Below, piece by piece: positions 1 to 64,000 of a stretch of 64,000 nucleotides of DNA. How positions within the stretch are numbered: the first letter of the stretch is position 1; every line of letters starts with the position of its first letter. A program made the position numbers and the translations under genes. The notes under the pieces are model-generated. The model saw only the letters and a program-made list of their open reading frames with translations. It had not been told where the DNA came from and ran no database searches. Source of the DNA: Rhodocyclales bacterium GT-UBC (GTDB lineage: Bacteria; Pseudomonadota; Gammaproteobacteria; Burkholderiales; Rhodocyclaceae); the NCBI GenBank assembly GCA_003583745.1, contig QXPY01000002.1, positions 124,001-188,000 on the forward strand, given 5' to 3'.

Positions 1-198
1 CTGATCGACGCGCAGGTTATGCATGATGCTGAACAGCCAGGCGCGCAGGTCGCTCCCCGCCCGCCATTGGGCGAAACGCGTCCAGGCCCGCTCCAGCGTG
101 TCCTGCACCAGATCGTCCGCGGCCGCCCGGTCGCCCAGCAGCGCCCGCGCGTAACGGCGCAGGCGGGGAATCTCGACCAGGATGTCGCGGCTATCCAT
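1..198 (-). CDS. ECF-type RNA polymerase sigma factor, N-terminal part (cut by window edge)
   Basis: The first 66 residues are visible and the gene runs off the left edge. They carry sigma-70 region 2: DDLVQDTLERAW at residues 28-39, then FAQWRAG and LRAWLFSIMHN, which in the family bind core polymerase and the -10 element. The ATG lies 8 bases after the stop of the upstream lipoprotein gene, so the two are probably co-transcribed. ECF factors often sit beside an envelope partner or anti-sigma factor; no anti-sigma factor is visible, but it could lie beyond the edge. The family call is firm from region 2; the regulon is unknown. Confidence 0.85.
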   Translation of the reverse strand, partial: MDSRDILVEIPRLRRYARALLGDRAAADDLVQDTLERAWTRFAQWRAGSDLRAWLFSIMHNLRVDQ

Positions 199-206
199 GC
201 GCGGCT

Positions 207-593
207 TCAGGGCTTGGCGACGTGCCAGACGTTGTTGAAGCCGTCGCCGGTGATATCGCCCGCCTTCTGGTCCTTGATCCAGAAGTACAGCGGCTTGCCC
301 TTGTAGGCCCATTGTTGCTTGCCGTCGTCGCGCTGCACGATGCTGTAGTCGCCGTGCGCCATCGCCCCGTCGGCGACGAACAGCGGCGGCCAATTGGTGG
401 CACACGGCCCGTTGCAGACGCTCTTGCCGCTGCCCGCCGTATCCTTGTCGAAGACGTACAGGGTCATGCCGTTACTGCCGGTCAGCATGCCGCCCGACTG
501 CATGGCCGGCGCCATCGGCCGGGTTTCGGCCATCGAGCAGGCGGCCAGCAGGCCGGCCAGACCCAGGGTAATGATCAGCGTGTTCGTTTTCAT
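207..593 (-). CDS. Secreted lipoprotein of the COG4315 repeat family
   Basis: A 128-residue protein with a signal peptide ending in the lipobox LLAAC, so it is probably a lipid-anchored envelope protein. The mature part has two copies of the family's repeat: GMTLYVFDKD followed by CNGPCATNWPP, then KPLYFWIKDQ followed by NNVWHV. The biochemical function of the family is not known. I chose the ATG at 593 because GAGGA lies just upstream and the signal peptide starts there; an in-frame extension to 647 adds an unlikely basic leader. It precedes the ECF sigma gene and is likely its operon partner. Confidence 0.85.
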   Translation of the reverse strand: MKTNTLIITLGLAGLLAACSMAETRPMAPAMQSGGMLTGSNGMTLYVFDKDTAGSGKSVCNGPCATNWPPLFVADGAMAHGDYSIVQRDDGKQQWAYKGKPLYFWIKDQKAGDITGDGFNNVWHVAKP

Positions 594-671
594 GATGTCC
601 TCCGTTGGTTTCGGGGTGCTACATCGAGATAAACGAAGGGCGCGCACGATTTATTCCGCCAACCGCAAAAC

Positions 672-1814
672 TCAGGCCGCAGCCAGACGCCACAAGGACG
701 TTACTTCGGCGGCCCGAGCCGCATGCAACGGATCGTCGGCGTCGCGCGCCTTGGGATGCTTCGGCCGGGTATCGAGGCGACCGATAACCTGCAGGCCGGC
801 CCCGGCGATCCAGCCGAGCAGCTCATCGCGGGAACGCAGGCCGAGGTGTTCGGCCAGGTCGGAGATGATCAGCCAGCCCTCTCCACCCGGCGTCAGATGC
901 GCCGCCAACCCGTCCAGAAAACCGCGCAGCATGCGCGAATCCGGGTCATAGACGGCGTACTCGACCGGCGAGCTGGGCTGTGCCGGCACCCAGGGCGGGT
1001 TGCAGATGACCAGCGGCGCCCGGCCTTCGGGGAAGAGGTCGGCGCGCAGCACCTCGACCTGCCCGGCAAAGCCCAGACGTTCGGCATTTTCGGCGGCACA
1101 GGCCAGGGCACGCGGATCCAGGTCGGTCGCGACAACGCGGCCGATACCGCGCTTGGCCAGCACTGCCGCCAGCACGCCGGAACCGGTTCCGATGTCGAAA
1201 GCCAGCTTGCAGCCAGCCGGCAAGGGCGCCTGGGCAACCAGGTCGACATATTCGCCGCGCACCGGCGAGAAGACACCGAAATGCGGATGGATGCGTGCCC
1301 CCAGCGCCGGCACCAGGGCGCCTTTCTTGCGCCACTCCCAGGCGCTGACCACGGCCAGCAGACCGCGCAAGGAGATCACCGAATCCTCGCCGCCTTCGCC
1401 CAGCGCGGCACGGCAGGCATCGGCCACCTCCTGGCCGCGACGCAGCTGAATGCGGTAGTCGGCGCCCAGCGGCACCAGCAATTGGCCGAGCAAGGCCGCC
1501 CGCCGCCCCTGGGCTTCGCGATGCTGCTGGAAGGCTTCGGCCAGCGAGGCCGGCTTGCTGATGGCGCCTGCGCGTGGCTTGCGATCCGCCCGGCGGGCCA
1601 GGGCCTGCAACAGGTTGCGGGCATTCTGGTAATCGCCGCGCCAGAGCAGCGCTGTCCCCTGCGCCGCCAGCCGATAGGCGGCATCGGCCTTCAGGGTGTC
1701 GTCGGCGATGACGACATTTTGCGGCGGTGGCAAGCCGGCTTCGGAGCGCCAGCGGGCGCGGTGTTCGGCACCGGCTTCCTGCCAGCGGATGAGGGGATGG
1801 GCATCTGAAATCAT
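672..1814 (-). CDS. Class I SAM-dependent methyltransferase with NPPW motif
   Basis: A 380-residue protein. The C-terminal half is a Rossmann methyltransferase: motif I DIGTGSGVL begins near residue 207, the acidic motif ATDLDP follows, and the catalytic-type NPPW is at 272-275. NPPY/W motifs are typical of enzymes that methylate exocyclic nitrogens of nucleic acid bases or glutamine in proteins (RsmC, HemK and relatives). The N-terminal 190 residues are helical and not recognised. It is divergent from the MoxR gene. The substrate cannot be told from sequence; a rRNA or protein target is the family expectation. Confidence 0.8.
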   Translation of the reverse strand: MISDAHPLIRWQEAGAEHRARWRSEAGLPPPQNVVIADDTLKADAAYRLAAQGTALLWRGDYQNARNLLQALARRADRKPRAGAISKPASLAEAFQQHREAQGRRAALLGQLLVPLGADYRIQLRRGQEVADACRAALGEGGEDSVISLRGLLAVVSAWEWRKKGALVPALGARIHPHFGVFSPVRGEYVDLVAQAPLPAGCKLAFDIGTGSGVLAAVLAKRGIGRVVATDLDPRALACAAENAERLGFAGQVEVLRADLFPEGRAPLVICNPPWVPAQPSSPVEYAVYDPDSRMLRGFLDGLAAHLTPGGEGWLIISDLAEHLGLRSRDELLGWIAGAGLQVIGRLDTRPKHPKARDADDPLHAARAAEVTSLWRLAAA

Positions 1815-1892
1815 GCGGCATTGTAGGCCAGATGGCGCCCCGCTTTGCCCTTACAATTCATCGACATCGACTGCCAAACCGGGAAGCCCGCC

Positions 1893-2735
1893 ATGAAATT
1901 CGAAGGAACCGAAAGCTACGTTGCCACCCGCGACCTGACCCTGGCGGTCAACGCCGCCGTCGCGCTGCAGCGGCCCTTGCTCATCAAGGGCGAGCCGGGC
2001 ACCGGCAAGACGCTGCTCGCCGAGGAAGTGGCGCGCTCGCTCGGCATGCCGCTGTTCGAATGGCACATCAAGTCGACCACCAAGGCACAGCAGGGCCTTT
2101 ACGAATACGACGCGGTCTCCCGCCTGCGCGACTCGCAGCTCGGCGACCCGCGCGTCGCCGACATCGCGCACTACATCGTGCATGGCGTGCTGTGGCAGGC
2201 CTTCGAATGCGAGCAACCGTCGGTAGTGCTGATCGACGAAATCGACAAGGCCGACATCGAATTCCCCAACGATCTGCTGCGCGAGCTCGACCGCATGGAA
2301 TTCCACTGCTACGAGCTGCACAAGACGATCAAGGCCAAACACCGGCCGCTGATCATCATCACCTCGAACAACGAGAAGGAATTGCCAGACGCCTTCCTGC
2401 GCCGCTGCTTCTTCCATTACATCAAGTTCCCGGACAAGGCGACCATGCAACGCATCGTCGAAGTCCATTTCCCGGTGCTCAAGCAGGAACTGCTCAAGGA
2501 GGCGCTTGAAGTCTTCTTCGAGCTGCGCGAGGTGCCCGGCCTGAAGAAGAAGCCGTCGACCAGCGAACTGATCGACTGGCTGAAGCTGCTGCTGGCCGAG
2601 GACATCCCGCCCGAAGCCCTGCGTGCCAAGGAAGCCAAGGACGCCATCCCGCCGCTGCACGGCGCCCTGCTCAAGAACGAACAGGACGTGCACCTCTTCG
2701 AGCGCCTGGCTTTCATGGCCCGGCGCAAGCCGTAA
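1893..2735 (+). CDS. MoxR-family AAA+ ATPase
   Basis: A 280-residue AAA+ ATPase with Walker A GEPGTGKT (33-40), Walker B VVLIDEIDKAD from 111, and sensor 1 TSNNEKELPDAF. MoxR proteins act as chaperones that mature or insert cofactors into partner complexes, usually together with a von Willebrand factor A protein. Exactly such a partner starts 15 bases downstream, which supports the pairing. The start was placed at the ATG that begins the AAA-type N-terminus; a longer form from 1845 lacks conserved sequence. The client of the pair is not visible. Confidence 0.9.
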   Translation: MKFEGTESYVATRDLTLAVNAAVALQRPLLIKGEPGTGKTLLAEEVARSLGMPLFEWHIKSTTKAQQGLYEYDAVSRLRDSQLGDPRVADIAHYIVHGVLWQAFECEQPSVVLIDEIDKADIEFPNDLLRELDRMEFHCYELHKTIKAKHRPLIIITSNNEKELPDAFLRRCFFHYIKFPDKATMQRIVEVHFPVLKQELLKEALEVFFELREVPGLKKKPSTSELIDWLKLLLAEDIPPEALRAKEAKDAIPPLHGALLKNEQDVHLFERLAFMARRKP

Positions 2736-2750
2736 AGCCCGGTCGCGTAA

Positions 2751-3926
2751 ATGCTCGTCGACTTTTTCCTGCACCTCAAGGCGCGCCAGCTGCCGGTATC
2801 GACCAACGAACTGCTGGCCCTGCTCGAAGCCTTGCAGGCGCGGCTGGTCAGCGGCAGCCTGGACGATTTCTACCTGCTGGCGCGCACCCTGCTGGTCAAG
2901 GACGAGGCGCTCTATGACCGCTTCGACCGTGCCTTCGGCGAGTACTTCAAGGGCATCGAGGCGCTGCCCGGCTTCGACGCTCTGATTCCCGAGGAATGGC
3001 TGGAACTCGCCGCCCGCAAGCACCTCTCGGAGGAAGACCGGGCGCGCCTGCAAAAGCTCAGCTACGAAAAACTGTTCGAGCAATTCAAGCAACGCCTGGC
3101 CGAGCAAAAGGAGCGCCACGCCGGCGGCAACAAGTGGATCGGCACCGCCGGCACCTCGCCCTATGGCCATGGCGGCTACAATCCGGAAGGCTTTCGCATC
3201 GGCGGCGACTCGGTCGGCAACCGGACGGCGATCAAGGTCTGGGAGCAACGCGAATTCCGCAATCTCGACGACTCGGTCGACCTCGGCGTGCGCAACATCA
3301 AGGTCGCCCTGCGCCGGCTGCGCCGCTTTGCCCGCAAAGGCGCCGCCACCGAACTCGATCTCGACGGCACCATCGCCGGCACCGCCCGCAACGGCGGCTG
3401 GCTCGACCTGCACCTGCGGCCGGAACGCCACAACGCGATCAAGGTCCTGCTCTTCCTCGACATCGGCGGCTCGATGGACGACCACATCCGCGAATGCGAG
3501 GAACTGTTCTCGGCCGCCCGTGCCGAATTCAAGCATCTCGAATACTTCTACTTCCACAACTGCATCTATGAAGGCGTCTGGCAGGACAACCGGCGGCGCC
3601 ACGACGAAAAGCGCTCGACCTGGGACGTCATCCACACCTACGGCCCGGACTACAAGCTGGTCTTCGTCGGCGATGCCAGCATGAGCCCCTACGAGATCGA
3701 CCGCCCGGGCGGCAGCGTCGAACACTGGAACAGCGAAGCCGGCGCCGTCTGGCTGCAGCGCATGCTCGCCACCTGGTCGCGCGCTGCCTGGCTCAATCCG
3801 CTGCCCGAGGCCTACTGGAACAACACCCCGTCGATCGGCATGATCCGCCGTCTGATCGGCAGCGAGCGCATGTTCCCGCTAACCATCGACGGCCTCGAAC
3901 GGGCCATGCGCAGCCTGTCGAAATAA
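2751..3926 (+). CDS. VWA-domain protein, CoxE-like partner of MoxR
   Basis: A 391-residue protein with a helical N-terminal region and a C-terminal von Willebrand A domain. The metal-ion-dependent adhesion site reads DIGGSMD (237-243), so the usual DxSxS is DxGxS; the later conserved GDASMSPYE supplies another MIDAS element. CoxE-like VWA proteins work with MoxR ATPases in assembling metalloenzymes or complexes. It lies 15 bases after the MoxR gene on the same strand, so one transcript is likely. The Gly in the MIDAS motif may weaken metal binding. No target enzyme is encoded nearby. Confidence 0.88.
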   Translation: MLVDFFLHLKARQLPVSTNELLALLEALQARLVSGSLDDFYLLARTLLVKDEALYDRFDRAFGEYFKGIEALPGFDALIPEEWLELAARKHLSEEDRARLQKLSYEKLFEQFKQRLAEQKERHAGGNKWIGTAGTSPYGHGGYNPEGFRIGGDSVGNRTAIKVWEQREFRNLDDSVDLGVRNIKVALRRLRRFARKGAATELDLDGTIAGTARNGGWLDLHLRPERHNAIKVLLFLDIGGSMDDHIRECEELFSAARAEFKHLEYFYFHNCIYEGVWQDNRRRHDEKRSTWDVIHTYGPDYKLVFVGDASMSPYEIDRPGGSVEHWNSEAGAVWLQRMLATWSRAAWLNPLPEAYWNNTPSIGMIRRLIGSERMFPLTIDGLERAMRSLSK

Positions 3927-4060
3927 TCGACGAGCCTGGTCGAGCCGATTATTACAAAAGTAAGGCAAGCGTGAATTAATCGATCTGCACTCCGCCGCTG
4001 TTGCACCGACAATGTCCCTACCCAGTGTCAGACTATTTCGACCCGTCTCCAGGACATGCC

Positions 4061-4831
4061 ATGGCCAGCACCAGCCCCCTGCACGCCGACAGCCTCATCG
4101 AAGCCGCCCTCTTCATCCGCAACCGTGGCCCTCAGGTGCTGCCCAGCGGACATCAGCAAGCCATGGCGAAACGACTGGCCCAACTGAACACGGCCATGGG
4201 CACCAACGATGCCGTCGCCAACGTCCACGTCGCCACCGCCCCGACCCGGCCGGAAAAGACGGCGCGTCGCGGCCTGAGCACCTGTCTGCTGACCGCCCTC
4301 GTCTCGGCCTTGCTTGGCGCTTCAGCAACATGGCTGATGACGACGCCAGCCACCGTACCGCCAGCGGCCCACTCACCGCAAAACCAGCTCGCCATGCCAG
4401 TGGGCGACAGACTCGAGACCGGCAGCGTCACGCTCGCCGCGTCGGCCACCCCGCAGGTGGCACCGCTCGCTACGGCAACGCCGCTGCAGGACGAAACCTT
4501 GGTCGAGGAAAAAATCGAGACTTGGCGTCAAGCCTGGACCCGACACGATACCGAGGCCTACCTCGCGACCTACAGCGACCGGTTCGCCCCGGCCGATGGC
4601 AGCAGCCGTGCCGACTGGGCAATGGCACGACGCAAGAAACTGGGCGGCAAGGCGGCGATCGATATCGCCATCAACGACCTCGCGCTTGAGCGTCTGGGCC
4701 CGGACCAGTTCCAGGTCCGCTTCCGCCAGGATTACGCCTCGGGCAGTTACCGGGAAGTCGGACGCGGCAAGACCTTGCTGCTGACACGCGAACAAGGCGA
4801 CTGGAAAATCCTGCGCGAACAGCAGGACTGA
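4061..4831 (+). CDS. Membrane-anchored protein with Cds6/SnoaL-like C-terminal domain
   Basis: A 256-residue protein: a cytoplasmic segment, one membrane helix around LLTALVSALLGASATWLM, a Pro/Ala-rich linker, and a C-terminal domain from about 150 (ETWRQAWTRHDTEAYL to the end) resembling the NTF2/SnoaL-like domain found after L,D-transpeptidase Cds6. Such domains bind ligands or partners in the periplasm; no catalytic residues are evident. The start is the ATG at 4061, with CCAGGAC just upstream. It stands alone between the VWA gene and the RNase P RNA gene. Function unknown. Confidence 0.7.
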   Translation: MASTSPLHADSLIEAALFIRNRGPQVLPSGHQQAMAKRLAQLNTAMGTNDAVANVHVATAPTRPEKTARRGLSTCLLTALVSALLGASATWLMTTPATVPPAAHSPQNQLAMPVGDRLETGSVTLAASATPQVAPLATATPLQDETLVEEKIETWRQAWTRHDTEAYLATYSDRFAPADGSSRADWAMARRKKLGGKAAIDIAINDLALERLGPDQFQVRFRQDYASGSYREVGRGKTLLLTREQGDWKILREQQD

Positions 4832-4855
4832 AACGTCCGTCGATTGCAGCAGATT

Positions 4856-5267
4856 GGAAAGCCGGCCGATAAGCCGGGTTCTGTTCCCCCCTTGCGGGGT
4901 TCGGCAATCATTCCTCTAGGCCTGCCGTCACCGACAGGCTCAAGCAACCTACCCGGAAGCAGCGCGGGCCACGCCTCAGCTTCCCTATTTGGTTTTGCTC
5001 CGGATGGGGTTTACCGTGCCGTCCGCCGTTACCGTGGACGCGGTGAGCTCTTACCTCGCCGTTTCACCCTTACCTGATCCTTGAGCCGTTGCCGCTGCAA
5101 GCAGCGGCGAAGCTCAAGGCCATCGGCGGTCTGTTCTCTGTTGCACTTTCCGTTGCCTTGGGTCTTGCGACCGTATAGCACCCAGCCGTTAACTGGCATC
5201 CCGCCCAATGGAGCCCGGACTTTCCTCCCGACACTTGCGTGTCCAGCGATTGCCTGGCCGACTTTCC
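4856..5267 (-). ncRNA. rnpB: RNase P RNA, bacterial class A
   Basis: Read on the minus strand this region has the diagnostic conserved blocks of bacterial RNase P RNA: GAGGAAAGTCCGGGCTCC near the 5' end, AACAGAGA and CCGCCGATGGCC, GGTAAGGGTGAAACGG, and the 3' block GAACCCGGCTTATCGGCC. The ends GGAAAG and CTTTCC pair to form helix P1, which sets the limits. It is the catalytic RNA that matures tRNA 5' ends. A few 3' bases may be missing or extra. Confidence 0.95.
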
Positions 5268-5274
5268 GGGGCGG

Positions 5275-5280
5275 ATTATA
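5275..5280 (-). promoter_or_regulatory. -10 element of rnpB
   Basis: A perfect TATAAT on the minus strand lies about 8 bases before the inferred 5' end of RNase P RNA, as expected for a strong sigma-70 promoter. The -35 region is weak (CTGAGG or ACTGAG, about 17-18 bases further up). Confidence 0.7.
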
Positions 5281-5373
5281 CGCCCAGGCTCCGATATCCC
5301 TCAGTCCGTGAAATATTTAACTGACAGGCCGCCCCCGAGCAGATATGCTAATGGCAAAAAATAATTCCTGAAC

Positions 5374-5967
5374 ATGCCGACAGAGCTGATTGGGGAGCAG
5401 CAAACTGACATGAAGCACAGTGCACTCCGGCGCGCCATCGAACTAGGCGATTTACGCGCCGTTCAAGCTGCCATCGAGAACGGCGCGAATATCGAAGAAG
5501 CGGACATCCACGGCGATCCCGGTCTGCCGCTTCGTATCGCCTGTTTCCAGGGACATAGCGAAATCGTGCGCGAGCTGCTCCGGCACGGTGCCAACATCCA
5601 CGCCCCCAACGCCCACGGCGCCGATGGCCCGATCCGCATCGCCACCCGCGCCCAACACCAGCAGATCGTCAAGCTCCTGCTCGAACACGGCGCCGAACTG
5701 CCCGACGCGCCGGCCGACAGCAAGGCCGAGGACCGGCGCAAACGCCGCGAACGGCGCAAACGCAATGCCGGACCGCCGGCAGGCTTATCGGAACGGCGCA
5801 ATCAGGAAGACCGTCGCGTCACCAGTGTCCGGGAAATCGTGCTCGACGAGGCGCAGTGGGAAAACTACTTCAGCCAGAGCCGGCCGACCGCCACCCCGAC
5901 GCCATTCCCGCCGCTTTTCGATCCCACCGAACACGCCTCCCATATCCTCGACCGGGCGCGCGACTAG
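5374..5967 (+). CDS. Ankyrin-repeat protein
   Basis: A 197-residue protein with two to three ankyrin repeats in the first 110 residues (ALRRAIELGDLRAVQAAIEN, then LPLRIACFQGHSEIVRELLR and PIRIATRAQHQQIVKLLLEH), followed by a highly basic segment rich in Arg/Lys (RKRRERRKRN) and a polar tail. Ankyrin repeats bind proteins; the basic stretch could bind nucleic acid or acidic surfaces, but this is inference. A second start at 5410 (MKHSALRR) fits the first repeat better and has GGGGAG upstream at longer spacing. Its stop shares CTAG with the convergent Lrp gene. Confidence 0.8.
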   Translation: MPTELIGEQQTDMKHSALRRAIELGDLRAVQAAIENGANIEEADIHGDPGLPLRIACFQGHSEIVRELLRHGANIHAPNAHGADGPIRIATRAQHQQIVKLLLEHGAELPDAPADSKAEDRRKRRERRKRNAGPPAGLSERRNQEDRRVTSVREIVLDEAQWENYFSQSRPTATPTPFPPLFDPTEHASHILDRARD

Positions 5968-6437
5968 GCCTTTTCGCCAAGCGGCAGGCAGGCCCGGTCG
6001 ATCACCTTGCGCAGCACGAAGCTGGTGTGCACCCCGGTGACACCCTGGATGCGGGTGATCTTGTTGAGCAGCAGGTCCTGGTAAGCATCCATGTCCTTGA
6101 CCACCACCTTGAGCAGGTAGTCCGACTGCTGGCCGGTAATCAGCAGACACTCGAGCACTTCCGGGATATCGGTAATGGTCGCTTCCAGATTGGCGAAGCG
6201 CTCCGGCGTATGCTGGTCCATTGAAATCCCGATCAAGGCCATCAGCGTCAAGCCGAGTTTCTTGGCATCGAGCTGGGCGCGATAACCCGTAATCAGCCCG
6301 GACTCTTCCAGCGTCCGGACCCGGCGCAGGCAGGGCGAAGGCGACAAGCCAATGCGGTCGGCCAGATCCTGGTTGCTGATCCGACCATCCTGCTGCAACA
6401 GTTCAAGAATTAGCCGATCGTAACGGTCGAGTTGCAC
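5964..6437 (-). CDS. Lrp/AsnC-family transcriptional regulator
   Basis: A 157-residue regulator: N-terminal winged helix-turn-helix (LDRYDRLILELLQQDGRISN, then LADRIGLSPSPCLRRVRTLE) and C-terminal RAM/ACT ligand domain from about 65 (LMALIGISMDQH). The family forms octamers that sense amino acids. It is divergent from leuA across an AT-rich 173-bp region, so it may control leuA and itself in response to leucine or a related amino acid. That link is inferred from position. Confidence 0.93.
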   Translation of the reverse strand: MQLDRYDRLILELLQQDGRISNQDLADRIGLSPSPCLRRVRTLEESGLITGYRAQLDAKKLGLTLMALIGISMDQHTPERFANLEATITDIPEVLECLLITGQQSDYLLKVVVKDMDAYQDLLLNKITRIQGVTGVHTSFVLRKVIDRACLPLGEKA

Positions 6438-6494
6438 GATATTTCCCTCAATTTTCCATTGGCGAAATATTAATCCATAAAATTTTAATTACTA

Positions 6495-6507
6495 GCAATT
6501 AAATTGC
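6495..6507. promoter_or_regulatory. AT-rich inverted repeat between lrp-type gene and leuA
   Basis: GCAATT-A-AATTGC, a 6-1-6 inverted repeat inside the AT-rich stretch (roughly 6430-6530) between the divergent Lrp-type regulator and leuA. Lrp-family operators are short AT-rich palindromes, so it is a candidate operator. No binding data. Confidence 0.4.
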
Positions 6508-6610
6508 CAATTCAAAGCAATTCAGCACACAAAACGCAAGCACCTGCCGGGGCATTTTCCGTAAGATTCACCCCATCGAATTCAATCATTCCGCCCAACG
6601 GAGTCGCACC

Positions 6611-8305
6611 ATGAAAAAGAATCCTGCCGCCAAATACGTTGCCTTCCCCCCGGTCCAGCTTGCCGACCGGCAATGGCCGAACCGCACCATCACGACGCCG
6701 CCGATCTGGATGAGCACCGACCTCCGCGACGGCAACCAGGCCCTTTTCGAGCCGATGAACGCCGACAAGAAGATGCAGATGTTCAAGACCCTCTGCGCCA
6801 TCGGCTTCAAGGAAATCGAGATTGCCTTCCCGTCCGCCTCCGAAACGGAATTCGGCTTCGTGCGCGGCCTCATCGAAGGCGGCCACATTCCTGACGATGT
6901 CACCATCGAAGTTCTCACCCAGGCCCGCGAACATCTCATCCGCCGCACTTTCGAATCGCTCAAGGGCGCGAAGAAGGCCATCGTCCACGTCTATAACGCC
7001 ACCTGCAAAACCTTCCGCGACAACGTCTTCGGCATGAGCAAGGCAGAGGTTGTGGCCATGGCCACCGACGCCGTCCGCCTCATCCGTACGCTTGCCGAGG
7101 AAATGCCGGAAACCGAGATCACGCTCGAATACAGCCCGGAACTCTTCACCGCCACCGAGCTCGATTTCGCCAAGGAAGTCTGCGATGCCGTCACCGAAAC
7201 CTGGGGCGCCACGCCGCAGCGCAAGGTCATCCTCAACCTCCCGACCACGGTCGAGATCGCGACGCCCAACATCTACGCCGACCAGATCGAGTGGATGCAC
7301 CGCAACCTCGAGCGCCGCGACAGCGTCATCATCAGCCTCCACCCGCACAACGACCGGGGCACCGCCGTCGCCGCCGCCGAACTCGGCCTCATGGCCGGCG
7401 CCGACCGCGTCGAGGGTTGTCTTTTCGGCAACGGCGAGCGCACCGGCAACGTCGACCTCGTCACCCTTGCCCTCAACATGCACACCCAGGGCGTCGATCC
7501 GCAACTCGACTTCTCGGACATCAACGCCGTCGCCCGCACTTTCGAACACTGCACCCAGCTCCCGATCCACCCACGCCACCCATACGTCGGGGATCTCGTT
7601 TTCACGGCCTTCTCCGGCTCCCACCAGGACGCCATCAAGAAGGGGTTTGCCGCTCAAAAGGCGGATGAGCAATGGGCGGTGCCCTATCTCCCGATCGACC
7701 CGGCCGACGTCGGCCGCAGCTACGACTCGGTGATCCGCGTCAATAGCCAGTCGGGCAAGGGCGGTATCGCCTACCTGATGGAGACCGAGCACGGCATCGT
7801 CATGCCGCGCCGCCTCCAGGTCGAGTTCTCGGGCGTCGTCCAGCAGCACACCGACACCCACGGCGGCGAAGTCAGCGCCGAGGCAATCTGGAATCTCTTC
7901 GCGCAAACCTACCTCGATGCCGCGAGTCCCGTGCGCTACCGCGAGCACCATCTCTACGAACATGGCAGCGCCCAGGGCATCCGCCTCACGGTCGATATCG
8001 ACGGCACGCCGCACATCCTCACCGGCGAAGGCAACGGCCCGATCAATGCCGCCGTGCATGCCTTGCAGAGCGCCGGCATCCAGATCCAGGTGCGCAGCTA
8101 CGAGGAGCGCTCGATGGTACCGATGGGCGAGGATGGCAATGCCCGCGCCTGTGCCTTCATGGAAATCGCCAGCAAGGGCAACGGCGAATGCTACGGCGTC
8201 GGGGTGGACAGCAATATCGTCACCGCCTCGATCAAGGCCTTGCTCAGCGGCGTCAATCGCATCGGTGCCGGCCGGGCTCGCGAAGCCGGCCAGCAAGCCG
8301 CCTGA
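6611..8305 (+). CDS. leuA: 2-isopropylmalate synthase
   Basis: A 564-residue enzyme that condenses acetyl-CoA with 2-oxoisovalerate, the first step of leucine synthesis. The N-terminal TIM barrel starts with the family signature [11 protein letters not shown], and carries the catalytic metal-site region [17 protein letters not shown]. The C-terminal regulatory (leucine-binding) domain spans roughly 440-550 and includes the conserved end [20 protein letters not shown]. Length matches the long LeuA type. It is divergent from an Lrp-type gene. A hairpin follows the stop. Confidence 0.95.
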
Positions 8306-8312
8306 GGCTCGC

Positions 8313-8343
8313 CAGTCCCTTGCCGACCTTCGGCAAGGGACTG
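8313..8343 (+). terminator. Hairpin after leuA
   Basis: A perfect 14-bp stem (8313-8326 with 8330-8343) and a 3-base loop, 8 bases after the leuA stop. No T-run follows directly; a second weaker hairpin (AATTTCCGG with CCGGAATT) runs to about 8369 and ends in TTTT. Together they probably stop or stabilise the leuA transcript. Confidence 0.65.
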
Positions 8344-8594
8344 AATTTCCGGCTCTTTCCGGAATTTTCCTTGCCACGCCGGGGTCAGCCGCGTAAGATG
8401 CGGCCAGCGCTGAACCGCAAGGCTTCAGCCTCACCGTTCTGCCCCGCGTAAATGCCGTCCCCTGCCAGCCCCGCTGTTCCTTCCCGCCGGCACGCTGAAC
8501 CCACCATTTCCCCGTCGCAAAGCGCCATTCAAAAGCTCACCTGAGCGCGTCCGGTTTTTTCCGGCGCAGCAGGCGGGATGACTTCAGGGAATTC

Positions 8595-9485
8595 ATGGTT
8601 CGCATCCAGTTCGCAATCGATCTTCATTATGAACTGAACTATTCGGGCGCCGATTTCGTCTTCAACATCCACGCCGCCCAGACCGCCAGCCAGGCCATCG
8701 TCAGCGAAAAACTGCTGATCAGCCAGCCGGCAACGCCAAACATCCAGACCGACCCGCTCACTCATTCCCGCTTCCTGCGCCTCAACGCCGCCCCCGGCCC
8801 GCTGCACCTGTCCTACTCGGCGACGCTGGATATCGACCACCACGTCGCCAATCCCGACACCATCGGCGAAACGCCGGTCGCCGAGCTGCCGCTTTCGGTA
8901 CTGACCTACATCTACCCCAGCCGCTATTGCCAGTCCGACCGGCTGGCCATGCTGGCGATCAGCGAATTCGGCGCACTGCCCAAGGGTTACCGCCGCGTCG
9001 AGGCGATCCAGGCCTGGGTCCGCCGCACCGTCACCTTCCGCGGCGCCAGCAGCAGTTCGACCACCTCGGCGATCGACACGCTGACCGACCGCGTCGGCGT
9101 CTGTCGCGACTTCGCCCACCTGATGATCGCCATCTGCCGCGCCCTCAACATTCCGGCGCGCTTCACCACCGGCATCGACTTCGGTGCCGATCCGGCCCTC
9201 GGCCCGACCGATTTCCACGCCTACGTCGAGGTTTATCTCGACCAGCGCTGGTACATCTTCGACCCTTCCGGCACGGCCATTCCGATGGGCTTCATCCGCA
9301 TCGGCACCGGCCGCGATGCGGCCGACGTATCCTTCGCCACCATTTTTGGCGGTGCCGTTTCACCCCCGCCATTGATCTCGGTCATGGCACTGACCGAGCC
9401 GGGCCAGGCGTGGGAAACGCCCCGCCACCGTCCGGAAGCCCTGTCCACCGACGCCATGGTCGACAGTGGCCGGCCAACTATTTAA
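8595..9485 (+). CDS. Transglutaminase-like cysteine protease family protein
   Basis: A 296-residue cytoplasmic protein with a beta-rich N-terminal domain and a transglutaminase core. The triad is visible: Cys in GVCRDFAHLMIAICR, His in DFHAYVEVY, Asp in WYIFDPSG. Members act as proteases or amidases, often beside ATP-grasp/alpha-E proteins; those partners are absent here. GGGAA precedes the ATG. It is followed after 18 bases by infA on the same strand. The substrate is unknown. Confidence 0.88.
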   Translation: MVRIQFAIDLHYELNYSGADFVFNIHAAQTASQAIVSEKLLISQPATPNIQTDPLTHSRFLRLNAAPGPLHLSYSATLDIDHHVANPDTIGETPVAELPLSVLTYIYPSRYCQSDRLAMLAISEFGALPKGYRRVEAIQAWVRRTVTFRGASSSSTTSAIDTLTDRVGVCRDFAHLMIAICRALNIPARFTTGIDFGADPALGPTDFHAYVEVYLDQRWYIFDPSGTAIPMGFIRIGTGRDAADVSFATIFGGAVSPPPLISVMALTEPGQAWETPRHRPEALSTDAMVDSGRPTI

Positions 9486-9503
9486 TCGTTAGGAGAAACA
9501 CCT

Positions 9504-9767
9504 TTGGCAAAAGAAGAACTGATCGAAATGCAAGGCGTCGTCGATGACGTCCTCCCCGATACCCGTTTCCGCGTCACGCTGGAAAACGGCCATCAGCTGG
9601 TCGCCTATACCTCGGGCAAGATGAAGAAGAACCACATCCGCATCCTGGTCGGCGACAAGGTATCGCTCGAACTCTCGCCCTACGACCTGTCGAAGGGACG
9701 CATCACCTTCCGTCATATCGAGAATCGCGGTAGCGCGCCGGTCGCCCCGCAACGCCGCCGCTACTAG
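9504..9767 (+). CDS. infA: Translation initiation factor IF-1
   Basis: An 87-residue protein with the whole IF-1 OB fold: [51 protein letters not shown]. It binds the A site of the 30S subunit during initiation. It is longer than the usual 72 residues owing to a tail ending in QRRRY. The start codon is TTG, fixed by AGGAGA eight bases upstream and by the conserved MAKE. Because it lies outside a ribosomal-protein operon it may be a second infA copy, as several betaproteobacteria have; this cannot be checked here. Confidence 0.95.
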
Positions 9768-10549
9768 GCGGTAAGCACGGCTCCGCGCCGGCCGGGGCGA
9801 AACTGCCAGGCATCGTCGTAGTACGCCGGATCTTCGCTGTCCGGCGTCAGGCCCGGAATGCCCAGCAAGGGCAAGGGCTGCAGGTCGCGCGGGCGGGCCA
9901 GACGCCCGCTGGCCAGATCCTTCGCCAGTCGCGCATCCAGATCGCCCAGTTGTGCCGCCAGCGGCTGTTCCAGCCAGGCGGTATCGACTTCGTAAAGGAT
10001 CGCCTTGGCGGTCAGGCCGCGATACGGCTTGAGCAGCGCTTCGTAGGTCGCATGGCCGAAGACGACGAAGCGCATGTGCTGGCGCACGGCATCGCGCCGC
10101 TCGACAAACAGTTGCTTCCACGCGAAATTGCGCAGCAGTTCGAGCAAGGCCGGCTGGCTGGAGAGCACGACAATGCCGCACTCGTCGAAATGAGTCAGCA
10201 CGTCGCGTACCGTGCCGCGCGCTTCGCCTTGCGGCGTCATCGCCCGGACGTGACGGGCGCTGACCGCCACCTTGGTCAGCGGAAAAGCAAACCAGACCAG
10301 CGCATTGAAGAAGTCGTGCCAATTGTCCGGCCGGGTCTCGACCTCGCCGTTCTCCCAGATCCGGCACTCATAAACCAGGCCGTCGGCCTGCGGCGGCACG
10401 AAACGAATGCGCCGGCCGTTCTCGCCATGAATCGGGAAGCGTTCGGCCAGCTCGGCCACCGCCACCGCATCCGGGCGCGGCGGCAATTGCTCAAGCCAGC
10501 GCTGCAGCGGCTCGAACAGCGGCGAAAGATAGGGCACCAGCGGACTCAC
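9764..10549 (-). CDS. DUF3025 family protein
   Basis: A 261-residue protein of the DUF3025 family, recognised by [18 protein letters not shown], the run [14 protein letters not shown] and [13 protein letters not shown]. No function is established for the family. The start is a GTG whose last two bases overlap the TGA of the upstream lipoprotein gene (GTGA), indicating translational coupling. It is the third gene of the pyrC transcript. The stop shares CTAG with the convergent infA stop. Confidence 0.8.
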
Positions 10550-10983
10550 TCGCCGGACTTGGCGCCGTCCGCCTCTTCCTTGACGAAGACCAGCTGACCT
10601 TCCTTGACCCGGAAGGTGCCGATGAAAGTCCCCATGCCGTCGGCCGGCTCGCCGTCCATCTTGGCAAAGCTCTCGCAGGTCTGGGTTTCGGTGGCGAACA
10701 TGCGCTTGCCAACCTTGACGATGAAAGCGCCTGACGGCACCTGGTAGATCTCGACCTTGCTCCGCTCGGTCCCCGTCCCCAGGTTGTGGCGCCGCATGCA
10801 GGACGGCATGCGCGACACCACCAGGTAGAGATTGACCTTGCTGTCCCAGAACCACGGCTGCTCGCGGATCAGCGACAGCACATGCTCGCGGCTGTTGTCG
10901 ATCTCGTAGGTCGCGCCATCGTTCACGCAGGCAGTGAGCAGCGGAGCAGCCAGCAGTCCAAGCAGTAGATGGCGCAAGCGCAT
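10546..10983 (-). CDS. Small lipoprotein of unknown function downstream of pyrC
   Basis: A 145-residue protein with a signal peptide and lipobox LLTAC. The mature part includes two pairs of cysteines (MPSCMRRH and ETQTCESF). I do not recognise the family. It starts 11 bases after pyrC and overlaps the start of the DUF3025 gene, so the three form one operon. Confidence 0.75.
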   Translation of the reverse strand: MRLRHLLLGLLAAPLLTACVNDGATYEIDNSREHVLSLIREQPWFWDSKVNLYLVVSRMPSCMRRHNLGTGTERSKVEIYQVPSGAFIVKVGKRMFATETQTCESFAKMDGEPADGMGTFIGTFRVKEGQLVFVKEEADGAKSGE

Positions 10984-10994
10984 GATGGTTTTCC

Positions 10995-12026
10995 TTAGAG
11001 CATTTTCCAGGACAGCGTTTCACCGGCCCGCAACGGCACGATGCTATCGCTGCTGATGTACGGATACTCGGCCGGCACCGTCCAGTTTTCTTTGACCAGC
11101 GTCACCTGGCCGGCATTGCGCGGCAGGCCGTACCAGTCCGGGCCGTTGAAGCTGGCAAAAGCTTCCAGCTTGTCGAGCGCCCCGGCCTGCTCGAAAGCCT
11201 CGGCATACAGCTCGATGGCGGCGTAAGCGGTATAGCAACCGGCACAACCACAGGCCGCCTCCTTGGCGCCCTTGGCATGCGGCGCCGAATCGGTGCCGAG
11301 GAAGAAGCGGGTATTGCCCGATACGGCAGCCGCCAGCAGCGCCTCACGATGGGTTTCGCGCTTGAGCACCGGCAGGCAGTACCAGTGCGGCCGCACGCCG
11401 CCCTGGAAGATGGCGTTGCGGTTATAGAGCAGGTGGTGGGCGGTGATCGTCGCCGCGATGTTGTCGCCTGCACCGGCCACGAATTCGGCCGCTTCGCGGG
11501 TGGTGATGTGCTCCATCACCACCTTGAGTTTCGGGAAACGCTGCGTCAGCGGCAGCAGCACGGTATCGATGAAAACCTTCTCGCGGTCGAAGAGGTCGAT
11601 CTTCGGATCGGTCACCTCGCCGTGCACCAGCAGCGGCAGGCCGACGCGCTCCATCTCGGCCAGCGTGTCGTAGGCCTTGGCGATGTCGGTCAGGCCGGCA
11701 TCGGAATTGGTCGTCGCCCCGGCCGGGTAGAGCTTCACTGCCTTGACGAAGCCCGAGGCGGCCGCCTTGGCGATCTCGCTGGCCGGCGTGTTGTCGGTCA
11801 GGTACAGCGTCATCAGCGGCTCGAAGACGGCGCCGGCCGGCAGGGCAGCGAGAATGCGCTGGCGATAGGCGGCGGCGTGCTCGACGGTGGTCACCGGCGG
11901 CTTCAGGTTGGGCATGACGATGGCGCGGCCGAACTGGGCGGCGGTATGGGCAAGAACGGAAGCCAGGGCTTCGCCGTCGCGCAGGTGGAGATGCCAGTCG
12001 TCGGGGCGGGTCAGGGTAATTTGCAT
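10995..12026 (-). CDS. pyrC: Dihydroorotase
   Basis: A 343-residue enzyme of the PyrC type (single-domain homodimeric class I as in E. coli) that closes carbamoyl-aspartate to dihydroorotate in pyrimidine synthesis. The metal-binding HxH is in [10 protein letters not shown], the carbamylated-lysine region [14 protein letters not shown], and the late signature [13 protein letters not shown] is intact. First gene of a three-gene minus-strand operon with a lipoprotein and a DUF3025 protein. Confidence 0.96.
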
Positions 12027-12146
12027 GCTGTATTTCTCACGGGGATCTCCCGCGATTTTAGCAGGCTGCCGCCCGCCCCGGCGGGATTAGCCGGCGTGTT
12101 CGGGCCTCAATGCACAACACAGGCGGCGAAATCGACCGTCGCCCGC

Positions 12147-12986
12147 TCAACCGTCCTTCAGCGCCAGCGCCCGTTCGTAGAGCGCATTCTTGGCGGCACC
12201 GGTAATCGCGGCGGCCAGCTTGGCGGCCTGCTTGACCGGCAGGCCGTCGGCGAGCAGCAGTTTGAGGACGCGCTCACCTTCCCCGTCGTCACCACCGGCC
12301 GGCGCACCGGAGACCATCAACACGAATTCGCCGCGCTGGCGGTTGGCATCCGCCTTCAGCCATTCCAGCGCTTCGCCGAGCGGACAGGAATGGATCGACT
12401 CGAACAGCTTGGTCAGTTCGCGACCGATGACCAGCGTGCGCTCGCCAAGCACGCTGGCGAGGTCGGCGACGGTTTCCAGCACGCGATGCGGCGCTTCGTA
12501 GAAGACCAGGGCACAAGGCGATTCGCGCAAGGCCTCGATCGCCTGCCGGCGCTGGCCGCCCTTGCTGGGCAGGAAACCATAGAACAGGAAATGCTCGTCG
12601 AGCAGGCCGGAGGCGGACAAGGCCGTGGTCGCGGCACAGGGGCCGGGCAAGGGCACCACCTTGCAACCGGCAGCGCGCACCGCGGCAACGACGCGGGCGC
12701 CGGGGTCGGAAATGCCGGGCGTCCCGGCATCGGAAATCAGCGCCACCGCCTCGCCGGCCTGCAGGCGTTCGATGATGCGCACTGCGGCTTCGTGTTCGTT
12801 GTGCTGGTGCGCCGGCAGCGTCCGCGCCTGCGAGCCGAGCTGCTTGAGCAGCGGGCCGCTGTGCCGGGTGTCCTCGGCGGCCACCCAGGGCACGCTGCGC
12901 AGGATTTCCTCGGCGCGCCGGGTCAGGTCGGCCATATTCCCGAGCGGCGTCGGGACAACATACAATGCAGCGGATTCTTCCGTCAT
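12147..12986 (-). CDS. rsmI: 16S rRNA (cytidine-1402-2'-O)-methyltransferase
   Basis: A 279-residue tetrapyrrole-methylase-fold enzyme that methylates the ribose of C1402 in 16S rRNA. Key motifs: LYVVPTPLGNMADLT near the start, VAAEDTRHSG, and ALISDAGTPGISDPG, the family signature. The start at 12986 gives the usual N-terminus; an alternative ATG at 12998 (MPWN) would overlap the divergent yraN start codon. Only 10 bases separate the two start codons, so promoters must lie inside the opposite gene. Confidence 0.95.
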   Translation of the reverse strand: MTEESAALYVVPTPLGNMADLTRRAEEILRSVPWVAAEDTRHSGPLLKQLGSQARTLPAHQHNEHEAAVRIIERLQAGEAVALISDAGTPGISDPGARVVAAVRAAGCKVVPLPGPCAATTALSASGLLDEHFLFYGFLPSKGGQRRQAIEALRESPCALVFYEAPHRVLETVADLASVLGERTLVIGRELTKLFESIHSCPLGEALEWLKADANRQRGEFVLMVSGAPAGGDDGEGERVLKLLLADGLPVKQAAKLAAAITGAAKNALYERALALKDG

Positions 12987-12996
12987 ATTCCAGGGC

Positions 12997-13368
12997 ATGC
13001 AAGCAAAGACCAACGATACCACCACGACGCGCGGCCGCGAAGCCGAAGCGCTGGCGGCACGCATTCTGGAAAGGCACGGCCTGCGCATCGTCGAGCGCAA
13101 TTTCCGGGTGCGCGGCGGCGAGATCGACCTGATCTGCCGCGACGGCAGCACCCTGGTCTTCGTCGAAGTACGCCTGCGCAGCCGGGCCGACTTCGGCGGC
13201 GCCGGGGCCAGCATTACCACCGGCAAGCAACGCCGCATCATCCTCGCTGCCCAGCACTATTTGGCCGGCCAGCCCGACTGCGACTGCCGCTTCGATTGCA
13301 TCCTGCTCGCCAGCCTCGATGAACGGCAGGCCCAATGGCTGAAAAATGCGTTTTCTGCTGACGCTTAG
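12997..13368 (+). CDS. yraN: YraN family (UPF0102) nuclease-like protein
   Basis: A 123-residue protein with the family's restriction-endonuclease-like core: GREAEALAARIL, then GGEIDLICRD and TLVFVEVRLR. Most members have VEVK; here the last residue is Arg, a conservative change of a presumed active-site Lys. Role unknown, with recombination or repair suggested. It is divergent from rsmI, as in enterobacteria, and overlaps the next gene by 23 bases. A TACAAT at 12961-12966 could be its -10. Confidence 0.9.
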   Translation: MQAKTNDTTTTRGREAEALAARILERHGLRIVERNFRVRGGEIDLICRDGSTLVFVEVRLRSRADFGGAGASITTGKQRRIILAAQHYLAGQPDCDCRFDCILLASLDERQAQWLKNAFSADA

Positions 13369-13711
13369 CCTGGCGCTCTGGCTGCATGCGGCACAAGCCG
13401 ACAGCGTGCGCCTGCTGGTGCAAAGCTCGCCGCTGGCCGGCAGCCAGTACTACGCACTCGGCGCCTACTGGCTGGAACTAAAAGTCGGCGACCGCCTCGA
13501 ACTGATCCGCGAACCGAAAAACCGCCACGACCCGCAGGCCATCCGCATCGAATGGCGCGGCCACAAGCTCGGTTATGTGCCGCGCGCCGAAAACCGGGCG
13601 ATTGCCGCCGCACTCGACCGGGGCGACAAACTGGTGGCCGGCATTTCCCGCCTCACCGAGCACCCGAATCCCTGGCGGCGGGTCGAGTTCGAGGTCTTCA
13701 TTGAGCTGTGA
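13346..13711 (+). CDS. HIRAN-domain protein with signal peptide
   Basis: A 121-residue protein. Residues 1-18 form a signal peptide (MRFLLTLSLALWLHAAQA). The rest is a HIRAN domain: GDRLELIREPKNRHDPQAI, RIEWRGHKLGYVPRAENRAIAAALDRG. In other proteins HIRAN binds DNA ends, so a secreted stand-alone copy is unusual. It overlaps the end of yraN and precedes the SIS gene by 42 bases, so it is part of the yraN-SIS-BON operon. Confidence 0.85.
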   Translation: MRFLLTLSLALWLHAAQADSVRLLVQSSPLAGSQYYALGAYWLELKVGDRLELIREPKNRHDPQAIRIEWRGHKLGYVPRAENRAIAAALDRGDKLVAGISRLTEHPNPWRRVEFEVFIEL

Positions 13712-13753
13712 TGTAGAATGGCTTGATTAATTGTCACAAATTGCCGAAAGAAT

Positions 13754-14344
13754 ATGGATCTGATTGCCCGCATCGCCAAGCACTTCGAAGACAGCGCCAA
13801 CACCAAACTCAATGCCATCGAAATGATGGCCGCCCCGATTGCCGCTGCCGTCGAAACCATGTTCAACAGCCTGATCAGCGGCGGCAAGATCCTCGCCTGC
13901 GGCAACGGCGGTTCGGCCGGCGACTCGCAGCACTTTGCCGCCGAACTGATCGGCCGCTTCGAAGCCGAGCGCCAGGAACTGGCCGCCATCGCCCTGACCA
14001 CCGACAGCTCCATCCTCACCGCCGTCGGCAACGACTACTCCTTCAACCAGATTTTCTCCAAGCAGGTGCGCGGCCTCGGCCATGCCGGCGACGTCCTGCT
14101 GGCGATCTCCACCTCCGGCAACTCCGCCAACGTCATCGAAGCCATCAAGGCCGCCCACGAAGCCGACATGCGCATCGTCGCGCTGACCGGCAAGGGTGGC
14201 GGCGCCATCGGCGAAATGCTGCGCGACGACGATATCCATCTCTGCGTACCGGCCGACCGGACCGCACGTATTCAAGAAACTCACCTGCTCGTCATCCATT
14301 GCCTGTGCGATGGCATCGACGCGCTACTTCTGGGAGTCGAATGA
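13754..14344 (+). CDS. SIS-domain protein, DiaA/phosphoheptose isomerase type
   Basis: A 196-residue SIS-fold protein: [20 protein letters not shown], then [16 protein letters not shown] and the late [13 protein letters not shown]. It could isomerise sedoheptulose-7-phosphate for heptose synthesis (GmhA) or, as DiaA, bind DnaA and time replication initiation. The order rsmI / yraN / SIS / BON lipoprotein equals E. coli yraL / yraN / diaA / dolP, which favours the DiaA role; the sequence alone does not decide. Its stop overlaps the next start (ATGA). Confidence 0.88.
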
Positions 14345-15006
14345 TGCAAAAAAGCAAACTCAGCCTGGCCGCCGCCGCCCTCGTTCTCGCCCTGCCCATG
14401 TTGCAGGGCTGTGTCCCCGCCGTGATTGTCGGCGGCGCTGCCGTCGGCGTCATGTCGGCCCACGACCGCCGCTCCACCGGCACCCAGGCCGACGACGAGA
14501 CCACCGAATGGAAGGCCGCCGCCCACGTCCCGGCGCAATACAAGGACGGCTCGCACCTCAACTTCACCTCCTACAACCGCATCCTGCTGATCACCGGCGA
14601 GGCCTACAGCGAGGAAGCCAAGCAGGCCATCGGCGAAGCCGCCGGCCGCATCGAAGGCGTGCGCACGGTACATAACGAAATCACCGTCGGCCCGATCTCC
14701 TCGCTCGGCTCGCGCAGCACCGACTCCTTCATCGACTCCAAGGTCAAGGCCCGCCTGGTCGACTCCAACCAGATCTCGGCCAACCACATCAAGGTCGTCA
14801 CCGAAAAAGCCGTCACCCACCTGATGGGCATCGTCACTGAACGCGAAGCCAAGGTCGCCGTCACCATCGCCCGCACCACCGACGGCGTCCGCAAGGTGGT
14901 CAATGTGCTGGAAGTCCTGCCCGACGCCGACATCCGCCGCATCGACAACGCCGCCCTCGGCTCCCGCACCGCACCGCCGGCAGCGGCACCGGTTGAGAAC
15001 CGGTAA
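14341..15006 (+). CDS. BON-domain outer-membrane lipoprotein, DolP/YraP type
   Basis: A 221-residue lipoprotein with lipobox MLQGC and two BON domains, the first around [22 protein letters not shown], the second around [16 protein letters not shown]. DolP-type proteins bind anionic phospholipid at the division site and help outer-membrane integrity. The start overlaps the SIS stop (ATGA). A Pro/Ala tail follows the second domain. Synteny and domain order support a dolP orthologue. Confidence 0.88.
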
Positions 15007-15044
15007 GCGGTTAGTCATTTGGCCTGAAGACAGGCTGGAAATGG

Positions 15045-15078
15045 AAAGGGCTGATTCTGTGAAGAATCAGCCCTTTTT
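15045..15078 (+). terminator. Strong rho-independent terminator after the yraN-dolP operon
   Basis: A perfect 14-bp stem, AAAGGGCTGATTCT paired with its complement across the loop GTGA, ending in TTTTT. A-tracts on the other side make it potentially bidirectional, so it could also end the minus-strand AbiGi-like gene. Confidence 0.92.
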
Positions 15079-15330
15079 GTTTCGATGCGGTTTAGTTTCT
15101 ATTCGTTCTTGGCGCGCCCGAGAAGATGAATCTGGGCACTGGATTGAAGCGGTGTTCGTGTCCTAAGTGGCTCGCCAACTCTGATAGTTCTGAGAACAGG
15201 GTAATTCAGGTTCAACTAGATTCGTAGGACGACGTCGCACAAAACCGTGGCTATGCTAAAAATCCGCCAAGGCAAGTGGAAAATCGTACCGCAGTTGATT
15301 TGCACAATAACGCTTGGTTAAAAACAAAAG
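15079..15330. other. Non-coding stretch at the edge of an AT-rich island
   Basis: About 250 bases with no convincing gene. GC content falls from left to right as the AT-rich AbiGi-like gene is approached. I see no terminal repeats, integrase or tRNA that would mark an integration point. Confidence 0.6.
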
Positions 15331-16149
15331 TTACCAACGGTGAAGTTCGTCATAGTTAACTACGGGGAGTAAATCAGTGCCAAATTCATTAAGGCGCGAA
15401 TCAGAGGAGCCTTTAAGGCTTAACAGATAATTAGTAACCGCCATTCTCGATTGTTCATTCGGAACAACAATCATATTTATATCTTTTCGATCAAAAGGAA
15501 TATAAATATCATCCTTATCTGTCGTGGTAAGGCCAGCCAGATCTGCTAGCGCAGATGGGATAATGCGCCACTCCCTCTCCTTATAATATAAGTCTATATC
15601 GGCCGTCTCATCTCTGGCTGGACCGAGATCGCCCATTTGCTTATAAAAAGAAGAGCAGAAAATTTCGGTGTTCACAAATAAACTCAGATCGTTTGCCTCA
15701 ACAATCAGATTTCCCGATTTATCGTAAAGCCCCTCCCCCGGAACAGCTTTGCAGTATTTATCAACTTTTTCAAAAAAAACATTTCGAACCTTCAAATTGT
15801 GAAGCAAAGCCCCTCTCGCTGCAATACTACGATCCGGATTTCCAGCATTCGGATAATAATCAACAAAGTAGCTAACCGGATTGCCACCAACCCGCTTAAC
15901 AAATGACTTTTTCACGCCAATACCGAATTTTCCATAGATAGAAGTATGCTCATTACACTCCCTAAGAGGAATATCTGTAAAACAAACTATACCGCTCCTA
16001 AACCAATTATCTGGATTAAAACGAACAATCTCATATGAGCACCGAAATCCTTTCTCAACAATCAGTTTAAATATATCAAGCTGTTTATCTGGGCTATCTT
16101 TGTTATTACGAGCCAAAAAATGAATCAAGTTATCTGTAACAAAAGACAC
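15331..16149 (-). CDS. AbiGi-like abortive-infection antitoxin family protein
   Basis: A 272-residue protein with strikingly AT-rich codon use compared with all neighbours, a sign of transfer. It resembles the AbiGi family (putative antitoxin of the AbiG phage-abortion system): FLARNNKDSPDKQLDIFKLI, the motif SGIVCFTDIPLRECNEHTSIYGKFGIGVKK, NPVSYFVDYYPN, and REWRIIPS. The start is GTG with AGGGGA before it. The usual AbiGii nucleotidyltransferase-like toxin partner is absent; genes on both sides are housekeeping-like. Family assignment is from pattern memory, so moderate confidence. Confidence 0.65.
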   Translation of the reverse strand: MSFVTDNLIHFLARNNKDSPDKQLDIFKLIVEKGFRCSYEIVRFNPDNWFRSGIVCFTDIPLRECNEHTSIYGKFGIGVKKSFVKRVGGNPVSYFVDYYPNAGNPDRSIAARGALLHNLKVRNVFFEKVDKYCKAVPGEGLYDKSGNLIVEANDLSLFVNTEIFCSSFYKQMGDLGPARDETADIDLYYKEREWRIIPSALADLAGLTTTDKDDIYIPFDRKDINMIVVPNEQSRMAVTNYLLSLKGSSDSRLNEFGTDLLPVVNYDELHRW

Positions 16150-16204
16150 AACAATCCCCTTACAGCCCGTTCAAGTAACACGGAGGGCTATAGATACATG
16201 TGGA

Positions 16205-16235
16205 TAAAATGCCAAACAGACTACCTGTTTGGCAT
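16205..16235 (-). terminator. Terminator after the DUF4124-like gene
   Basis: An 11-bp perfect stem (ATGCCAAACAG and complement, 16209-16219 with 16225-16235) and 5-base loop. Read on the minus strand it is followed by TTTTA, fitting termination of the gene ending at 16271. Confidence 0.75.
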
Positions 16236-16270
16236 CACTTAAACAACAAAAATTCATTAAATTCATTGCA

Positions 16271-16816
16271 CTACCCACCACTCACCACCCGACACTGTGC
16301 CTTGTAATGCCGCTCCGCCGCGCTATCGAGTCGCAGGGTTGAGGCGACCCGGCTTTCGCACTCTTCGTACAGCTGGCGCGTGCCGACATAACAATTGACC
16401 TTGCGGTGCGCCTCTTCATTGGGCGACAGGCCGGTGGTGGCGGTGACAGCCATCAGGCAGGCGTGGATGCGGTCTCTTGGCTCCGGATCAAGGGCGTTGC
16501 CGCGCTGCGGGTTGGCTTCGGCGGCAAGATAGCGCGGCGCTTGCCCGCGTTCGCGCTCGCGGCTGGCGACGAATTCGCGCTGCCGCGCCAGATCGGCCTG
16601 TGCCTGGCGCAGTTGGCGGGCCTCGATGCTGTCGCTCTGCGCCACCGATGAGGTGACGTAGCCTTCTTCGCACGGCGTGGCGGAGATGACGGCAAGGCCG
16701 CGCTTGCCCTTGCAGCGGTAGGCATCGGCCGATGCCGGCTGGCTGAGCACGGCGAGTTGCAGGATGCCGGCCAGCGCCAGTCCCTGGCCGATGGTCATCG
16801 TTTTACGGTGTTGCAT
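16271..16816 (-). CDS. Secreted protein with DUF4124-like N-terminus
   Basis: A 181-residue protein with a signal peptide (to about residue 30) and then DAYRCKGKRGLAVISATPCEEGY, which is like the DUF4124 domain that precedes helical regions in many betaproteobacterial secreted proteins. The middle is a charged helix (RQLRQAQADLARQREFVASR) and the C-terminus has conserved-looking cysteines (NCYVGTRQLYEECE, QCRVV). Function unknown. Single gene between terminators. Confidence 0.7.
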   Translation of the reverse strand: MQHRKTMTIGQGLALAGILQLAVLSQPASADAYRCKGKRGLAVISATPCEEGYVTSSVAQSDSIEARQLRQAQADLARQREFVASRERERGQAPRYLAAEANPQRGNALDPEPRDRIHACLMAVTATTGLSPNEEAHRKVNCYVGTRQLYEECESRVASTLRLDSAAERHYKAQCRVVSGG

Positions 16817-16928
16817 GCCCCTCCCAAGCGGATTCCCGTCTATTTGAACGCGGCCTTACTTTAAGCGCACAGCATTATCCAAAACAGGTAATACGTCACA
16901 GCTTGCGGCATTTACTGGCCAGGCGGTC

Positions 16929-16964
16929 ATGAAAAAGCCGCTTCCCGAGGGAGCGGCTTTTTCA
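16929..16964 (-). terminator. Terminator after the cache-domain chemoreceptor gene
   Basis: Stem TGAAAAAGCCGCT/AGCGGCTTTTTCA with one bulged T and a short loop, with T-runs on either strand. It lies 60 bases past the stop of the chemoreceptor gene. Confidence 0.85.
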
Positions 16965-17024
16965 GGCAGGCGTGGCGGCCGGGCCTGATCGGCACCTTCC
17001 GGCGCCGACGCTGCGGCCGGCAAG

Positions 17025-18653
17025 CTAGACGGTGAACTTGCCGACCTGTGCCTTCAGGTTGTTGGCAATGCCTTCGAGCTGCTGGGCGGTGGCCGAGGTG
17101 GCGCGGATGGTGACGTTGGTTTCTTCGACCATGTTGGCGATCTGCTCGACGCGCTGCGAGATGGACGTGCTGGCGGTGCTTTGCTCGCGGGTGGCGTCGG
17201 CGACTTCGCCAATGCGTTCCAGCGTGCGGCGGGCGCCGTCTTCGATGGCGCGCAGGGATTCGGAGGCAGAGGCGGCCAGGTCGACGCCTTCGCGCACTTC
17301 CGGCAGCGCGGCGTGCATGGCTTCGACGGCGCCGACCGTTTCGCCCTGGATGCCGGCGATCATCTGTTCGATCTCGGCGGTGGCGGTGGAGGTCCGTTCG
17401 GCCAGTTTGCGCACTTCGTCCGCCACCACGGCAAAGCCGCGCCCGGCCTCGCCGGCCCGCGCCGCTTCGATGGCGGCATTGAGGGCGAGCAGGTTGGTCT
17501 GGCCGGCGATGTCCTTGATCACCCCGGCAATCGAGGAGATCTGGTTGGCGCGCTCTTCCAGCGCCTGGATACGGCCGGAGGCGTCGGAAACGGTGTTCGA
17601 AATGCGCTGAATGGCCTGCGCGGCCTGCTCGACGCGGCCGCTGCCCTGCCCGGCCAGTTGCACGGCCTGCTCGGAATCGTGCGAGGTGTCGCGGGCGCTG
17701 TCCGAGATGTGGCAGGAGCTGACGGTGAGTTGTTCGACCGCCGCCGCCATCGCCGAGGTGGCGTCGGATTGCTGGCCGGCGGCGCTGGCGACTTCGTTGG
17801 CGGCGCTGGAGATCTGCGCCGCATTCTTGACCAGGCTGTTGGCGTCGTTGTTGATCTCGCGGATCAGCGCGCGCAAGGCGGTGACCATGTTGCCGAGCGA
17901 GAAGAGCAGGCTGCCGGCCGGGGCGCGGTCGATGCTGGCGGTCAGATCGCCGGCCGCCACCCTTTCCATGATGTCGCTGGCCGCCTTGGGTTCGCCGCCC
18001 AGTTGTTGCAGCACGCTGGTGCCGATCGTCCAGCCGGCCAGGCTGAGCAGGAAGAGCAGGCCGAGCGAGATGCCGCCGAGGACCATGGCGCCGCGCTTGA
18101 AGGCGGTGTCGATATCGTCGATGTAGATGCCGGTGCCGAGCGACCAGCCCCAGGGTGCGAAATAGCCGATGTAGCCGAGCTTGGGTTCCGGCTCGGGCTG
18201 CCCGGCCTTGGGGAACCAGTATTCGATGAAGCCGCCGCCGGCCTTGCCCAGCGCCACCATGTCGCGCACCAGGTATTTGCCGCGCGCATCCTTCATCTCG
18301 CTGACGTCCTTGCCTTCGTTCTCCGGCTTGGTCGGAATCAGCATGTAGTGGTGCGTGTCGTCGAGAATGAAGAAGTAGTTGGCGCCGTCGTAGCGCTGCG
18401 CCCGCAGCACTTCGCGCGCCGACTTCTTGGCCTCTTCTTCCGACAGCTTTCCGTCGGCAACCAGCTTCTGGTGGTAGGTCAGCACGCCCTGGGCCGACTC
18501 GATCAGGTTCAGCGTCTTCTGTTTGCGGTCTTCCAGCATCGTCGATTTGATGTGGAAGAGCGCCGTCACGCAGAGAACCAACAAGCCAACCAGGGTCAGC
18601 CCGACCAATAATTGCATGCGTGTCGACACACGCAAGGCGTTCAGGATTTTCAC
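17025..18653 (-). CDS. Methyl-accepting chemotaxis protein with single-cache sensor domain
   Basis: A 542-residue chemoreceptor: transmembrane helix 1 at about 13-35, a periplasmic sCache_2-type domain with [20 protein letters not shown] and [15 protein letters not shown], helix 2 around [20 protein letters not shown], a HAMP-like segment and the signalling tip [21 protein letters not shown]. Such sCache_2 domains commonly bind small organic acids; the ligand here is unknown. No C-terminal CheR-tethering pentapeptide is present. Single gene, with a GT39-type gene upstream on the same strand. Confidence 0.93.
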
Positions 18654-18852
18654 ATTCAGCCCCAGGTATCTGACCCGGAAGCCACCAAGAGCATCAGGTC
18701 ATTCAAGGACGGAAATAATATATGACCTTGGCAATAGAAACCGTCGCCCCGCCCCCAATTACGTGATATCCACAATGGCGCAAAGGCTTGTGCCAGAAGG
18801 GTTTTCTAATATTCACGCGATACCGCGCCTGTGAGTACGACGGAATGGGCAG

Positions 18853-20190
18853 TCATTGATTCGCCTGGCCGGAGCGAGCCTCGATCAGCGCGACGATGCC
18901 GTAGGTAGCCAGGATGAAGATCACCGGGAGCAAGGGAATGCAGTAACGCGCGATGGGAAAGCCGACGACATGGATGGCGGTGAAATAGACGACGACGCAG
19001 GCGAGGAGTTGTAGCGGAATACGATGTGCCGCGCGGATGCGCCCGCGCATCGAGGGCAGCGCGCAGGCCACGGTCACGAGCAAGGCCAGGCCGACCCAGA
19101 GGTAATGGGAGTACTCCATGATGAGCTTGCTGACGGTAAAGAGCGGCACGCCGTAGTAAGGACTGCTCATCGTCGGATAAGTGAAGATGTCCCCGGCCGA
19201 GGCAACGTCTCCCCAGGAAAAGAAGGCCAGCGGCTTGCCGAGCAGATACCACCTGGCATAGAGCGCCGGCGCATCGACGAAGCGCTGCCAGATGCCGTGG
19301 AGGGCAGCCCCCATGCTTGCCGACAGTTCGCCGATTTGCGGATCGAAGCGATAGGGATAGCCCATGCTTTCCGGCAGCCCCGGATACATCATGTTCGGAT
19401 AATGCCCAAAGACCACCGTTTCGATCGAAAGGGTAGGATCGCTGGTCACGCCCAGCGTGATCAGATTGCGCGCGATCCAGGGCAGAAAGACGCCAAGAAA
19501 GCCGATCGACATCAAGCCGGCCTGCCGCCAGCGTGCCTTGCCCGGCAGCAGGGGAAGCATGGCGAGCAGGACCAGGGGCAGGAGATATTGCAGGGTTGGA
19601 CGGGTCAGCGCCGCGCAACCGATCAACACTCCGCCGAGCAAGGCAAGGCCGCTCCGCTCAGGCGCCTTGAACTGGCGAAGCATGCAGTAGATGGAGAGCA
19701 AGAGCAGGAACGAGAACAAGGACTCGCTCAAGATGTAGACGCCCATGTTGACCAGTTGCGGCGAAACGGCGACCAGAGCGGCGGGCAGCAAGGCCCACTT
19801 GTCGGGGACGATGCGGCGAGCGATCAAAAACACCAGGGGAACCATCAGGATGCCGAGCAGCGCCTGCATCAGCGTGATGTTGAGAATGGTGCGACCGCTC
19901 GGCACCTCGCCGGCAAATGGCAGCAAGGCGATCGGATAGCCGGGCGAACGCAAGGCATCCGGGCGCGGAACGCCTTCGCCCTCCGGTTTGGCGAAAAACG
20001 GCTCGGAGGAATAAATCCCGCCATGACGCAGATTGAAGGCATAGCTGAAATACTGGCCGGCATCCGAGCGCAAGGGAAACTGGACCTCGGTATGCAAGCT
20101 GGCATCAATCCGCAGGAACGCGCCGAGCAGGATGATCAACAACAAACCGAGAAATGCATGCCGCGGGGTACGTCCTGGGTTCTGATTCAT
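18853..20190 (-). CDS. Membrane glycosyltransferase, GT39/ArnT-like
   Basis: A 445-residue protein with around ten hydrophobic helices. The first periplasmic loop contains LRSDAGQYFSYAFNLRHGG, the acidic position expected of GT-C enzymes, followed by RPDALRSPGYP, the RxPGYP motif of the PMT/ArnT group. These use polyprenyl-phosphate sugars to modify lipids or proteins outside the cytoplasmic membrane. The ATG at 20190 is used; an upstream TTG at 20205 is less likely. Acceptor unknown; neighbours give no clue. Confidence 0.82.
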   Translation of the reverse strand: MNQNPGRTPRHAFLGLLLIILLGAFLRIDASLHTEVQFPLRSDAGQYFSYAFNLRHGGIYSSEPFFAKPEGEGVPRPDALRSPGYPIALLPFAGEVPSGRTILNITLMQALLGILMVPLVFLIARRIVPDKWALLPAALVAVSPQLVNMGVYILSESLFSFLLLLSIYCMLRQFKAPERSGLALLGGVLIGCAALTRPTLQYLLPLVLLAMLPLLPGKARWRQAGLMSIGFLGVFLPWIARNLITLGVTSDPTLSIETVVFGHYPNMMYPGLPESMGYPYRFDPQIGELSASMGAALHGIWQRFVDAPALYARWYLLGKPLAFFSWGDVASAGDIFTYPTMSSPYYGVPLFTVSKLIMEYSHYLWVGLALLVTVACALPSMRGRIRAAHRIPLQLLACVVVYFTAIHVVGFPIARYCIPLLPVIFILATYGIVALIEARSGQANQ

Positions 20191-20344
20191 GGTGGCTGTT
20201 CGCAAGTGGGGGGCATCGAAGTCAGGGCGGGAGGTTACGTTATTGGCATGAGCACCTCAAGGCAAATACGGTCGAACGGAGCGGAGCAGTCGGCCAGGCG
20301 AGAGAATGCCGCAGGGCGCTGAGGCGCCCGCTCCGCAAAACGCT

Positions 20345-20986
20345 TCAGGCCTTGACGCCCGCTGCGCGCTGATCGAGATAGGCAGCCAACGCGGCGAACT
20401 GGCGCGCGGCGTGGCCGCTTTCGTCGACAACGGTCTGGCTGAACAAGCGACGAACCGTATCGGCAGTGATTTCGGTGGCATTGGGGTCGAAGCTGCGGCC
20501 GTCCGGCGTGGTAATCTGGCCGCTCATCCCGTAACGGGTCAGGGCGATCATGTTCATGCCTTCGGCCGCCGCGTAATTGCCCTGGGCGATCATTTCGTCG
20601 TACATCGCCTTCTCCTGATCGCTCAGCGCCGACATCGTATTGACGAAGCCGCCGGTTTTCTGGACGTAGTCAATCTCGGAGCTGGTCCAGGTCGTGGAGT
20701 CCTTGCTGCTGATTTCGGCCAGACGCGCGTCATTTTTCTGCAGATAGGCGACATCGTCGGCCGTTCGTTCCAGCGCCGATTTGGCCTTGATGGCATTGAG
20801 CCGCTGCTCGACGGCCGATGCGCCTGCCGCGCCCGAGTCAGCGGCCAGCGCCTGGCTGCCGGCCGCGGAAATGGTCACCCGGTCGGCAAGGCCTGCCGTT
20901 GTCGCGGCGCTGCCTTGCCGCTGCGGCGGCAAGGTTTTCTGTACACCGTAGGCGGCGGCCAGGCTGCCTGCTGTCTGAATGATCAT
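20345..20986 (-). CDS. Unknown protein under a sigma-54-type promoter
   Basis: A 213-residue protein that I do not recognise. There is no signal peptide. The N-terminus (MIIQTAGSLAAAYGVQKTLPP) and the segment ADRVTISAAGSQALAA resemble the unstructured N-termini of flagellum-associated proteins, where DxVxLS-type motifs are common; this is only a resemblance. The rest is mostly helical. AGGAG lies at good spacing before the ATG, and a sigma-54 promoter ends 35 bases upstream. A flagellar or surface role would fit that promoter class. Confidence 0.65.
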   Translation of the reverse strand: MIIQTAGSLAAAYGVQKTLPPQRQGSAATTAGLADRVTISAAGSQALAADSGAAGASAVEQRLNAIKAKSALERTADDVAYLQKNDARLAEISSKDSTTWTSSEIDYVQKTGGFVNTMSALSDQEKAMYDEMIAQGNYAAAEGMNMIALTRYGMSGQITTPDGRSFDPNATEITADTVRRLFSQTVVDESGHAARQFAALAAYLDQRAAGVKA

Positions 20987-21020
20987 TTCTCTCTCCTGAC
21001 GATCTATCTGCCAGGTTCAT

Positions 21021-21036
21021 TGCAAACGGCATGCCA
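21021..21036 (-). promoter_or_regulatory. Sigma-54 promoter upstream of the 213-aa unknown gene
   Basis: TGGCAT-GCCGT-TTGCA on the minus strand, with the invariant GG and GC separated by 10 bases and one departure from TGGCAC-N5-TTGCA. The predicted start near 21010 leaves a 24-base leader containing AGGAG before the ATG at 20986. Confidence 0.75.
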
Positions 21037-21048
21037 CGACGCCGGAGG

Positions 21049-21474
21049 CTAGTCCCGCCGCACCGCCGGCACCGGAAAGATGCGGTCGTAGGCCAGGTTG
21101 TAGAAGAAAGCGTAGATGACATAGAAGACCACCAGCCCGATATCGACAATGAAGGCTTGCCAGAGGCTGATCGAAAGATAGCCGGCAACCATGGGTAAGG
21201 TCAGCATCAAGAGTCCCAGTTCGAAAGACACGGCATGCACGACGCGCTCGCGGTAGTTCTTTTGCAAACGGCCGCGCCACTTGAGCATCAGCTTGTCGAA
21301 CATGACGTTGTAGAGATAGTTCCAGCCGGTGGCGACAAAGGAAATGGCGACGCCGAGAATGCCCATGTGCACGACATCGAGGTCGAATACCCAGCTGGCC
21401 AGCGGGGCGCACAAAATCAGGCCGATGACTTCGAAGCCGATGGCATGGCGGATGCGATCAGAGCGTGTTCTCAT
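21049..21474 (-). CDS. PACE-family multidrug/biocide efflux protein
   Basis: A 141-residue membrane protein made of two tandem 'bacterial transmembrane pair' units, each with two helices: HAIGFEVIGLILCAPLASWVFD with GILGVAISFVATGWNYLYNV, and VHAVSFELGLLMLTLPMVAG with IVDIGLVVFYVIYAFFYNLAYD. PACE proteins such as AceI export chlorhexidine and short diamines by proton exchange; the essential acidic residue Glu15 is conserved here as E15. Length matches the family. Single gene. Confidence 0.92.
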   Translation of the reverse strand: MRTRSDRIRHAIGFEVIGLILCAPLASWVFDLDVVHMGILGVAISFVATGWNYLYNVMFDKLMLKWRGRLQKNYRERVVHAVSFELGLLMLTLPMVAGYLSISLWQAFIVDIGLVVFYVIYAFFYNLAYDRIFPVPAVRRD

Positions 21475-21530
21475 GAATTCCTTGCTTGGCGGCGGCGCGG
21501 GAAGCCAGTTCGACGATCAAGCCGCAAAAC

Positions 21531-21566
21531 AAAAAGGGCCGGCTCGTTGAAGAGCCAGCCCTTTTC
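21531..21566 (-). terminator. Terminator after tRNA-Arg
   Basis: Stem AAAGGGC-GGCTC with its complement across GTTGA (one mismatch), followed on the minus strand by TTTTTGTTTTG. It begins 10 bases past the tRNA 3' end. Confidence 0.85.
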
Positions 21567-21575
21567 GACAAATTT

Positions 21576-21652
21576 TGGCGCGCCCAGCGCGATTCGAACG
21601 CACGACCCCTGCCTTCGGAGGGCAGTACTCTATCCAGCTGAGCTATGGGCGC
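21576..21652 (-). tRNA. tRNA-Arg (anticodon CCG)
   Basis: A 77-base tRNA with encoded CCA. Acceptor stem GCGCCCA/TGGGCGC, D-arm TAGCTCAGCTGGATAGAG, anticodon stem CTGCC/GGCAG with loop CTCCGAA (anticodon CCG), and T-arm with GTTCGAATC. It reads CGG arginine codons. Confidence 0.97.
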
Positions 21653-21718
21653 TTTGGGAGGTGGGATTCTACCTGCAGGCGCGCGGCGCGTCCATGTCAT
21701 TGCTGCAAAAAGACGGAC

Positions 21719-22231
21719 TCAATCGAAGAAGGTCCGCGCCGCTTCAAAGCGTTGGGCGTAATAGCGGTCGTTCAGGCGGTCGATGCGCACTTTGCCGTTG
21801 GTCGAGGGCGCATGCACGAAGCGTGCATCGCCGATATAGATGCCGACATGGGAGAACGGCCGGTTGGCCGTATTGAAGAAGACCAGATCGCCGGGACGCA
21901 GGGCTTCGCGCTCGATCGGCCGGGCATTGCGGGCAATGTCGAAGGCGCTTCCCTGAATTTTGAGACGAGTGACCTGGCCGTAGATGTAGCTGACCATGCC
22001 GCTGCAATCGAGCCCGGCATCCGGGTTCTTGCCGCCGAAGCGGTAGCCGGTATCGATCAAGCCCAAGGCATACATGGCGACCTCGTTGCCCTGCACGCTG
22101 ACCGGCAAAGGCGCTTGCGTTATAGTTCCCGAGGCACGATCCGGACGCGGCGCCGGGCCACTGCAGGCGGCGAACAGCGCGCAACACAACGCCAGCGGCA
22201 GCACGACGGGAAGACGAACAGGAAAGCGCAT
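21719..22231 (-). CDS. NlpC/P60-family lipoprotein peptidase
   Basis: A 170-residue lipoprotein (lipobox LFAAC) with a C40 peptidase domain. The triad is visible: Cys in LDCSGMVSYIYGQ, His in FSHVGIYIGD, and a third polar residue in FVHAPST. These enzymes cleave peptide cross-links in murein, typically gamma-D-Glu to diaminopimelate or related bonds. The ATG at 22231 gives a proper signal peptide. Divergent from the gabD-type gene. Confidence 0.92.
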   Translation of the reverse strand: MRFPVRLPVVLPLALCCALFAACSGPAPRPDRASGTITQAPLPVSVQGNEVAMYALGLIDTGYRFGGKNPDAGLDCSGMVSYIYGQVTRLKIQGSAFDIARNARPIEREALRPGDLVFFNTANRPFSHVGIYIGDARFVHAPSTNGKVRIDRLNDRYYAQRFEAARTFFD

Positions 22232-22294
22232 GCAGTTAATGTATTTTCTGGAAACAACCCACAACTTAACGTTTTTACAGGATTTTTCAAGGCC

Positions 22295-23749
22295 ATGAAT
22301 TTAGCGAACGGGGAATTGCTGCGCTCGACCAACTTCATCGCCGGCCAATGGACCGGTGCCGACAATGGCGAACGCTTTGCCGTGCTCAACCCGGCTGACG
22401 GCAGCCTGCTGGCCGAGGTGCCGCGTTGCGGCGCGGTGGAAACCCGCCGCGCCATCGAGGCGGCCAATGCCGCCTGGCCGGCCTGGCGCGCCCTGACCGC
22501 CAAGCAACGCGCCCAGTTGCTGCAAGCCTGGTTCAAGCTGATCAACGAGCATGCCGACGACCTCGCCCAGCTGATCACCGCCGAATGCGGCAAGCCGCTG
22601 GCTGAAGCCCGCGGCGAGGTGACCTACGGCGCTTCCTTCGTCGAATGGTTTGCCGAGGAAGGCAAGCGTGCCTACGGCGAGAGCATTCCCAGCCCGGTCG
22701 CCGACAAGCGACTGGTCGTGGTCAAGCAGCCGATCGGCGTCTGCGCCGCGATCACGCCGTGGAATTTCCCGCTGGCGATGATCACCCGCAAGGTGGCGCC
22801 GGCCCTGGCGGCCGGCTGCCCGGTCGTGGTCAAGCCGGCCGAGCAGACGCCGCTGACCGCCCTGGCGCTGGCCCGACTGGCCGAACTGGCCGGCTTCCCG
22901 GCCGGCGTCTTCAACGTGGTGACGGGCATTCCCGGCGAAATCGGCGGCGAACTGACGGCCAATCCGATCATCCGCAAGCTGTCCTTCACCGGTTCGACCG
23001 CCGTCGGCCGGCTGCTGATGGCGCAGTGCGCGCCGACCGTCAAGAAGCTGTCGCTGGAACTGGGCGGCAACGCCCCCTTCATCGTTTTCGACGATGCCGA
23101 TATCGACGCCGCCGTATCTGGCGCCATGATCGCCAAGTATCGCAACGCCGGGCAAACCTGTGTCTGCGCCAACCGCATCCTGGTCCAGGCCGGCATCTAT
23201 GAGGAATTCGCCAGCAAGTTCGCGGCCCGCGTCGCCGAAATCAAGGTCGGCAATGGCCGCGAAGCCGGCGTCGTACAGGGGCCGCTGATCAACCCGGCGG
23301 CGGTGGCCAAGGTCGAGTCGCACGTTGCCGACGCCCTCGCCAAGGGAGCTCGCCTGCTTGGCGGCGGTGCCCGCCATGCGCTCGGCGGCAACTTCTACCA
23401 GCCGACGGTATTGAGCGAGGTGACGCCGGAGATGCGGGTGGCGCGCGAGGAAACCTTCGGCCCGCTGGCGCCGCTCTTCCGCTTCGAAACGGAAGCCGAG
23501 GCCATCGCGCTGGCCAACGACACCGAGTTCGGCCTGGCGGCCTACTTCTACAGCCGCAGCGTCGCCCGCTGCTGGCGGGTCGGCGAAGCGCTGGAATACG
23601 GCATGGTCGGCATCAACACCGGCCTGATCTCGAACGAGGTGGCGCCCTTCGGTGGCATCAAGCAATCGGGGATCGGCCGCGAGGGGTCGAAGTACGGCAT
23701 CGAGGACTACCTCGAAATCAAGTACCTCTGTTTCGACATCAACGGTTAA
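22295..23749 (+). CDS. gabD: NAD(P)-dependent succinate-semialdehyde dehydrogenase
   Basis: A 484-residue aldehyde dehydrogenase that oxidises succinate semialdehyde to succinate. Signatures: ITPWNFPLAMITRK, LSLELGGNAPFIVFDDAD with the general-base Glu, and the nucleophile Cys in NAGQTCVCANR, which is the GabD-specific form. The end GREGSKYGIEDYLEIKYLC is characteristic. No gabT lies beside it, so the pathway source (GABA or another semialdehyde) is not shown. Confidence 0.93.
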   Translation: MNLANGELLRSTNFIAGQWTGADNGERFAVLNPADGSLLAEVPRCGAVETRRAIEAANAAWPAWRALTAKQRAQLLQAWFKLINEHADDLAQLITAECGKPLAEARGEVTYGASFVEWFAEEGKRAYGESIPSPVADKRLVVVKQPIGVCAAITPWNFPLAMITRKVAPALAAGCPVVVKPAEQTPLTALALARLAELAGFPAGVFNVVTGIPGEIGGELTANPIIRKLSFTGSTAVGRLLMAQCAPTVKKLSLELGGNAPFIVFDDADIDAAVSGAMIAKYRNAGQTCVCANRILVQAGIYEEFASKFAARVAEIKVGNGREAGVVQGPLINPAAVAKVESHVADALAKGARLLGGGARHALGGNFYQPTVLSEVTPEMRVAREETFGPLAPLFRFETEAEAIALANDTEFGLAAYFYSRSVARCWRVGEALEYGMVGINTGLISNEVAPFGGIKQSGIGREGSKYGIEDYLEIKYLCFDING

Positions 23750-23755
23750 GCGAAC

Positions 23756-24430
23756 ATGCCCAAGCTGCTCATCGCCGGCCTGGTCATCCTGCTCATCGTC
23801 GCCTTCTGGCGGCGCTGGCTCAAACAACGGCGAGCCGGCTATATCGACACCTATCCGTACCAGGGCATTCTCGACAAGCGCCTGGCGGCGCGTCGGCCGG
23901 AGCTGAGCGCCGAACAGCGGGTGGAAACCCTGCTCGCCCTGACCGACTATTTTCACCTCTGCCGCCGCGCCGGCCGGCGCATGGTCTCGATGCCTTCGCA
24001 GGCGGCCGACGATGCCTGGCACGAGTTCATCCTGTTCACCCGCTATTACGACAAGTTCTGCCGCGCCGCCTTCGGCCGCTTCCTGCACCATACTCCCGCC
24101 GAAGCGATGCGTTCGCCGACCCAGGCCAGCGACGGCCTGAAACGGGCCTGGCGCCTGGCCTGTTTCCACGAAGGGATCGATCCAAAAAAGCCGGACCGCC
24201 TGCCCCGCCTTTTCGCGCTCGATGCCAGGTTGGGGATTGCCGGCGGCTTCGTCTATCAGCTCGACTGCCTGGCCACCAACGGCGGCGCGGCGGGCAGCGA
24301 TTTTTGCGCCAGCCATATCGGTTGCGGCAGCGGCAGCAGCGGTTGCGGCGGCAGTTCCGGCTGCTCGGGTGACAGCGACGGCGGCGGGGATGGCGGCAGC
24401 GGCTGTGGCGGCGGCTGCGGTGGCGATTAA
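23756..24430 (+). CDS. Membrane-anchored protein with Cys/Gly/Ser-rich C-terminal tail
   Basis: A 224-residue protein: N-terminal membrane helix (LLIAGLVILLIVAFWRRW), a helical central part reminiscent of glycine-rich-domain proteins (PSQAADDAWHEFILFTRYYDKFC and FGRFLHHTP), and about 40 C-terminal residues almost wholly Gly, Ser, Cys and Asp with eight or more cysteines. The tail could bind metal or form disulfides; no function is known to me. It begins 6 bases after gabD and its stop overlaps the convergent GGDEF gene. Confidence 0.72.
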   Translation: MPKLLIAGLVILLIVAFWRRWLKQRRAGYIDTYPYQGILDKRLAARRPELSAEQRVETLLALTDYFHLCRRAGRRMVSMPSQAADDAWHEFILFTRYYDKFCRAAFGRFLHHTPAEAMRSPTQASDGLKRAWRLACFHEGIDPKKPDRLPRLFALDARLGIAGGFVYQLDCLATNGGAAGSDFCASHIGCGSGSSGCGGSSGCSGDSDGGGDGGSGCGGGCGGD

Positions 24431-26487
24431 GCCGCCGGCGGCGAATAGACGACGACCCGGTTGCGCCCTTCGTGCTTGGCCAGATAGAGCGCCAGATCGG
24501 CCGCCTGGGTGAGTTCCTCGACCGAGTCGCCATGTTCGGGATAGACGGCCAGGCCGATCGAGGCGGTGAAATGCAATAGGCCGTCGTCGAACGGCAGGCG
24601 AATCTCGCCGATCAAATGACGCCATTGCTCGGCCCGCTCGCGAGCAACTGCGAGCGGCATGCGTGGCATGAGAATGACGAACTCCTCCCCCCCGAAACGG
24701 CACAGTACGTCTTCATCGCGGACCCTGTCCCGCAGCGTCCGCGCCAGCTCCTTCAGCGCTTCGTCGCCAACTGCGTGACCATGTGCATCGTTGATCTGCT
24801 TGAAGTGATCGAGATCGATCATCAGCAAGGACAACGGCGTCCGCTCCCGGCGCGCCCGCGCCAGCTCGCGAGCCAGGGTTTCGTCCAGATAGCGTCGATT
24901 GAAGCAGCCGGTCAGGCTGTCACGAATCGCCTGCTCCTGCAGCGCCGCCTGCAAACGCTGGATCTCGTCGAGCTGGCTGCGCAGCCGGGAGTTGGCTTGC
25001 TGCAACTGCGCTTCGCTATTGCGCCGCTCGGTAATATCCCGGGAGACACCGAGCAAGGCACTTGGCCGCCCATCAGCATCGAGCAGAAAGCTGCCCATCA
25101 CTTCCGAAACCACTTGCCCACCCTGCTTGCAGGGCTGCTCGACCTCGGCCATGACCGACATCGCAGAACGATCCCCCGCCACCAACCGGGCGCCATGCTC
25201 GGCCAGCAAGGCGCTGACGCGCCGATACGAGTCCGCCGACAGCGAAGCCTGTAGTGGCAAGGCCATGACTTCGGCCGGGGTGTAGCCCCGCGTTCTTTCA
25301 ACGGCCGGGCTGACATAGGTGAAACGCTGCGTGGCCAGATCCAGCGTCCAGATGGTATCCCGGCTTTGCTCGGCCAAATGCCGGTAACGTCCCTCGCTGC
25401 TGCGCAATGCGAGTTCCGCCTGCTGCCGAATGGCGATCTCGCCCTTGAGCCGGGCGTTCAATTTGGCCAAGTAGGCGGCGAATGCCGTACCGATCACGAT
25501 GAGCATGCTGGAGGCAAGCAAGGCGCCCCACATCCAGGCAGGAACACGGGACGTTTCCGGCTGGTACATCAAGCCATCGAGGACATAATCGGCGGGCAAC
25601 ATGCCCTGCTCGGCATAGGTGCGAGCAATGTTCTGCCAGCGCCCGGCCGACATCTGGCCGATTTCGACCAAATCGGGCTGCATCAGGCGTTTGAGTTCGG
25701 CCGCCTCGTAAAGCAAGTGTTCGCGACTGTGACGCCGGGGATAGCTGGCCAGGATCAGGTCGGCAATTTCCTCGGGATGATCGGTCGCATAGCGCCAGCC
25801 GCGCACCGCCGCATCGCGGAAGGCCTGCACGGCCTTGGGCGATTGCTTGACCCGGGCTTCGGTGGTGAACAAGGTATCGCCATAGAAATCGATACCCACC
25901 GCGCTCGGGGTGAACTGAATGTAGGGAAAGCCGGCCTGACGCAACAAGAACGGTTCGTCGGTCGAATAGCCGGACATCGCCGCGACGCGCCCGGCGGTCA
26001 AGTCGCCGATATCGAAACGGCTGGGCACCGGCAGGTAATGCTCGACGCCCTCGGCACGCAAATAGGCGTACAACTCGGTTTCATGCGCCATCAGCATGAT
26101 GCGTTGGCCATTCAGGGCGCCGATATTGGTCACCTCCCGCCGATTGGCCAGGATTACCAGCGGCGAATGTTGAACGATGCAGGCCAGGGCGACGACCGGC
26201 GCGCCCCGCGCCCGATGCAAGGCGAGTTCGGAAGCCCCGACCCCGAAATCCGCCTGGCCCTTGATGACGCTCTCGATCGGGTCCACGCCATCCGCCACTT
26301 CGCGCAGTTCGACCTCGAAACCCGCCTCCCGGAAATAGCCCTGAGCAAGGGCGGCGTAATAGCCGGCGAACTGGAATTGATGCTTCCAGTTCAGTTGCAG
26401 ACTCACCCGTTCCATGGCCTGCGCTGCGGAGAATAATCCGCCGAGAACCAGAAACAGGATCAAGCGCATGCCGCGACGCCGGGACAT
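24427..26487 (-). CDS. Periplasmic-binding/PAS/GGDEF sensor diguanylate cyclase
   Basis: A 686-residue inner-membrane sensor. A signal peptide leads into an NMT1/THI5-like substrate-binding domain (VSLQLNWKHQFQFAGYYAAL, about 25-310), a membrane helix near 325-350 (WGALLASSMLIVIGTAFAAYL), a PAS domain (about 370-490), a coiled coil, and a GGDEF domain. The active-site motif is GGEEF (599-603) with the inhibitory RxxD site RDED at 590-593, so it should make cyclic di-GMP and be feedback-inhibited. NMT1-like domains bind pyrimidine-type or similar small ligands. Fusion of such a receptor to GGDEF ties nutrient sensing to second-messenger synthesis. Confidence 0.92.
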   Translation of the reverse strand: MSRRRGMRLILFLVLGGLFSAAQAMERVSLQLNWKHQFQFAGYYAALAQGYFREAGFEVELREVADGVDPIESVIKGQADFGVGASELALHRARGAPVVALACIVQHSPLVILANRREVTNIGALNGQRIMLMAHETELYAYLRAEGVEHYLPVPSRFDIGDLTAGRVAAMSGYSTDEPFLLRQAGFPYIQFTPSAVGIDFYGDTLFTTEARVKQSPKAVQAFRDAAVRGWRYATDHPEEIADLILASYPRRHSREHLLYEAAELKRLMQPDLVEIGQMSAGRWQNIARTYAEQGMLPADYVLDGLMYQPETSRVPAWMWGALLASSMLIVIGTAFAAYLAKLNARLKGEIAIRQQAELALRSSEGRYRHLAEQSRDTIWTLDLATQRFTYVSPAVERTRGYTPAEVMALPLQASLSADSYRRVSALLAEHGARLVAGDRSAMSVMAEVEQPCKQGGQVVSEVMGSFLLDADGRPSALLGVSRDITERRNSEAQLQQANSRLRSQLDEIQRLQAALQEQAIRDSLTGCFNRRYLDETLARELARARRERTPLSLLMIDLDHFKQINDAHGHAVGDEALKELARTLRDRVRDEDVLCRFGGEEFVILMPRMPLAVARERAEQWRHLIGEIRLPFDDGLLHFTASIGLAVYPEHGDSVEELTQAADLALYLAKHEGRNRVVVYSPPAA

Positions 26488-26505
26488 CTACTGCTGCGCC
26501 GCCGA

Positions 26506-26658
26506 CTATTTGTGATAGGTCCGGCTGCTCCCCGAGCTGCCATGACTGCTGCCGTGACTTTGCGCGTCGTTGTCGAAGGGGCTCCAGCCCTGAAATTGCG
26601 CGTAACTGAACAACAGCATGGCGAGGATGGCGGCGAACCGATTGATTGTGTTGAACAT
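26506..26658 (-). CDS. 50-aa membrane or secreted peptide at the end of the DUF350-SPFH-DUF4178 operon
   Basis: A short open frame of 50 codons: an N-terminal hydrophobic segment (RFAAILAMLLFSYAQF) and a Ser/Gly/His-rich tail (SHGSSHGSSGSSRTYHK). Its ATG shares one base with the TGA of the DUF4178 gene (TGATG), a strong sign of translational coupling. The amino-acid pattern looks like a single-pass or secreted peptide. No known family. Coding status rests on the overlap and the sensible composition, so confidence is moderate. Confidence 0.6.
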   Translation of the reverse strand: MFNTINRFAAILAMLLFSYAQFQGWSPFDNDAQSHGSSHGSSGSSRTYHK

Positions 26659-28583
26659 CAGTCGTCATCCTCGTCGCTGGCCACCGGCGCGTGATCGCTT
26701 TCAGCCCAGCGCCGGGTTTCGAATGCGGCATGGCGCCAACGCGTATAGAGCGGGAATGCGGCCAGGAAAAGCATCAGCAAGACAAAATTGGCCCAACCGG
26801 CTCCGGCCGAAAAGACCTCGACCACGTTGCGAACCGGTACGGGCTTTTCCAGGGACATGTCCGGATCGATAGCCAGATAGTAGGTACCCGCCGGGATGTG
26901 GCTGAACACCACCTCATCCTGGCGACTCCCCTCCGTCCAGTGTTCTCCGCCATCGTATCCATCGTAAAAGGAAAGTTCGCGCGTCGTCGGCCAGGCAGCC
27001 CCCGTGGCTTTATTAACCAAAACCAGATTCAGGCCAACCCAATTGTTGTCGAGCATCGCCGTATTGCGCACACGCACGCGCTGCGACCGCCCACTCAAAG
27101 TAAACTCGCGGGTCATTACATCCGCGGTTTGCAGAGGGTCGAAATGAACCTCCTGACGCAGCAAAGTCTTGCCCCCTGAGAAAAACAGGAAAAACACCTG
27201 CAACAGGACACTCAGCAATAACACCTGCCAGAACAGGCGGCAGGTTTTACGGTGCGCTTCATCCCAGGGGTTCGGTTGGTTGGCGAAAATACCGACCGGA
27301 TCGGGCAACACGCCGGGCAGGGCAAAGGCATCGTGAATGACGGCTGGCTCGACATACCGTCCCAAGGACCAACTGAGTTCCTTGTTGGTTGTTTCCTTCG
27401 ACAACAGGGCGGGCGGCGCAACGTAATCGACTATGCGGGTCCGCTCGCCGCGCCGAACCCGCCACGTGAATTCCCCGGCAACCTGGACCACTTCGGCCAC
27501 TGCGGTCGTCGAGAAATGCTTGTATGCCCGACCGTCGTAGTTCACATCGACCAGTTCCGCCGAGGCCCGAGTATTTGGCGGATTGCTCAGGACATCGGCC
27601 ACCGTCCAGTGGCCGTTATATTCGGTCAGCCAGCGATAACTGCCCTGCTCGCCAGCCAGGAAATATTCCCGCCAGTCATAGTTGATTCCGTCAACCCGCG
27701 TCTGGCGAACCAAAAAGCCGATGACTTCGACCGCCTGATCGTCAAACCGGCCCTTGCTTCCCAATGCCAGACGCGGCACATATCGTTCTTCACGCGTCCC
27801 GAGCGCTTTGGATAGCAGTTTGTAAGTCGTATCGCCGGTATCGACCACCGCGCCGCACGAGGCGCATCCGACGGCGAGAATTTCCTTGGCGCGTGCCTGC
27901 ATCGGCGAACCGCAACTTGGGCAGCGGAAAACCTTGGCTTCGACCTGGCGCTCGGGAACCGCCATGCCGTCACGCAGGTTCGATAATTTGAGCGCCTTGA
28001 AATCGACTGCCTGCCCGACGAAGTAAAGCGGAACGGCTTCGGAGTAATCGAGCGTCGCGAAATGAGCGCCATTGCGCAAATCGACACAGGGCGCCGGATA
28101 ACCGGCTCCAACCCGGAAAGGCAATTCCCCCTGACCGGCGACGCACTCCGCCTGCTCGATATTGCTGACCGTCCAGGTCTGACCGGCGAATGCGAAACGC
28201 TGGCCGATTTTCAGATCGCCCATGGCCGGCATGGCATCCGGCACATGCTGCAGGAAGGTCAGGACATACTGCCCGCCGGACTCCGACAACCAGCCCGTGC
28301 GCATGTCGTCGAAGAGCAAATACCACTCGTTCCAAAGACCTTGCTCATATTTGAGCTGGATGCGGCCGATCAGCGCGAAATGCACGCCTTTGTAGCTGCC
28401 TTCGGCCCCCAGTTGCAGTGGCGAACGATCCTCGACCAACGCCGCCATCTTGCCGATATCTTCCAAAGCCTGATCGTGACGGACCAGTGTGCTCTGGCAG
28501 TATTCGCAGACGGCAAAGATCGAGCCCGCCGATTTGAAGACAACCGGCGCGCCACACGAAGGGCAGTTCGCAGTCAGGGCCAA
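26658..28583 (-). CDS. DUF4178 membrane protein with zinc-ribbon motifs
   Basis: A 641-residue protein. It opens with a zinc ribbon (CPSCGAPV then CEYCQST), followed by a DUF4178 domain (about 55-200), a second ribbon (CPSCGSPM then CASCGAV, about 220-245) and a second DUF4178 domain (about 255-400). Two membrane helices, LFWQVLLLSVLLQVFFLFF and FVLLMLFLAAFPLYT, flank an extracytoplasmic beta-rich region, and the tail is acidic. The start is TTG, since no ATG or GTG lies after the upstream in-frame stop. The family function is unknown; the gene lies 10 bases after the SPFH gene. Confidence 0.85.
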   Translation of the reverse strand: MALTANCPSCGAPVVFKSAGSIFAVCEYCQSTLVRHDQALEDIGKMAALVEDRSPLQLGAEGSYKGVHFALIGRIQLKYEQGLWNEWYLLFDDMRTGWLSESGGQYVLTFLQHVPDAMPAMGDLKIGQRFAFAGQTWTVSNIEQAECVAGQGELPFRVGAGYPAPCVDLRNGAHFATLDYSEAVPLYFVGQAVDFKALKLSNLRDGMAVPERQVEAKVFRCPSCGSPMQARAKEILAVGCASCGAVVDTGDTTYKLLSKALGTREERYVPRLALGSKGRFDDQAVEVIGFLVRQTRVDGINYDWREYFLAGEQGSYRWLTEYNGHWTVADVLSNPPNTRASAELVDVNYDGRAYKHFSTTAVAEVVQVAGEFTWRVRRGERTRIVDYVAPPALLSKETTNKELSWSLGRYVEPAVIHDAFALPGVLPDPVGIFANQPNPWDEAHRKTCRLFWQVLLLSVLLQVFFLFFSGGKTLLRQEVHFDPLQTADVMTREFTLSGRSQRVRVRNTAMLDNNWVGLNLVLVNKATGAAWPTTRELSFYDGYDGGEHWTEGSRQDEVVFSHIPAGTYYLAIDPDMSLEKPVPVRNVVEVFSAGAGWANFVLLMLFLAAFPLYTRWRHAAFETRRWAESDHAPVASDEDDD

Positions 28584-28593
28584 AGACGATGGC

Positions 28594-29610
28594 TCAGGTC
28601 AGTTTCTTGAGCAGTTCCGCCTTCTTGGCATCGAACTCGGCCTGGCTGAGAATCCCTTTACCGACCAGCCCGTGCAGCTTTTCCAGCGTCGTCACGACCT
28701 CGTCGGCCGAGATGCTGGCGACCGGAGCCGCAGCACTGGCCGCCGGCTGCATCGCTTGCGTCATGGCTTGCCCCATGATCTGTCCGAAACCGACGCCGGC
28801 GCCAAGGCCGACCCCCATGCCGGCCAGGCCGCCCTCGTTCTTCGCCGCATCCGGAATGCTGTTGGCGACCTGATACTGGGTGTAGCGCTGCATGTCGCCA
28901 ACCATGTTCATGCTGATCTTCTGGTCGAGAACCTTCTGCAATTCTTCCGGCAACGAAACGTTCTGAACGACGAGCGTATCGAGCGTCAAGCCGTATTCCG
29001 CGAACATCGGCTTCATCTTGAACATCATCGCCTGACCGAACTCGTCCTGATTGCCGGCCATGTCGATGAAGGAAACGCCGGATTCGCCGAACAGGTCGGT
29101 CATGCCAGCCACCATGGTATTGCGCAGCTGGCCTTCCAGCTCTTCTCGACCATAGCTTTCGCGGCTACCCGAAATCTTCTGATAGAAGGTCTTGGCGTCG
29201 CTCAGATGGTAGGAGTAAATCCCGAAGGCACGCATCCGGATGATGCCGAATTCCTTGTCGCGAATGGTGATCGGATTGGGCGTCCCCCACTTCTGATCGA
29301 GCTGATGGCGGGTCGAGAAGAAATAGACGTCGGACTTGAAGGGGGAATCGAACAGCTTGTCCCAGTTCTTCAAATTGGTGAGCAGCGGCAGGGTCTGCGT
29401 CGTCAGCGTGTAGCGCCCCGGTCCGAAGACGTCGGCAACGACGCCTTCATTGACGAACACGGCCAACTGGGAGTCGCGCACGGTCAAGCTGGCACCGTTC
29501 TGGATTTCCATGTCCTGCATCGGAAAGCGCCAGGCCAGGGTACCGTCGCCATCCTCTGTCCATTGCAGGACATCGATAAATTGTTTCTTGATGAAATCCA
29601 TCAAAGCCAT
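28594..29610 (-). CDS. SPFH-domain protein with C-terminal SHOCT motif
   Basis: A 338-residue protein of the YdjI/virion-core-like SPFH group: the SPFH (stomatin/prohibitin/flotillin/HflK) domain spans about 20-215, followed by a Gly/Met/Ala-rich hinge and a short SHOCT-type helical end (LEKLHGLVGKGILSQAEFDAKKAELLKKL). Such proteins scaffold membrane microdomains or recruit partners. GGAGGT precedes the ATG at good spacing. Flanked on the same strand by DUF350 and DUF4178 genes, so the three probably act together at the membrane. Confidence 0.9.
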   Translation of the reverse strand: MALMDFIKKQFIDVLQWTEDGDGTLAWRFPMQDMEIQNGASLTVRDSQLAVFVNEGVVADVFGPGRYTLTTQTLPLLTNLKNWDKLFDSPFKSDVYFFSTRHQLDQKWGTPNPITIRDKEFGIIRMRAFGIYSYHLSDAKTFYQKISGSRESYGREELEGQLRNTMVAGMTDLFGESGVSFIDMAGNQDEFGQAMMFKMKPMFAEYGLTLDTLVVQNVSLPEELQKVLDQKISMNMVGDMQRYTQYQVANSIPDAAKNEGGLAGMGVGLGAGVGFGQIMGQAMTQAMQPAASAAAPVASISADEVVTTLEKLHGLVGKGILSQAEFDAKKAELLKKLT

Positions 29611-29626
29611 AACTACCTCCGCGAAA

Positions 29627-30028
29627 TCAGACGATGCAACCGGCATTCAGAATGCCGACGCCAATTGAGAGAGAAGCGAGGAAAATCCCGGCCGCCAGGC
29701 GTCCCTGAGGGATGCTCTGATTGATGCCGGGCAGGATAAATCGAGCGACCGTAAAGGTGACCAGTTGCACGACACCGGCCACCAAGCCCCACCCCATCAT
29801 CACGTAGAGGTTATGGCTGGTCGCCACGGCCACGGCGATGGGCAGGGCCAGTCCAATGACCGCACCGGCCAGGCTGACGGCTGCAGCATCGTTGCCATCA
29901 CGGATCAATTTGAGTTCGTTATAGGGCGTGACAAAGATATACAGGCCGACGAAAACGACCAGCAAGATCACGGCCGTCAGAAAATAACTGGCGAAGGCGG
30001 GCAAACTGCTGATTACCGGATCAAACAT
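29627..30028 (-). CDS. DUF350 membrane protein
   Basis: A 133-residue protein with four hydrophobic helices, typical of DUF350 (YjfL-type): YFLTAVILLVVFVGLYIF, VSLAGAVIGLALPIAVAVA, YVMMGWGLVAGVVQLVTFTVA and GIFLASLSIGVGILNAGCI. It is the first gene of the SPFH/DUF4178 operon, ending 16 bases before the SPFH start. GGGGAA precedes the ATG. Related DUF350 genes elsewhere accompany PspA-like and glutathionylspermidine-synthase-like genes, hinting at envelope stress. Confidence 0.88.
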   Translation of the reverse strand: MFDPVISSLPAFASYFLTAVILLVVFVGLYIFVTPYNELKLIRDGNDAAAVSLAGAVIGLALPIAVAVATSHNLYVMMGWGLVAGVVQLVTFTVARFILPGINQSIPQGRLAAGIFLASLSIGVGILNAGCIV

Positions 30029-30085
30029 GAAATTCCCCGGGCATAAAGCGACAGCGGGCGATTCTCCGCGTTGCCGCAAGTTAAC

Positions 30086-31774
30086 TCAAGTCCGACGTTC
30101 TGCATACCAAGTGACAAAATCAGGCATGGCCATCGGTTTGGCATAGAAAAAACCTTGTACGTGGTTGCAACCAAGTTGGTGCAGCCGCTCGATCTGGGCC
30201 GCGTCCTCGACCCCTTCCGCCAGCGGCATCATGCCCAAATCCCAGGCCAGATCGATAATCGTCCGAACGACACGCAAATGCTCTTCCGAGCTTGCCATGG
30301 CGTGAATGAAGGATCGATCGATCTTGATTTCATTGAGTGGCAAGCTAACCAGGTAGCTCAAGGAAGAATAGCCGGTACCGAAATCGTCGAGCGCCAGGCT
30401 CACCCCGAGTTCGCGCAGGCGCTGCATGACTGCCAGACAACGCTGCGGATCAGTCATCATGGCCGATTCCGTCAGTTCGATAATGAATCGTTCTCCCGGC
30501 AGGCGCCAGGTAGCCAGGCGTTGTGCGATCAACTCCGGCAAGTCGACGTCAAGCAAATCATCCACCGTCAGATTGAACGCCAGCGGAATGCCGATTCCCA
30601 CGGCATCGAGATCGCTTGCCATCCGCATCGCATGACGCACCAGCCAATCGGTGAATTGCCGCCCCCAACCATGCTCTTCGATCAACTCGATGATTTGCAG
30701 GGGCGGAACCCACTCGCCATTGTCACGCTGCCAGCGCAAGAGTAACTCGGCGCTGGTGCATTGCTGGCTGGGCACGTCGATTTGCGGCTGCAGGAAAAGG
30801 CAAAGTTTTTCATTTTCCAGGGCCCGACGGAATTCTTCGCCCATCTCGAAACGAAGCTGCCAGTCCTGACGCATGTTCACCTGGAACCAGGTCAGGGGAT
30901 GTTGATTTTCGCTGCTTGCCCAGCGCGCCAGCCGGGCCGCCTGCAGGATCGATTCCCCGTCGGCACCATCCGCCGGCATCATGGCACCGCCGATACTCGG
31001 CACCATGGGCAAACTGCGCCCACTCAACAAACGCAAGGGTTCTTCGAAAACCCGAAGGATCTGTGCCGCCACCAGGCTGGGACGCACCTGGACTTGCACA
31101 TCATGCAAGATCACCAGCCACTCCCCTTCCCGTCCCGCGAATATCCGGTCGGCCGGCCGCAAGGGGCGGTCAAGGCGTTCGACCAACAGACCGGGCAGGC
31201 TTTGCAGATCGGTCGCGGCCAAGTGTCCGAAACGATTGCGACTGACCAAGGCGATTGACAGGACCGCCACCGGCACCGCCGACTGAGCGCAGGTTCTCAG
31301 AAAATGCAGCGCCGCCAATTCGCCCGGTACGCCGTGTTCGGTTCGCCGGGCTTCCTCGCTCATTTCGATGGCGCAACATGCTGCGGCGAAAATACTCCGC
31401 CGCAGGATGGAAAACAGGTCGAGTTGCGCCCGGCTGGCCGGTACGGCCGGATCGAACAAGCGCTGCTCGCATTGCGCGACGATCCGGAAAAAGTAGACCG
31501 CCAGATCGGGCAAGGCGAAGCCGCGCCCATAGAGCTTGTACCAACAGGCCAGCCAACGTCGCTGCCATTGCTGATCGGCCAGATCTCCGACCAGACTGAT
31601 GGTCAATTCTGCAAACTCGGCGAGCAAAGGGTCCGCCATCTCTTCGGCCAGCACCTCCTCAACGGAAGGTCGCCAGATATCGGCCAGTGCCGCCAGCGAA
31701 GCCAGTTCCTCGCCGGCCAACCCGAAAGCCTCGAGGTTGATGTAGCCGTTGCGATTAGCCGAGGTAGTAGTCAT
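30086..31774 (-). CDS. EAL-domain cyclic-di-GMP phosphodiesterase with degenerate GGDEF
   Basis: A 562-residue soluble protein. Residues 1-140 are an all-helical sensor-like domain, 165-300 a GGDEF-fold domain whose motif has decayed to GREGE, and 310-560 an EAL domain. The phosphodiesterase residues look complete: Glu in SAELLLRW, Asn in AFNLTVDD, IIELTES, DDFGTGYSSL, IKIDRSF and EGVED. It should hydrolyse cyclic di-GMP. Its start overlaps the end of the HD-GYP gene by 20 bases, so the two are one operon. Confidence 0.93.
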   Translation of the reverse strand: MTTTSANRNGYINLEAFGLAGEELASLAALADIWRPSVEEVLAEEMADPLLAEFAELTISLVGDLADQQWQRRWLACWYKLYGRGFALPDLAVYFFRIVAQCEQRLFDPAVPASRAQLDLFSILRRSIFAAACCAIEMSEEARRTEHGVPGELAALHFLRTCAQSAVPVAVLSIALVSRNRFGHLAATDLQSLPGLLVERLDRPLRPADRIFAGREGEWLVILHDVQVQVRPSLVAAQILRVFEEPLRLLSGRSLPMVPSIGGAMMPADGADGESILQAARLARWASSENQHPLTWFQVNMRQDWQLRFEMGEEFRRALENEKLCLFLQPQIDVPSQQCTSAELLLRWQRDNGEWVPPLQIIELIEEHGWGRQFTDWLVRHAMRMASDLDAVGIGIPLAFNLTVDDLLDVDLPELIAQRLATWRLPGERFIIELTESAMMTDPQRCLAVMQRLRELGVSLALDDFGTGYSSLSYLVSLPLNEIKIDRSFIHAMASSEEHLRVVRTIIDLAWDLGMMPLAEGVEDAAQIERLHQLGCNHVQGFFYAKPMAMPDFVTWYAERRT

Positions 31775-33068
31775 GCGCCTCCAAGCCGTATGCGTCGTGC
31801 GGTAAAGCCTTGCTGACGCGAGTGTCGCGGAATTGCTCGCTGCGCAAATCGATCACCCGATAGCCATGCTCCTGGTTCTTATCCGCATCAAGCATGACCA
31901 GCACTCTGGGCCGCGAGCGTTGCACGCGATTTTGCTGGATAACGATCCCCACCTCGCCGCTGCTGAGTTCCACCAACGTACCGATCGGGTATAACCCGAC
32001 ACACTGAACGAACTGCTCCATCAAGGCCAGGCCGAATTTGTGGTCGCGCAACTTGTAGAGTTCCTCCAGGGCTTCCTGATGGCCCAATGCAGTCCGGTAG
32101 GGCTTGTTCTTGAGCATGGCGCAAAAGGAATCGACCAGCCCCGCCATCTCGGCCGCCATCCCGATCTGGTCGAACTGGAGACCCCGCGGGTAACCGCTGC
32201 CATCCCAGCGCTCATGGTGACGGGCAACAGTCACCAGGACATCCGATGGCAAGTGGGCTTGTGTGTAGAGAATTTCCAGGGAACTGGCGACATGCGAGTG
32301 CATCAACTCGACTTCTTCGGGACTGAGTGGCTCCGTCTTGGCCAGAAGCTCGACAGGCAACTGGATCTTGCCCACATCTTGCAGCATGCCGGCCATTCCC
32401 AATTCGTTGAGTTGTTGTCCGCGCCAGCCAATGTGCGTCCCCAGCATCAAGAGATAGACCGAAACGTCCATCGCATGATCGAAACTGTATTGATCCTTGC
32501 GTTTGAGCCGAAGCAACCACATCAAGGCATCCGGATTGCGCTGCAGGCTGCCGGTCAGATCGCGAATCCCTTCGCGAACCGACGCAAAATCGATTTCCCG
32601 TTCCGTCATGATGCTTTGGAATGTCTTCTGCAAGGCAAGCTGCAAGCGATCAAAACGCGGCTCGATATGAATCAGCTCCTGCGCCAGGGCACGGGCATGT
32701 TCGGTATCTTCCTGTTGATGCAAAAACTCGAGGAAACGGCGACGTCGCACGTGGCGCTTCTCCTCCAGGCTGGCCGTCGCAAAAATCGGCTCCCTTCGCC
32801 GCACCGAGTCGCTTTCCTGTACCGAGAACTCCATGCCGGGAGGCGGTCGCAAGCCGCGATCCTGCCCCCGCTTCGGCGCCCGGTAATGTTCGTTCAACGA
32901 GCGGGTACGATCGATATAGACAAAACGGCACTTTTGTTGAAATACATCGACCTGTTCAGGCCTGGAAATCAGGAAGCCCTGCAGGGCGAAGGGCAATTCT
33001 GTCCACGGACAATCTGGCTCGGTGACGAACATACCAATCTTCAGGTCTGCGACCGAGACAATCTCCAT
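31755..33068 (-). CDS. HD-GYP domain protein with DUF3391 N-terminus, altered HD motif
   Basis: A 437-residue protein: DUF3391 domain (about 1-140) and an HD-GYP domain (about 185-400). The GYP motif HHERWDGSGYP (284-294) is intact, as is His198, but the metal-binding HD pair reads QD (MLQDVGK, 230-231), so a metal-binding His is missing. In the family this His is needed for the di- or tri-iron centre; the protein may bind rather than cleave cyclic di-GMP. It is the first gene of an operon with the EAL protein. Confidence 0.9.
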   Translation of the reverse strand: MEIVSVADLKIGMFVTEPDCPWTELPFALQGFLISRPEQVDVFQQKCRFVYIDRTRSLNEHYRAPKRGQDRGLRPPPGMEFSVQESDSVRRREPIFATASLEEKRHVRRRRFLEFLHQQEDTEHARALAQELIHIEPRFDRLQLALQKTFQSIMTEREIDFASVREGIRDLTGSLQRNPDALMWLLRLKRKDQYSFDHAMDVSVYLLMLGTHIGWRGQQLNELGMAGMLQDVGKIQLPVELLAKTEPLSPEEVELMHSHVASSLEILYTQAHLPSDVLVTVARHHERWDGSGYPRGLQFDQIGMAAEMAGLVDSFCAMLKNKPYRTALGHQEALEELYKLRDHKFGLALMEQFVQCVGLYPIGTLVELSSGEVGIVIQQNRVQRSRPRVLVMLDADKNQEHGYRVIDLRSEQFRDTRVSKALPHDAYGLEAHDYYLG

Positions 33069-33090
33069 GATAATTTTCGGATATACAAGA

Positions 33091-33807
33091 CTACGACTGG
33101 GATGCGAGCCGTTTCAGACCCTCCAGCGGCAGATTGTGCGCCACCCTATAGGGAATGACAAGTTGATTCCCGACCAGTTCTGCATTGCCGCCCGAGAGGA
33201 CGCAAAGCGGCTTCTCCGCCCGGCACCGATGCCAGATGCGCTCGATTGCACCGGCCTGCGCGTCCAGACAACCACTGGCAATGGCATCCTCGGTGCGCCG
33301 CGGAAAATCGACATAGGTCCCCGCCGCAAAGGGCAAGGCTGCGGTATCACGCGCCAGGGCTCGCCGCATCAGGTCGAGGCCGGGCAAAATCCTGCCGCCG
33401 AGAAAATGCCCTTGCGCATCCAGCGTGTCGATGGTGGTTGCCGTCCCCGCCATGACGACCACACAAGCCTTACCAAACAACGCCCATGCGCCGATCAAGG
33501 CGCACCAGCGATCAACACCGAGACGGCTTGGTTCAAGGTAATGATTGACCACGCCACCGGCGTTTGAAGAAGACTGCACGATCTGCAATGGCACCGACAG
33601 TTCAGCCAGGACCGAGGCAATTTCTCGCTCGACCGGGCTGCCCGCCACATTGGCCAACACCGCCTGATGCGGTACGGGCCAGTCACGCCACTGACACACC
33701 AGATCGGCCGCCCCTCCCTGGGCGACCGCGCCCTGGGCCACCCAGGCATTACCGTCGTGCAGCCCCCATTTGATGCGGCTATTGCCGCTGTCGATACACA
33801 AAATCAT
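33091..33807 (-). CDS. coaX: Type III pantothenate kinase
   Basis: A 238-residue ASKHA-fold kinase for the first step of coenzyme A synthesis. Motifs: DSGNSRIKWG (phosphate 1), LGVDRWCALIGAW (substrate) and VMAGTATTIDTLDAQG (phosphate 2). The ATG overlaps the birA stop (ATGA), the usual pairing in betaproteobacteria. Confidence 0.95.
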   Translation of the reverse strand: MILCIDSGNSRIKWGLHDGNAWVAQGAVAQGGAADLVCQWRDWPVPHQAVLANVAGSPVEREIASVLAELSVPLQIVQSSSNAGGVVNHYLEPSRLGVDRWCALIGAWALFGKACVVVMAGTATTIDTLDAQGHFLGGRILPGLDLMRRALARDTAALPFAAGTYVDFPRRTEDAIASGCLDAQAGAIERIWHRCRAEKPLCVLSGGNAELVGNQLVIPYRVAHNLPLEGLKRLASQS

Positions 33808-34595
33808 GGACGCCGCAGGCTGACGTCGCCGGAGTAGATTCGCTCCACGCCACCGCCCGTTTCCAGCAACAAGGCACCGTCCTCATCGACGCCAAGACAG
33901 CGCCCAACCAAAGGCGCAGCCCCCTCGCCCAGCAAGTGCACGATTTCATTCTGCCAGGCATGTCGTTGTTGCCAATCGCCCCGCAACGCCGCAAAGCCGT
34001 GCCGATCGAAACGATCGAGGATTTCGGCCAGTGCGCCGAGCAGGACGGCCAACACCTGCTGACGCTCGACCTCGCCCGACAGCGCCTGATTCAAGCCAGC
34101 CACCGGCTGCGGCAAGGTCTCGGCCGGCGGTTGCAGATTGAGGCCGATGCCGATGATCGCCTGCGTGCCACGCCGGTCGCTCGCCAACTCGACCAGGATC
34201 CCGGCCAGCTTGGCGTGGCCAGCGGACTGAGTCAGCAACAGGTCGTTCGGCCATTTGAGGCAAACGCCCTGCGCCCCGAGCTGCTCCAGGCCGCGCGCCA
34301 CGGCAACACCAACAGCCAGCGACAGGCCGGCCAAGCGCGCCGGCGAACCGGCAAAGCGCCAGAGCAGCGAAAAGGTCAGGCTCGATGCAGGCGCCGACAG
34401 CCAGCTGCGCCCGCGTCGGCCACGCCCGGCCGACTGCCGGTCGGCGACGACAACAGTACCGGCCGGGGCGCCGCGATCGGCCCGACGCATCAGTTCGCTA
34501 CTGGTCGAGTCGCACTCGTCCAGCGCATCGACATCGAAACGCCCGGCCAACTGGCCAAGCCGTGACTTGAGAAGAATGGGATCAATCAGCGCCAT
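33804..34595 (-). CDS. birA: Biotin--[acetyl-CoA-carboxylase] ligase, lacking the repressor domain
   Basis: A 263-residue enzyme that attaches biotin to AccB. The adenylate site SAGRGRRGRSW and LKWPNDLLL are clear, and the SH3-like C-terminal domain is present. The N-terminal helix-turn-helix of E. coli BirA is missing, so it should not repress biotin genes. Start at 34595 (MALIDPILL); an upstream frame to 34649 lacks conserved sequence. Coupled to coaX. Confidence 0.94.
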   Translation of the reverse strand: MALIDPILLKSRLGQLAGRFDVDALDECDSTSSELMRRADRGAPAGTVVVADRQSAGRGRRGRSWLSAPASSLTFSLLWRFAGSPARLAGLSLAVGVAVARGLEQLGAQGVCLKWPNDLLLTQSAGHAKLAGILVELASDRRGTQAIIGIGLNLQPPAETLPQPVAGLNQALSGEVERQQVLAVLLGALAEILDRFDRHGFAALRGDWQQRHAWQNEIVHLLGEGAAPLVGRCLGVDEDGALLLETGGGVERIYSGDVSLRRP

Positions 34596-34688
34596 GCGCC
34601 GGATTGTAAGCCAGTTCGCCAAAGCGAACGGCGCTGCGGCGGCAGGCAACCCGGCAAAAGCCGTGAAGCATGCCGCCGTCAGGCAGCC

Positions 34689-36116
34689 TTATTCGGCAGC
34701 CGCTTCCTTGCCGCCGTCAATTCCCAATTCGGCGATCTTGCGGGTGATCGTGTTGCGACCGATGCCCAGCGCCACGGCCGCTTCGATCCGCCGGCCGCCA
34801 GTATGGGCCAGGGCGCGCGAGATCAGGATGCGCTCGAAGGTCTGGGCGAGCACGCCATGCACATCGGCAATGCCGCGCGCCAGCATGCGATCGACCTCGC
34901 CCTCGAGGGCGCCTTCCCAATCGGTGGCCAGCGTGGTCGGCGTCGCCTCGCGCAACTCGCCGGGCAAGTCGCCGATTTCCACCTGCTGCCCCGGCGCCAT
35001 CACCGTCAGCCAATGACACAGGTTCTCCAGCTGGCGGACGTTACCCTGGAAGTCCAGACCGCTCAGGTACTTGAGCGCCGGCTCGGACAGACGCTTGGCT
35101 TCGACGCCCAGCTCGCGGGCACTCTTTTGCAGGAAGTGGCGGGTCAGCAGCGGGATGTCCTCACGGCGCTCGCGCAGCGAAGGCAGGCGGATGCGGATAA
35201 CGTTAAGGCGATGGAACAAGTCTTCGCGGAACAGGCCTTCCTTGACCCGGGTTTCGAGATTCTGGTGTGTCGCGGCGATTACCCGGACATTGGCTTTGAT
35301 CGGCGAGTGGCCGCCGACGCGATAGAAGTGTCCATCCGACAACACGCGCAACAGGCGGGTCTGCAGCTCGGAAGGCATGTCGCCGATTTCGTCGAGGAAC
35401 AAGGTGCCGCTCTCGGCCTGCTCGAAGCGACCGCGCCGCTGCGCCTGGGCACCGGTAAAGGCGCCGCGCTCGTGGCCGAACAATTCGGATTCCAGCAAGT
35501 CCTTGGGAATCGCCGCCGTATTGATCGCGATGAACGGCTTGTCGGCCCGCGGGCTGTGCCGGTGCAGCGCACGCGCCACCAGTTCCTTGCCGGAACCCGA
35601 CTCGCCGGTAATCAATACGGTGGCATGCGACAGGGCAAGACGGCCAATCGCCCGGAAGACCTCCTGCATCGCGGGCGCCTGACCGAGAATCTCCGGCACC
35701 AGCCCTTCTTCCTCTGTCGCACCGCTTTGGTGCATCGATTCATCGATGGCGCGCCGAATCAGTTCAACTGCCTGGTCGACGTCAAAAGGCTTCGGCAGGT
35801 ATTCGAAGGCACCGCCCTGGAAGGCTGCGACGGCACTTTCCAGATCGGAGTAGGCGGTCATGATGATGACCGGCACCGACGGAAAACGCGTCTTTACTTC
35901 CTGCAGCAATTCCAGCCCGGACTGGCCTGGCATGCGGATATCGGACATCAGCACCTGTGGCGGCTCGATGCCCTGTTCGAGTTGCGAAATCGCCTCGGTG
36001 GCCGAGGCATAGCTCTTGAACGGGATGCCCTCGCGGGACAGGGTCTTTTCAAGAACCCAGCGAATGGAACGATCGTCGTCTACGATCCAGACCGGTTTCA
36101 TGGATGTTTGGCTCAT
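34689..36116 (-). CDS. ntrC: Nitrogen regulation response regulator NtrC (NR-I)
   Basis: A 475-residue sigma-54 activator: receiver domain with phospho-acceptor Asp59 in SDIRMPG, AAA+ domain with GESGSGKE and the sigma-54 loop GAFTGA, and a Fis-type DNA-binding end (AVALGIGRNTITRKIAEL). Phosphorylated by NtrB under nitrogen limitation it drives glnA and related genes; candidate sites are present before glnA in this window. Starts 49 bases after ntrB ends. A start at 36101 (MKPVW) is an alternative. Confidence 0.96.
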   Translation of the reverse strand: MSQTSMKPVWIVDDDRSIRWVLEKTLSREGIPFKSYASATEAISQLEQGIEPPQVLMSDIRMPGQSGLELLQEVKTRFPSVPVIIMTAYSDLESAVAAFQGGAFEYLPKPFDVDQAVELIRRAIDESMHQSGATEEEGLVPEILGQAPAMQEVFRAIGRLALSHATVLITGESGSGKELVARALHRHSPRADKPFIAINTAAIPKDLLESELFGHERGAFTGAQAQRRGRFEQAESGTLFLDEIGDMPSELQTRLLRVLSDGHFYRVGGHSPIKANVRVIAATHQNLETRVKEGLFREDLFHRLNVIRIRLPSLRERREDIPLLTRHFLQKSARELGVEAKRLSEPALKYLSGLDFQGNVRQLENLCHWLTVMAPGQQVEIGDLPGELREATPTTLATDWEGALEGEVDRMLARGIADVHGVLAQTFERILISRALAHTGGRRIEAAVALGIGRNTITRKIAELGIDGGKEAAAE

Positions 36117-36165
36117 GTGCGCTATGGAATGACCATCCTTCAAGCAAGAGTCAGGCCGGCGCGTT

Positions 36166-37227
36166 TCAGGCTGCTTCAACCGGCAAGCGCAGCGTGAACA
36201 CCGTGTTGCCCGGGCGACTGGAACAGTCGATCGTACCGTTATGGTGCTGGATGAAATTCTGGGCAATGGTCAGCCCCAGACCGCTCCCACCCTCGCGCCC
36301 GGAGACCAGCGGATAGAACATGCGTTCGCGGATTTCATCGGGGATACCCGGCCCGTTGTCGATCACCTTGATTTCCATCGCCAGGCGATAGCGCTTTTTG
36401 GCCAGCGTCACCTGGCGCAAGGAACGGGTCCGCAAAATGATCTCGCCCTCGCCCACCATCGCCTGGGCGGCATTGCGGGCAATATTCAACACCGCCTGGA
36501 TCAGTTGCTCGCGATCCCCCACCAGCTCGGGCAGACTGGTGTCGTAGTCGCGGAACACATCGAGCGAACCGGGAAACTCGGCGGTCAGCAGACTGCGCAC
36601 CCGCTCCAGGATTTCATGGATATTCACCGTCGTCGGCAACATCGCCCGATGCGGCGTCAACAGGCGCTGCATCAGGTCCTGCAGGCGGTCGGCCTCCTTG
36701 ATGATGACCTGGGTGTATTCCTTGAGCGACGGATTACCCAGTTCATGTTCAAGCAATTGCGCCGCACCGCGTATGCCGCCCAGCGGGTTCTTGATCTCGT
36801 GCGCCAGGTTGCGGATCAGTTCGCGATTCGCCTGCTGCTGCTGAATCAAGCGCTCTTCGCGCGAGGCCGCCAGTTGCTGCTCGATGGGTTGCAACTCGAG
36901 CAGCAGACGCACCCCGACCGCCAGATCCGGCCGCACCGGCGTTACCGTGCAGTTCATATGCAGCGGCTCGCCGTCGCTGCGCGTCAGCTTGATGTTCTGG
37001 CCGGTATAGCCCCAGTTGTTGTGCAAGCCGTTGTCGAAAGCCGACTGCAGGCTGGGCGGGCAGTTACAGACCGCCGACAGGGGCTTGCCCTCGACCGAAC
37101 GGCTACTTACCGCCAACAGGTTTTCGCCGGCTGGATTGACGTAACGGACACGCAGATCATCGTCGATCAACAATACGGCGGAGGCCAGCAGATCGAGGCC
37201 GGCAAAGGAAGCGTAATTTGAATTCAT
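36166..37227 (-). CDS. ntrB: Nitrogen regulation histidine kinase NtrB (NR-II)
   Basis: A 353-residue cytoplasmic kinase: N-terminal PAS domain (about 12-110), phospho-acceptor His143 in LAHEIKNPLGG, and ATPase boxes NIARNAAQA, VIDNGPGIP and GSGLGLTIAQN. It phosphorylates or dephosphorylates NtrC according to PII state. It forms an operon with ntrC. Unlike the enteric order, glnA is not adjacent: an efflux operon and a small gene intervene. Confidence 0.95.
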   Translation of the reverse strand: MNSNYASFAGLDLLASAVLLIDDDLRVRYVNPAGENLLAVSSRSVEGKPLSAVCNCPPSLQSAFDNGLHNNWGYTGQNIKLTRSDGEPLHMNCTVTPVRPDLAVGVRLLLELQPIEQQLAASREERLIQQQQANRELIRNLAHEIKNPLGGIRGAAQLLEHELGNPSLKEYTQVIIKEADRLQDLMQRLLTPHRAMLPTTVNIHEILERVRSLLTAEFPGSLDVFRDYDTSLPELVGDREQLIQAVLNIARNAAQAMVGEGEIILRTRSLRQVTLAKKRYRLAMEIKVIDNGPGIPDEIRERMFYPLVSGREGGSGLGLTIAQNFIQHHNGTIDCSSRPGNTVFTLRLPVEAA

Positions 37228-37280
37228 GACGCAATTGTAGCCCTTCAAATGCGACGGCCAGAACGGCAAAAATTGACTTC

Positions 37281-37310
37281 TTGCGTTACTGACCGATCGT
37301 TCATTATTAT
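37281..37310 (+). promoter_or_regulatory. Candidate promoter of the RND efflux operon with embedded palindrome
   Basis: A -35-like TTGCGT (37281-37286) and -10-like TATTAT (37305-37310) are 18 bases apart. Between them lies TGACCGATCGTTCA (37290-37303), an inverted repeat matching in 12 of 14 positions, as expected for a TetR-type operator. No tetR gene is adjacent. ATG of the adaptor gene is at 37339. Confidence 0.5.
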
Positions 37311-37338
37311 TTGGCGCTCTGCCCGAAAGCCTGCGCCA

Positions 37339-38427
37339 ATGACACCGTATCCCCTTTTCCGCCCCCTGCCGGTACTGGCTGCGTTCTCGCTGCTGGCCGG
37401 GTGCGGCAATCACGATGCCGCCCCGCCCTCCCCCAGAACCGTATTGGTTCAGAGCGTCGGCAGCGCCAGCGGCGCAGCACGGATCTACACGGGTGAAATT
37501 CGCGCCCGCCACGAAGTCGACCTTGCCTTTCGGGTCGGCGGCAAACTCATCACGCGCCTGGTCGACGCCGGCGCCGAAATCAAGGCCGGCCAGCCGCTGG
37601 CCCGGCTCGACCCGGCCGATCTCCAATCAGCCGCCGCCAGCGCTCGCGCCCAGGCACTCGCAGCCGAAAGCGACTTGGCCACGGCCCGGGCAGAACGGGA
37701 ACGCTACGCCGGACTACTGGCCAGGAAATTCGTCAGCCAGGCCGCCTTCGATGCCAAGGACAATGCCCTGAACAGCGCCCAGGCCCGCCTCGAGCAAGCC
37801 CGCTCACAACAACAGATCAGCGGCAACCAGGCCGCCTACGGCACCTTGAGCAGCGAATCGCCAGCCATCGTCACCGCCGTGCTGGCCGATGTCGGCCAGG
37901 TGGTCAGCGCCGGCCAGGCCGTCTTGCGCGTCGCCCGCCCGGACGAACTGGAAGTCGCCATCGCCGTGCCGGAAAGCCGGCTGGCCGAACTGCGCGCCGC
38001 CAAGGCCATGGCCATTCATCTCTGGGCCGCGCCCGACCTGAAGCTGCGCGGCGAGTTGCGCGAACTGTCACCGGCCGCCGATCCGCTGACCCGCACCTAC
38101 GCGGCGCGCATCCGCATTCCGTCGGCACCGCCCGAAATCAAACTGGGCATGACGGCACGGGTCGCCCTCGACGATGCCACCGACAGCACGCTGCTGGTAC
38201 CGCTCAACGCCGTGACCGACACCGGCAACGGCCCGCAGGTCTGGGTAGTGAGCGATGGCAAGGCGATGCCCCGCCCGGTCCGCATCGCCGGCTATCGCGA
38301 GGACGGCGCCAGCATCAGCAGCGGCCTGCAGGCCGGCGAGCAGATCATCATTACTGGCACCGGCAAGCTGGCGCCCGGCCAGGCCGTCCAGCCCAAGCTG
38401 GCCGCCCCGCCCAACGAGCAGCGCTGA
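37339..38427 (+). CDS. RND efflux periplasmic adaptor (membrane fusion protein)
   Basis: A 362-residue lipoprotein (lipobox LLAGC) of the HlyD/AcrA type. The barrel-sandwich halves are in HEVDLAFRVGGKLITRLVDAGAEIKAGQPLARLD and ESPAIVTAVLADVGQVVSAGQAVLRV, flanking a helical hairpin. It links the inner-membrane pump to an outer-membrane channel. The start is the ATG at 37339, which yields the lipobox. The pump gene begins 2 bases after its stop. No outer-membrane factor gene follows. Confidence 0.92.
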   Translation: MTPYPLFRPLPVLAAFSLLAGCGNHDAAPPSPRTVLVQSVGSASGAARIYTGEIRARHEVDLAFRVGGKLITRLVDAGAEIKAGQPLARLDPADLQSAAASARAQALAAESDLATARAERERYAGLLARKFVSQAAFDAKDNALNSAQARLEQARSQQQISGNQAAYGTLSSESPAIVTAVLADVGQVVSAGQAVLRVARPDELEVAIAVPESRLAELRAAKAMAIHLWAAPDLKLRGELRELSPAADPLTRTYAARIRIPSAPPEIKLGMTARVALDDATDSTLLVPLNAVTDTGNGPQVWVVSDGKAMPRPVRIAGYREDGASISSGLQAGEQIIITGTGKLAPGQAVQPKLAAPPNEQR

Positions 38428-38429
38428 CC

Positions 38430-41400
38430 GTGAGCCAGCGTTTCAACCTTTCCGACTGGACCCTGCATCACCGGACGCTGGTCGGCTACTTCCTCCTCGC
38501 CATCGCGCTGATGGGCATCTTTGCCTATGGCAAGCTGAGCCAGGCCGAGGATCCGCCCTTCACTTTCAAGCTGATGGTGATCCGCAGCATGTGGCCGGGC
38601 GCCACCGCCCGCCAGGTCGAACAGCAACTGACCGACAAGATCGAGAAGAAGCTGCAGGAGATGCCCTATATCGACCGCGTCAGCAGCTATTCGCGCGCCG
38701 GCGAATCGACCGTGCTGTTCTTCGCCAAGGACAGCACGCCGCCGGCCCAGGTGCCGGATATCTATTACCAGGTGCGCAAGAAGATTGGCGACATTCGGCA
38801 GAACCTCCCCACCGGCGTTCAAGGACCCTTTTTCAACGACGAATACGGCGATGTTTTCGGCAATGTTTACGCGCTTACCGCCGACGGCCTGGATTACCCG
38901 CAACTCAAGGACATCGGCGAGCGCCTCCGCGACGAACTGCTGCGCGTACCGAACGTCGGCAAGGTGGAAATCTTCGGCATCCAGGACGAAAAGATCTACG
39001 TCGAGCTCTCCAACGCCAAGCTGGCGACGCTGGGCATCGACCAGGCCACCATCGTCCAGGCACTGAGCCAGCAGAACGCCGTAGCCGGCGCCGGCTTCTT
39101 CGAAACCGACAAGGAACGCATCCAGATTCGCCCGGGCGGTGCCTTCGATACCGTCCAGGCCGTGGCTGACACCCTGATCCGGGCCGGCAACCGCAGCTTC
39201 CGGCTGGGCGACATCGCCAGCGTCAAGCGAGGCACCATCGATCCGCCGGCCACCCAGGTCCGCTTCGGCGGCCGGCGCGCCCTGGCCATCGGCGTCGCCA
39301 TGGCCAAGGGCGGCGACATCATCGTCCTCGGCAAGGAACTCGACGCGCGCATCGCCAAGCTCAATGCCAGCTTGCCGCTCGGCGTCGAGATCGGCACGGC
39401 GGCCAGCGCCCCGGACGCCGTCAAGCGCTCGGTGCAGGCCTTCGTCCAGTCGCTGGCCGAAGCAGTGATCGTCGTCCTGGCGGTGACCTTCATCAGCCTC
39501 GGCATCCGCACCGGCATGGTGGTGGCGATCTCGATTCCGCTGGTGCTGGCCGCCACCTTCCTGGCGATGAATTTCTTCAACGTCGGCCTACACAAGGTCT
39601 CGCTCGGTGCGCTGGTGCTCGCCCTCGGCCTGCTGGTGGACGATGCGATCATCGCCGTCGAGATGATGTGGGTGAAGATGGAGCAAGGCTGGGAGCGCAC
39701 CCGCGCCGCTTCGTTTGCCTACACCAGCACGGCTGGCCCGATGCTCTCCGGCACGCTGGTCACGGTGGCCGGCTTCATTCCGATTGCGCTGGCCAAATCG
39801 TCGACCGGCGAATACGCCTTCGCCTTCTTCCAGATCAATGCCGTCGCCCTGCTCATTTCCTGGCTGGCCGCCGTGGTCGCTATTCCCTGGCTCGGCTACA
39901 AACTGCTGCCCAACCCGCATGCCGTGGCGACGCCAGGCATCCTGGCGCAGCGCCTGCCCCGGCTGGCTCGCCTGTTCGAGCGACTCGGCCTGAACGGCCC
40001 CGGCCACGCCGACGATCACGATGTTTATGGCACCACTTTCTATGTCCGTTTCCGGCAACTGGTCGGCTGGTGCGTCGATCGCCGCTGGCTGGTGATCGGC
40101 ATCACCATCGGTCTGTTTGCGCTGTCGATTTTCGGCATGAGCCAGGTCCAGAAGCAGTTTTTCCCCAATTCGACCCGTCTCGAACTCAACGTCGAGCTGC
40201 GCCTGCCCGAAGGTGCCTCGATCAACGCCAGCGATGCCGAAGCCAAACGACTGGAGAACTGGCTGGCTGAGGACAAAGCCAAATTCGACCAGTTCGAGCA
40301 CTACATCACCTATGTCGGCTCCGGTTCGCCGCGCTATTACCTCGGGCTCGACCAGCAACTGCCGGCCAGCAACGTCAGCCAGTTCGTCATCGTGACACGA
40401 AGCGTCGAAGCACGCGAAGCCTTGCGCCAGCGCCTGATCGACCTGTTCGAGACGGACGGCTTCAACGCCCGGGCCAATATCAGCCGCATCGAAAACGGCC
40501 CGCCGGTCGGTTACCCGGTGCAGTACCGGGTTTCCGGCGAGAACATCGCGACCCTACGCCGGGTCGCCAGCCAGATCGCCGACCTGATGCGCCAGGACAG
40601 CGAGCTGTCGAACATCAATTTCGACTGGAGCGAGCTTTCGAAGGCCATCGAGATCGAAATCGACCAGGACAAGGCGCGCCTGCTCGGCGTTTCCAGCCAG
40701 GATCTGGCGGCCTTGCTCAACATGTCGCTGAACGGCTATACGCTGACCAGCTATCGCGAAGGCGAAAAGACCATCGACGTCGTGCTGCGCGGCGACCGCG
40801 AGGAGCGCACCCACCTCAGCTCGCTATCCGACCTGTCGATCCCGACCCGCAGCGGCAAGAGCGTGCCGCTCAGCCAGCTCGGGCAGATCAAATACAGTTT
40901 CGAGCCGGGCCTGCTGTGGCGGCGCGACCGCCTGCCGACCATCACGGTACGCGGCAACCTCTACAGTAAGACCCAGCCGGCTACCATCGTAGACCGCCTG
41001 GCACCGGGCATTACCAGCATCCGCAACGCGCTGCCGGAAGGCTACAGCATCGTCACCGGCGGTTCGGTCGAGGAGTCGGCGAAAGGCTCGAGTTCGGTGA
41101 TGGCCGGCATTCCCCTGTTCCTGCTGGCGGTGGTGACCATCCTGATGATCCAGTTGCAGAGCGTCTCGCGAGTCGTCATGGTGCTGCTCACCGCGCCGCT
41201 CGGCATCATCGGCATCGCGCTGTTCCTGCTCATTTTCCGCCAGCCCTTCGGCTTCATGGCGCTGCTCGGCACCATCGCCCTGTTCGGGATGATCATGCGC
41301 AACTCGGTAATCCTGGTCGACCAGATCGAACAGGACCTCGCCGCCGGCAAGGCCCGCCATGAGGCGATCGTCGAATCCACCGTGCGGCGCTTCCGCCCCA

Positions 41401-41570
41401 TCGTCCTGACCGCCGCCGCCGCGGTGCTGGCGATGATCCCGTTGTCGCGCAACGACTTCTTCGGACCGATGGCAGTCGCCATCATGGGCGGCCTGATCGT
41501 AGCCACCGCGCTCACCCTGCTCTTCCTGCCGGCGCTCTACGCCGCCTGGTACAAGGTCAAGCGCACCTAG
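38430..41570 (+). CDS. RND efflux pump permease
   Basis: A 1046-residue AcrB/MexF-like transporter with 12 membrane helices and two large periplasmic loops. The proton-relay aspartates are in GLLVDDAIIAVE in helix 4. The N-terminus SQAEDPPFTFKLMVIR and the second-half NSVILVDQI are typical of the group next to AcrA-like lipoproteins that export drugs or solvents. GTG start, 2 bases after the adaptor stop. Substrate unknown. Confidence 0.94.
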   Translation: MSQRFNLSDWTLHHRTLVGYFLLAIALMGIFAYGKLSQAEDPPFTFKLMVIRSMWPGATARQVEQQLTDKIEKKLQEMPYIDRVSSYSRAGESTVLFFAKDSTPPAQVPDIYYQVRKKIGDIRQNLPTGVQGPFFNDEYGDVFGNVYALTADGLDYPQLKDIGERLRDELLRVPNVGKVEIFGIQDEKIYVELSNAKLATLGIDQATIVQALSQQNAVAGAGFFETDKERIQIRPGGAFDTVQAVADTLIRAGNRSFRLGDIASVKRGTIDPPATQVRFGGRRALAIGVAMAKGGDIIVLGKELDARIAKLNASLPLGVEIGTAASAPDAVKRSVQAFVQSLAEAVIVVLAVTFISLGIRTGMVVAISIPLVLAATFLAMNFFNVGLHKVSLGALVLALGLLVDDAIIAVEMMWVKMEQGWERTRAASFAYTSTAGPMLSGTLVTVAGFIPIALAKSSTGEYAFAFFQINAVALLISWLAAVVAIPWLGYKLLPNPHAVATPGILAQRLPRLARLFERLGLNGPGHADDHDVYGTTFYVRFRQLVGWCVDRRWLVIGITIGLFALSIFGMSQVQKQFFPNSTRLELNVELRLPEGASINASDAEAKRLENWLAEDKAKFDQFEHYITYVGSGSPRYYLGLDQQLPASNVSQFVIVTRSVEAREALRQRLIDLFETDGFNARANISRIENGPPVGYPVQYRVSGENIATLRRVASQIADLMRQDSELSNINFDWSELSKAIEIEIDQDKARLLGVSSQDLAALLNMSLNGYTLTSYREGEKTIDVVLRGDREERTHLSSLSDLSIPTRSGKSVPLSQLGQIKYSFEPGLLWRRDRLPTITVRGNLYSKTQPATIVDRLAPGITSIRNALPEGYSIVTGGSVEESAKGSSSVMAGIPLFLLAVVTILMIQLQSVSRVVMVLLTAPLGIIGIALFLLIFRQPFGFMALLGTIALFGMIMRNSVILVDQIEQDLAAGKARHEAIVESTVRRFRPIVLTAAAAVLAMIPLSRNDFFGPMAVAIMGGLIVATALTLLFLPALYAAWYKVKRT

Positions 41571-41590
41571 GCGAGAGGATTCGGCCTGGC

Positions 41591-41622
41591 AAAGAAAAGG
41601 GCGCCAGCAGCGCCCTTTCTTT
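41591..41622 (+). terminator. Terminator after the RND efflux operon
   Basis: GC-rich hairpin GGGCGC-CAGCA-GCGCCC extended by A-tract/T-tract pairing (AAAGAAAA against TTTCTTT, one bulge), 20 bases after the pump stop. Confidence 0.9.
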
Positions 41623-41649
41623 AATCCCTTATAGCGCATCCATTCAACG

Positions 41650-42123
41650 CTACTTGAGGTTGGACAACTCCTTCTGGATTGCCTGGATATTCCGCTCATG
41701 CTGCCCAACCCGCTCCCGGGCTGCCTGAACGGCTTCCTGGCGCCCATCGTTTGCCGTCCGCAGGCTTTCCTGCTGAGCCAAATCCTTGCGTGCCTGTTCC
41801 AGACTGCGCTGCTCATTCGCCAACTCCTGCTCGAGGATATGACGGCGATCGCCATCCCGTGCCTTCTGGGTATCCTCACCCACCCTGGGGAATCCGCTCG
41901 GTGTCGGATTCGCCGCGGCACCGGCAGAGGCCGGGCGAGCCTTCGGCGGCGTAGCGGATGGCTCTGGACCACTGACGATCGCCTTGCAGTTCTTGTCGAC
42001 GCGCGCATTCGAAATCAATGTACCGCCGTTGGCATCGGTACATTTGTAAATGGTCTGAGCCGTTGCCGGCAGTGCTGCAGAAACAAGCAAGGTCACTAGC
42101 AAACTACGTGTCATCGTCATCAT
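41650..42123 (-). CDS. Secreted DUF4124-domain protein with coiled coil
   Basis: A 157-residue protein: signal peptide ending around ATA, then the DUF4124 segment IYKCTDANGGTLISN with NCKAIVSG, a Pro/Ala linker, and a charged coiled coil (about 95-155). Function unknown. DUF4124 genes frequently sit near glnA/ntrBC in betaproteobacteria, as here. Of three close ATGs the first is used. Confidence 0.85.
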   Translation of the reverse strand: MMTMTRSLLVTLLVSAALPATAQTIYKCTDANGGTLISNARVDKNCKAIVSGPEPSATPPKARPASAGAAANPTPSGFPRVGEDTQKARDGDRRHILEQELANEQRSLEQARKDLAQQESLRTANDGRQEAVQAARERVGQHERNIQAIQKELSNLK

Positions 42124-42177
42124 TCCAGAAGGAACCGCAAGTGTAGCGGAGCAATCCCCATCCTTTAACCCGGTAAA

Positions 42178-42205
42178 CTAAAAAAGGGCGGGAAAACCCG
42201 CCCTT
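42178..42205 (-). terminator. Terminator after glnA
   Basis: A 9-bp stem AAGGGCGGG/CCCGCCCTT with a 4-base loop, followed on the minus strand by TTTTTT; 22 bases past the glnA stop. Confidence 0.92.
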
Positions 42206-42226
42206 CTTGCATACCGACTCGCTGGT

Positions 42227-43642
42227 TTAGCAGGAGTAGTACAGGTCGAATTCCACCGGGTGGGTGGTCATGCGGACCTTGTTCACTTCTTCCATCTTCA
42301 GGGCGATGTAAGCATCGATCCAGTCGTTGGAGAAGACACCGCCCTTGGTCAGGAACTCGCGATCCTTGTCCAGGTTGGCCAGCGCTTCTTCGAGGGAGGC
42401 GCAGACGGTCGGGATCTGTGCGTCTTCTTCCGGCGGCAGATCGTACAGGTTCTTGGAAGCCGGATCGCCCGGGTGAATCTTGTTCTGGATACCGTCCAGA
42501 CCGGCCATCAGCAGCGCGGCGAAACACAGGTACGGATTGGCGATCGGATCCGGGAAGCGGGTCTCGATACGACGCGCCTTGGTCGAGGCAACGAACGGGA
42601 TACGGATCGAGGCAGAACGGTTCTTGGCCGAGTAAGCCAGCTTGACCGGAGCTTCGTAGTGCGGGACCAGACGCTTGTAGGAGTTGGTACCCGGATTGGT
42701 GATGGCGTTCAGTGCCTTGGCGTGCTTGATGATGCCGCCGATGTAGAAGAGGGCGGTTTCAGACAGGCCAGCATAGCCGTCACCGGCGAACAGGTTCTTG
42801 CCATCCTTCCAGATGGACTGGTGAACGTGCATGCCCGAACCGTTGTCGCCAACGATCGGCTTCGGCATGAAGGTGGCGGTCTTGCCGTACTGATGGGCAA
42901 CGTTGTGCACAACGTACTTCAGGATCTGGGTCCAGTCGGCGCGCTTGACCAGGGTCGAGAACACGGTACCGATTTCGCACTGACCGGCATTGGCCACTTC
43001 GTGGTGGTGAACTTCAACCGGCACGCCCAGGGCTTCGAGAGCCAGAACCATGGCGGAACGAATGTCGTGCAGGCTGTCGACCGGCGGAACCGGGAAGTAG
43101 CCGCCCTTGACGCCCGGACGGTGGCCGGTAGCGCCGTTGCCTTCGTTCTTTTCACCGGAATTCCAGGCTGCCTCGGCAGAATGGATCTTCAGGTTGCAGC
43201 CGGACATGTCGACATTCCATTCGACGCCGTCGAAGATGAAGAATTCCGGTTCCGGACCGAAGTAGGCGGTGTCGCCGATGCCGGAGGACTTCAGGTAGGC
43301 TTCAGCGCGCTTGGCGATGGAGCGCGGGTCGCGGTCGTAACCACGGCCATCGGCCGGATCGACGACGTCACAGGACAGAACGACGGTGGTTTCGTCAAAG
43401 AACGGATCGATGTAGGCGGTGTCCGGATCCGGCATCAGCAGCATGTCGGAAGCCTGGATACCCTTCCAGCCAGCGATGGAGGAGCCGTCGAAAGCATGGC
43501 CGCTTTCAAACTTGTCTTCGTCAAAAGCGGAGACCGGCACGGTGACGTGCTGTTCCTTGCCACGGGTATCGGTGAAACGAAAATCGACGAACTTGGCGTC
43601 GTTTTCCTTGACCATCTTAATCACGTCTTGCGGGGTTGCCAT
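42227..43642 (-). CDS. glnA: Glutamine synthetase type I
   Basis: A 471-residue enzyme that makes glutamine from glutamate, ammonia and ATP as a dodecamer. Signatures: [21 protein letters not shown] (metal/ammonia site), [18 protein letters not shown] (ATP-binding), NRSASIRIP, and the adenylylation Tyr400 in [10 protein letters not shown], so GlnE control is expected. Transcription is probably sigma-54/NtrC dependent: a promoter (43718-43734) and two NtrC sites lie upstream. A terminator follows. Confidence 0.97.
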
Positions 43643-43717
43643 AAGCGTCAGTCTCCTAGCTAAACAAGATGCCGGTCTGCCCGGCAACATTCAAAAAAAA
43701 ACCTAACCCGAGGCAAA

Positions 43718-43734
43718 TAGCAGAAAACATGCCA
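43718..43734 (-). promoter_or_regulatory. Sigma-54 promoter of glnA
   Basis: TGGCATGTTTTCTGCTA on the minus strand, with GG and GC 10 bases apart; it departs from TGGCAC-N5-TTGCW at two positions. Predicted start near 43708, giving a 66-base leader before the glnA ATG at 43642. Confidence 0.8.
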
Positions 43735-43798
43735 AATGCCGAAAAGTAAGCTTTGTATTTTGCCACAATGAGATGCCGGGAATAAGCAAAGATTTGAA

Positions 43799-43813
43799 GC
43801 ACCGCGATTGTGC
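43799..43813. promoter_or_regulatory. NtrC-binding site 1 upstream of glnA
   Basis: GCAC-CGCGATT-GTGC, the exact GCAC-N7-GTGC core of the NtrC consensus. Centred about 98 bases before the predicted glnA start. Confidence 0.8.
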
Positions 43814-43829
43814 ATTCATGCATTTAAAC

Positions 43830-43844
43830 GCACCAATATAGTGC
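43830..43844. promoter_or_regulatory. NtrC-binding site 2 upstream of glnA
   Basis: GCAC-CAATATA-GTGC, again the exact core, with a flanking C/G pair. Its centre is 31 bases (three helical turns) from site 1, about -129, so dimers would bind on the same DNA face. Confidence 0.8.
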
Positions 43845-43948
43845 GCTTGTCGAGGTACACGATGCATCAAGTGCTCACACCGGAAATTCGCCGACACAAA
43901 AACTTCACCCTTTATACTGTCACCTCTACATTTCAGCCGCACTGGATC

Positions 43949-44401
43949 ATGGACAAACTATCCGACATCCTCGCCCGCGCAGCCCAACGGAGCCAAGCAG
44001 CCGCCCGTTCGTACGAGGGCGAGGTCACGCCGCAGGAAGCCTTTGAAATACTCAAGCTCACCCCCGGCGCAAAACTCGTGGACGTGCGCACGCGCGCGGA
44101 GTGGGACTGGGTAGGCCGAGTCCCCGACTCCATCGAAATCGAATGGAACCAGTATCCCGGAAACATCCGCAACCCTCAGTTTCTGTCCGAACTTAAAGCG
44201 CGACTCGAACCGGGCGCCTTGATCCTGTTTCTGTGTCGCAGCGGAGTCCGTTCGGTTGCCGCCGCCAGTGCCGCCACGGAAGCTGGCTTTGCGCACTGCT
44301 ACAACATCCTGGAAGGCTTCGAAGGCGACAAGGATGGCGACAGCCATCGCAACAACATCGGCGGCTGGCGCAAAGCAGGCCTGCCCTGGACCCAGGGCTG
44401 A
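43949..44401 (+). CDS. Rhodanese-like sulfurtransferase
   Basis: A 150-residue single rhodanese domain. LVDVRTRAEWDWVGRVP holds the typical CH2A motif, and the active-site loop is CRSGVRS with Cys96 as the persulfide carrier. The end HRNNIGGWRKAGLPW is common to the family. It is divergent from glnA and could be affected by the NtrC sites; TATACT at 43915-43920 is a possible -10. Sulfur acceptor unknown. Confidence 0.9.
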   Translation: MDKLSDILARAAQRSQAAARSYEGEVTPQEAFEILKLTPGAKLVDVRTRAEWDWVGRVPDSIEIEWNQYPGNIRNPQFLSELKARLEPGALILFLCRSGVRSVAAASAATEAGFAHCYNILEGFEGDKDGDSHRNNIGGWRKAGLPWTQG

Positions 44402-44547
44402 CCGAACAGCCGGGTTGGTACAACAGCCCTGCAAGCGCACGATAGCAACCCGGGTCAAGCTGCGATGATAGAATCCCGCGTCCAATCCAGCCTCTCCTTT
44501 GGCTTGGCTTATGCGTCAAACAGCCAGCCCTTTCCCTGAAGAAGCCA

Positions 44548-45648
44548 ATGCAAGCCGTCCAGCCCCTCGTCTTCGCCCCGTACAATAGCCTGTCCGATGA
44601 AGTCTGCCAGGAGCGCATCCGCGCTGCCCGCGCCAAACTCGGCAAGAAAGCGGTCATTCTTGGCCACCACTACCAACGTGCTGATGTTTACCAGCATGCC
44701 GACCTCACCGGCGACTCCTTGAAGCTATCTCGCCTCGCCTCGCAAACTGATTCCGAATACGTCATTTTCTGCGGCGTGCACTTCATGGCCGAAGTCGCAG
44801 ACATCATGACCGCACCACACCAGATCGCCATCCTGCCCGACCTGGCAGCCGGCTGCTCCATGGCCGACATGGCCAACCTGGCCAAGGTCGAACGCTGCTG
44901 GCGCGAATTGTCCGAAATCCTCGATGTCGAAGCAGAGGTTACGCCCGTCACCTACATCAATTCGGCAGCTGATCTGAAAGCCTTCTGCGGCGCGCACGGC
45001 GGCATCGTCTGCACTTCATCCAATGCCGGCACCATCGCCAAGTGGGCGTTCGAACGTCGCCCCAAGGTACTGTTCTTCCCCGATCAGCACCTGGGGCGCT
45101 GGACCGGTCACCAGATGGGTTTCCCAATGGACGAGATGGTGGTCTGGGACCCCGATCTTGAACTGGGTGGCCTGACGCCAGCCCAAATCAAGCAGGCGAA
45201 GATCCTGCTCTGGAAGGGCCACTGTTCAGTGCACCAGATGTTCCAGAAAGCCCACATTGACGCCTTCCGGGCCAAGCACCCCGACGGCTTGGTCATCGCC
45301 CACCCCGAATGCAACTTCGATGTCTGCGCCGCCTCCGACTACGTCGGCTCGACCGAACATATCGTCAAGACCATCAAGGAAGCGCCGGAAGGCACGCGTT
45401 GGCTGGTCGGCACCGAACTCAATCTGGTCGAGCGCCTGGCCAAGGAGGTCCTGCCGCAAAACAAGATCGTGCAGTTCATGGCCACCACCATCTGCATGTG
45501 CTCGACGATGCAACGCATCGACCCGCAACACCTGGCCTGGACACTGGAAAACCTGGCCGAGGGAAAGATCGTCAATCAGATCAAGGTAGCGGAGCACGAA
45601 GCCAAGCAGGCCAGACTCGCACTGGACAGGATGCTGTCCATTTCCTGA
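44548..45648 (+). CDS. nadA: Quinolinate synthase
   Basis: A 366-residue 4Fe-4S enzyme that condenses iminoaspartate with dihydroxyacetone phosphate in NAD synthesis. The family elements are VILGHHYQRADVYQHAD, the cluster cysteines in ILPDLAAGCSMAD, HPECNFDVC and TTICMCSTM, and the substrate loop CTSSNAGTI. Followed by a strong terminator. nadB and nadC are not in the window. Confidence 0.96.
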   Translation: MQAVQPLVFAPYNSLSDEVCQERIRAARAKLGKKAVILGHHYQRADVYQHADLTGDSLKLSRLASQTDSEYVIFCGVHFMAEVADIMTAPHQIAILPDLAAGCSMADMANLAKVERCWRELSEILDVEAEVTPVTYINSAADLKAFCGAHGGIVCTSSNAGTIAKWAFERRPKVLFFPDQHLGRWTGHQMGFPMDEMVVWDPDLELGGLTPAQIKQAKILLWKGHCSVHQMFQKAHIDAFRAKHPDGLVIAHPECNFDVCAASDYVGSTEHIVKTIKEAPEGTRWLVGTELNLVERLAKEVLPQNKIVQFMATTICMCSTMQRIDPQHLAWTLENLAEGKIVNQIKVAEHEAKQARLALDRMLSIS

Positions 45649-45671
45649 AGCGACGCCAGACGCCTACCCTG

Positions 45672-45702
45672 AAAAACGAGCGGCAACCCCGCTCGTTTTT
45701 TT
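45672..45702 (+). terminator. Terminator after nadA
   Basis: A 12-bp stem AAAAACGAGCGG with its complement, 5-base loop, and a run of seven T. Confidence 0.93.
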
Positions 45703-45724
45703 GCGCCATAGGACCCGCTTGCAT

Positions 45725-45754
45725 AAAAAACGGGCCCGCCACCTGGCGAGCCCG
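45725..45754 (-). terminator. Terminator after the electron-transfer operon
   Basis: Stem CGGGCTCGCC/GGCGGGCCCG with one wobble pair and a 4-base loop, followed on the minus strand by TTTTTT. It lies 27 bases beyond the b-type cytochrome gene. Confidence 0.88.
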
Positions 45755-45780
45755 AAGTCGTTGCGAGAGGAAAGCTTGCT

Positions 45781-46584
45781 TTAGAACGAAGGGATGAACT
45801 TGTTTGCCCAGGCAAACAGTTCCGCCAATGGCCAGATGATGCAGATCAGAATCCCTGCCACCAAAATGATTTCACCCAGCACAGGGCCGACCGAATCGTT
45901 CAAATTTCGGGCAAAACGCGGCGCGGCGGATTCCTTGTAATACTTCAACTCCGGATCGTCGGCATTCGCATCCTTGATGCCGGTGATCATGCCAACCACG
46001 TGATTCGACTTATGGACTGCAGTCGCCCAGAAGTTGCCCAGCAGATGGCAGGTCACCAGCGACGCGGCGACGTTGCCGCAGAAAATGTGCATATCCTTCA
46101 GGCCCAGCGTGAAGCTGTGACCGAACAGGGCCAACGTGGTGAACTCGTCTTCCCATTCACTTGGCACCATATCGCCCAGCGGCCCCATTTCCTGGCCAGA
46201 GCTGTACAGCATCAAACCCAGCGTACCGGTAACCAGCATGGTGATAATCAGCGCAAACACCATCGCTCCACCTAAAGGGTTGTGGGAGATGGTGTGCATC
46301 GGATGACCGACCACCGAATCGATGCCATATTTGATCATCGTCTTCGGGCTATAGACGAAAGTCCAGAATCGTGCGGCACGCGGCCCGATAAAGCCCCAGA
46401 TGATGCGGAAACTCATGACCACCATGATGATGTAGGCGGCGTAGACGTGCAGCGGAAATTTGCTCGACTTGAAATAGAGGGAGAAAAAGGCAAAAACCAT
46501 CATCCAGTGGCCAATCCGCACCACGGGGTCCCATACCTTGATGAATACCCGCTTGGGCGGGTTATTGGTATCTTCGTTGCTCAT
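45781..46584 (-). CDS. Cytochrome b561-type membrane protein of the electron-transfer locus
   Basis: A 267-residue membrane protein of the Ni/Fe-hydrogenase/formate-dehydrogenase b-type cytochrome fold with four core helices and a C-terminal helix. Candidate haem ligands are His in RIGHWMMVFAF, KFPLHVYAAYI, and LKDMHIFCGNVAASLVTCHLLG with AVHKSNHVVG. It probably exchanges electrons between the quinone pool and the periplasmic cytochromes, taking the place held by CymA or similar tetrahaem proteins in other Mtr/Mto systems. It follows the barrel gene after 62 bases with an intervening hairpin. Confidence 0.88.
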   Translation of the reverse strand: MSNEDTNNPPKRVFIKVWDPVVRIGHWMMVFAFFSLYFKSSKFPLHVYAAYIIMVVMSFRIIWGFIGPRAARFWTFVYSPKTMIKYGIDSVVGHPMHTISHNPLGGAMVFALIITMLVTGTLGLMLYSSGQEMGPLGDMVPSEWEDEFTTLALFGHSFTLGLKDMHIFCGNVAASLVTCHLLGNFWATAVHKSNHVVGMITGIKDANADDPELKYYKESAAPRFARNLNDSVGPVLGEIILVAGILICIIWPLAELFAWANKFIPSF

Positions 46585-46615
46585 TGCTGTTTTCCTTGAG
46601 CTAAACCATCAAACA

Positions 46616-46636
46616 CCCCGGGGCAAAGCCCCGGGG
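46616..46636 (-). repeat. Intra-operon hairpin between the barrel and b-type cytochrome genes
   Basis: A perfect 9-bp GC stem (CCCCGGGGC/GCCCCGGGG) with AAA loop and no T-run. It may stabilise the upstream message or lower expression of the b-type cytochrome gene. Confidence 0.7.
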
Positions 46637-46646
46637 ATACATCCCA

Positions 46647-48755
46647 TCAGAACGACTGAATCAGGGAAATTCCCAGAATCTGCGTCGTCTGGTTCGGCTT
46701 CACGTAGACCTTCGTGCCGTCGGCATACACCCAGTTCTGCCAGGTATAGTCATCCATCTTGCGTAGATCGTAGATGTAATCGAGACGCAGCTTGGTCGAC
46801 TTGGCCACTGGATACACACCGAAGATCTTGAAGGTGTTCAGCACGTAGCTGGTATCCGGCAGTACGCCATTGCCGGCGGCCACAGCGGCTGTCGGGTTGG
46901 TCGCACTGACGAAGGTCGTTGCCGGGATACCGCCGATTGATTGCTTGTTGGTATCGCGGGAATAGAGATATTGCGCCCCGACATCCAGAGCCTTGACCTT
47001 GCCGCTCAACCCGAAGCCGATTTGATCGGACTTGGAAGTCAGCTTGGCATCCCATTGCACCAGCGTTCCAGTACGCAAGGTATTAGAGGTGCAATTGCTG
47101 CTGTTCCCAGTTGAGCAAACTGCGCCCTGAGTGTGCTGCGAAGAGTCACCCATCTGCTTCGAATACCAGCCATTCAGCTTCCAGTTGTCGTTGATGGCAT
47201 AGGTTGCATCCAGCGAGAATACTTGCCCCTGGCCGTCTTCCAGACCGTAGCTGCTACGGGTGTATTGGTCGAAATAGGCCTCGTAACCGAATTGCAGGTT
47301 GAGGGCTTCTGTCGTTGCCCAATCGACCATGCCGCGAATCTTGTTGCGGCTCCGATCAGCCAGATAAACCGGATACAGCGTCGGCTGCGTCGGCCCCCAA
47401 TCGGAACCATTGCGCTCGGAATGGGCCACGGAAACCGTCCCGTTAACCGTCTCGCTCATGGCCTTGCGCAAGGCAAGCCGCGAGGTCAGTTCCTTGACCT
47501 CCTTGCGCTCCCACTCTTCGCTCTTCTTCTGGGTGTAGTCGACACCGGCCGTCACGCCGTATCCGGCCCCCAGATTGTAGTCGGCCTCGAACTTGCCCCA
47601 ATTCGCCTTGTGCGACTCTGGATTGTTCGTATAGCCCGTATAGAACGTACGAATCGGCGTTTTGTCCTGCTTGTCTTCGTAGCGCCACGAACCGAGCAAT
47701 TTGAGGTCGCGGGTGACACGCGAAGTCAGCGCGGTATAGATCTCGGTGGTTTGAACCTTGGCATCCAGGCTCGAACCAATACCGGCATTGGTTGGCTGGC
47801 CGCTCAGGAAGCTTTCATTCTGGCGCCCCTCGGAACGGGCGTATTTCAACGTGGCGCGCGTATCCTTCGTGAAATTGTAGGCACCATTCACGTAGAACTG
47901 TTGCGACGAATTGTCAGGAGACAAGGCAATCGGCGACAAATTCGTCGCCACCAGAGCCGTATTGGTGCCGGCAACGACGTTCAGCGCGGAATTGCTGGTG
48001 GTCAGGAAACTGCCGTAATAACCCGCCGTAATCTGATAAGTGCTATTGGCGTATTCGAGCGTACCTTCGATCTGCTTGTGATTCTGGTTGATCGGCTCGG
48101 GAGAAAACAGGAAGCCGCTGTAGCGATTCGGCGTACCAGTTCCGGCCACGCCGCGCACGCCATCCATCCGGGTACCGGTTTTCTCTTCATTCTTCAGCGA
48201 CACGCCGAGCTTCAGCCCCTCCATCAAATACTTGCTGGCAGTCACGGTTGTGATATCGCGCTCGGTACTCAAGGTCACCGAACCCAAAGCCGGATTGGTC
48301 AGCACGCCATTGGTGAAAGCCGAGTTGGGCAACGAAGGTTGCACGATGGTATTCGAACCGATGCCACCCACCGCCGTGCTGATCTCATATGGGCTGTAGC
48401 GCGGGATCTGGTTGTAATCCAGGCTGACAGACCAGTCGCCCTGCTTCTCGTAGGAGGCACCGAACTCCTGGGTGCTCAGCCCCAGCTCCCGCGCCTTCAC
48501 TTTCAACCAGTCGCCATTTTCACCACGCTTGACGACATCGATATCGATATTGCCGTTCAGCCCTTCGTGATTGACGCCGTTGTACTGGCGATAGAGCGGA
48601 TTGACGTTGTTCTGATAGGGCAGCTTGATTGCCACCTCGGCAACGTCCGGATTGATCAAATCGTCCACTTCGTCAGCATAAGCGCCGGCCAGGGGGAACA
48701 CTGCGGACAAGGCAACTACGATTGCGGTCCGCCGGAAACTCTTATGGTTGCTCAC
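46647..48755 (-). CDS. mtoB: MtrB/PioB-family outer-membrane beta-barrel
   Basis: A 702-residue protein with a signal peptide (cut near AYA) and a long series of alternating beta strands ending in the outer-membrane C-terminal Phe (LGISLIQSF). It belongs to the decahaem-associated MtrB/PioB family, whose barrel encloses an MtrA-type cytochrome to conduct electrons through the outer membrane. I see no N-terminal CxxC of the Shewanella MtrB type. GTG start with GGAGAAAT before it. It follows the decahaem gene by 17 bases. The mto name is by analogy with iron-oxidiser loci; direction of electron flow is not shown. Confidence 0.9.
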   Translation of the reverse strand: MSNHKSFRRTAIVVALSAVFPLAGAYADEVDDLINPDVAEVAIKLPYQNNVNPLYRQYNGVNHEGLNGNIDIDVVKRGENGDWLKVKARELGLSTQEFGASYEKQGDWSVSLDYNQIPRYSPYEISTAVGGIGSNTIVQPSLPNSAFTNGVLTNPALGSVTLSTERDITTVTASKYLMEGLKLGVSLKNEEKTGTRMDGVRGVAGTGTPNRYSGFLFSPEPINQNHKQIEGTLEYANSTYQITAGYYGSFLTTSNSALNVVAGTNTALVATNLSPIALSPDNSSQQFYVNGAYNFTKDTRATLKYARSEGRQNESFLSGQPTNAGIGSSLDAKVQTTEIYTALTSRVTRDLKLLGSWRYEDKQDKTPIRTFYTGYTNNPESHKANWGKFEADYNLGAGYGVTAGVDYTQKKSEEWERKEVKELTSRLALRKAMSETVNGTVSVAHSERNGSDWGPTQPTLYPVYLADRSRNKIRGMVDWATTEALNLQFGYEAYFDQYTRSSYGLEDGQGQVFSLDATYAINDNWKLNGWYSKQMGDSSQHTQGAVCSTGNSSNCTSNTLRTGTLVQWDAKLTSKSDQIGFGLSGKVKALDVGAQYLYSRDTNKQSIGGIPATTFVSATNPTAAVAAGNGVLPDTSYVLNTFKIFGVYPVAKSTKLRLDYIYDLRKMDDYTWQNWVYADGTKVYVKPNQTTQILGISLIQSF

Positions 48756-48772
48756 AATATTTCTCCTTGCGA

Positions 48773-49735
48773 TCAGCGGAAGAAGCGGCCTGCACCACTG
48801 GAAGTGGCGTTGCTCGGGTTATTGCTGCCATGGATATTCGTGTGGCAGTTGTTGCAACCACGCGCTTGAGCCATACCCGGACCGATATTGGTACTGACTG
48901 CATTAGGCATATTGCTGCGGACGCCAGGCACGTTGCCAGGGTGCGAGGACTCGCCGTGGCACTGCTGACACAGGAAGGGCTGACGTGCCTTCAGCATGTT
49001 CTCGGCCGTCGTGCCATGCGGGTTATGGCAGTTGCTGCAGTTTTCGACGACGGGCTGATGGTTATGAATGAACGGGCCGCGCTTTTCCGCATGGCAGGTA
49101 AAGCAGGTGGCATTCACCGTATCCTTGATCAGCGACTTCTCGCCAGCCGAGCCGTGGGCACTGTGGCAATCCGAACAGGTCATCTTGCCTTCCGGAATCG
49201 GATGGTGAGAGGGCTTGTTGGTTTCCGTGCGTTGTTGCTTGTGGCAGGTGTAGCAGACCTCGGGCTGGGTACGCTTGTCACGCACCTTGTCCTTGCCGGT
49301 ATGGATCTGGTGGCAGGACGTACAGGCCACGTCACGCGTCGCGTGGGCACTGGAATTCCAGTTCATGTGCTTGCCGCCCTGATGGCAGGACGTACAGGCT
49401 GCGCTCTTGGCATCGGCCGAGTGCTTCGACTTCTTGCCGAAGTTCAGATCGGTCGCCGGACGCTCTTTCACATCCTCCGGCTTGTTGGCATGGCGTTCGC
49501 TCTCGCCGTGGCAAGAGGTACAGGTCGGCGTGCGACTATCCTTGGTCACACCATGCTTGGTCTTGCCGATCGACAGCACCGGTACGGCCTCGCTCTCATC
49601 GTGGCAGCGCGTACATTTTGCGTCCCCCTTGAGAACCATGTCCTTTTCGTCGGCAGCCTGAGCCGGCATGGCGGCAAGCCATGCCCCGGCAACCAGCAGC
49701 GCGGCCAGCGCGCCCCTTCGCATCTGTTTCATCAT
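48773..49735 (-). CDS. mtoA: Decahaem c-type cytochrome, DmsE/MtrA/MtoA family
   Basis: A 320-residue periplasmic cytochrome. After the signal peptide (ending AQA) there are exactly ten CxxCH haem sites: CTRCH, three CTSCH, CYTCH, CSDCH, CFTCH, CSNCH, CQQCH and CNNCH. Extra His residues supply the distal ligands. MtrA-type proteins form the haem wire inside the MtrB barrel. RBS GGGGGAAG precedes the double ATG. It lies between the monohaem gene and the barrel gene on one strand. No outer-surface MtrC-like gene is present, as in MtoAB/PioAB systems. Confidence 0.95.
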   Translation of the reverse strand: MMKQMRRGALAALLVAGAWLAAMPAQAADEKDMVLKGDAKCTRCHDESEAVPVLSIGKTKHGVTKDSRTPTCTSCHGESERHANKPEDVKERPATDLNFGKKSKHSADAKSAACTSCHQGGKHMNWNSSAHATRDVACTSCHQIHTGKDKVRDKRTQPEVCYTCHKQQRTETNKPSHHPIPEGKMTCSDCHSAHGSAGEKSLIKDTVNATCFTCHAEKRGPFIHNHQPVVENCSNCHNPHGTTAENMLKARQPFLCQQCHGESSHPGNVPGVRSNMPNAVSTNIGPGMAQARGCNNCHTNIHGSNNPSNATSSGAGRFFR

Positions 49736-49765
49736 TTTACTTCCCCCTGATTTCCGGTTAGCTGC

Positions 49766-50107
49766 TTAACGCGAGAGAATCCACTGCACCAAGCCCTTGA
49801 TCTCGGCCTCGTCCTTGGTCTTGAGCGGCTCGTGATCTTCTTCCTTATCTTTGATCTTGACCTTGTTGAAGGTCGTCACGTGCTTGTAAATCTTGGCTTC
49901 GGCATCCGGCTTGCCGCGCTGCTTGTCGGCGATTTCCTTGTAGGACGGGCCGTCCTTCTTCTTGTCCAGGGCATGGCACTTCAGGCAGTTGTTCTTTTTG
50001 AGAAGGGCCTTCGCCTCGTCGTCATCCAGGGCGTAAGCGGAAGAAGCCCCCATGAACAGGGCGAACAAGCTGCTAAAAAGGACGGTGCGGGAAAAACGTG
50101 TATTCAT
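49766..50107 (-). CDS. Monohaem class I cytochrome c without methionine ligand
   Basis: A 113-residue protein with a signal peptide (cut after AYA, about 26) and one CLKCH site (41-45). The fold is class I (KALLKKNNCLKCHALD to the terminal helix LVQWILSR), but the mature protein contains no methionine at all; the place of the usual Met is taken by EEDHEPLKT with His92, and His76 is another candidate. Bis-His ligation would lower the potential. It is the first gene of the electron-transfer operon, where Sideroxydans has the monohaem MtoD. Likely periplasmic shuttle to MtoA. Confidence 0.9.
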   Translation of the reverse strand: MNTRFSRTVLFSSLFALFMGASSAYALDDDEAKALLKKNNCLKCHALDKKKDGPSYKEIADKQRGKPDAEAKIYKHVTTFNKVKIKDKEEDHEPLKTKDEAEIKGLVQWILSR

Positions 50108-50237
50108 GATGTGCTCTCACGACAAACAATTTAAAAACCTGAAATGCGCCGGGTAGACTGGCTTTACATTTCCTAACAGGTTGCGATTGTCGGCCCATCG
50201 CACAAAACCCTATATCGGAAGAGGATTAATCTTCGGG

Positions 50238-50251
50238 TAGGAAAATTCCTA
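50238..50251. promoter_or_regulatory. Palindrome in the divergent region upstream of the electron-transfer operon
   Basis: TAGGAA-AA-TTCCTA, a perfect 6-2-6 inverted repeat, next to the nested palindrome GAAGAGGATTAATCTTC (about 50218-50234). They lie in the 292-bp gap between the cytochrome operon and the EEP gene and are likely regulator sites for one of them. Regulator not identified. Confidence 0.45.
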
Positions 50252-50399
50252 TTCTTCGCCGAACAGCCAGTCCGGAGCGGCCTGCGCACGCTGCCGCCGG
50301 ATCGGCATTGGTGGTAGCCTGTATGCGGAGACTCATGCGAAACAAACGGTGCCCGAATGCCTATCTCGGCGTGCCTTCGGGACAGGAACCTCGACGAAC

Positions 50400-51158
50400 A
50401 TGACTGATTGCGCCCCCCTTCCTCGCCTGCACATCGTCACCTACAACATCCACAAGGGATTTTCGCAATTCAACCGGCAGATGATGGTCCATGAATTGCG
50501 CGACCGGCTTCGTCACCTCAATCCCGACATTGCCTTCCTGCAGGAAGTACAAGGCCTGCATCTGATTCACGCCGAGCGGCACGGCGACTGGCCGGCTGCG
50601 CCGCAACACGAATTCCTCGCCGCCGACACCTGGCAAGCCGCTTACGGACGCAACATGGTTTACGACCATGGACATCACGGCAACGCGATCCTGTCGCGCT
50701 TCCCCATTGAAGAGACCCACAATCAGGATGTCACCCACTTGCAGTTCGAGAAGCGCGGCCTGTTGCACTGCAGGATCGCCCTCCCGCAAGGGCAGGCCGT
50801 GCATTGCGTGTGCGTCCACCTGTCGCTGTTCGGCTACTCCCGGCGACGCCAGATGGCGGCCCTGGCCGATTACATTGAGCGCGTAGCCGGCGACGGTGTC
50901 CCCCTGATCATTGCCGGCGACTTCAACGACTGGCGCAACCGGGCGGACGAGCACCTGGCCGAGCGCCTCGGCCTGGAAGAAGCATTCAGCCAGCGCGGCA
51001 TACCGGTCCGCAGCTTTCCGGCAGCCTTACCCATGTTCCGGCTCGACCGGATCTACGTCCGCGGCTTTCGGGTCGAACGCACCGAAGTCCATCAGGGCGC
51101 CCCGTGGTCCAGCCTGTCCGACCATGCCGCGCTCTCCGCCCATCTGTTCCGGCGATGA
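50400..51158 (+). CDS. Endonuclease/exonuclease/phosphatase-family protein, YbhP type
   Basis: A 252-residue EEP-fold protein: LHIVTYNIHKG, IAFLQEVQG (metal Glu), HGNAILSRFP, VCVHLSLFGYSRRRQ, LIIAGDFNDW and the closing SLSDHAALSAHL carry the metal and catalytic residues. It is coupled by ATGA overlap to a ClsB-type cardiolipin synthase, matching E. coli ybhP-clsB, which points to a lipid phosphodiesterase-type role over DNA cleavage. Start at 50400 chosen for the conserved N-terminus. Confidence 0.88.
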   Translation: MTDCAPLPRLHIVTYNIHKGFSQFNRQMMVHELRDRLRHLNPDIAFLQEVQGLHLIHAERHGDWPAAPQHEFLAADTWQAAYGRNMVYDHGHHGNAILSRFPIEETHNQDVTHLQFEKRGLLHCRIALPQGQAVHCVCVHLSLFGYSRRRQMAALADYIERVAGDGVPLIIAGDFNDWRNRADEHLAERLGLEEAFSQRGIPVRSFPAALPMFRLDRIYVRGFRVERTEVHQGAPWSSLSDHAALSAHLFRR

Positions 51159-52366
51159 ATGCGGGCTTTGAATCGGGCAACAGCCTGACGCTGCTCAATT
51201 CGGGGGCGGCCTATTTCCCGGCCATGCTGGCCGAAATCGATGCGGCAAGCGCCGAGATCTACCTGGAAAGCTACATTTTCGCCAACGATACGATCGGTCG
51301 GCGCGTCGTTGCGGCCCTGTGTGCAGCAGCGCAGCGGGGGGTGCGGGTACATGTGATCGTCGATGGTTTCGGAGGTCGGAACTTCGTCGAGGACTTCATG
51401 CCGCAACTCGCCCAAGCCGAAGTCCAGGCCATGCTCTACCGTCCGGAAATCGGCCGCTTCCGTCTCAAGCGACATCGCTTGCGGCGACTGCACCGCAAAT
51501 TGGTGGTGATCGATGGCCGGGTTGCCTTTGTCGGTGGCATCAACATCATCGACGACCACAACGCCCCCCCCGACATGAGTCCGCGCTACGACTACGCCGT
51601 CCGCATCGAGGGCCCGACAGTCGCCCAGATACACCATGCTGTTCGTCGCATGTGGGAGATCGTCACTTGGGTCAATTTCAAACGCCGCTTCCGCCTCCCG
51701 CCCTACAACCGCCAGGCACTACCCGCCGTCGGCTCGCAACGGGCTGCATTCCTGATCCGCGACAACATCCGCCACCGCCAGGACATCCTGAATGCCTACA
51801 TCGGCGCCATCAACCTTGCGCGCGACGAAATACTCATCGCCAACGCCTATTTCATGCCCGGCGTACGCTTTGCGCGCGCCCTGCAAGCCGCGGCCCGGCG
51901 TGGCGTGCGCATCAGCATCCTGCTCCAGGGCAAGACCGATCACCCGCTGCTGCGCTTTGCCACACAGACGCTCTATCTGGCCGCAATGGAAAACAATATC
52001 CGGATTTTCGAATACGAAAAAAGCTTCATGCACGCCAAGGTTGCCGTCATCGATGGGCAATGGGCAACGATCGGCTCATCCAACATCGATCCTTTCAGCC
52101 TGTTGCTCGCCAAGGAAGCCAATCTCGTGGTGGACGACCGCAGGCTAGCCTGCGAACTGCATGAAAGCATCGAAACGGCGATTCGCGAAGGCGCACGCGA
52201 AATCCTTGCCGAAACCCTGATTCGCCTGCCGTTATATACAAAACTCCTGCGCTGGCTTAGCTACGGACTGGTTCGCCTGCTGGTCGGTTTGACCGGCTAC
52301 GGTCCCAAGCATTGGCGCGCCGACGAAGAACAGATCGAAACAAGCGGGACTAAGAACGAACCATAG
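51155..52366 (+). CDS. clsB: Cardiolipin synthase B (phospholipase D family)
   Basis: A 403-residue protein with two HKD motifs: HRKLVVIDGRVAFVGGIN and HAKVAVIDGQWATIGSSNID. ClsB makes cardiolipin, and in E. coli also phosphatidylglycerol, from phosphatidyl donors. No N-terminal membrane helices, as expected for ClsB rather than ClsA. Start codon overlaps the stop of the YbhP-type gene. Its 3' end overlaps the convergent gluQ by 17 bases. Confidence 0.92.
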   Translation: MNAGFESGNSLTLLNSGAAYFPAMLAEIDAASAEIYLESYIFANDTIGRRVVAALCAAAQRGVRVHVIVDGFGGRNFVEDFMPQLAQAEVQAMLYRPEIGRFRLKRHRLRRLHRKLVVIDGRVAFVGGINIIDDHNAPPDMSPRYDYAVRIEGPTVAQIHHAVRRMWEIVTWVNFKRRFRLPPYNRQALPAVGSQRAAFLIRDNIRHRQDILNAYIGAINLARDEILIANAYFMPGVRFARALQAAARRGVRISILLQGKTDHPLLRFATQTLYLAAMENNIRIFEYEKSFMHAKVAVIDGQWATIGSSNIDPFSLLLAKEANLVVDDRRLACELHESIETAIREGAREILAETLIRLPLYTKLLRWLSYGLVRLLVGLTGYGPKHWRADEEQIETSGTKNEP

Positions 52367-53243
52367 CGCGAACGCGGGGAATCGCATCGAAACGCCAGTT
52401 CGCCAATGCCCACGCCCAGACTTCGCCAATACCTGCCCGCGCCAGTTCGGCCGGCGGAACCTGTCCCAGGAAATCCAATGCATCGACCAGATGCGCCGAA
52501 GCCTGGCTGACATCGAGCGCTGGCGCTCGCGTCTGCTTGGATAGCTTTTCCCCGGCCGCATTGCTGACTACCGGCAAATGGGCGTAACGCGGCGTGGCAT
52601 AGCCAAGACAGCGTTGCAACCAGATCTGCCGCGGCGTCGAATCGAGCAGGTCCGCCCCCCTGACCACATCGCTAATCCCCTGGTCGGCATCATCGATGAC
52701 GACCGCCAATTGATAGGCGAAATATCCGTCTGCCCGCTGCAGCACGAAATCGCCGACATCGCGTGCCAAAACTTGATCCACCGTTCCCTGCACCCGATCC
52801 TCGAAAGACAAGGCCTCGTCCGGCACCCGCATGCGCCAGGCCCGAACCGCCCGACCTGACGCCAAACCGGAACGACATATTCCCGGATAGACGGGTCCGC
52901 CGTCGACCGCAAGCAGACGCGCCGCATCGGCGATCTCCTTGCGCGAGCAGGCGCAGCCATAGGCCAGGCCATCTCGGCGGAGCGCATCGAGCACTTCGGC
53001 ATAACGGTCGAGACGCTGGCTTTGCCATACGACAGGGCCATCCCAGGTAAAGCCGAATGCCTCAAGCGTGGCCAGAATGTCGTCGGCCGCTCCGGGCACC
53101 GTACGGCCCAGATCGACATCTTCGATACGCACCAGCCACTCGCCCTGACGCGAACGCGCATCGAGATAACTGCCCAGCGCCGCAACCAGGGAACCAAAAT
53201 GCAACGCGCCACTCGGCGACGGTGCAAAGCGCGAGCGAATCAT
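52350..53243 (-). CDS. gluQ: Glutamyl-Q tRNA(Asp) synthetase
   Basis: A 297-residue truncated GluRS paralogue that attaches glutamate to queuosine at position 34 of tRNA-Asp. The HIGH-like SGALHFGSLVAAL and KMSKS-like GEKLSKQ are present, and zinc ligands occur in YGCACSR and YPGIC. It lacks the anticodon-binding domain, as is normal. The ATG at 53243 begins the conserved RSRFAPSPSG. Confidence 0.95.
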   Translation of the reverse strand: MIRSRFAPSPSGALHFGSLVAALGSYLDARSRQGEWLVRIEDVDLGRTVPGAADDILATLEAFGFTWDGPVVWQSQRLDRYAEVLDALRRDGLAYGCACSRKEIADAARLLAVDGGPVYPGICRSGLASGRAVRAWRMRVPDEALSFEDRVQGTVDQVLARDVGDFVLQRADGYFAYQLAVVIDDADQGISDVVRGADLLDSTPRQIWLQRCLGYATPRYAHLPVVSNAAGEKLSKQTRAPALDVSQASAHLVDALDFLGQVPPAELARAGIGEVWAWALANWRFDAIPRVRAMVRS

Positions 53244-53550
53244 TGCCGGCCTCGGAGAAGATGTCCCAAACGCCCGCAGGCGCCATCCCCATGCCTGTAA
53301 GGCCGCACCGGGCGCCACCTTTCGGGCCCGCTGGCGACAGCTAATACCAGGCAGCCAAGCCCTGAGATGAAAGACGAGCCAAGCGAGAATCGCCCGCCCC
53401 CAAGCATGCTGCTCAAGCATTTTCCCGGAATAGACATGGACGACATTTTAAGCCAGGGCCGCCAGCTCGTTCCGCTGCATTTTGCCAAATCCGGGAAAGG
53501 ATTTTCCCGGGAGAGGGAGGCCTGTGCAGGAAGGAAAAAGCCAAGCACTT
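53244..53550. other. Gap upstream of the TonB receptor; no supported gene
   Basis: Part of a 529-bp gap. Short open frames exist on both strands but have no recognisable family, RBS or typical composition. A perfect hairpin CCGGGAAA-GGAT-TTTCCCGG lies at 53491-53510. Confidence 0.6.
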
Positions 53551-53569
53551 GATTTTGATAACCATTCTC
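53551..53569 (+). promoter_or_regulatory. Fur box upstream of the TonB-dependent receptor
   Basis: GATTTTGATAACCATTCTC matches the 19-base Fur consensus at 15 positions; an overlapping second site (53556-53574) matches at 13. This indicates iron-dependent repression of the receptor gene, whose ATG is about 200 bases downstream. Confidence 0.8.
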
Positions 53570-53772
53570 AATTTCAAACTCTCTGACTTAGCCCACCGCG
53601 TGCCTGGTACGCCGATTGCAGAGAAGGTCGCCATCCAGTTCGCCTCGCAACGCAGCTGTACCGGCCGCATAGGCAGGCCGGAATGGACTTGCGCGACAAC
53701 CGGACATTTCCTTCATCGGCAAGCCAGGTGCCTCTCCCAGCCAGCCTCATATTCGCCAGGAGAAAGCATCTC

Positions 53773-55905
53773 ATGTTGCCCAGCACCCCACTCAAACCCA
53801 GCCTTGTCGCCCTGCTCGCCCTCCTCGGCGGCAGCGCCGCCCTTGCCGCCGATACGACGCTGCCCGCCACCGAAGTTCATGGCCAGGCCGAACGGGCCGA
53901 TGGCCCGGTCGTCGGCTATCGCGCCACCCGCTCCGCCACCTTCACCAAGACCGACAGCGAACTCAAGGAAGTACCGGCTTCGGTCAGCGTCGTCCCGGCC
54001 GAGCTGATCAAGGACCAGGCGATGCAGAGCATGGCCGACGTCTTCCGCTATGTCCCAGGCGCCACCAACCATCAGGGCGAGGGCAATCGCGACCAGATCG
54101 TGCTGCGCGGCAACAGCACAACAGCCGACTTCTACGTCGACGGCATCCGCGACGATGCGCAGATTTTCCGCGACCTCTACAACCTCGAACGCGTCGAAGT
54201 CCTCAAGGGACCGGGCGGCATGATCTTCGGTCGCGGCGGCGCCGGCGGCGTGGTCAACCGGGTCGTCAAGCGGCCGGTATTCGACCATATCGGCGAAGGC
54301 AGCCTGACCCTGGGCAGCAATCAGCAAAAGCGCGGCACTGTCGATGTCGGCGACAAACTGGGCGATACGCTGGCCTGGCGCCTGAATGCGATGGCCGAGG
54401 ACGCCAACAGTTTCCGCGAGGGCGCCGACCTGCAGCGCTACGCCATCAACCCGACCGTCACCGCCCTGCTCGCACCGAGCACCGTGCTGACCCTCGGCTA
54501 CGAGTACCTGCACGACGAACGCACCGCCGACCGCGGGTTCCCGTCACGCAACAACCGCCCCTACGATGCCGCCCCGTCGACCTTCTTCGGCAATGCCAGC
54601 CAAAGCACCGCCAAGTCCACGGTCAATGGCGCGTCCGCCGTGCTCGAGCACGACTTCGGCGGCGGCGTGCAACTAAAAAATAGTTTCCGCGCCACCCATT
54701 ACGACAAGTTCTACCAGAACATCTATCCGGGTAGCGCCGTCGCCAACAACGGCACCATGACGCTCTCGGCCTACAACAACGCCAACGACCGGACCAATGT
54801 CATCAACCAGACCGACCTGACCGCCAGGTTCGCCACCGGCAGCATCGAGCACACGCTGCTCGCTGGCGTCGAGGTCGGCCACCAGGACAGCGCCAACAAG
54901 CGCAACACCGGCTTCTTCGGCACCGCCACCAGCGCCACCGTTTCGGCCAGCCGGCCGTTTGCCACGGCAACCCGCTTCCGGCCCAACGGCAGCGACGCCG
55001 ACAACCGCGTCACGGCCGACATTGCAGCCGCCTATCTGCAGGACCAGATCAGCCTGACCCAGCAACTCAAAATGCTGGCCGGCGCCCGTTTCGACCACTT
55101 CAAAGTCAAGTTCGACGACCGCCGCACGCTGACCACGCCGGTCGATCTCGAACGCACCGACAATGCCTGGAGCCCCCGCCTTGGCCTGATCTGGTCGCCC
55201 ACCGCCGCCTCGACCTACTACGTCAGCTACAGCTACGCCTTCCTGCCCTCCGGCGAGCTGCTCGGCCTGGCGACCACCACGGCCGATCTGGCACCGGAAA
55301 AATCGATCAACTACGAAGTCGGCGCCCGCTGGGACCTGTTGCCCAAGCTGACCTTGTCCGCCGCCGTCTTCCGTCTTGACAAGGAAGACGTTCGCGCCGC
55401 CGACCCGGCCAACCCCGGCTATTTCGTCAAGACCGGACAGCAGCGTACGGAAGGGGTCGAACTGGGCCTGCAGGGCAACCTGAGCCGCGACTGGCAGGTC
55501 TATGCCGGCTTCGCCAATCTGGACGGGCGGATCACCCAGCCGATCAACAGCGGCACCACCGCCACCGTCAGCTCGACGCTGCCGGCCGGCCGCAAGATCG
55601 GCCTGGTCCCCGAGAACATGTTCTCGATGTGGAACCGCTTCGACATGGGCAATGGCTGGGGTAGCGGCCTGGGCCTGATTTACCAGTCCTCGTCCTACAC
55701 CTCGTTCAACAACACCGTGAAACTGCCCGGCTTCGTGCGGGCCGACGGCGCGCTGTACTACAGCTTCGCCGGCGGCAAGACACGCCTGGCGCTCAATGTC
55801 GAAAACCTCTTCGACCGGAAGTATTTCCCGACTGCCGACGGCGACAACAACATCAGCCCGGGCGCCCCGCGCAACGCCCGCGTCACCTTGACGACGACGT
55901 TCTAA
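53773..55905 (+). CDS. TonB-dependent siderophore receptor
   Basis: A 710-residue outer-membrane receptor: signal peptide to about 25, plug domain (ELKEVPASVSVVPAELI, DQIVLRGNSTTADFYVDGIRDD, RVEVLKGPGGMIFGRGGAGGVVNRVVKRP) and a 22-strand barrel ending in VTLTTTF. It fits the ferrichrome/catecholate receptor family (FhuE/Fiu-like); the siderophore is unknown. AGGAG precedes the ATG. A Fur box upstream supports iron control. A hairpin follows the gene. No TonB or ABC genes adjoin. Confidence 0.93.
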   Translation: MLPSTPLKPSLVALLALLGGSAALAADTTLPATEVHGQAERADGPVVGYRATRSATFTKTDSELKEVPASVSVVPAELIKDQAMQSMADVFRYVPGATNHQGEGNRDQIVLRGNSTTADFYVDGIRDDAQIFRDLYNLERVEVLKGPGGMIFGRGGAGGVVNRVVKRPVFDHIGEGSLTLGSNQQKRGTVDVGDKLGDTLAWRLNAMAEDANSFREGADLQRYAINPTVTALLAPSTVLTLGYEYLHDERTADRGFPSRNNRPYDAAPSTFFGNASQSTAKSTVNGASAVLEHDFGGGVQLKNSFRATHYDKFYQNIYPGSAVANNGTMTLSAYNNANDRTNVINQTDLTARFATGSIEHTLLAGVEVGHQDSANKRNTGFFGTATSATVSASRPFATATRFRPNGSDADNRVTADIAAAYLQDQISLTQQLKMLAGARFDHFKVKFDDRRTLTTPVDLERTDNAWSPRLGLIWSPTAASTYYVSYSYAFLPSGELLGLATTTADLAPEKSINYEVGARWDLLPKLTLSAAVFRLDKEDVRAADPANPGYFVKTGQQRTEGVELGLQGNLSRDWQVYAGFANLDGRITQPINSGTTATVSSTLPAGRKIGLVPENMFSMWNRFDMGNGWGSGLGLIYQSSSYTSFNNTVKLPGFVRADGALYYSFAGGKTRLALNVENLFDRKYFPTADGDNNISPGAPRNARVTLTTTF

Positions 55906-55924
55906 TTGTAAGATTGACAAAAAC

Positions 55925-55948
55925 GGCACCGGATTTGCATCCGGTGCC
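55925..55948 (+). terminator. Hairpin after the TonB receptor gene
   Basis: A perfect 10-bp stem (GGCACCGGAT/ATCCGGTGCC) and 4-base loop, 20 bases after the stop, with only a short T-tract after it. A second GC-rich hairpin (CCCCCTCTC/GAGAGGGGG) is at 56015-56035. Confidence 0.7.
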
Positions 55949-56067
55949 CCTTGGGAATCAGCCAGTCCCACTTGAACAAAGCGGACGATGCGAATCAAGC
56001 CAGGGAAAGACCGCCCCCCTCTCCACGAGAGGGGGCAATACGGCAAGCGAACTCGATAATGGTCCGC

Positions 56068-56556
56068 CTACTCGTTCGCCCAGGCCGGACGTTGCTCCAC
56101 CGGCAGCTTCGCCTGGTCTACGCTCTCTACTTGGCGAAGTGAAGCGATCTCATAGAGCACATTGCGGCCGGCAAAGTGCCGCCCACCGCAGTCAAGCACG
56201 AGATAGCTTCCGTTCTGCCAGAACCAGTATTCCCGAATCAAGGGATCGCATCGAATCTTCCGGATACGACCGTGGCGATAAACCGCCAATTCGCTGGCGT
56301 CAGCGGCCCCCTCGCCCCCTCGCCCGACCAGCAGCCAGGCGGCCGTTTCACCATCGGGCGCCAGTTTTGGATTGAGCGCCCGACCATGTTTGCTCACCCG
56401 AAGCATTTTTCCATCTGCCTTGACGAGAAACGCATGACCTTTGCCATCGAGGAAAATCCGGCTCCACGTCCCGGCATGGACCGGCGACATGAACGCGGCA
56501 GCGAAGACCTGGATAAGCAGGGCGAGCAAAAAATACTTCAGGAGTGCAACAGACAT
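56068..56556 (-). CDS. Secreted protein of unknown function, partner of the glycan-binding-like gene
   Basis: A 162-residue protein with a signal peptide (MSVALLKYFLLALLIQVFAAAF) and a beta-rich mature part with WSRIFLDGKGHAFLVKADGK and a propeller-like repeat (LAPDGETAAWLLVGR, LAVYRHGRIRKIRCD). I do not recognise a family. GAGG lies 9 bases before the ATG. It starts 16 bases after the upstream gene and is its operon partner. Confidence 0.65.
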   Translation of the reverse strand: MSVALLKYFLLALLIQVFAAAFMSPVHAGTWSRIFLDGKGHAFLVKADGKMLRVSKHGRALNPKLAPDGETAAWLLVGRGGEGAADASELAVYRHGRIRKIRCDPLIREYWFWQNGSYLVLDCGGRHFAGRNVLYEIASLRQVESVDQAKLPVEQRPAWANE

Positions 56557-56572
56557 GGCAGGACCTCTGACG

Positions 56573-58009
56573 CTAGCCGTCGCGATAAAGGGGATAGATC
56601 TCCGAGATACAGCTTTCCTCGGTCCCCGGTTTTTTATAGACGTCGGTGATCCTGAACAACAGTTTCTGCTTTGCAATACGGGCCCGATCGGCAACCGTCA
56701 CCGGCCCCGAGAACTGCGGTAGCGCATCGAACAAAGGCCTGTTCCGGCCCCAGGCCTCATCGGCGAGCCTGATCAGCGGCCGGAACCGGTCCTTGTCGCT
56801 GGCCATGATCGACATGGGCAGTTCAGCCCCCGGCAGCTTGTCGGCGCCATCGTCGGCGATGGCGATGCGCCGTACCTGGCCATATTTGTCGAAAGCTGGT
56901 TTGCTGGCGACCGCCCCGTTCAGGATGACGAAGCTTTCGAGCGGCGCCGAAAAAAAATGCCGTACCTTGTCGACCGGATGGTCGGTGCTGTTGATCACCA
57001 GCGGATCGAGTTCCATTTCGAGCAGCGCACTCTTGCCTTGCCAGCACCAGAAGGTTTCGGGATTGCGGTCGAACAGGGCCCCGACATCGTCATGCCCGGT
57101 GGCGGAGGCCGCCGCGTCGACCACCCGGACCCGGTAGCGGCTGGCACTGTCTTCGAGGCGGCGCATGTCGGCCACGAAGGTCTGGTAGCCGGCGTTGTCG
57201 GTACTCAGCGTCAGCGGGGGCAAAGCGGCGAAATCGGGATTGCGCAGAACCAGCACCGCTTCGTTTCCGCTGCCGACAAAGGGCCACTGCCTGCGGTCAT
57301 AGGAGAGGGCGCTCCGCATATTGCGCGTATCGAGCTTGATGACGAGCTCCTTGTCGCCAGCCCCCATCCACGCAGCCGCCGGGAAAAAGTCGTAGATCAG
57401 GCGGGCATTCTCGAAGCGTCGATGCGACGACTCGCTACTCTCGCTCTTGACCTGGGCATAGCCGGCCTTGTAGCGAACCGCCACCGTCTTGACGCCGCGA
57501 TCGGCGGGCAGGTCGATCCTGAAGAAGGCATAGCTTGACGGGATTTCAGGCAAGACCTCCTGGTAGTTTTTGCGGGCCCGGCGATTGATCGTGTCGGCCA
57601 ATGCACGCAATGTCTTGTTACCGTCGACCGCCGCCGCCGAAATGGCATGGCTGGGCACCGGGCGGCCGTCGATCCTGGCTTCGAAGGCTTCGAGGCAGAG
57701 CCTGCTATTCGCTTCAAGCGCCGCCACCTCGTCGACCGTCCCGCAAACGACAGGGAAGTACAGGCTGGCCGCCGGCCGCCTTTTACCGCCTGCAGTCTCC
57801 CGCAGGGAATAGCTCACCCTGGCCTCGTAATCGATGGCATTGAGGCGCAAATCGAGCTGTTCGCGTTCGAGACTGAAGCGCTTCGACACGATCAGGAGAT
57901 TGCCCGAAACCCGGTGCGGATTGTCGTAGATCGCTCCGTTGGCCTGCACCCCTGTGACGACGCAGAGCGCGAAAAAAATGGAGGTGACAGTCTGCCGGTA
58001 GATATTCAC
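56573..58009 (-). CDS. Secreted protein with NADase-type glycan-binding-like domain
   Basis: A 478-residue protein. The GTG at 58009 starts a signal peptide (NIYRQTVTSIFFALCVVTGVQA) and lies downstream of a TATAAT promoter element. A beta-rich region covers about 30-300; then DVGALFDRNPETFWCWQG, resembling the DG.P.T.W.E motif of NADase-type glycan-binding/discoidin-like domains, and a further beta region. It may bind carbohydrate at the cell surface. Family assignment is tentative. An IS element lies upstream of its promoter. Confidence 0.65.
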   Translation of the reverse strand: MNIYRQTVTSIFFALCVVTGVQANGAIYDNPHRVSGNLLIVSKRFSLEREQLDLRLNAIDYEARVSYSLRETAGGKRRPAASLYFPVVCGTVDEVAALEANSRLCLEAFEARIDGRPVPSHAISAAAVDGNKTLRALADTINRRARKNYQEVLPEIPSSYAFFRIDLPADRGVKTVAVRYKAGYAQVKSESSESSHRRFENARLIYDFFPAAAWMGAGDKELVIKLDTRNMRSALSYDRRQWPFVGSGNEAVLVLRNPDFAALPPLTLSTDNAGYQTFVADMRRLEDSASRYRVRVVDAAASATGHDDVGALFDRNPETFWCWQGKSALLEMELDPLVINSTDHPVDKVRHFFSAPLESFVILNGAVASKPAFDKYGQVRRIAIADDGADKLPGAELPMSIMASDKDRFRPLIRLADEAWGRNRPLFDALPQFSGPVTVADRARIAKQKLLFRITDVYKKPGTEESCISEIYPLYRDG

Positions 58010-58115
58010 GATTGCGCCAGCAAAAGCCGGGGAGCCCCCGGCAAAAGGCCCTGGCCCCATACGGGGGAATGAGCGATGCTCGACAAAATTTTCAGGACCC
58101 GACGAAAAGACCGGC

Positions 58116-58121
58116 ATTATA
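58116..58121 (-). promoter_or_regulatory. -10 element of the secreted two-gene operon
   Basis: TATAAT on the minus strand; predicted transcription start near 58109, about 100 bases before the GTG. The -35 (GATATT) is weak. Its position makes the longer frame from 58117 unlikely to be translated. Confidence 0.5.
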
Positions 58122-58209
58122 CCGAAGACAATATCCGAATATCATTTCCACTTGACCAAGCCGGTGCGTTGATGAGTCTTCAACCGCGCCCTTCAAGAGA
58201 CGAAAAAAA

Positions 58210-59650
58210 GCCCGCATGTGCGGTAATGCCGTTCACTTAGGTGAGCGGCATTTTTCATTGTGGGGGTTGTGGACATTGATGCCGGCTGTTAACGTGCCGG
58301 GCGATGTTATCGAGCCAGCTCTCTATTACGACAGATGTCATGCAGACGATCGGATTCGATCGTCTGGCGGCGTATTTGCCCCGGGAGTGGATCGAGCAAG
58401 CGCTCAACGCCCATGGGGTGGCAAGCATTCGCCGTCGTCGGTTACCGGCAGAACAAGTGGTTTGGCTGGTTATCGCGCTGGCACTGTTTCGTCGCCAGTC
58501 GATGGAAGAAGTGCTCAGCACCTTGGATCTGGCTTTGCCCGACACGCGAATCGAGGCGGTGTGCAAGAGCGCGATCACGCAGGCGCGGGCGCGCCTGGGT
58601 CAAGCCCCGCTGCAATGGTTGTTCGAGCAAACGGCCAACGCCTGGTGCGGACAGGAGAAGGTGGCCAATCAGTGGAAGGGGCTTTCACTGTGGGCGGTTG
58701 ATGGCACCACCTTTCGGGTGCCGGACAGCCCCGAGAACCGCGAGCACTTTGGGGCGCAGCGCTACGCCAGTGGCAAGGTGGCGTCCTATCCTCAGGTACG
58801 CGCCGTCAGCCTGACGGCGCTGCCTACGCACCTGGTCTCGGCCATCGAGTTTGGTCCGTACGGCCAGAACGAAATGCTTTACGCCAAGGCGCTGATTGGT
58901 CGGATTGAGGACCATTCCTTGACGGTCTTCGACAAGGGTTTTGTCTCTGCAGAGATTTTGCTGGGTTTGAGCACGGCAGGTTGCGAGCGGCATTACCTGA
59001 TCCCGGCCAAGTCCAATACGCAATTCGAAGTCCTGTCAGGAACACCCGAAGATTGTCGGGTTCGTCTGCGTATCTCGCCGCAAGCGCGTGCCAAGGCGCC
59101 TGATCTACCCGACGTTTGGGAGGCGCGGGCCATTCGGGTCGAATCGGCCTCGGGTCAAAGCCGGGTGCTGCTGACCTCGTTGTTTGATCGTCGCCGCTTC
59201 CGGGCGCAGGATTTGGCGGATTGCTATCGCCGGCGCAGGGAAATTGAAACCAGTTACCGCGAACTCAAGCAATCGATGCTGGGTGAAGCGCTGACCCTGC
59301 GCTCGCGTTTGCCCGAAGGCGTTCGTCAGGAAATCTGGGGCGCCTTGATTGCCTACAATCTGGTCCGACTCGAAATGGCCAAGGCGGCCATGGCTGCCCG
59401 CGTCGCACCGACCGACTTGAGCTTTCTGCGCGCACTGCACATTATCCAGCACGAACTGATTTGGGCTGCTGGCATGAGCCCCGGGAAACTGCCGGCCCAT
59501 TTGGCTCGCCTGCGCTTGCAACTGCAAATGGCCATCGTCGAAAAACGACGGGGGCGAAAATGCCCCCGTGTCGTCAAAGCCAGACCTGCTCGCTACTCAG
59601 TTCGTCACCTCAAAGAGCCTTAACTGAACTGCATTACCGCATGTGCGGGC
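58210..59650. mobile_element. IS4-family insertion sequence, complete
   Basis: A 1441-bp element. The left terminal repeat begins GCCCGCATGTGCGGTAATGC and the inverted right end GCCCGCACATGCGGTAATGC, with similarity continuing (GTTCA-TTA). Each end has the palindrome CCGCATGTGCGG. One transposase gene fills the interior. I see no matching direct repeat in the flanks (AAAAAAA on the left, CTTTCAGATT on the right), so the original duplication is lost or the ends were rearranged. Confidence 0.88.
58304..59623 (+). CDS. IS4-family transposase
   Basis: A 439-residue DDE transposase. D133 in WAVDGTTF, D210 in VFDKGF, and the IS4 signature Y308-R311-E315-K322 (YRRRREIETSYRELK) are all present, so it appears functional. 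An N-terminal DUF4372/helical domain precedes the catalytic core. The start may be the ATG at 58304 or the one at 58340 (MQTIGFDRL). Confidence 0.95.
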   Translation: MLSSQLSITTDVMQTIGFDRLAAYLPREWIEQALNAHGVASIRRRRLPAEQVVWLVIALALFRRQSMEEVLSTLDLALPDTRIEAVCKSAITQARARLGQAPLQWLFEQTANAWCGQEKVANQWKGLSLWAVDGTTFRVPDSPENREHFGAQRYASGKVASYPQVRAVSLTALPTHLVSAIEFGPYGQNEMLYAKALIGRIEDHSLTVFDKGFVSAEILLGLSTAGCERHYLIPAKSNTQFEVLSGTPEDCRVRLRISPQARAKAPDLPDVWEARAIRVESASGQSRVLLTSLFDRRRFRAQDLADCYRRRREIETSYRELKQSMLGEALTLRSRLPEGVRQEIWGALIAYNLVRLEMAKAAMAARVAPTDLSFLRALHIIQHELIWAAGMSPGKLPAHLARLRLQLQMAIVEKRRGRKCPRVVKARPARYSVRHLKEP

Positions 59651-59690
59651 CTTTCAGATTATTTTCGACATTTCGTCGATAACGTACTCT

Positions 59691-60152
59691 TCAAAACGGA
59701 ATATCGTCGCCCAAGTCGTCGAAGGAAGGCTTCGGCTTGTTCTTCGGCGGTGCTGGCGCGTAATCGGTCGGCTCATCGTAGCCACCGCCACCACCGCTGG
59801 ACGGACCGCCCATGCCCTGACGGGAACCGAGCATCTTCATTTCTTCGCCACGGATTTCCGTGGTGTAACGCTCCTGCCCGTCCTTGTCGGTCCACTTGCG
59901 GGTGCGTAGGCTGCCTTCGATGTAAACCTGCGAGCCCTTCTTCAGATACTGGCCGGCGATTTCAGCCAGCTTGCCGAAGAAGGAGATGCGCACCCATTCG
60001 GTCATTTCCTTTTTCTCGCCGGTCGCCTTGTCTCTCCAGGACTCGGTGCAGGCGATGCTGAAATTGCAGATCGCCTCGCCGCTGGCGGTGTAGCGGATTT
60101 CGGGATCACGTCCCAGATTGCCGATGCCGATCCATTTATTAACCGATGCCAT
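59691..60152 (-). CDS. ssb: Single-stranded DNA-binding protein
   Basis: A 153-residue SSB: OB fold ([61 protein letters not shown]) in the first 108 residues, Gly/Pro linker and the acidic tip DDLGDDIPF that recruits partner proteins. The insertion sequence ends 41 bases beyond its stop, so its 3' region may be altered but the gene is whole. Confidence 0.97.
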
Positions 60153-60163
60153 GCCACGCTCTC

Positions 60164-61372
60164 CTAATTGGTTTGAGCCGCAGTCGGCGCCGGACGCCGC
60201 TGCGGAAAATTCATTGAGTTCGCCACTGCCAGCCAGAGCACGATCAGCCCGGCGCAGGTTGCGAAAACCGCATTATCGCCGAAATGTTGTGCGATATAAC
60301 CGCCCAAAGCACCGCCGATAAACAGGCCGATTGCCTGCGTCGTGTTGTAAACGCCCAGCGCTGCGCCCTTGGCGCTAGGCGGGGCGGTACGGGAAACCAG
60401 CGAGGGCAGCGTCGCTTCGAGAACGTTGAAGGCAACGAAAAAGAGCAGTAGCCAGAGCGCCAGCGACCACAGGCTTTCGCCAAAAACGAACAGCCCCAGT
60501 TGAACGACCAGCAGCAGGCCGATGGCGGCAAGGAAGACGGGCCGCATCTTGTCCTTGCGCTCGGCTGCGATGATCGCCGGCACCATGACGGCAAAGGAGA
60601 CCAGCACGGCCGGCAAATACACTTTCCAGTGCGCTGCCGCAGCCAGGCCGCCGTGATCGACCAGTGCGTGCGGCAGAACGACGAACATCGCCATCTGCAC
60701 CATGTGCAGCACGAAGATGCCAAGATTGAGTCGCAGCAGATCGACATCGAACAGGACGCGACGCATCGGCAGCTTCTCGTGCCCCAAGGGGGCAGGCGCC
60801 GGCGGGACGGCCTTCAGCAACAACCCGATGGCCCCCAGCGCCAGTGCGCCGGTCATGCAGAACAGGCCGCCCATGCCGATCCAGCCGTAGAGCAGCGGCG
60901 CGCCGACCAGCGACAACGCGAAAACCAGGCCGATCGAGGAACCGATCATGGCCATCACCTTGGTGCGATGCTCTTCACGGGTCAGGTCGGCAGCCAATGC
61001 GGTGACAGCCGCGGAAATCGCACCGGCGCCCTGCAGGACGCGACCAACGATGATCCAGTTCAGGCTCGGCGCCCAGGCGGCGACAAAGCTGCCCAGGGCA
61101 AAGATGAGCAGGCCGACGACGATGACCTGCTTGCGCCCCCAGAGATCGGAGGCGATGCCGTAGGGAATCTGGAACACCGCCTGGGTTAGCCCATAGGCGC
61201 CCAGCGCGAAGCCGATCATGGCGAGGTTGTCGCCCCCCGGCAGGGTTTTGGCGTAGACGGAAAACACCGGCAGGATCAGGAACAAGCCCAGCATGCGCAA
61301 GGCAAAGATGGAGGCCAGGGAAGCGCCGACGCGACGCTCTGCTGGGCTCATGCGGTCATTGGGGTCGGACAT
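60164..61372 (-). CDS. MFS transporter
   Basis: A 402-residue, 12-helix major facilitator protein. The motif-A loop reads [14 protein letters not shown], and [13 protein letters not shown] is typical of the drug-proton antiporter group. It lies 11 bases before ssb on the same strand, a common betaproteobacterial order. Substrate unknown. Confidence 0.9.
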
Positions 61373-61464
61373 GTCGTATTTTTTATTGTTGCAATGCAGC
61401 GAGAAGCGTCGAGTTTAGCAGGTTTGCCGAAGGAGCCGCGCGACCAAGCCGGGGCATGGGCGCA

Positions 61465-61478
61465 TTCGGGTTCCCGAA
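61465..61478. promoter_or_regulatory. Upstream activator site 1 of the dCache chemoreceptor
   Basis: TTCGG-GTTC-CCGAA, an exact TTCGG-N4-CCGAA inverted repeat, centred about 132 bases before the predicted sigma-54 start. The same sequence occurs twice before aspA. Confidence 0.75.
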
Positions 61479-61497
61479 CGCCTCCCCCCCATCCATT

Positions 61498-61511
61498 GCC
61501 GGAAATCCGGC
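61498..61511. promoter_or_regulatory. Upstream activator site 2 of the dCache chemoreceptor (degenerate)
   Basis: GCCGG-AAAT-CCGGC, the same CGG-N4-CCG core with changed outer bases, still symmetrical. Its centre is 33 bases from site 1, the same spacing as the aspA pair. Confidence 0.6.
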
Positions 61512-61576
61512 GGCGCAGATGGCGGCCGACACGACAAACACCATAAAAATCATTTATTTGACGAAAACTCAAAAGG

Positions 61577-61592
61577 TGGCACAGGATTTGCA
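61577..61592 (+). promoter_or_regulatory. Sigma-54 promoter of the dCache chemoreceptor
   Basis: TGGCAC-AGGAT-TTGCA, a perfect match to the sigma-54 consensus. Predicted start near 61603, 46 bases before the ATG. Confidence 0.88.
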
Positions 61593-61648
61593 AAGATTTA
61601 CGCCTCTTCGCGCCCGGGCCCGGGCGCCTGCCACGAAAGCACTTCGAC

Positions 61649-63529
61649 ATGTCACTCAAAAAACGCCTGCTCGTCTTCGTCAGCGTCCTCATCGCCATGA
61701 CCATCGGCCTGCTCGCCGTCCTCTCCTATCAGCGCATGCGCAGCGAAATCCTCGCTGGAGTCGAGGAGGAACTGAACGCGGCTATCGGCGGCAATCGCCG
61801 GGCCATTGCCCAATGGCTGGCGCAGCGTCGCGACGTCATCGTCGCCGCTGCCGCCCGCGCCGGCGAAGTCGAGGAGCCACGTCCGGCCTTGATGCTGAGC
61901 AAGGAAGCGGGCCGTTTCGAACAAACCTTCGCCGGCTATGCCGACAAGCGCATGCTCTATCACCTCGCCGACAAGCGACCGCCGGAAGGTTACGACCCGA
62001 CGGCCCGCCCCTGGTACAAGCTGGCCAGCGAGGCCAGGGCGACCGTGGTCACCGCCCCCTACGTCTTCGCCAGCACGAAAAAACTGGGCATCACCGTAGC
62101 CAGTCCGATCCTGCGTCAGGGGCAACAGGTCGGCGTGGCGGGCGGCGATGTCGTGCTCGAGGAGGTTACCGCGGTCGTCACCGGCATCCGCTTGCGCGGC
62201 AATGGTTTTGCCTTCCTGGCGACGCGTGATGGCAAGATCGTCGCCCACCCGAAAGCCGACGCGGTACTCAAGCCGGTTGGCGAAATCATGCCCGGCTTCG
62301 ATACGGCCCAGCTCGCTCAGGCCGGCGACAACGGTCGCCTGCGGGAAATGCAGATCGACGGGCGAACCGCCTATGTCGACCTTTCCCCAGTCCCCGGCTC
62401 GGACTGGGTATTGGGCAGCGTGATCGACAAGGACACTATCCTCTCGCCGCTCAATTCCTTGATCGCGACACTGGCCATTGCTGGCATCGTCATCGGCCTG
62501 GGCGGCGTCCTGTTCGCCAACTATGCCCTGGCCCGTCTGCTCGGCGGGGTGACCCGGTTGCGCGATGCGCTGCTCGAAATCTCCAGCGGCCAGGGCGACC
62601 TGACCCGCCGCCTGAAGGCCGACAGCGGCGACGAAATCGGCCAGACGGCAGAGGCCTTCAACCGCTTCATCGACAGCCTGCGCAAAATGTTCATCGAAGT
62701 CCGCGAAAATGCAGACACCTTGCACAGCGGCCTCTCCTCTCTCAACGACCTGACCCGTCAGGTCTCGGCCGACTCGGAACGGCAGGCGGAAGCATCCAGT
62801 TCGACGGCTGCAACGATCGAAGAAATCACCGTCAGCATCAATCACATCGCCGACAACGCCAGTTCCGGCGAAGAAATCGCCATGCAGACCGGACAGGTCT
62901 CGCGTCAATCGGCTGAAGCCGTCACCGCGCTCGCCTCCGGCATCCGCCACATTGCCAGCGAAGTCGAGCAACTGTCGTCGACCCTGGGCAGCCTCGGCCA
63001 GCGCTCGACCGAGATGAACGCCATCATCGGCGTCATTCGCGACATTGCCGACCAGACCAACCTGCTCGCCCTCAACGCCGCGATCGAAGCGGCCCGGGCC
63101 GGCGAAGCCGGGCGCGGCTTTGCCGTGGTCGCCGACGAGGTACGCAAACTGGCCGAGCGGACAGCCAAAGCCACCGTGGAAATCGGCAGCCTGATCGAAT
63201 CGACCCATGGCGAAATCCAGTCGGCACTGGCCGGCATGCACCAGACGCAGGGCTCGGTCCAGGCCGGCGTCGAATCCTCGCAAGCCGTGGCCAGCCAGAT
63301 CGGCAACATCCAGAACGATGTCGCCCGCGTCGTCGCTTCGATCCGCGACATTGCCGATGCCACCCGCGAACAGTCCGCCGCCACCACCGAAATGGCCCGC
63401 GCCGCCGAAACCGCCAACCGGATGTCGATGGATACCGACCAGGCGGTCCAGTCGGCCACCCAGACGGTTACCCAACTCAGCGGCTTGTCGCAACGCCTGA
63501 ACGAACTGGTCGCCCGCTTCCGGCTCTAA
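61649..63529 (+). CDS. Methyl-accepting chemotaxis protein with double-cache sensor
   Basis: A 626-residue receptor: helix 1 ([19 protein letters not shown]), a dCache_1 domain (about 35-270) with [14 protein letters not shown], helix 2 ([19 protein letters not shown]), HAMP, and the signalling tip [21 protein letters not shown]. The membrane-distal pocket has RPWY as in amino-acid receptors, but the Asp of the usual PYxD, which holds the amino group, is Phe here (TAPYVFAST), so the ligand may be a carboxylate. Sigma-54 promoter and paired activator sites lie upstream, shared in form with aspA downstream. No CheR-tethering tail. Confidence 0.94.
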
Positions 63530-63556
63530 TTCGAAGCGACAGCACAGCATGGCTCG

Positions 63557-63579
63557 GGCCGGCGCAAGCCGGCCTTTTT
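63557..63579 (+). terminator. Terminator after the dCache chemoreceptor
   Basis: A 7-bp stem GGCCGGC/GCCGGCC with loop GCAA and TTTTT, 27 bases after the stop. It separates the receptor transcript from aspA. Confidence 0.92.
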
Positions 63580-63601
63580 ATTTGATACCCGACCAGGAGC
63601 G

Positions 63602-63615
63602 TTCGGAAATCCGAA
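63602..63615. promoter_or_regulatory. Upstream activator site 1 of aspA
   Basis: TTCGG-AAAT-CCGAA, exact TTCGG-N4-CCGAA, extended by a G/C pair. Centre about 130 bases before the predicted aspA start. Confidence 0.78.
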
Positions 63616-63634
63616 CCCCGCCCCCCGGCGATTC

Positions 63635-63648
63635 TTCGGAATTCCGAA
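63635..63648. promoter_or_regulatory. Upstream activator site 2 of aspA
   Basis: TTCGG-AATT-CCGAA, exact, extended by a C/G pair. Centre 33 bases from site 1 and about 97 bases before the predicted start, on the same DNA face. Confidence 0.78.
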
Positions 63649-63711
63649 GCCGCCTTCGAGAGCCACCACAAAAGCCCCTTAAAAATCAATAGCTAACAGG
63701 GCACAAACAGC

Positions 63712-63727
63712 TGGCACGCGGCATGCA
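63712..63727 (+). promoter_or_regulatory. Sigma-54 promoter of aspA
   Basis: TGGCAC-GCGGC-ATGCA, with GG and GC 10 bases apart and one departure from consensus (A for T). Predicted start near 63738, 44 bases before the ATG. Confidence 0.82.
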
Positions 63728-63781
63728 AAGTAAACGGGACCGGCAGCGCGGATTTCCGACCGGCAATTAAAGGAGACAAAC

Positions 63782-64000
63782 ATGACTACCCAAGCTACCC
63801 ACCGCATCGAACACGACTTGCTCGGCGACCGCGAGATTCCGAGTTCGGCCTATTACGGCGTCCATACGTTGCGCGCTTTGGAAAACTTCGATATCACCGG
63901 CATCTCGATCGCGGTTTACCCCGACCTGATCCGCGCCCTCGCCCAGATCAAGCAAGCCGCTGCCCAAGCCAATCACGAACTCGGCCTGCTCGACGCCAAG
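63782..64000 (+). CDS. aspA: Aspartate ammonia-lyase, N-terminal part (cut by window edge)
   Basis: The first 73 codons, continuing past the right edge. HRIEHDLLGDREIPSSAYYGVHTLRALENFDITG matches the aspartase/fumarase superfamily in its AspA form (fumarase C has a different opening). The enzyme splits aspartate to fumarate and ammonia. GGAG precedes the ATG. Sigma-54 promoter with paired activator sites upstream suggests induction by acidic amino acids. Confidence 0.9.
   Translation, partial: MTTQATHRIEHDLLGDREIPSSAYYGVHTLRALENFDITGISIAVYPDLIRALAQIKQAAAQANHELGLLDAK

Follow-up and report, generated by a model that had tools for sequence, protein, structure and literature searches.

A chemoreceptor gene and aspA, which encodes aspartate ammonia-lyase, lie side by side in the genome of Rhodocyclales bacterium GT-UBC, each behind a matched sigma-54-type control region. 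This raises the question of whether chemotaxis and aspartate breakdown are governed here by one regulatory system. We analyzed the window, a 64,000-nucleotide stretch of DNA in which all features given below lie on the plus strand, and extended the search to the whole genome and its relatives. We put at about 0.85 the probability that a single AauR-type sigma-54 regulon for acidic amino acids covers both regions; it is predicted to comprise at least three promoters, that of a gltI operon included.

Matched Control Regions

The chemoreceptor gene (61649..63529) encodes a methyl-accepting chemotaxis protein (MCP) of 626 aa with a dCache_1 sensor, HAMP, and MCPsignal domains. It is preceded by two AauR-type boxes, TTCGGGTTCCCGAA (61465..61478, centre 61471.5) and GCCGGAAATCCGGC (61498..61511, centre 61504.5), and by a sigma-54-type promoter, TGGCACAGGATTTGCA (61577..61592), with 0 mismatches; the second box has the core CGG-N4-CCG and scores just 6/10. 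Before aspA (474 aa; 63783..64000, running on past the window end), the boxes are TTCGGAAATCCGAA (63602..63615, centre 63608.5) and TTCGGAATTCCGAA (63635..63648, centre 63641.5), and the promoter, TGGCACGCGGCATGCA (63712..63727), has 1 mismatch. At both genes, the predicted AauR-type consensus boxes thus stand upstream of a sigma-54 promoter. Our reading agrees with the initial annotation, which had described a perfect and a once-mismatched promoter, two CGG-N4-CCG inverted repeats before each gene with three of the four being exact TTCGG-N4-CCGAA, and box centres 33 bp apart in both cases, at about −132/−99 for the chemoreceptor and −130/−97 for aspA (−12 being the C of the promoter's second GC). 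A terminator-like hairpin with a T-rich tail downstream (63556..63575) separates the chemoreceptor gene from the aspA control region; in this stretch, such hairpins are not above background (2 vs. 3.7 in shuffles).

Between the boxes and the promoter of the chemoreceptor, an IHF-like site (61548..61560, coordinates by eye) has one mismatch to WATCARNNNNTTR, which we take to be the IHF consensus (best score 8/9). The aspA counterpart, AATCAATAGCTAA (63684..63696, read by eye), also has one mismatch. The genome G320, whose receptor is 90% identical to that of the host, retains much of this anatomy: The block holding the chemoreceptor IHF-like site is conserved in the alignment, the stretch aligned to the aspA site fits the full consensus, and TTCGGTTTCCCGAA and GCCGGAAACCCGGC occupy the positions of chemoreceptor boxes 1 and 2, with the boxes 33 bp apart in both genomes and promoter distances of 72 and 73. 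The first aspA box is conserved in both G320 and G147. The identification of TTCGG-N4-CCGAA as the AauR consensus, as given in the initial annotation, is confirmed by the available text of PMC7962211 and PMC7386598.

Rarity of the Composite Element

Single boxes occur near background and hence prove little alone. The window contains 7 boxes with at most one mismatch against 3.5 expected (at least 7 in 7 of 100 shuffles). Genome-wide, exact boxes number 10, and the reversed control gives 7; single-box counts are uninformative as a test. Core pairs at 33 bp number 12 in the genome, including 9 not placed against genes, compared with 7 in the control. A full-length double box allowing up to three mismatches finds only aspA (1 vs. 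1 in the control), since those of the chemoreceptor and gltI have degenerated except in CGG-N4-CCG. A one-mismatch TCGG pair proved too noisy, matching in 34 of 121 family genomes with the control matching in 13, and a minority of the genes at these matches being checked; the noise was overcome by including the promoter in the pattern.

The resulting composite, two boxes plus a sigma-54-type promoter, is found exactly three times in the 4.68-Mb genome and 0 times in the control. The three precede the chemoreceptor, aspA, and a gltI-asparaginase-gltJKL operon located elsewhere. The class-wide scan gave 3 composites in 368 other genomes, judged from sequence alone, none having two AT-rich box cores, and its control gave 2 matches over all 369 genomes; the composite background is ~0.01–0.03 per genome. 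As to whether the repeats are merely background, a doubt raised at the outset, single boxes come close to it, but the composite does not.

Conservation and Linkage to AauR-Type Regulators

Among 297 family genomes, we found 53 composites compared with 3 in the control. Of these, 45 lie upstream of a recognized gene: gltI in 21 cases, aspA in 17, a symporter gene in 5 (with an identity of only 29% in two), asparaginase in 1, and an MCP gene in 1. These 45 are spread over 39 genomes; judged by similarity, all 39 encode an AauR-type regulator, which in one is split. For the remaining 8, the sequence examined shows no predicted target gene, and it is this that sets them apart: They and the 3 class composites all lie in stop-free frames (223–824 codons), but so do two of the host's three (365 and 367 codons), and the frames therefore prove no chance origin.

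The linkage is also seen within the 121-genome set, where 16 of the 24 genomes that encode an AauR-type regulator contain the composite vs. 3 of the 97 that do not (Fisher P = 1.6e-11). The regulator is present by similarity in 23/23 further genomes with a composite before a predicted target gene (split in G281) and in 1/8 of the other composite genomes. The strict composite is missing in 8 of the 24 regulator-positive genomes, 5 of which have a relaxed pair; of the remaining three, G079 has a weak pair only, G074 has none, and in G089 the contig stops before the operon start.

From a broader genome collection, we could match 32 of 69 stretches to promoters of gltI, ansB, aspA, or a symporter gene. 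The 37 unassigned ones include many actinobacterial or other records without a recognized gene or promoter, though a few (e.g., L116, L119, L129, L130, L151, L176) may be real sites. Two Azospirillum records (L131, L143) have an MCP near aspA, but the match seen covers only about 180 residues at 36%, and no box pair was seen before the MCP gene. The AauR regulon, defined in Pseudomonas, would thereby extend to the host's family, probably Rhodocyclaceae, with a clear genome-wide signature, and reach into some alphaproteobacteria (Azospirillum, Ensifer).

Two AauSR-Like Systems

Beyond the window, the aspA operon continues with an SDF symporter, TauE/SafE, a DctB/AauS-like kinase (HK_C1), and an AauR-like regulator (RR_C1). 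The gltI-asparaginase-gltJKL operon, with the same double box upstream, ends with a second AauSR-like pair (HK_C17/RR_C17). The AauSR-like system expected from the boxes thus exists, though as two pairs and not one, and the amino-acid ABC genes that were to accompany it are present in this Glu/Asp transporter operon. HK_C1/RR_C1, adjacent to aspA, is the closer candidate pair.

RR_C1 and RR_C17 share one clade with Pseudomonas AauR (support 99/97), and HK_C1 and HK_C17 do so with Pseudomonas AauS (100/99). RR_C1 is sister to Pseudomonas/Cupriavidus regulators at only 90/74; the kinase tree does not resolve its three clades. RR_C17/HK_C17 group with Pseudomonas AauR/AauS, away from P. putida's two other DctBD-type systems, named DctD and MifR by elimination; PAO1 reportedly has three DctBD-type systems, according to the available text of PMC7962211. 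RR_C17/HK_C17 are encoded beside the aat (gltIJKL) transporter, whereas RR_C1/HK_C1 are linked to aspA-symporter-TauE and are for this reason termed AauSR-like rather than AauSR.

That the boxes are instead DctD sites, and the regulon one for C4-dicarboxylates, is very unlikely. The kinases and regulators are of DctBD type and share its domain architecture, the predicted sigma-54 control of a transporter also resembles that system, and the symporter scores slightly better on DctA than on GltP models, under the cut-offs of all. However, neither the tree nor the recognition helix groups RR_C1 and RR_C17 with DctD-type regulators: DctD falls outside the AauR clade with the helix KTLYDK or KTLHDK vs. 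TTLHDK here, and the motif [KR]TTL[HF]DK is found in 39/41 readable rows of the regulator clade vs. 0/20 DctD-type rows outside it. The host's third system, the DctBD-like C13, also lies outside the AauR/AauS clades and has a different, imperfect pair (TGCGA-N4-CCGCA/TCCGG-N4-CCGCA) nearby. The last helix of the symporter contains LDMGRT as in solved aspartate transporters, a one-sided comparison with no DctA among the structures listed, and the linked genes, unlike those of DctBD, are aspartase, asparaginase, and the Glu/Asp importer.

The AauR-type reading agrees with Pseudomonas AauSR (P. putida, P. aeruginosa, P. syringae) in having TTCGG-N4-CCGAA boxes before a −24/−12 promoter, an aat transporter operon, asparaginase/glutaminase, and a DctBD-type two-component system (TCS). 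A P. putida locus has a 31-bp box pair before gltIJKL-HK-RR, and two box-like motifs are described 233–278 bp upstream of PAO1 aatJ (PMC7962211, available text). In contrast, the regulon predicted here includes aspA, the symporter operon, and the chemoreceptor, has a usual box spacing of 32–33 bp, and is accompanied by two paralogous TCSs. The available text of the two sources names aatJ, gltP, ppsA, ansB, and dsbC (PMC7962211) and hrpRS (PMC7386598) as reported or putative Pseudomonas targets, to which aspartase and the chemoreceptor can be added as likely ones. In the openly licensed PMC literature, we found no paper treating AauR and aspA together and, among the matches listed, none placing a chemoreceptor under AauR; judged by title, the listed matches on the regulator either deal with Pseudomonas or touch on it only briefly. 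The regulon would be a variant of the known AauR regulon. We also considered GluSR of Burkholderia glumae as a local equivalent and rejected it: According to the available text of PMC8281045, it represses cell-division genes, and no tie to the AauR-type box is seen there.

A Predicted Amino-Acid Chemoreceptor

The PctA dCache_1AA motif consists of Y121, R126, W128, Y129, Y144, and D173 (PMC10104139, available text), and the chemoreceptor has the same residues at identical spacing (Y115, R120, W122, Y123, Y138, D167). Its sensor is homologous to those of PctA/PctB/PctC (E about 1e-29), although its gene differs in adjoining aspA under an AauR-type promoter. The protein looks like a PctA/B/C-like amino-acid receptor rather than a carboxylate receptor, a change to the earlier proposal of movement toward aspartate/glutamate or their carboxylate products.

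Among proteobacteria, flagellar and chemotaxis genes with sigma-54 promoters are common. The chemoreceptor promoter could accordingly belong to the flagellar/chemotaxis programme, served by FleQ/FlrC-type activators, with the boxes incidental. The low score of its second box fits this, as do three close homologues (at least 55% identity; G105, G011, G074) without boxes. Yet the boxes are found in 4 of the 7 homologues at this level (the host's own, G320, G147, G235): G320 keeps the double box at the same spacing and a near-equal promoter distance, G147 has a pair that scores lower, at 6 and 7 of 10, and the G235 homologue lies inside a boxed asparaginase-SBP operon. Given also the low composite background, we find incidental boxes hardly credible. 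Eleven more distant relatives (36–42%) have no boxes at the promoter. The flanks of two of them (G115 and G057) contain weak pairs elsewhere.

Promoter Phasing and a Possible Mechanism

Distances from box to promoter cluster at 67–73, 79–84, and 91–95 (74 rows), and perfect IHF-like sites occur in 15/79 promoter rows vs. 0.2 in shuffles, both statistics being inflated by the common ancestry of the rows and their selection as positives. The 79 rows come from 98 loci picked as positives, leaving out duplicates and pairs without a recognized gene, CGG in box 1, or CCG in box 2; the host's aspA is missing because the window end cuts the gene, and 5 rows judged mispaired were removed for phasing. 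The AT-rich N4 core counts as evidence because it was unscored, whereas the scored box positions do not.

These features suggest that a phosphorylated AauR-clade response regulator would bind the double box on one helix face and, with the DNA bent, probably by IHF, would meet the RpoN-polymerase, transcription then starting at the −24/−12 promoter. The products would serve one pathway: an amino-acid chemoreceptor, a periplasmic asparaginase, a Glu/Asp ABC importer, an SDF symporter probably for Glu/Asp, and aspartase, converting aspartate to fumarate and ammonia. The initially proposed AauSR-like link of chemotaxis to aspartase is supported in outline by the composites and the AauR-clade regulators, except that the candidate regulators number two where a single one was proposed.

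The paralogous HK_C1/RR_C1 and HK_C17/RR_C17 most likely both act on the boxes. The kinase sensors are diverged, while the recognition helices are similar, agreeing at 11 of the last 16 residues (by eye). We tentatively propose, at odds a little below even, that the duplicated systems would combine different periplasmic sensors with one DNA specificity, either signal activating a single sigma-54 regulon that includes the cell's own amino-acid chemoreceptor. Feeding on aspartate or glutamate would then strengthen movement toward them. A possible but doubtful alternative is that the systems are insulated, RR_C1 acting only on the chemoreceptor and the aspA operon and RR_C17 only on the gltI operon, and that the boxes are alike through shared ancestry. 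Each TCS does stand at the end of its own boxed operon, the host's gltI boxes (GTCGG...CCGAT) differ slightly from those of aspA, and G147, with boxes at the chemoreceptor and aspA, has only an RR_C1-type match (E ≤ 1e-155). Against insulation stand the similar recognition helices and G094, where the sole match even at E ≤ 1e-115 is of the RR_C17 clade, yet aspA-symporter-TauE is double-boxed; so do G212, G190, and G232, with one match each (E ≤ 1e-155), RR_C17-type by BLAST (68–69% vs. 65%). Genomes with either or both regulators offer a natural test of how duplicated TCSs share or divide a regulon.

AauR-Type Boxes Recur at Three Promoters of the Genome

From sequence comparison we predict a conserved AauR-type regulon around aspartate and glutamate genes, and the AauSR-like reading of the initial annotation is supported in outline. 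The chemoreceptor gene (61649–63529) and aspA (from 63783) are preceded by sigma-54-type promoters at 61577–61592 (no mismatch) and 63712–63727 (one mismatch), respectively. The paired palindromes (boxes; TTCGG-N4-CCGAA or the core CGG-N4-CCG) claimed for both were borne out, each promoter having two boxes upstream with centers 33 bp apart. A terminator-like hairpin between them, at 63556–63575, suggests that the two genes may be separate units, although such hairpins are no more numerous in this region than in shuffled background. Farther upstream, a 439-aa ORF before ssb (58304–59623, forward strand) resembles an IS4-type transposase by eye.

A third composite, i.e., two boxes with a sigma-54-type promoter, lies outside the window on contig C17 (48007–48049) and precedes an operon of gltI, type II asparaginase, gltJ, gltK, gltL, MCP, a second binding protein, a MarC-like gene (gltJKL and MarC named by eye), the sensor kinase HK_C17, and the sigma-54 response regulator RR_C17. 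The promoter there, TGGCACGTCCCCTGCG, lies roughly one helical turn farther from box 2 (81 bp) than those in the window (72 and 70 bp). On the window's contig, C1, aspA is followed 3′ by an SDF symporter, a TauE/SafE protein, and a second kinase and regulator, HK_C1 and RR_C1. Of the genes that the initial annotation proposed to look for, amino-acid ABC genes are present, and aauRS is represented by two AauSR-like pairs, one of them ending the gltI-gltJKL operon.

Single boxes do not stand out from background: the 4.68-Mb genome has 10 exact boxes vs. 7 for the reversed pattern, and 12 CGG-N4-CCG pairs at 33 bp vs. 7. The composite pattern, TCGGN4CCG-N20..24-CGGN4CCG-N50..80-TGGNAN7TGC, gave three matches and its control none, so that the expected excess over the genomic background holds for the composite but not for single boxes. 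A sample of 368 other genomes of the class gave three matches, none with two AT-rich cores (judged by sequence), and the reversed control two over all 369.

Composites Are Conserved with Their Genes and Regulators

Within the family, we found 53 composites in 47 of 297 genomes, compared with three control matches. Forty-five precede gltI (21), aspA (17), a symporter (5; those of G290 and G235 only 29% identical), asparaginase (1), or the chemoreceptor (1); for the other eight (G140, G005, G283, G150, G255, G012, G093, and G275), the available sequence contains no gene of these kinds. In a 121-genome set, 24 genomes have an AauR-type regulator (E ≤ 1e-160), and 16 of these carry a composite, vs. 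3 of the 97 that lack the regulator (P = 1.6e-11). Among the eight regulator-bearing genomes lacking a composite, a relaxed pair occurs in G030, G053, G098, G105, and G109, and a weak pair without a recognized gene in G079; the contig of G089 ends first, and the relaxed scan found no pair in G074. Among the 297 genomes, a regulator was detected by similarity in all 39 whose composite precedes one of these genes (16 + 23, that of G281 being split) and in one of the remaining eight. The relaxed scan of 20 regulator loci placed a pair directly 5′ of gltI, aspA, or the symporter in 14. Among named genome-collection records, 32 of 69 stretches were assigned with the same pattern, in Aromatoleum, Azoarcus, Pseudomonas, Azospirillum, Ensifer, Propionivibrio, Cupriavidus, Corticimicrobacter, and others. 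A gene with aspA as best match (72%) lies between gltL and HK_C17 in G053, G031, and G106 (L182, L183, and L184), with other genes intervening in G053.

The summary of the architecture draws on 98 positive loci picked by hand, which yielded 79 promoter rows with spacings of 30 to 35 bp allowed. Boxes were 32 bp apart in 51 rows, 33 in 13, 31 in 12, 35 in 2, and 30 in 1, and in the N4 core, which played no part in row selection, A or T filled 287 of the 316 positions of box 1 and 265 of the 316 of box 2. Distances from the box 2 center to the promoter (74 usable rows) fell at 67–73 (31), 79–84 (35), 91–95 (7), and 58 bp (1), a distribution that is non-uniform for periods between 10 and 11.5 bp (P = 5e-5, the floor of 20,000 simulations). 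Between boxes and promoter, IHF-like sites, scored against the IHF consensus, were perfect in 15 of 79 rows (0.2 in shuffles) and scored at least 8/9 in 43 (6.1 in shuffles); kinship among rows inflates both the phasing and the IHF-like statistics.

Two Paralogous AauSR-Like Systems

In a tree of 66 regulators (62 DctD/AauR-type and 4 outgroup activators), RR_C17 (18 rows, our own twice), RR_C1 (19), and Pseudomonas/Cupriavidus proteins (5) formed one clade (support 99/97). The recognition helix reads [KR]TTL[HF]DK in 39 of its 41 readable rows, the exceptions being G074 (TTLRDK) and Ensifer (KATLHDK), with the G085 row cut, and in none of 20 DctD-type rows outside, which have RKTLYDK, RKTLHDK, RRTLNEK, and similar. 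The kinase tree (39 rows) united the same three groups (100/99) without resolving their mutual order. The Pseudomonas putida clade member terminates gltIJKL-HK-RR behind an exact double box, and this aat-linked locus fits the description of AauR in PMC7962211. Since gene context favors RR_C17 and sequence nearness HK_C1 (sensor identity to the P. putida kinase 41%, vs. 32% for HK_C17), neither system is simply "the" AauSR. Pseudomonas aeruginosa AauS, DctB, and MifS are grouped as carboxylic-acid-type dCache sensors in PMC8694187.

Genomes with one regulator type bear on which protein acts. The sole match of G147 (E ≤ 1e-155) is RR_C1-type; that of G094, single even at 1e-115, falls in the RR_C17 clade; and G212, G190, and G232 each have one RR_C17-type match at 1e-155 (68–69% vs. 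65% to RR_C1). In each of these five genomes, aspA has the double box, which argues that either protein could use it. The same-genus genome G281 has boxes before aspA and gltI, yet its only such regulator, an RR_C17 orthologue (L331, C1 about 2828303–2829133), is split by a frame change into residues 1–277 and 277–439, which reflects either gene decay or a sequencing error. In G062, also of the genus, the two AauSR-like systems stand side by side in convergent orientation (L178, C19:480500–500000), perhaps an arrangement left by duplication. Our genome also encodes a third system, of DctBD-like type (L287, C13:6000–24000); the double box close to it differs in sequence (TGCGA-N4-CCGCA + TCCGG-N4-CCGCA), is imperfect, and comes with a sigma-54-type promoter.

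The pairing of AauR and its site TTCGG-N4-CCGAA is known from P. putida, and AauR has been shown to matter in P. aeruginosa and Pseudomonas syringae (PMC7962211 and PMC7386598). In CC-licensed literature, we found no paper containing both AauR and aspA as words and, among matches listed, none containing AauR for five taxon names and none by title with AauR as subject outside Pseudomonas; the portions seen mentioned no chemoreceptor under AauR. Relative to the known regulon, two paralogous systems, aspartase, and the chemoreceptor are new as predicted members.

Chemoreceptor and Symporter

The chemoreceptor sensor matches the PctA, PctB, and PctC structures, and its Y115, R120, W122, Y123, Y138, and D167 are spaced exactly as in the amino-acid motif of PctA (positions from PMC10104139). 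The protein search covered 121 genomes of the family and 60 of the genus; G147 and G235 came to light through the box pattern. The double box is kept in G320 (receptor 90% identical, same place before aspA), more weakly in G147 (57%), and upstream of an asparaginase-SBP-MCP operon in G235, where the 62% homologue is the third gene. No box pair was found at the homologues of G105 (62%), G011 (58%), and G074 (55%) or at promoters of 11 matches at 36–42%; the flanks of G115 and G057 contain weak pairs at other places. The chemoreceptor therefore belongs to the predicted regulon only locally and not as a rule across the family.

The SDF symporter falls below the NCBIfam cut-offs of both DctA and GltP; its solved relatives among the matches listed are Glu/Asp and neutral amino-acid carriers. 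Its last helix retains LDMGRT, as do aspartate transporters, a feature that would mark amino-acid rather than C4-dicarboxylate carriers; the structures listed for comparison included no DctA. A TauE/SafE-family exporter is often part of the aspA-symporter operon (L011, 5639–6397; L252, L254, and L256–L258).
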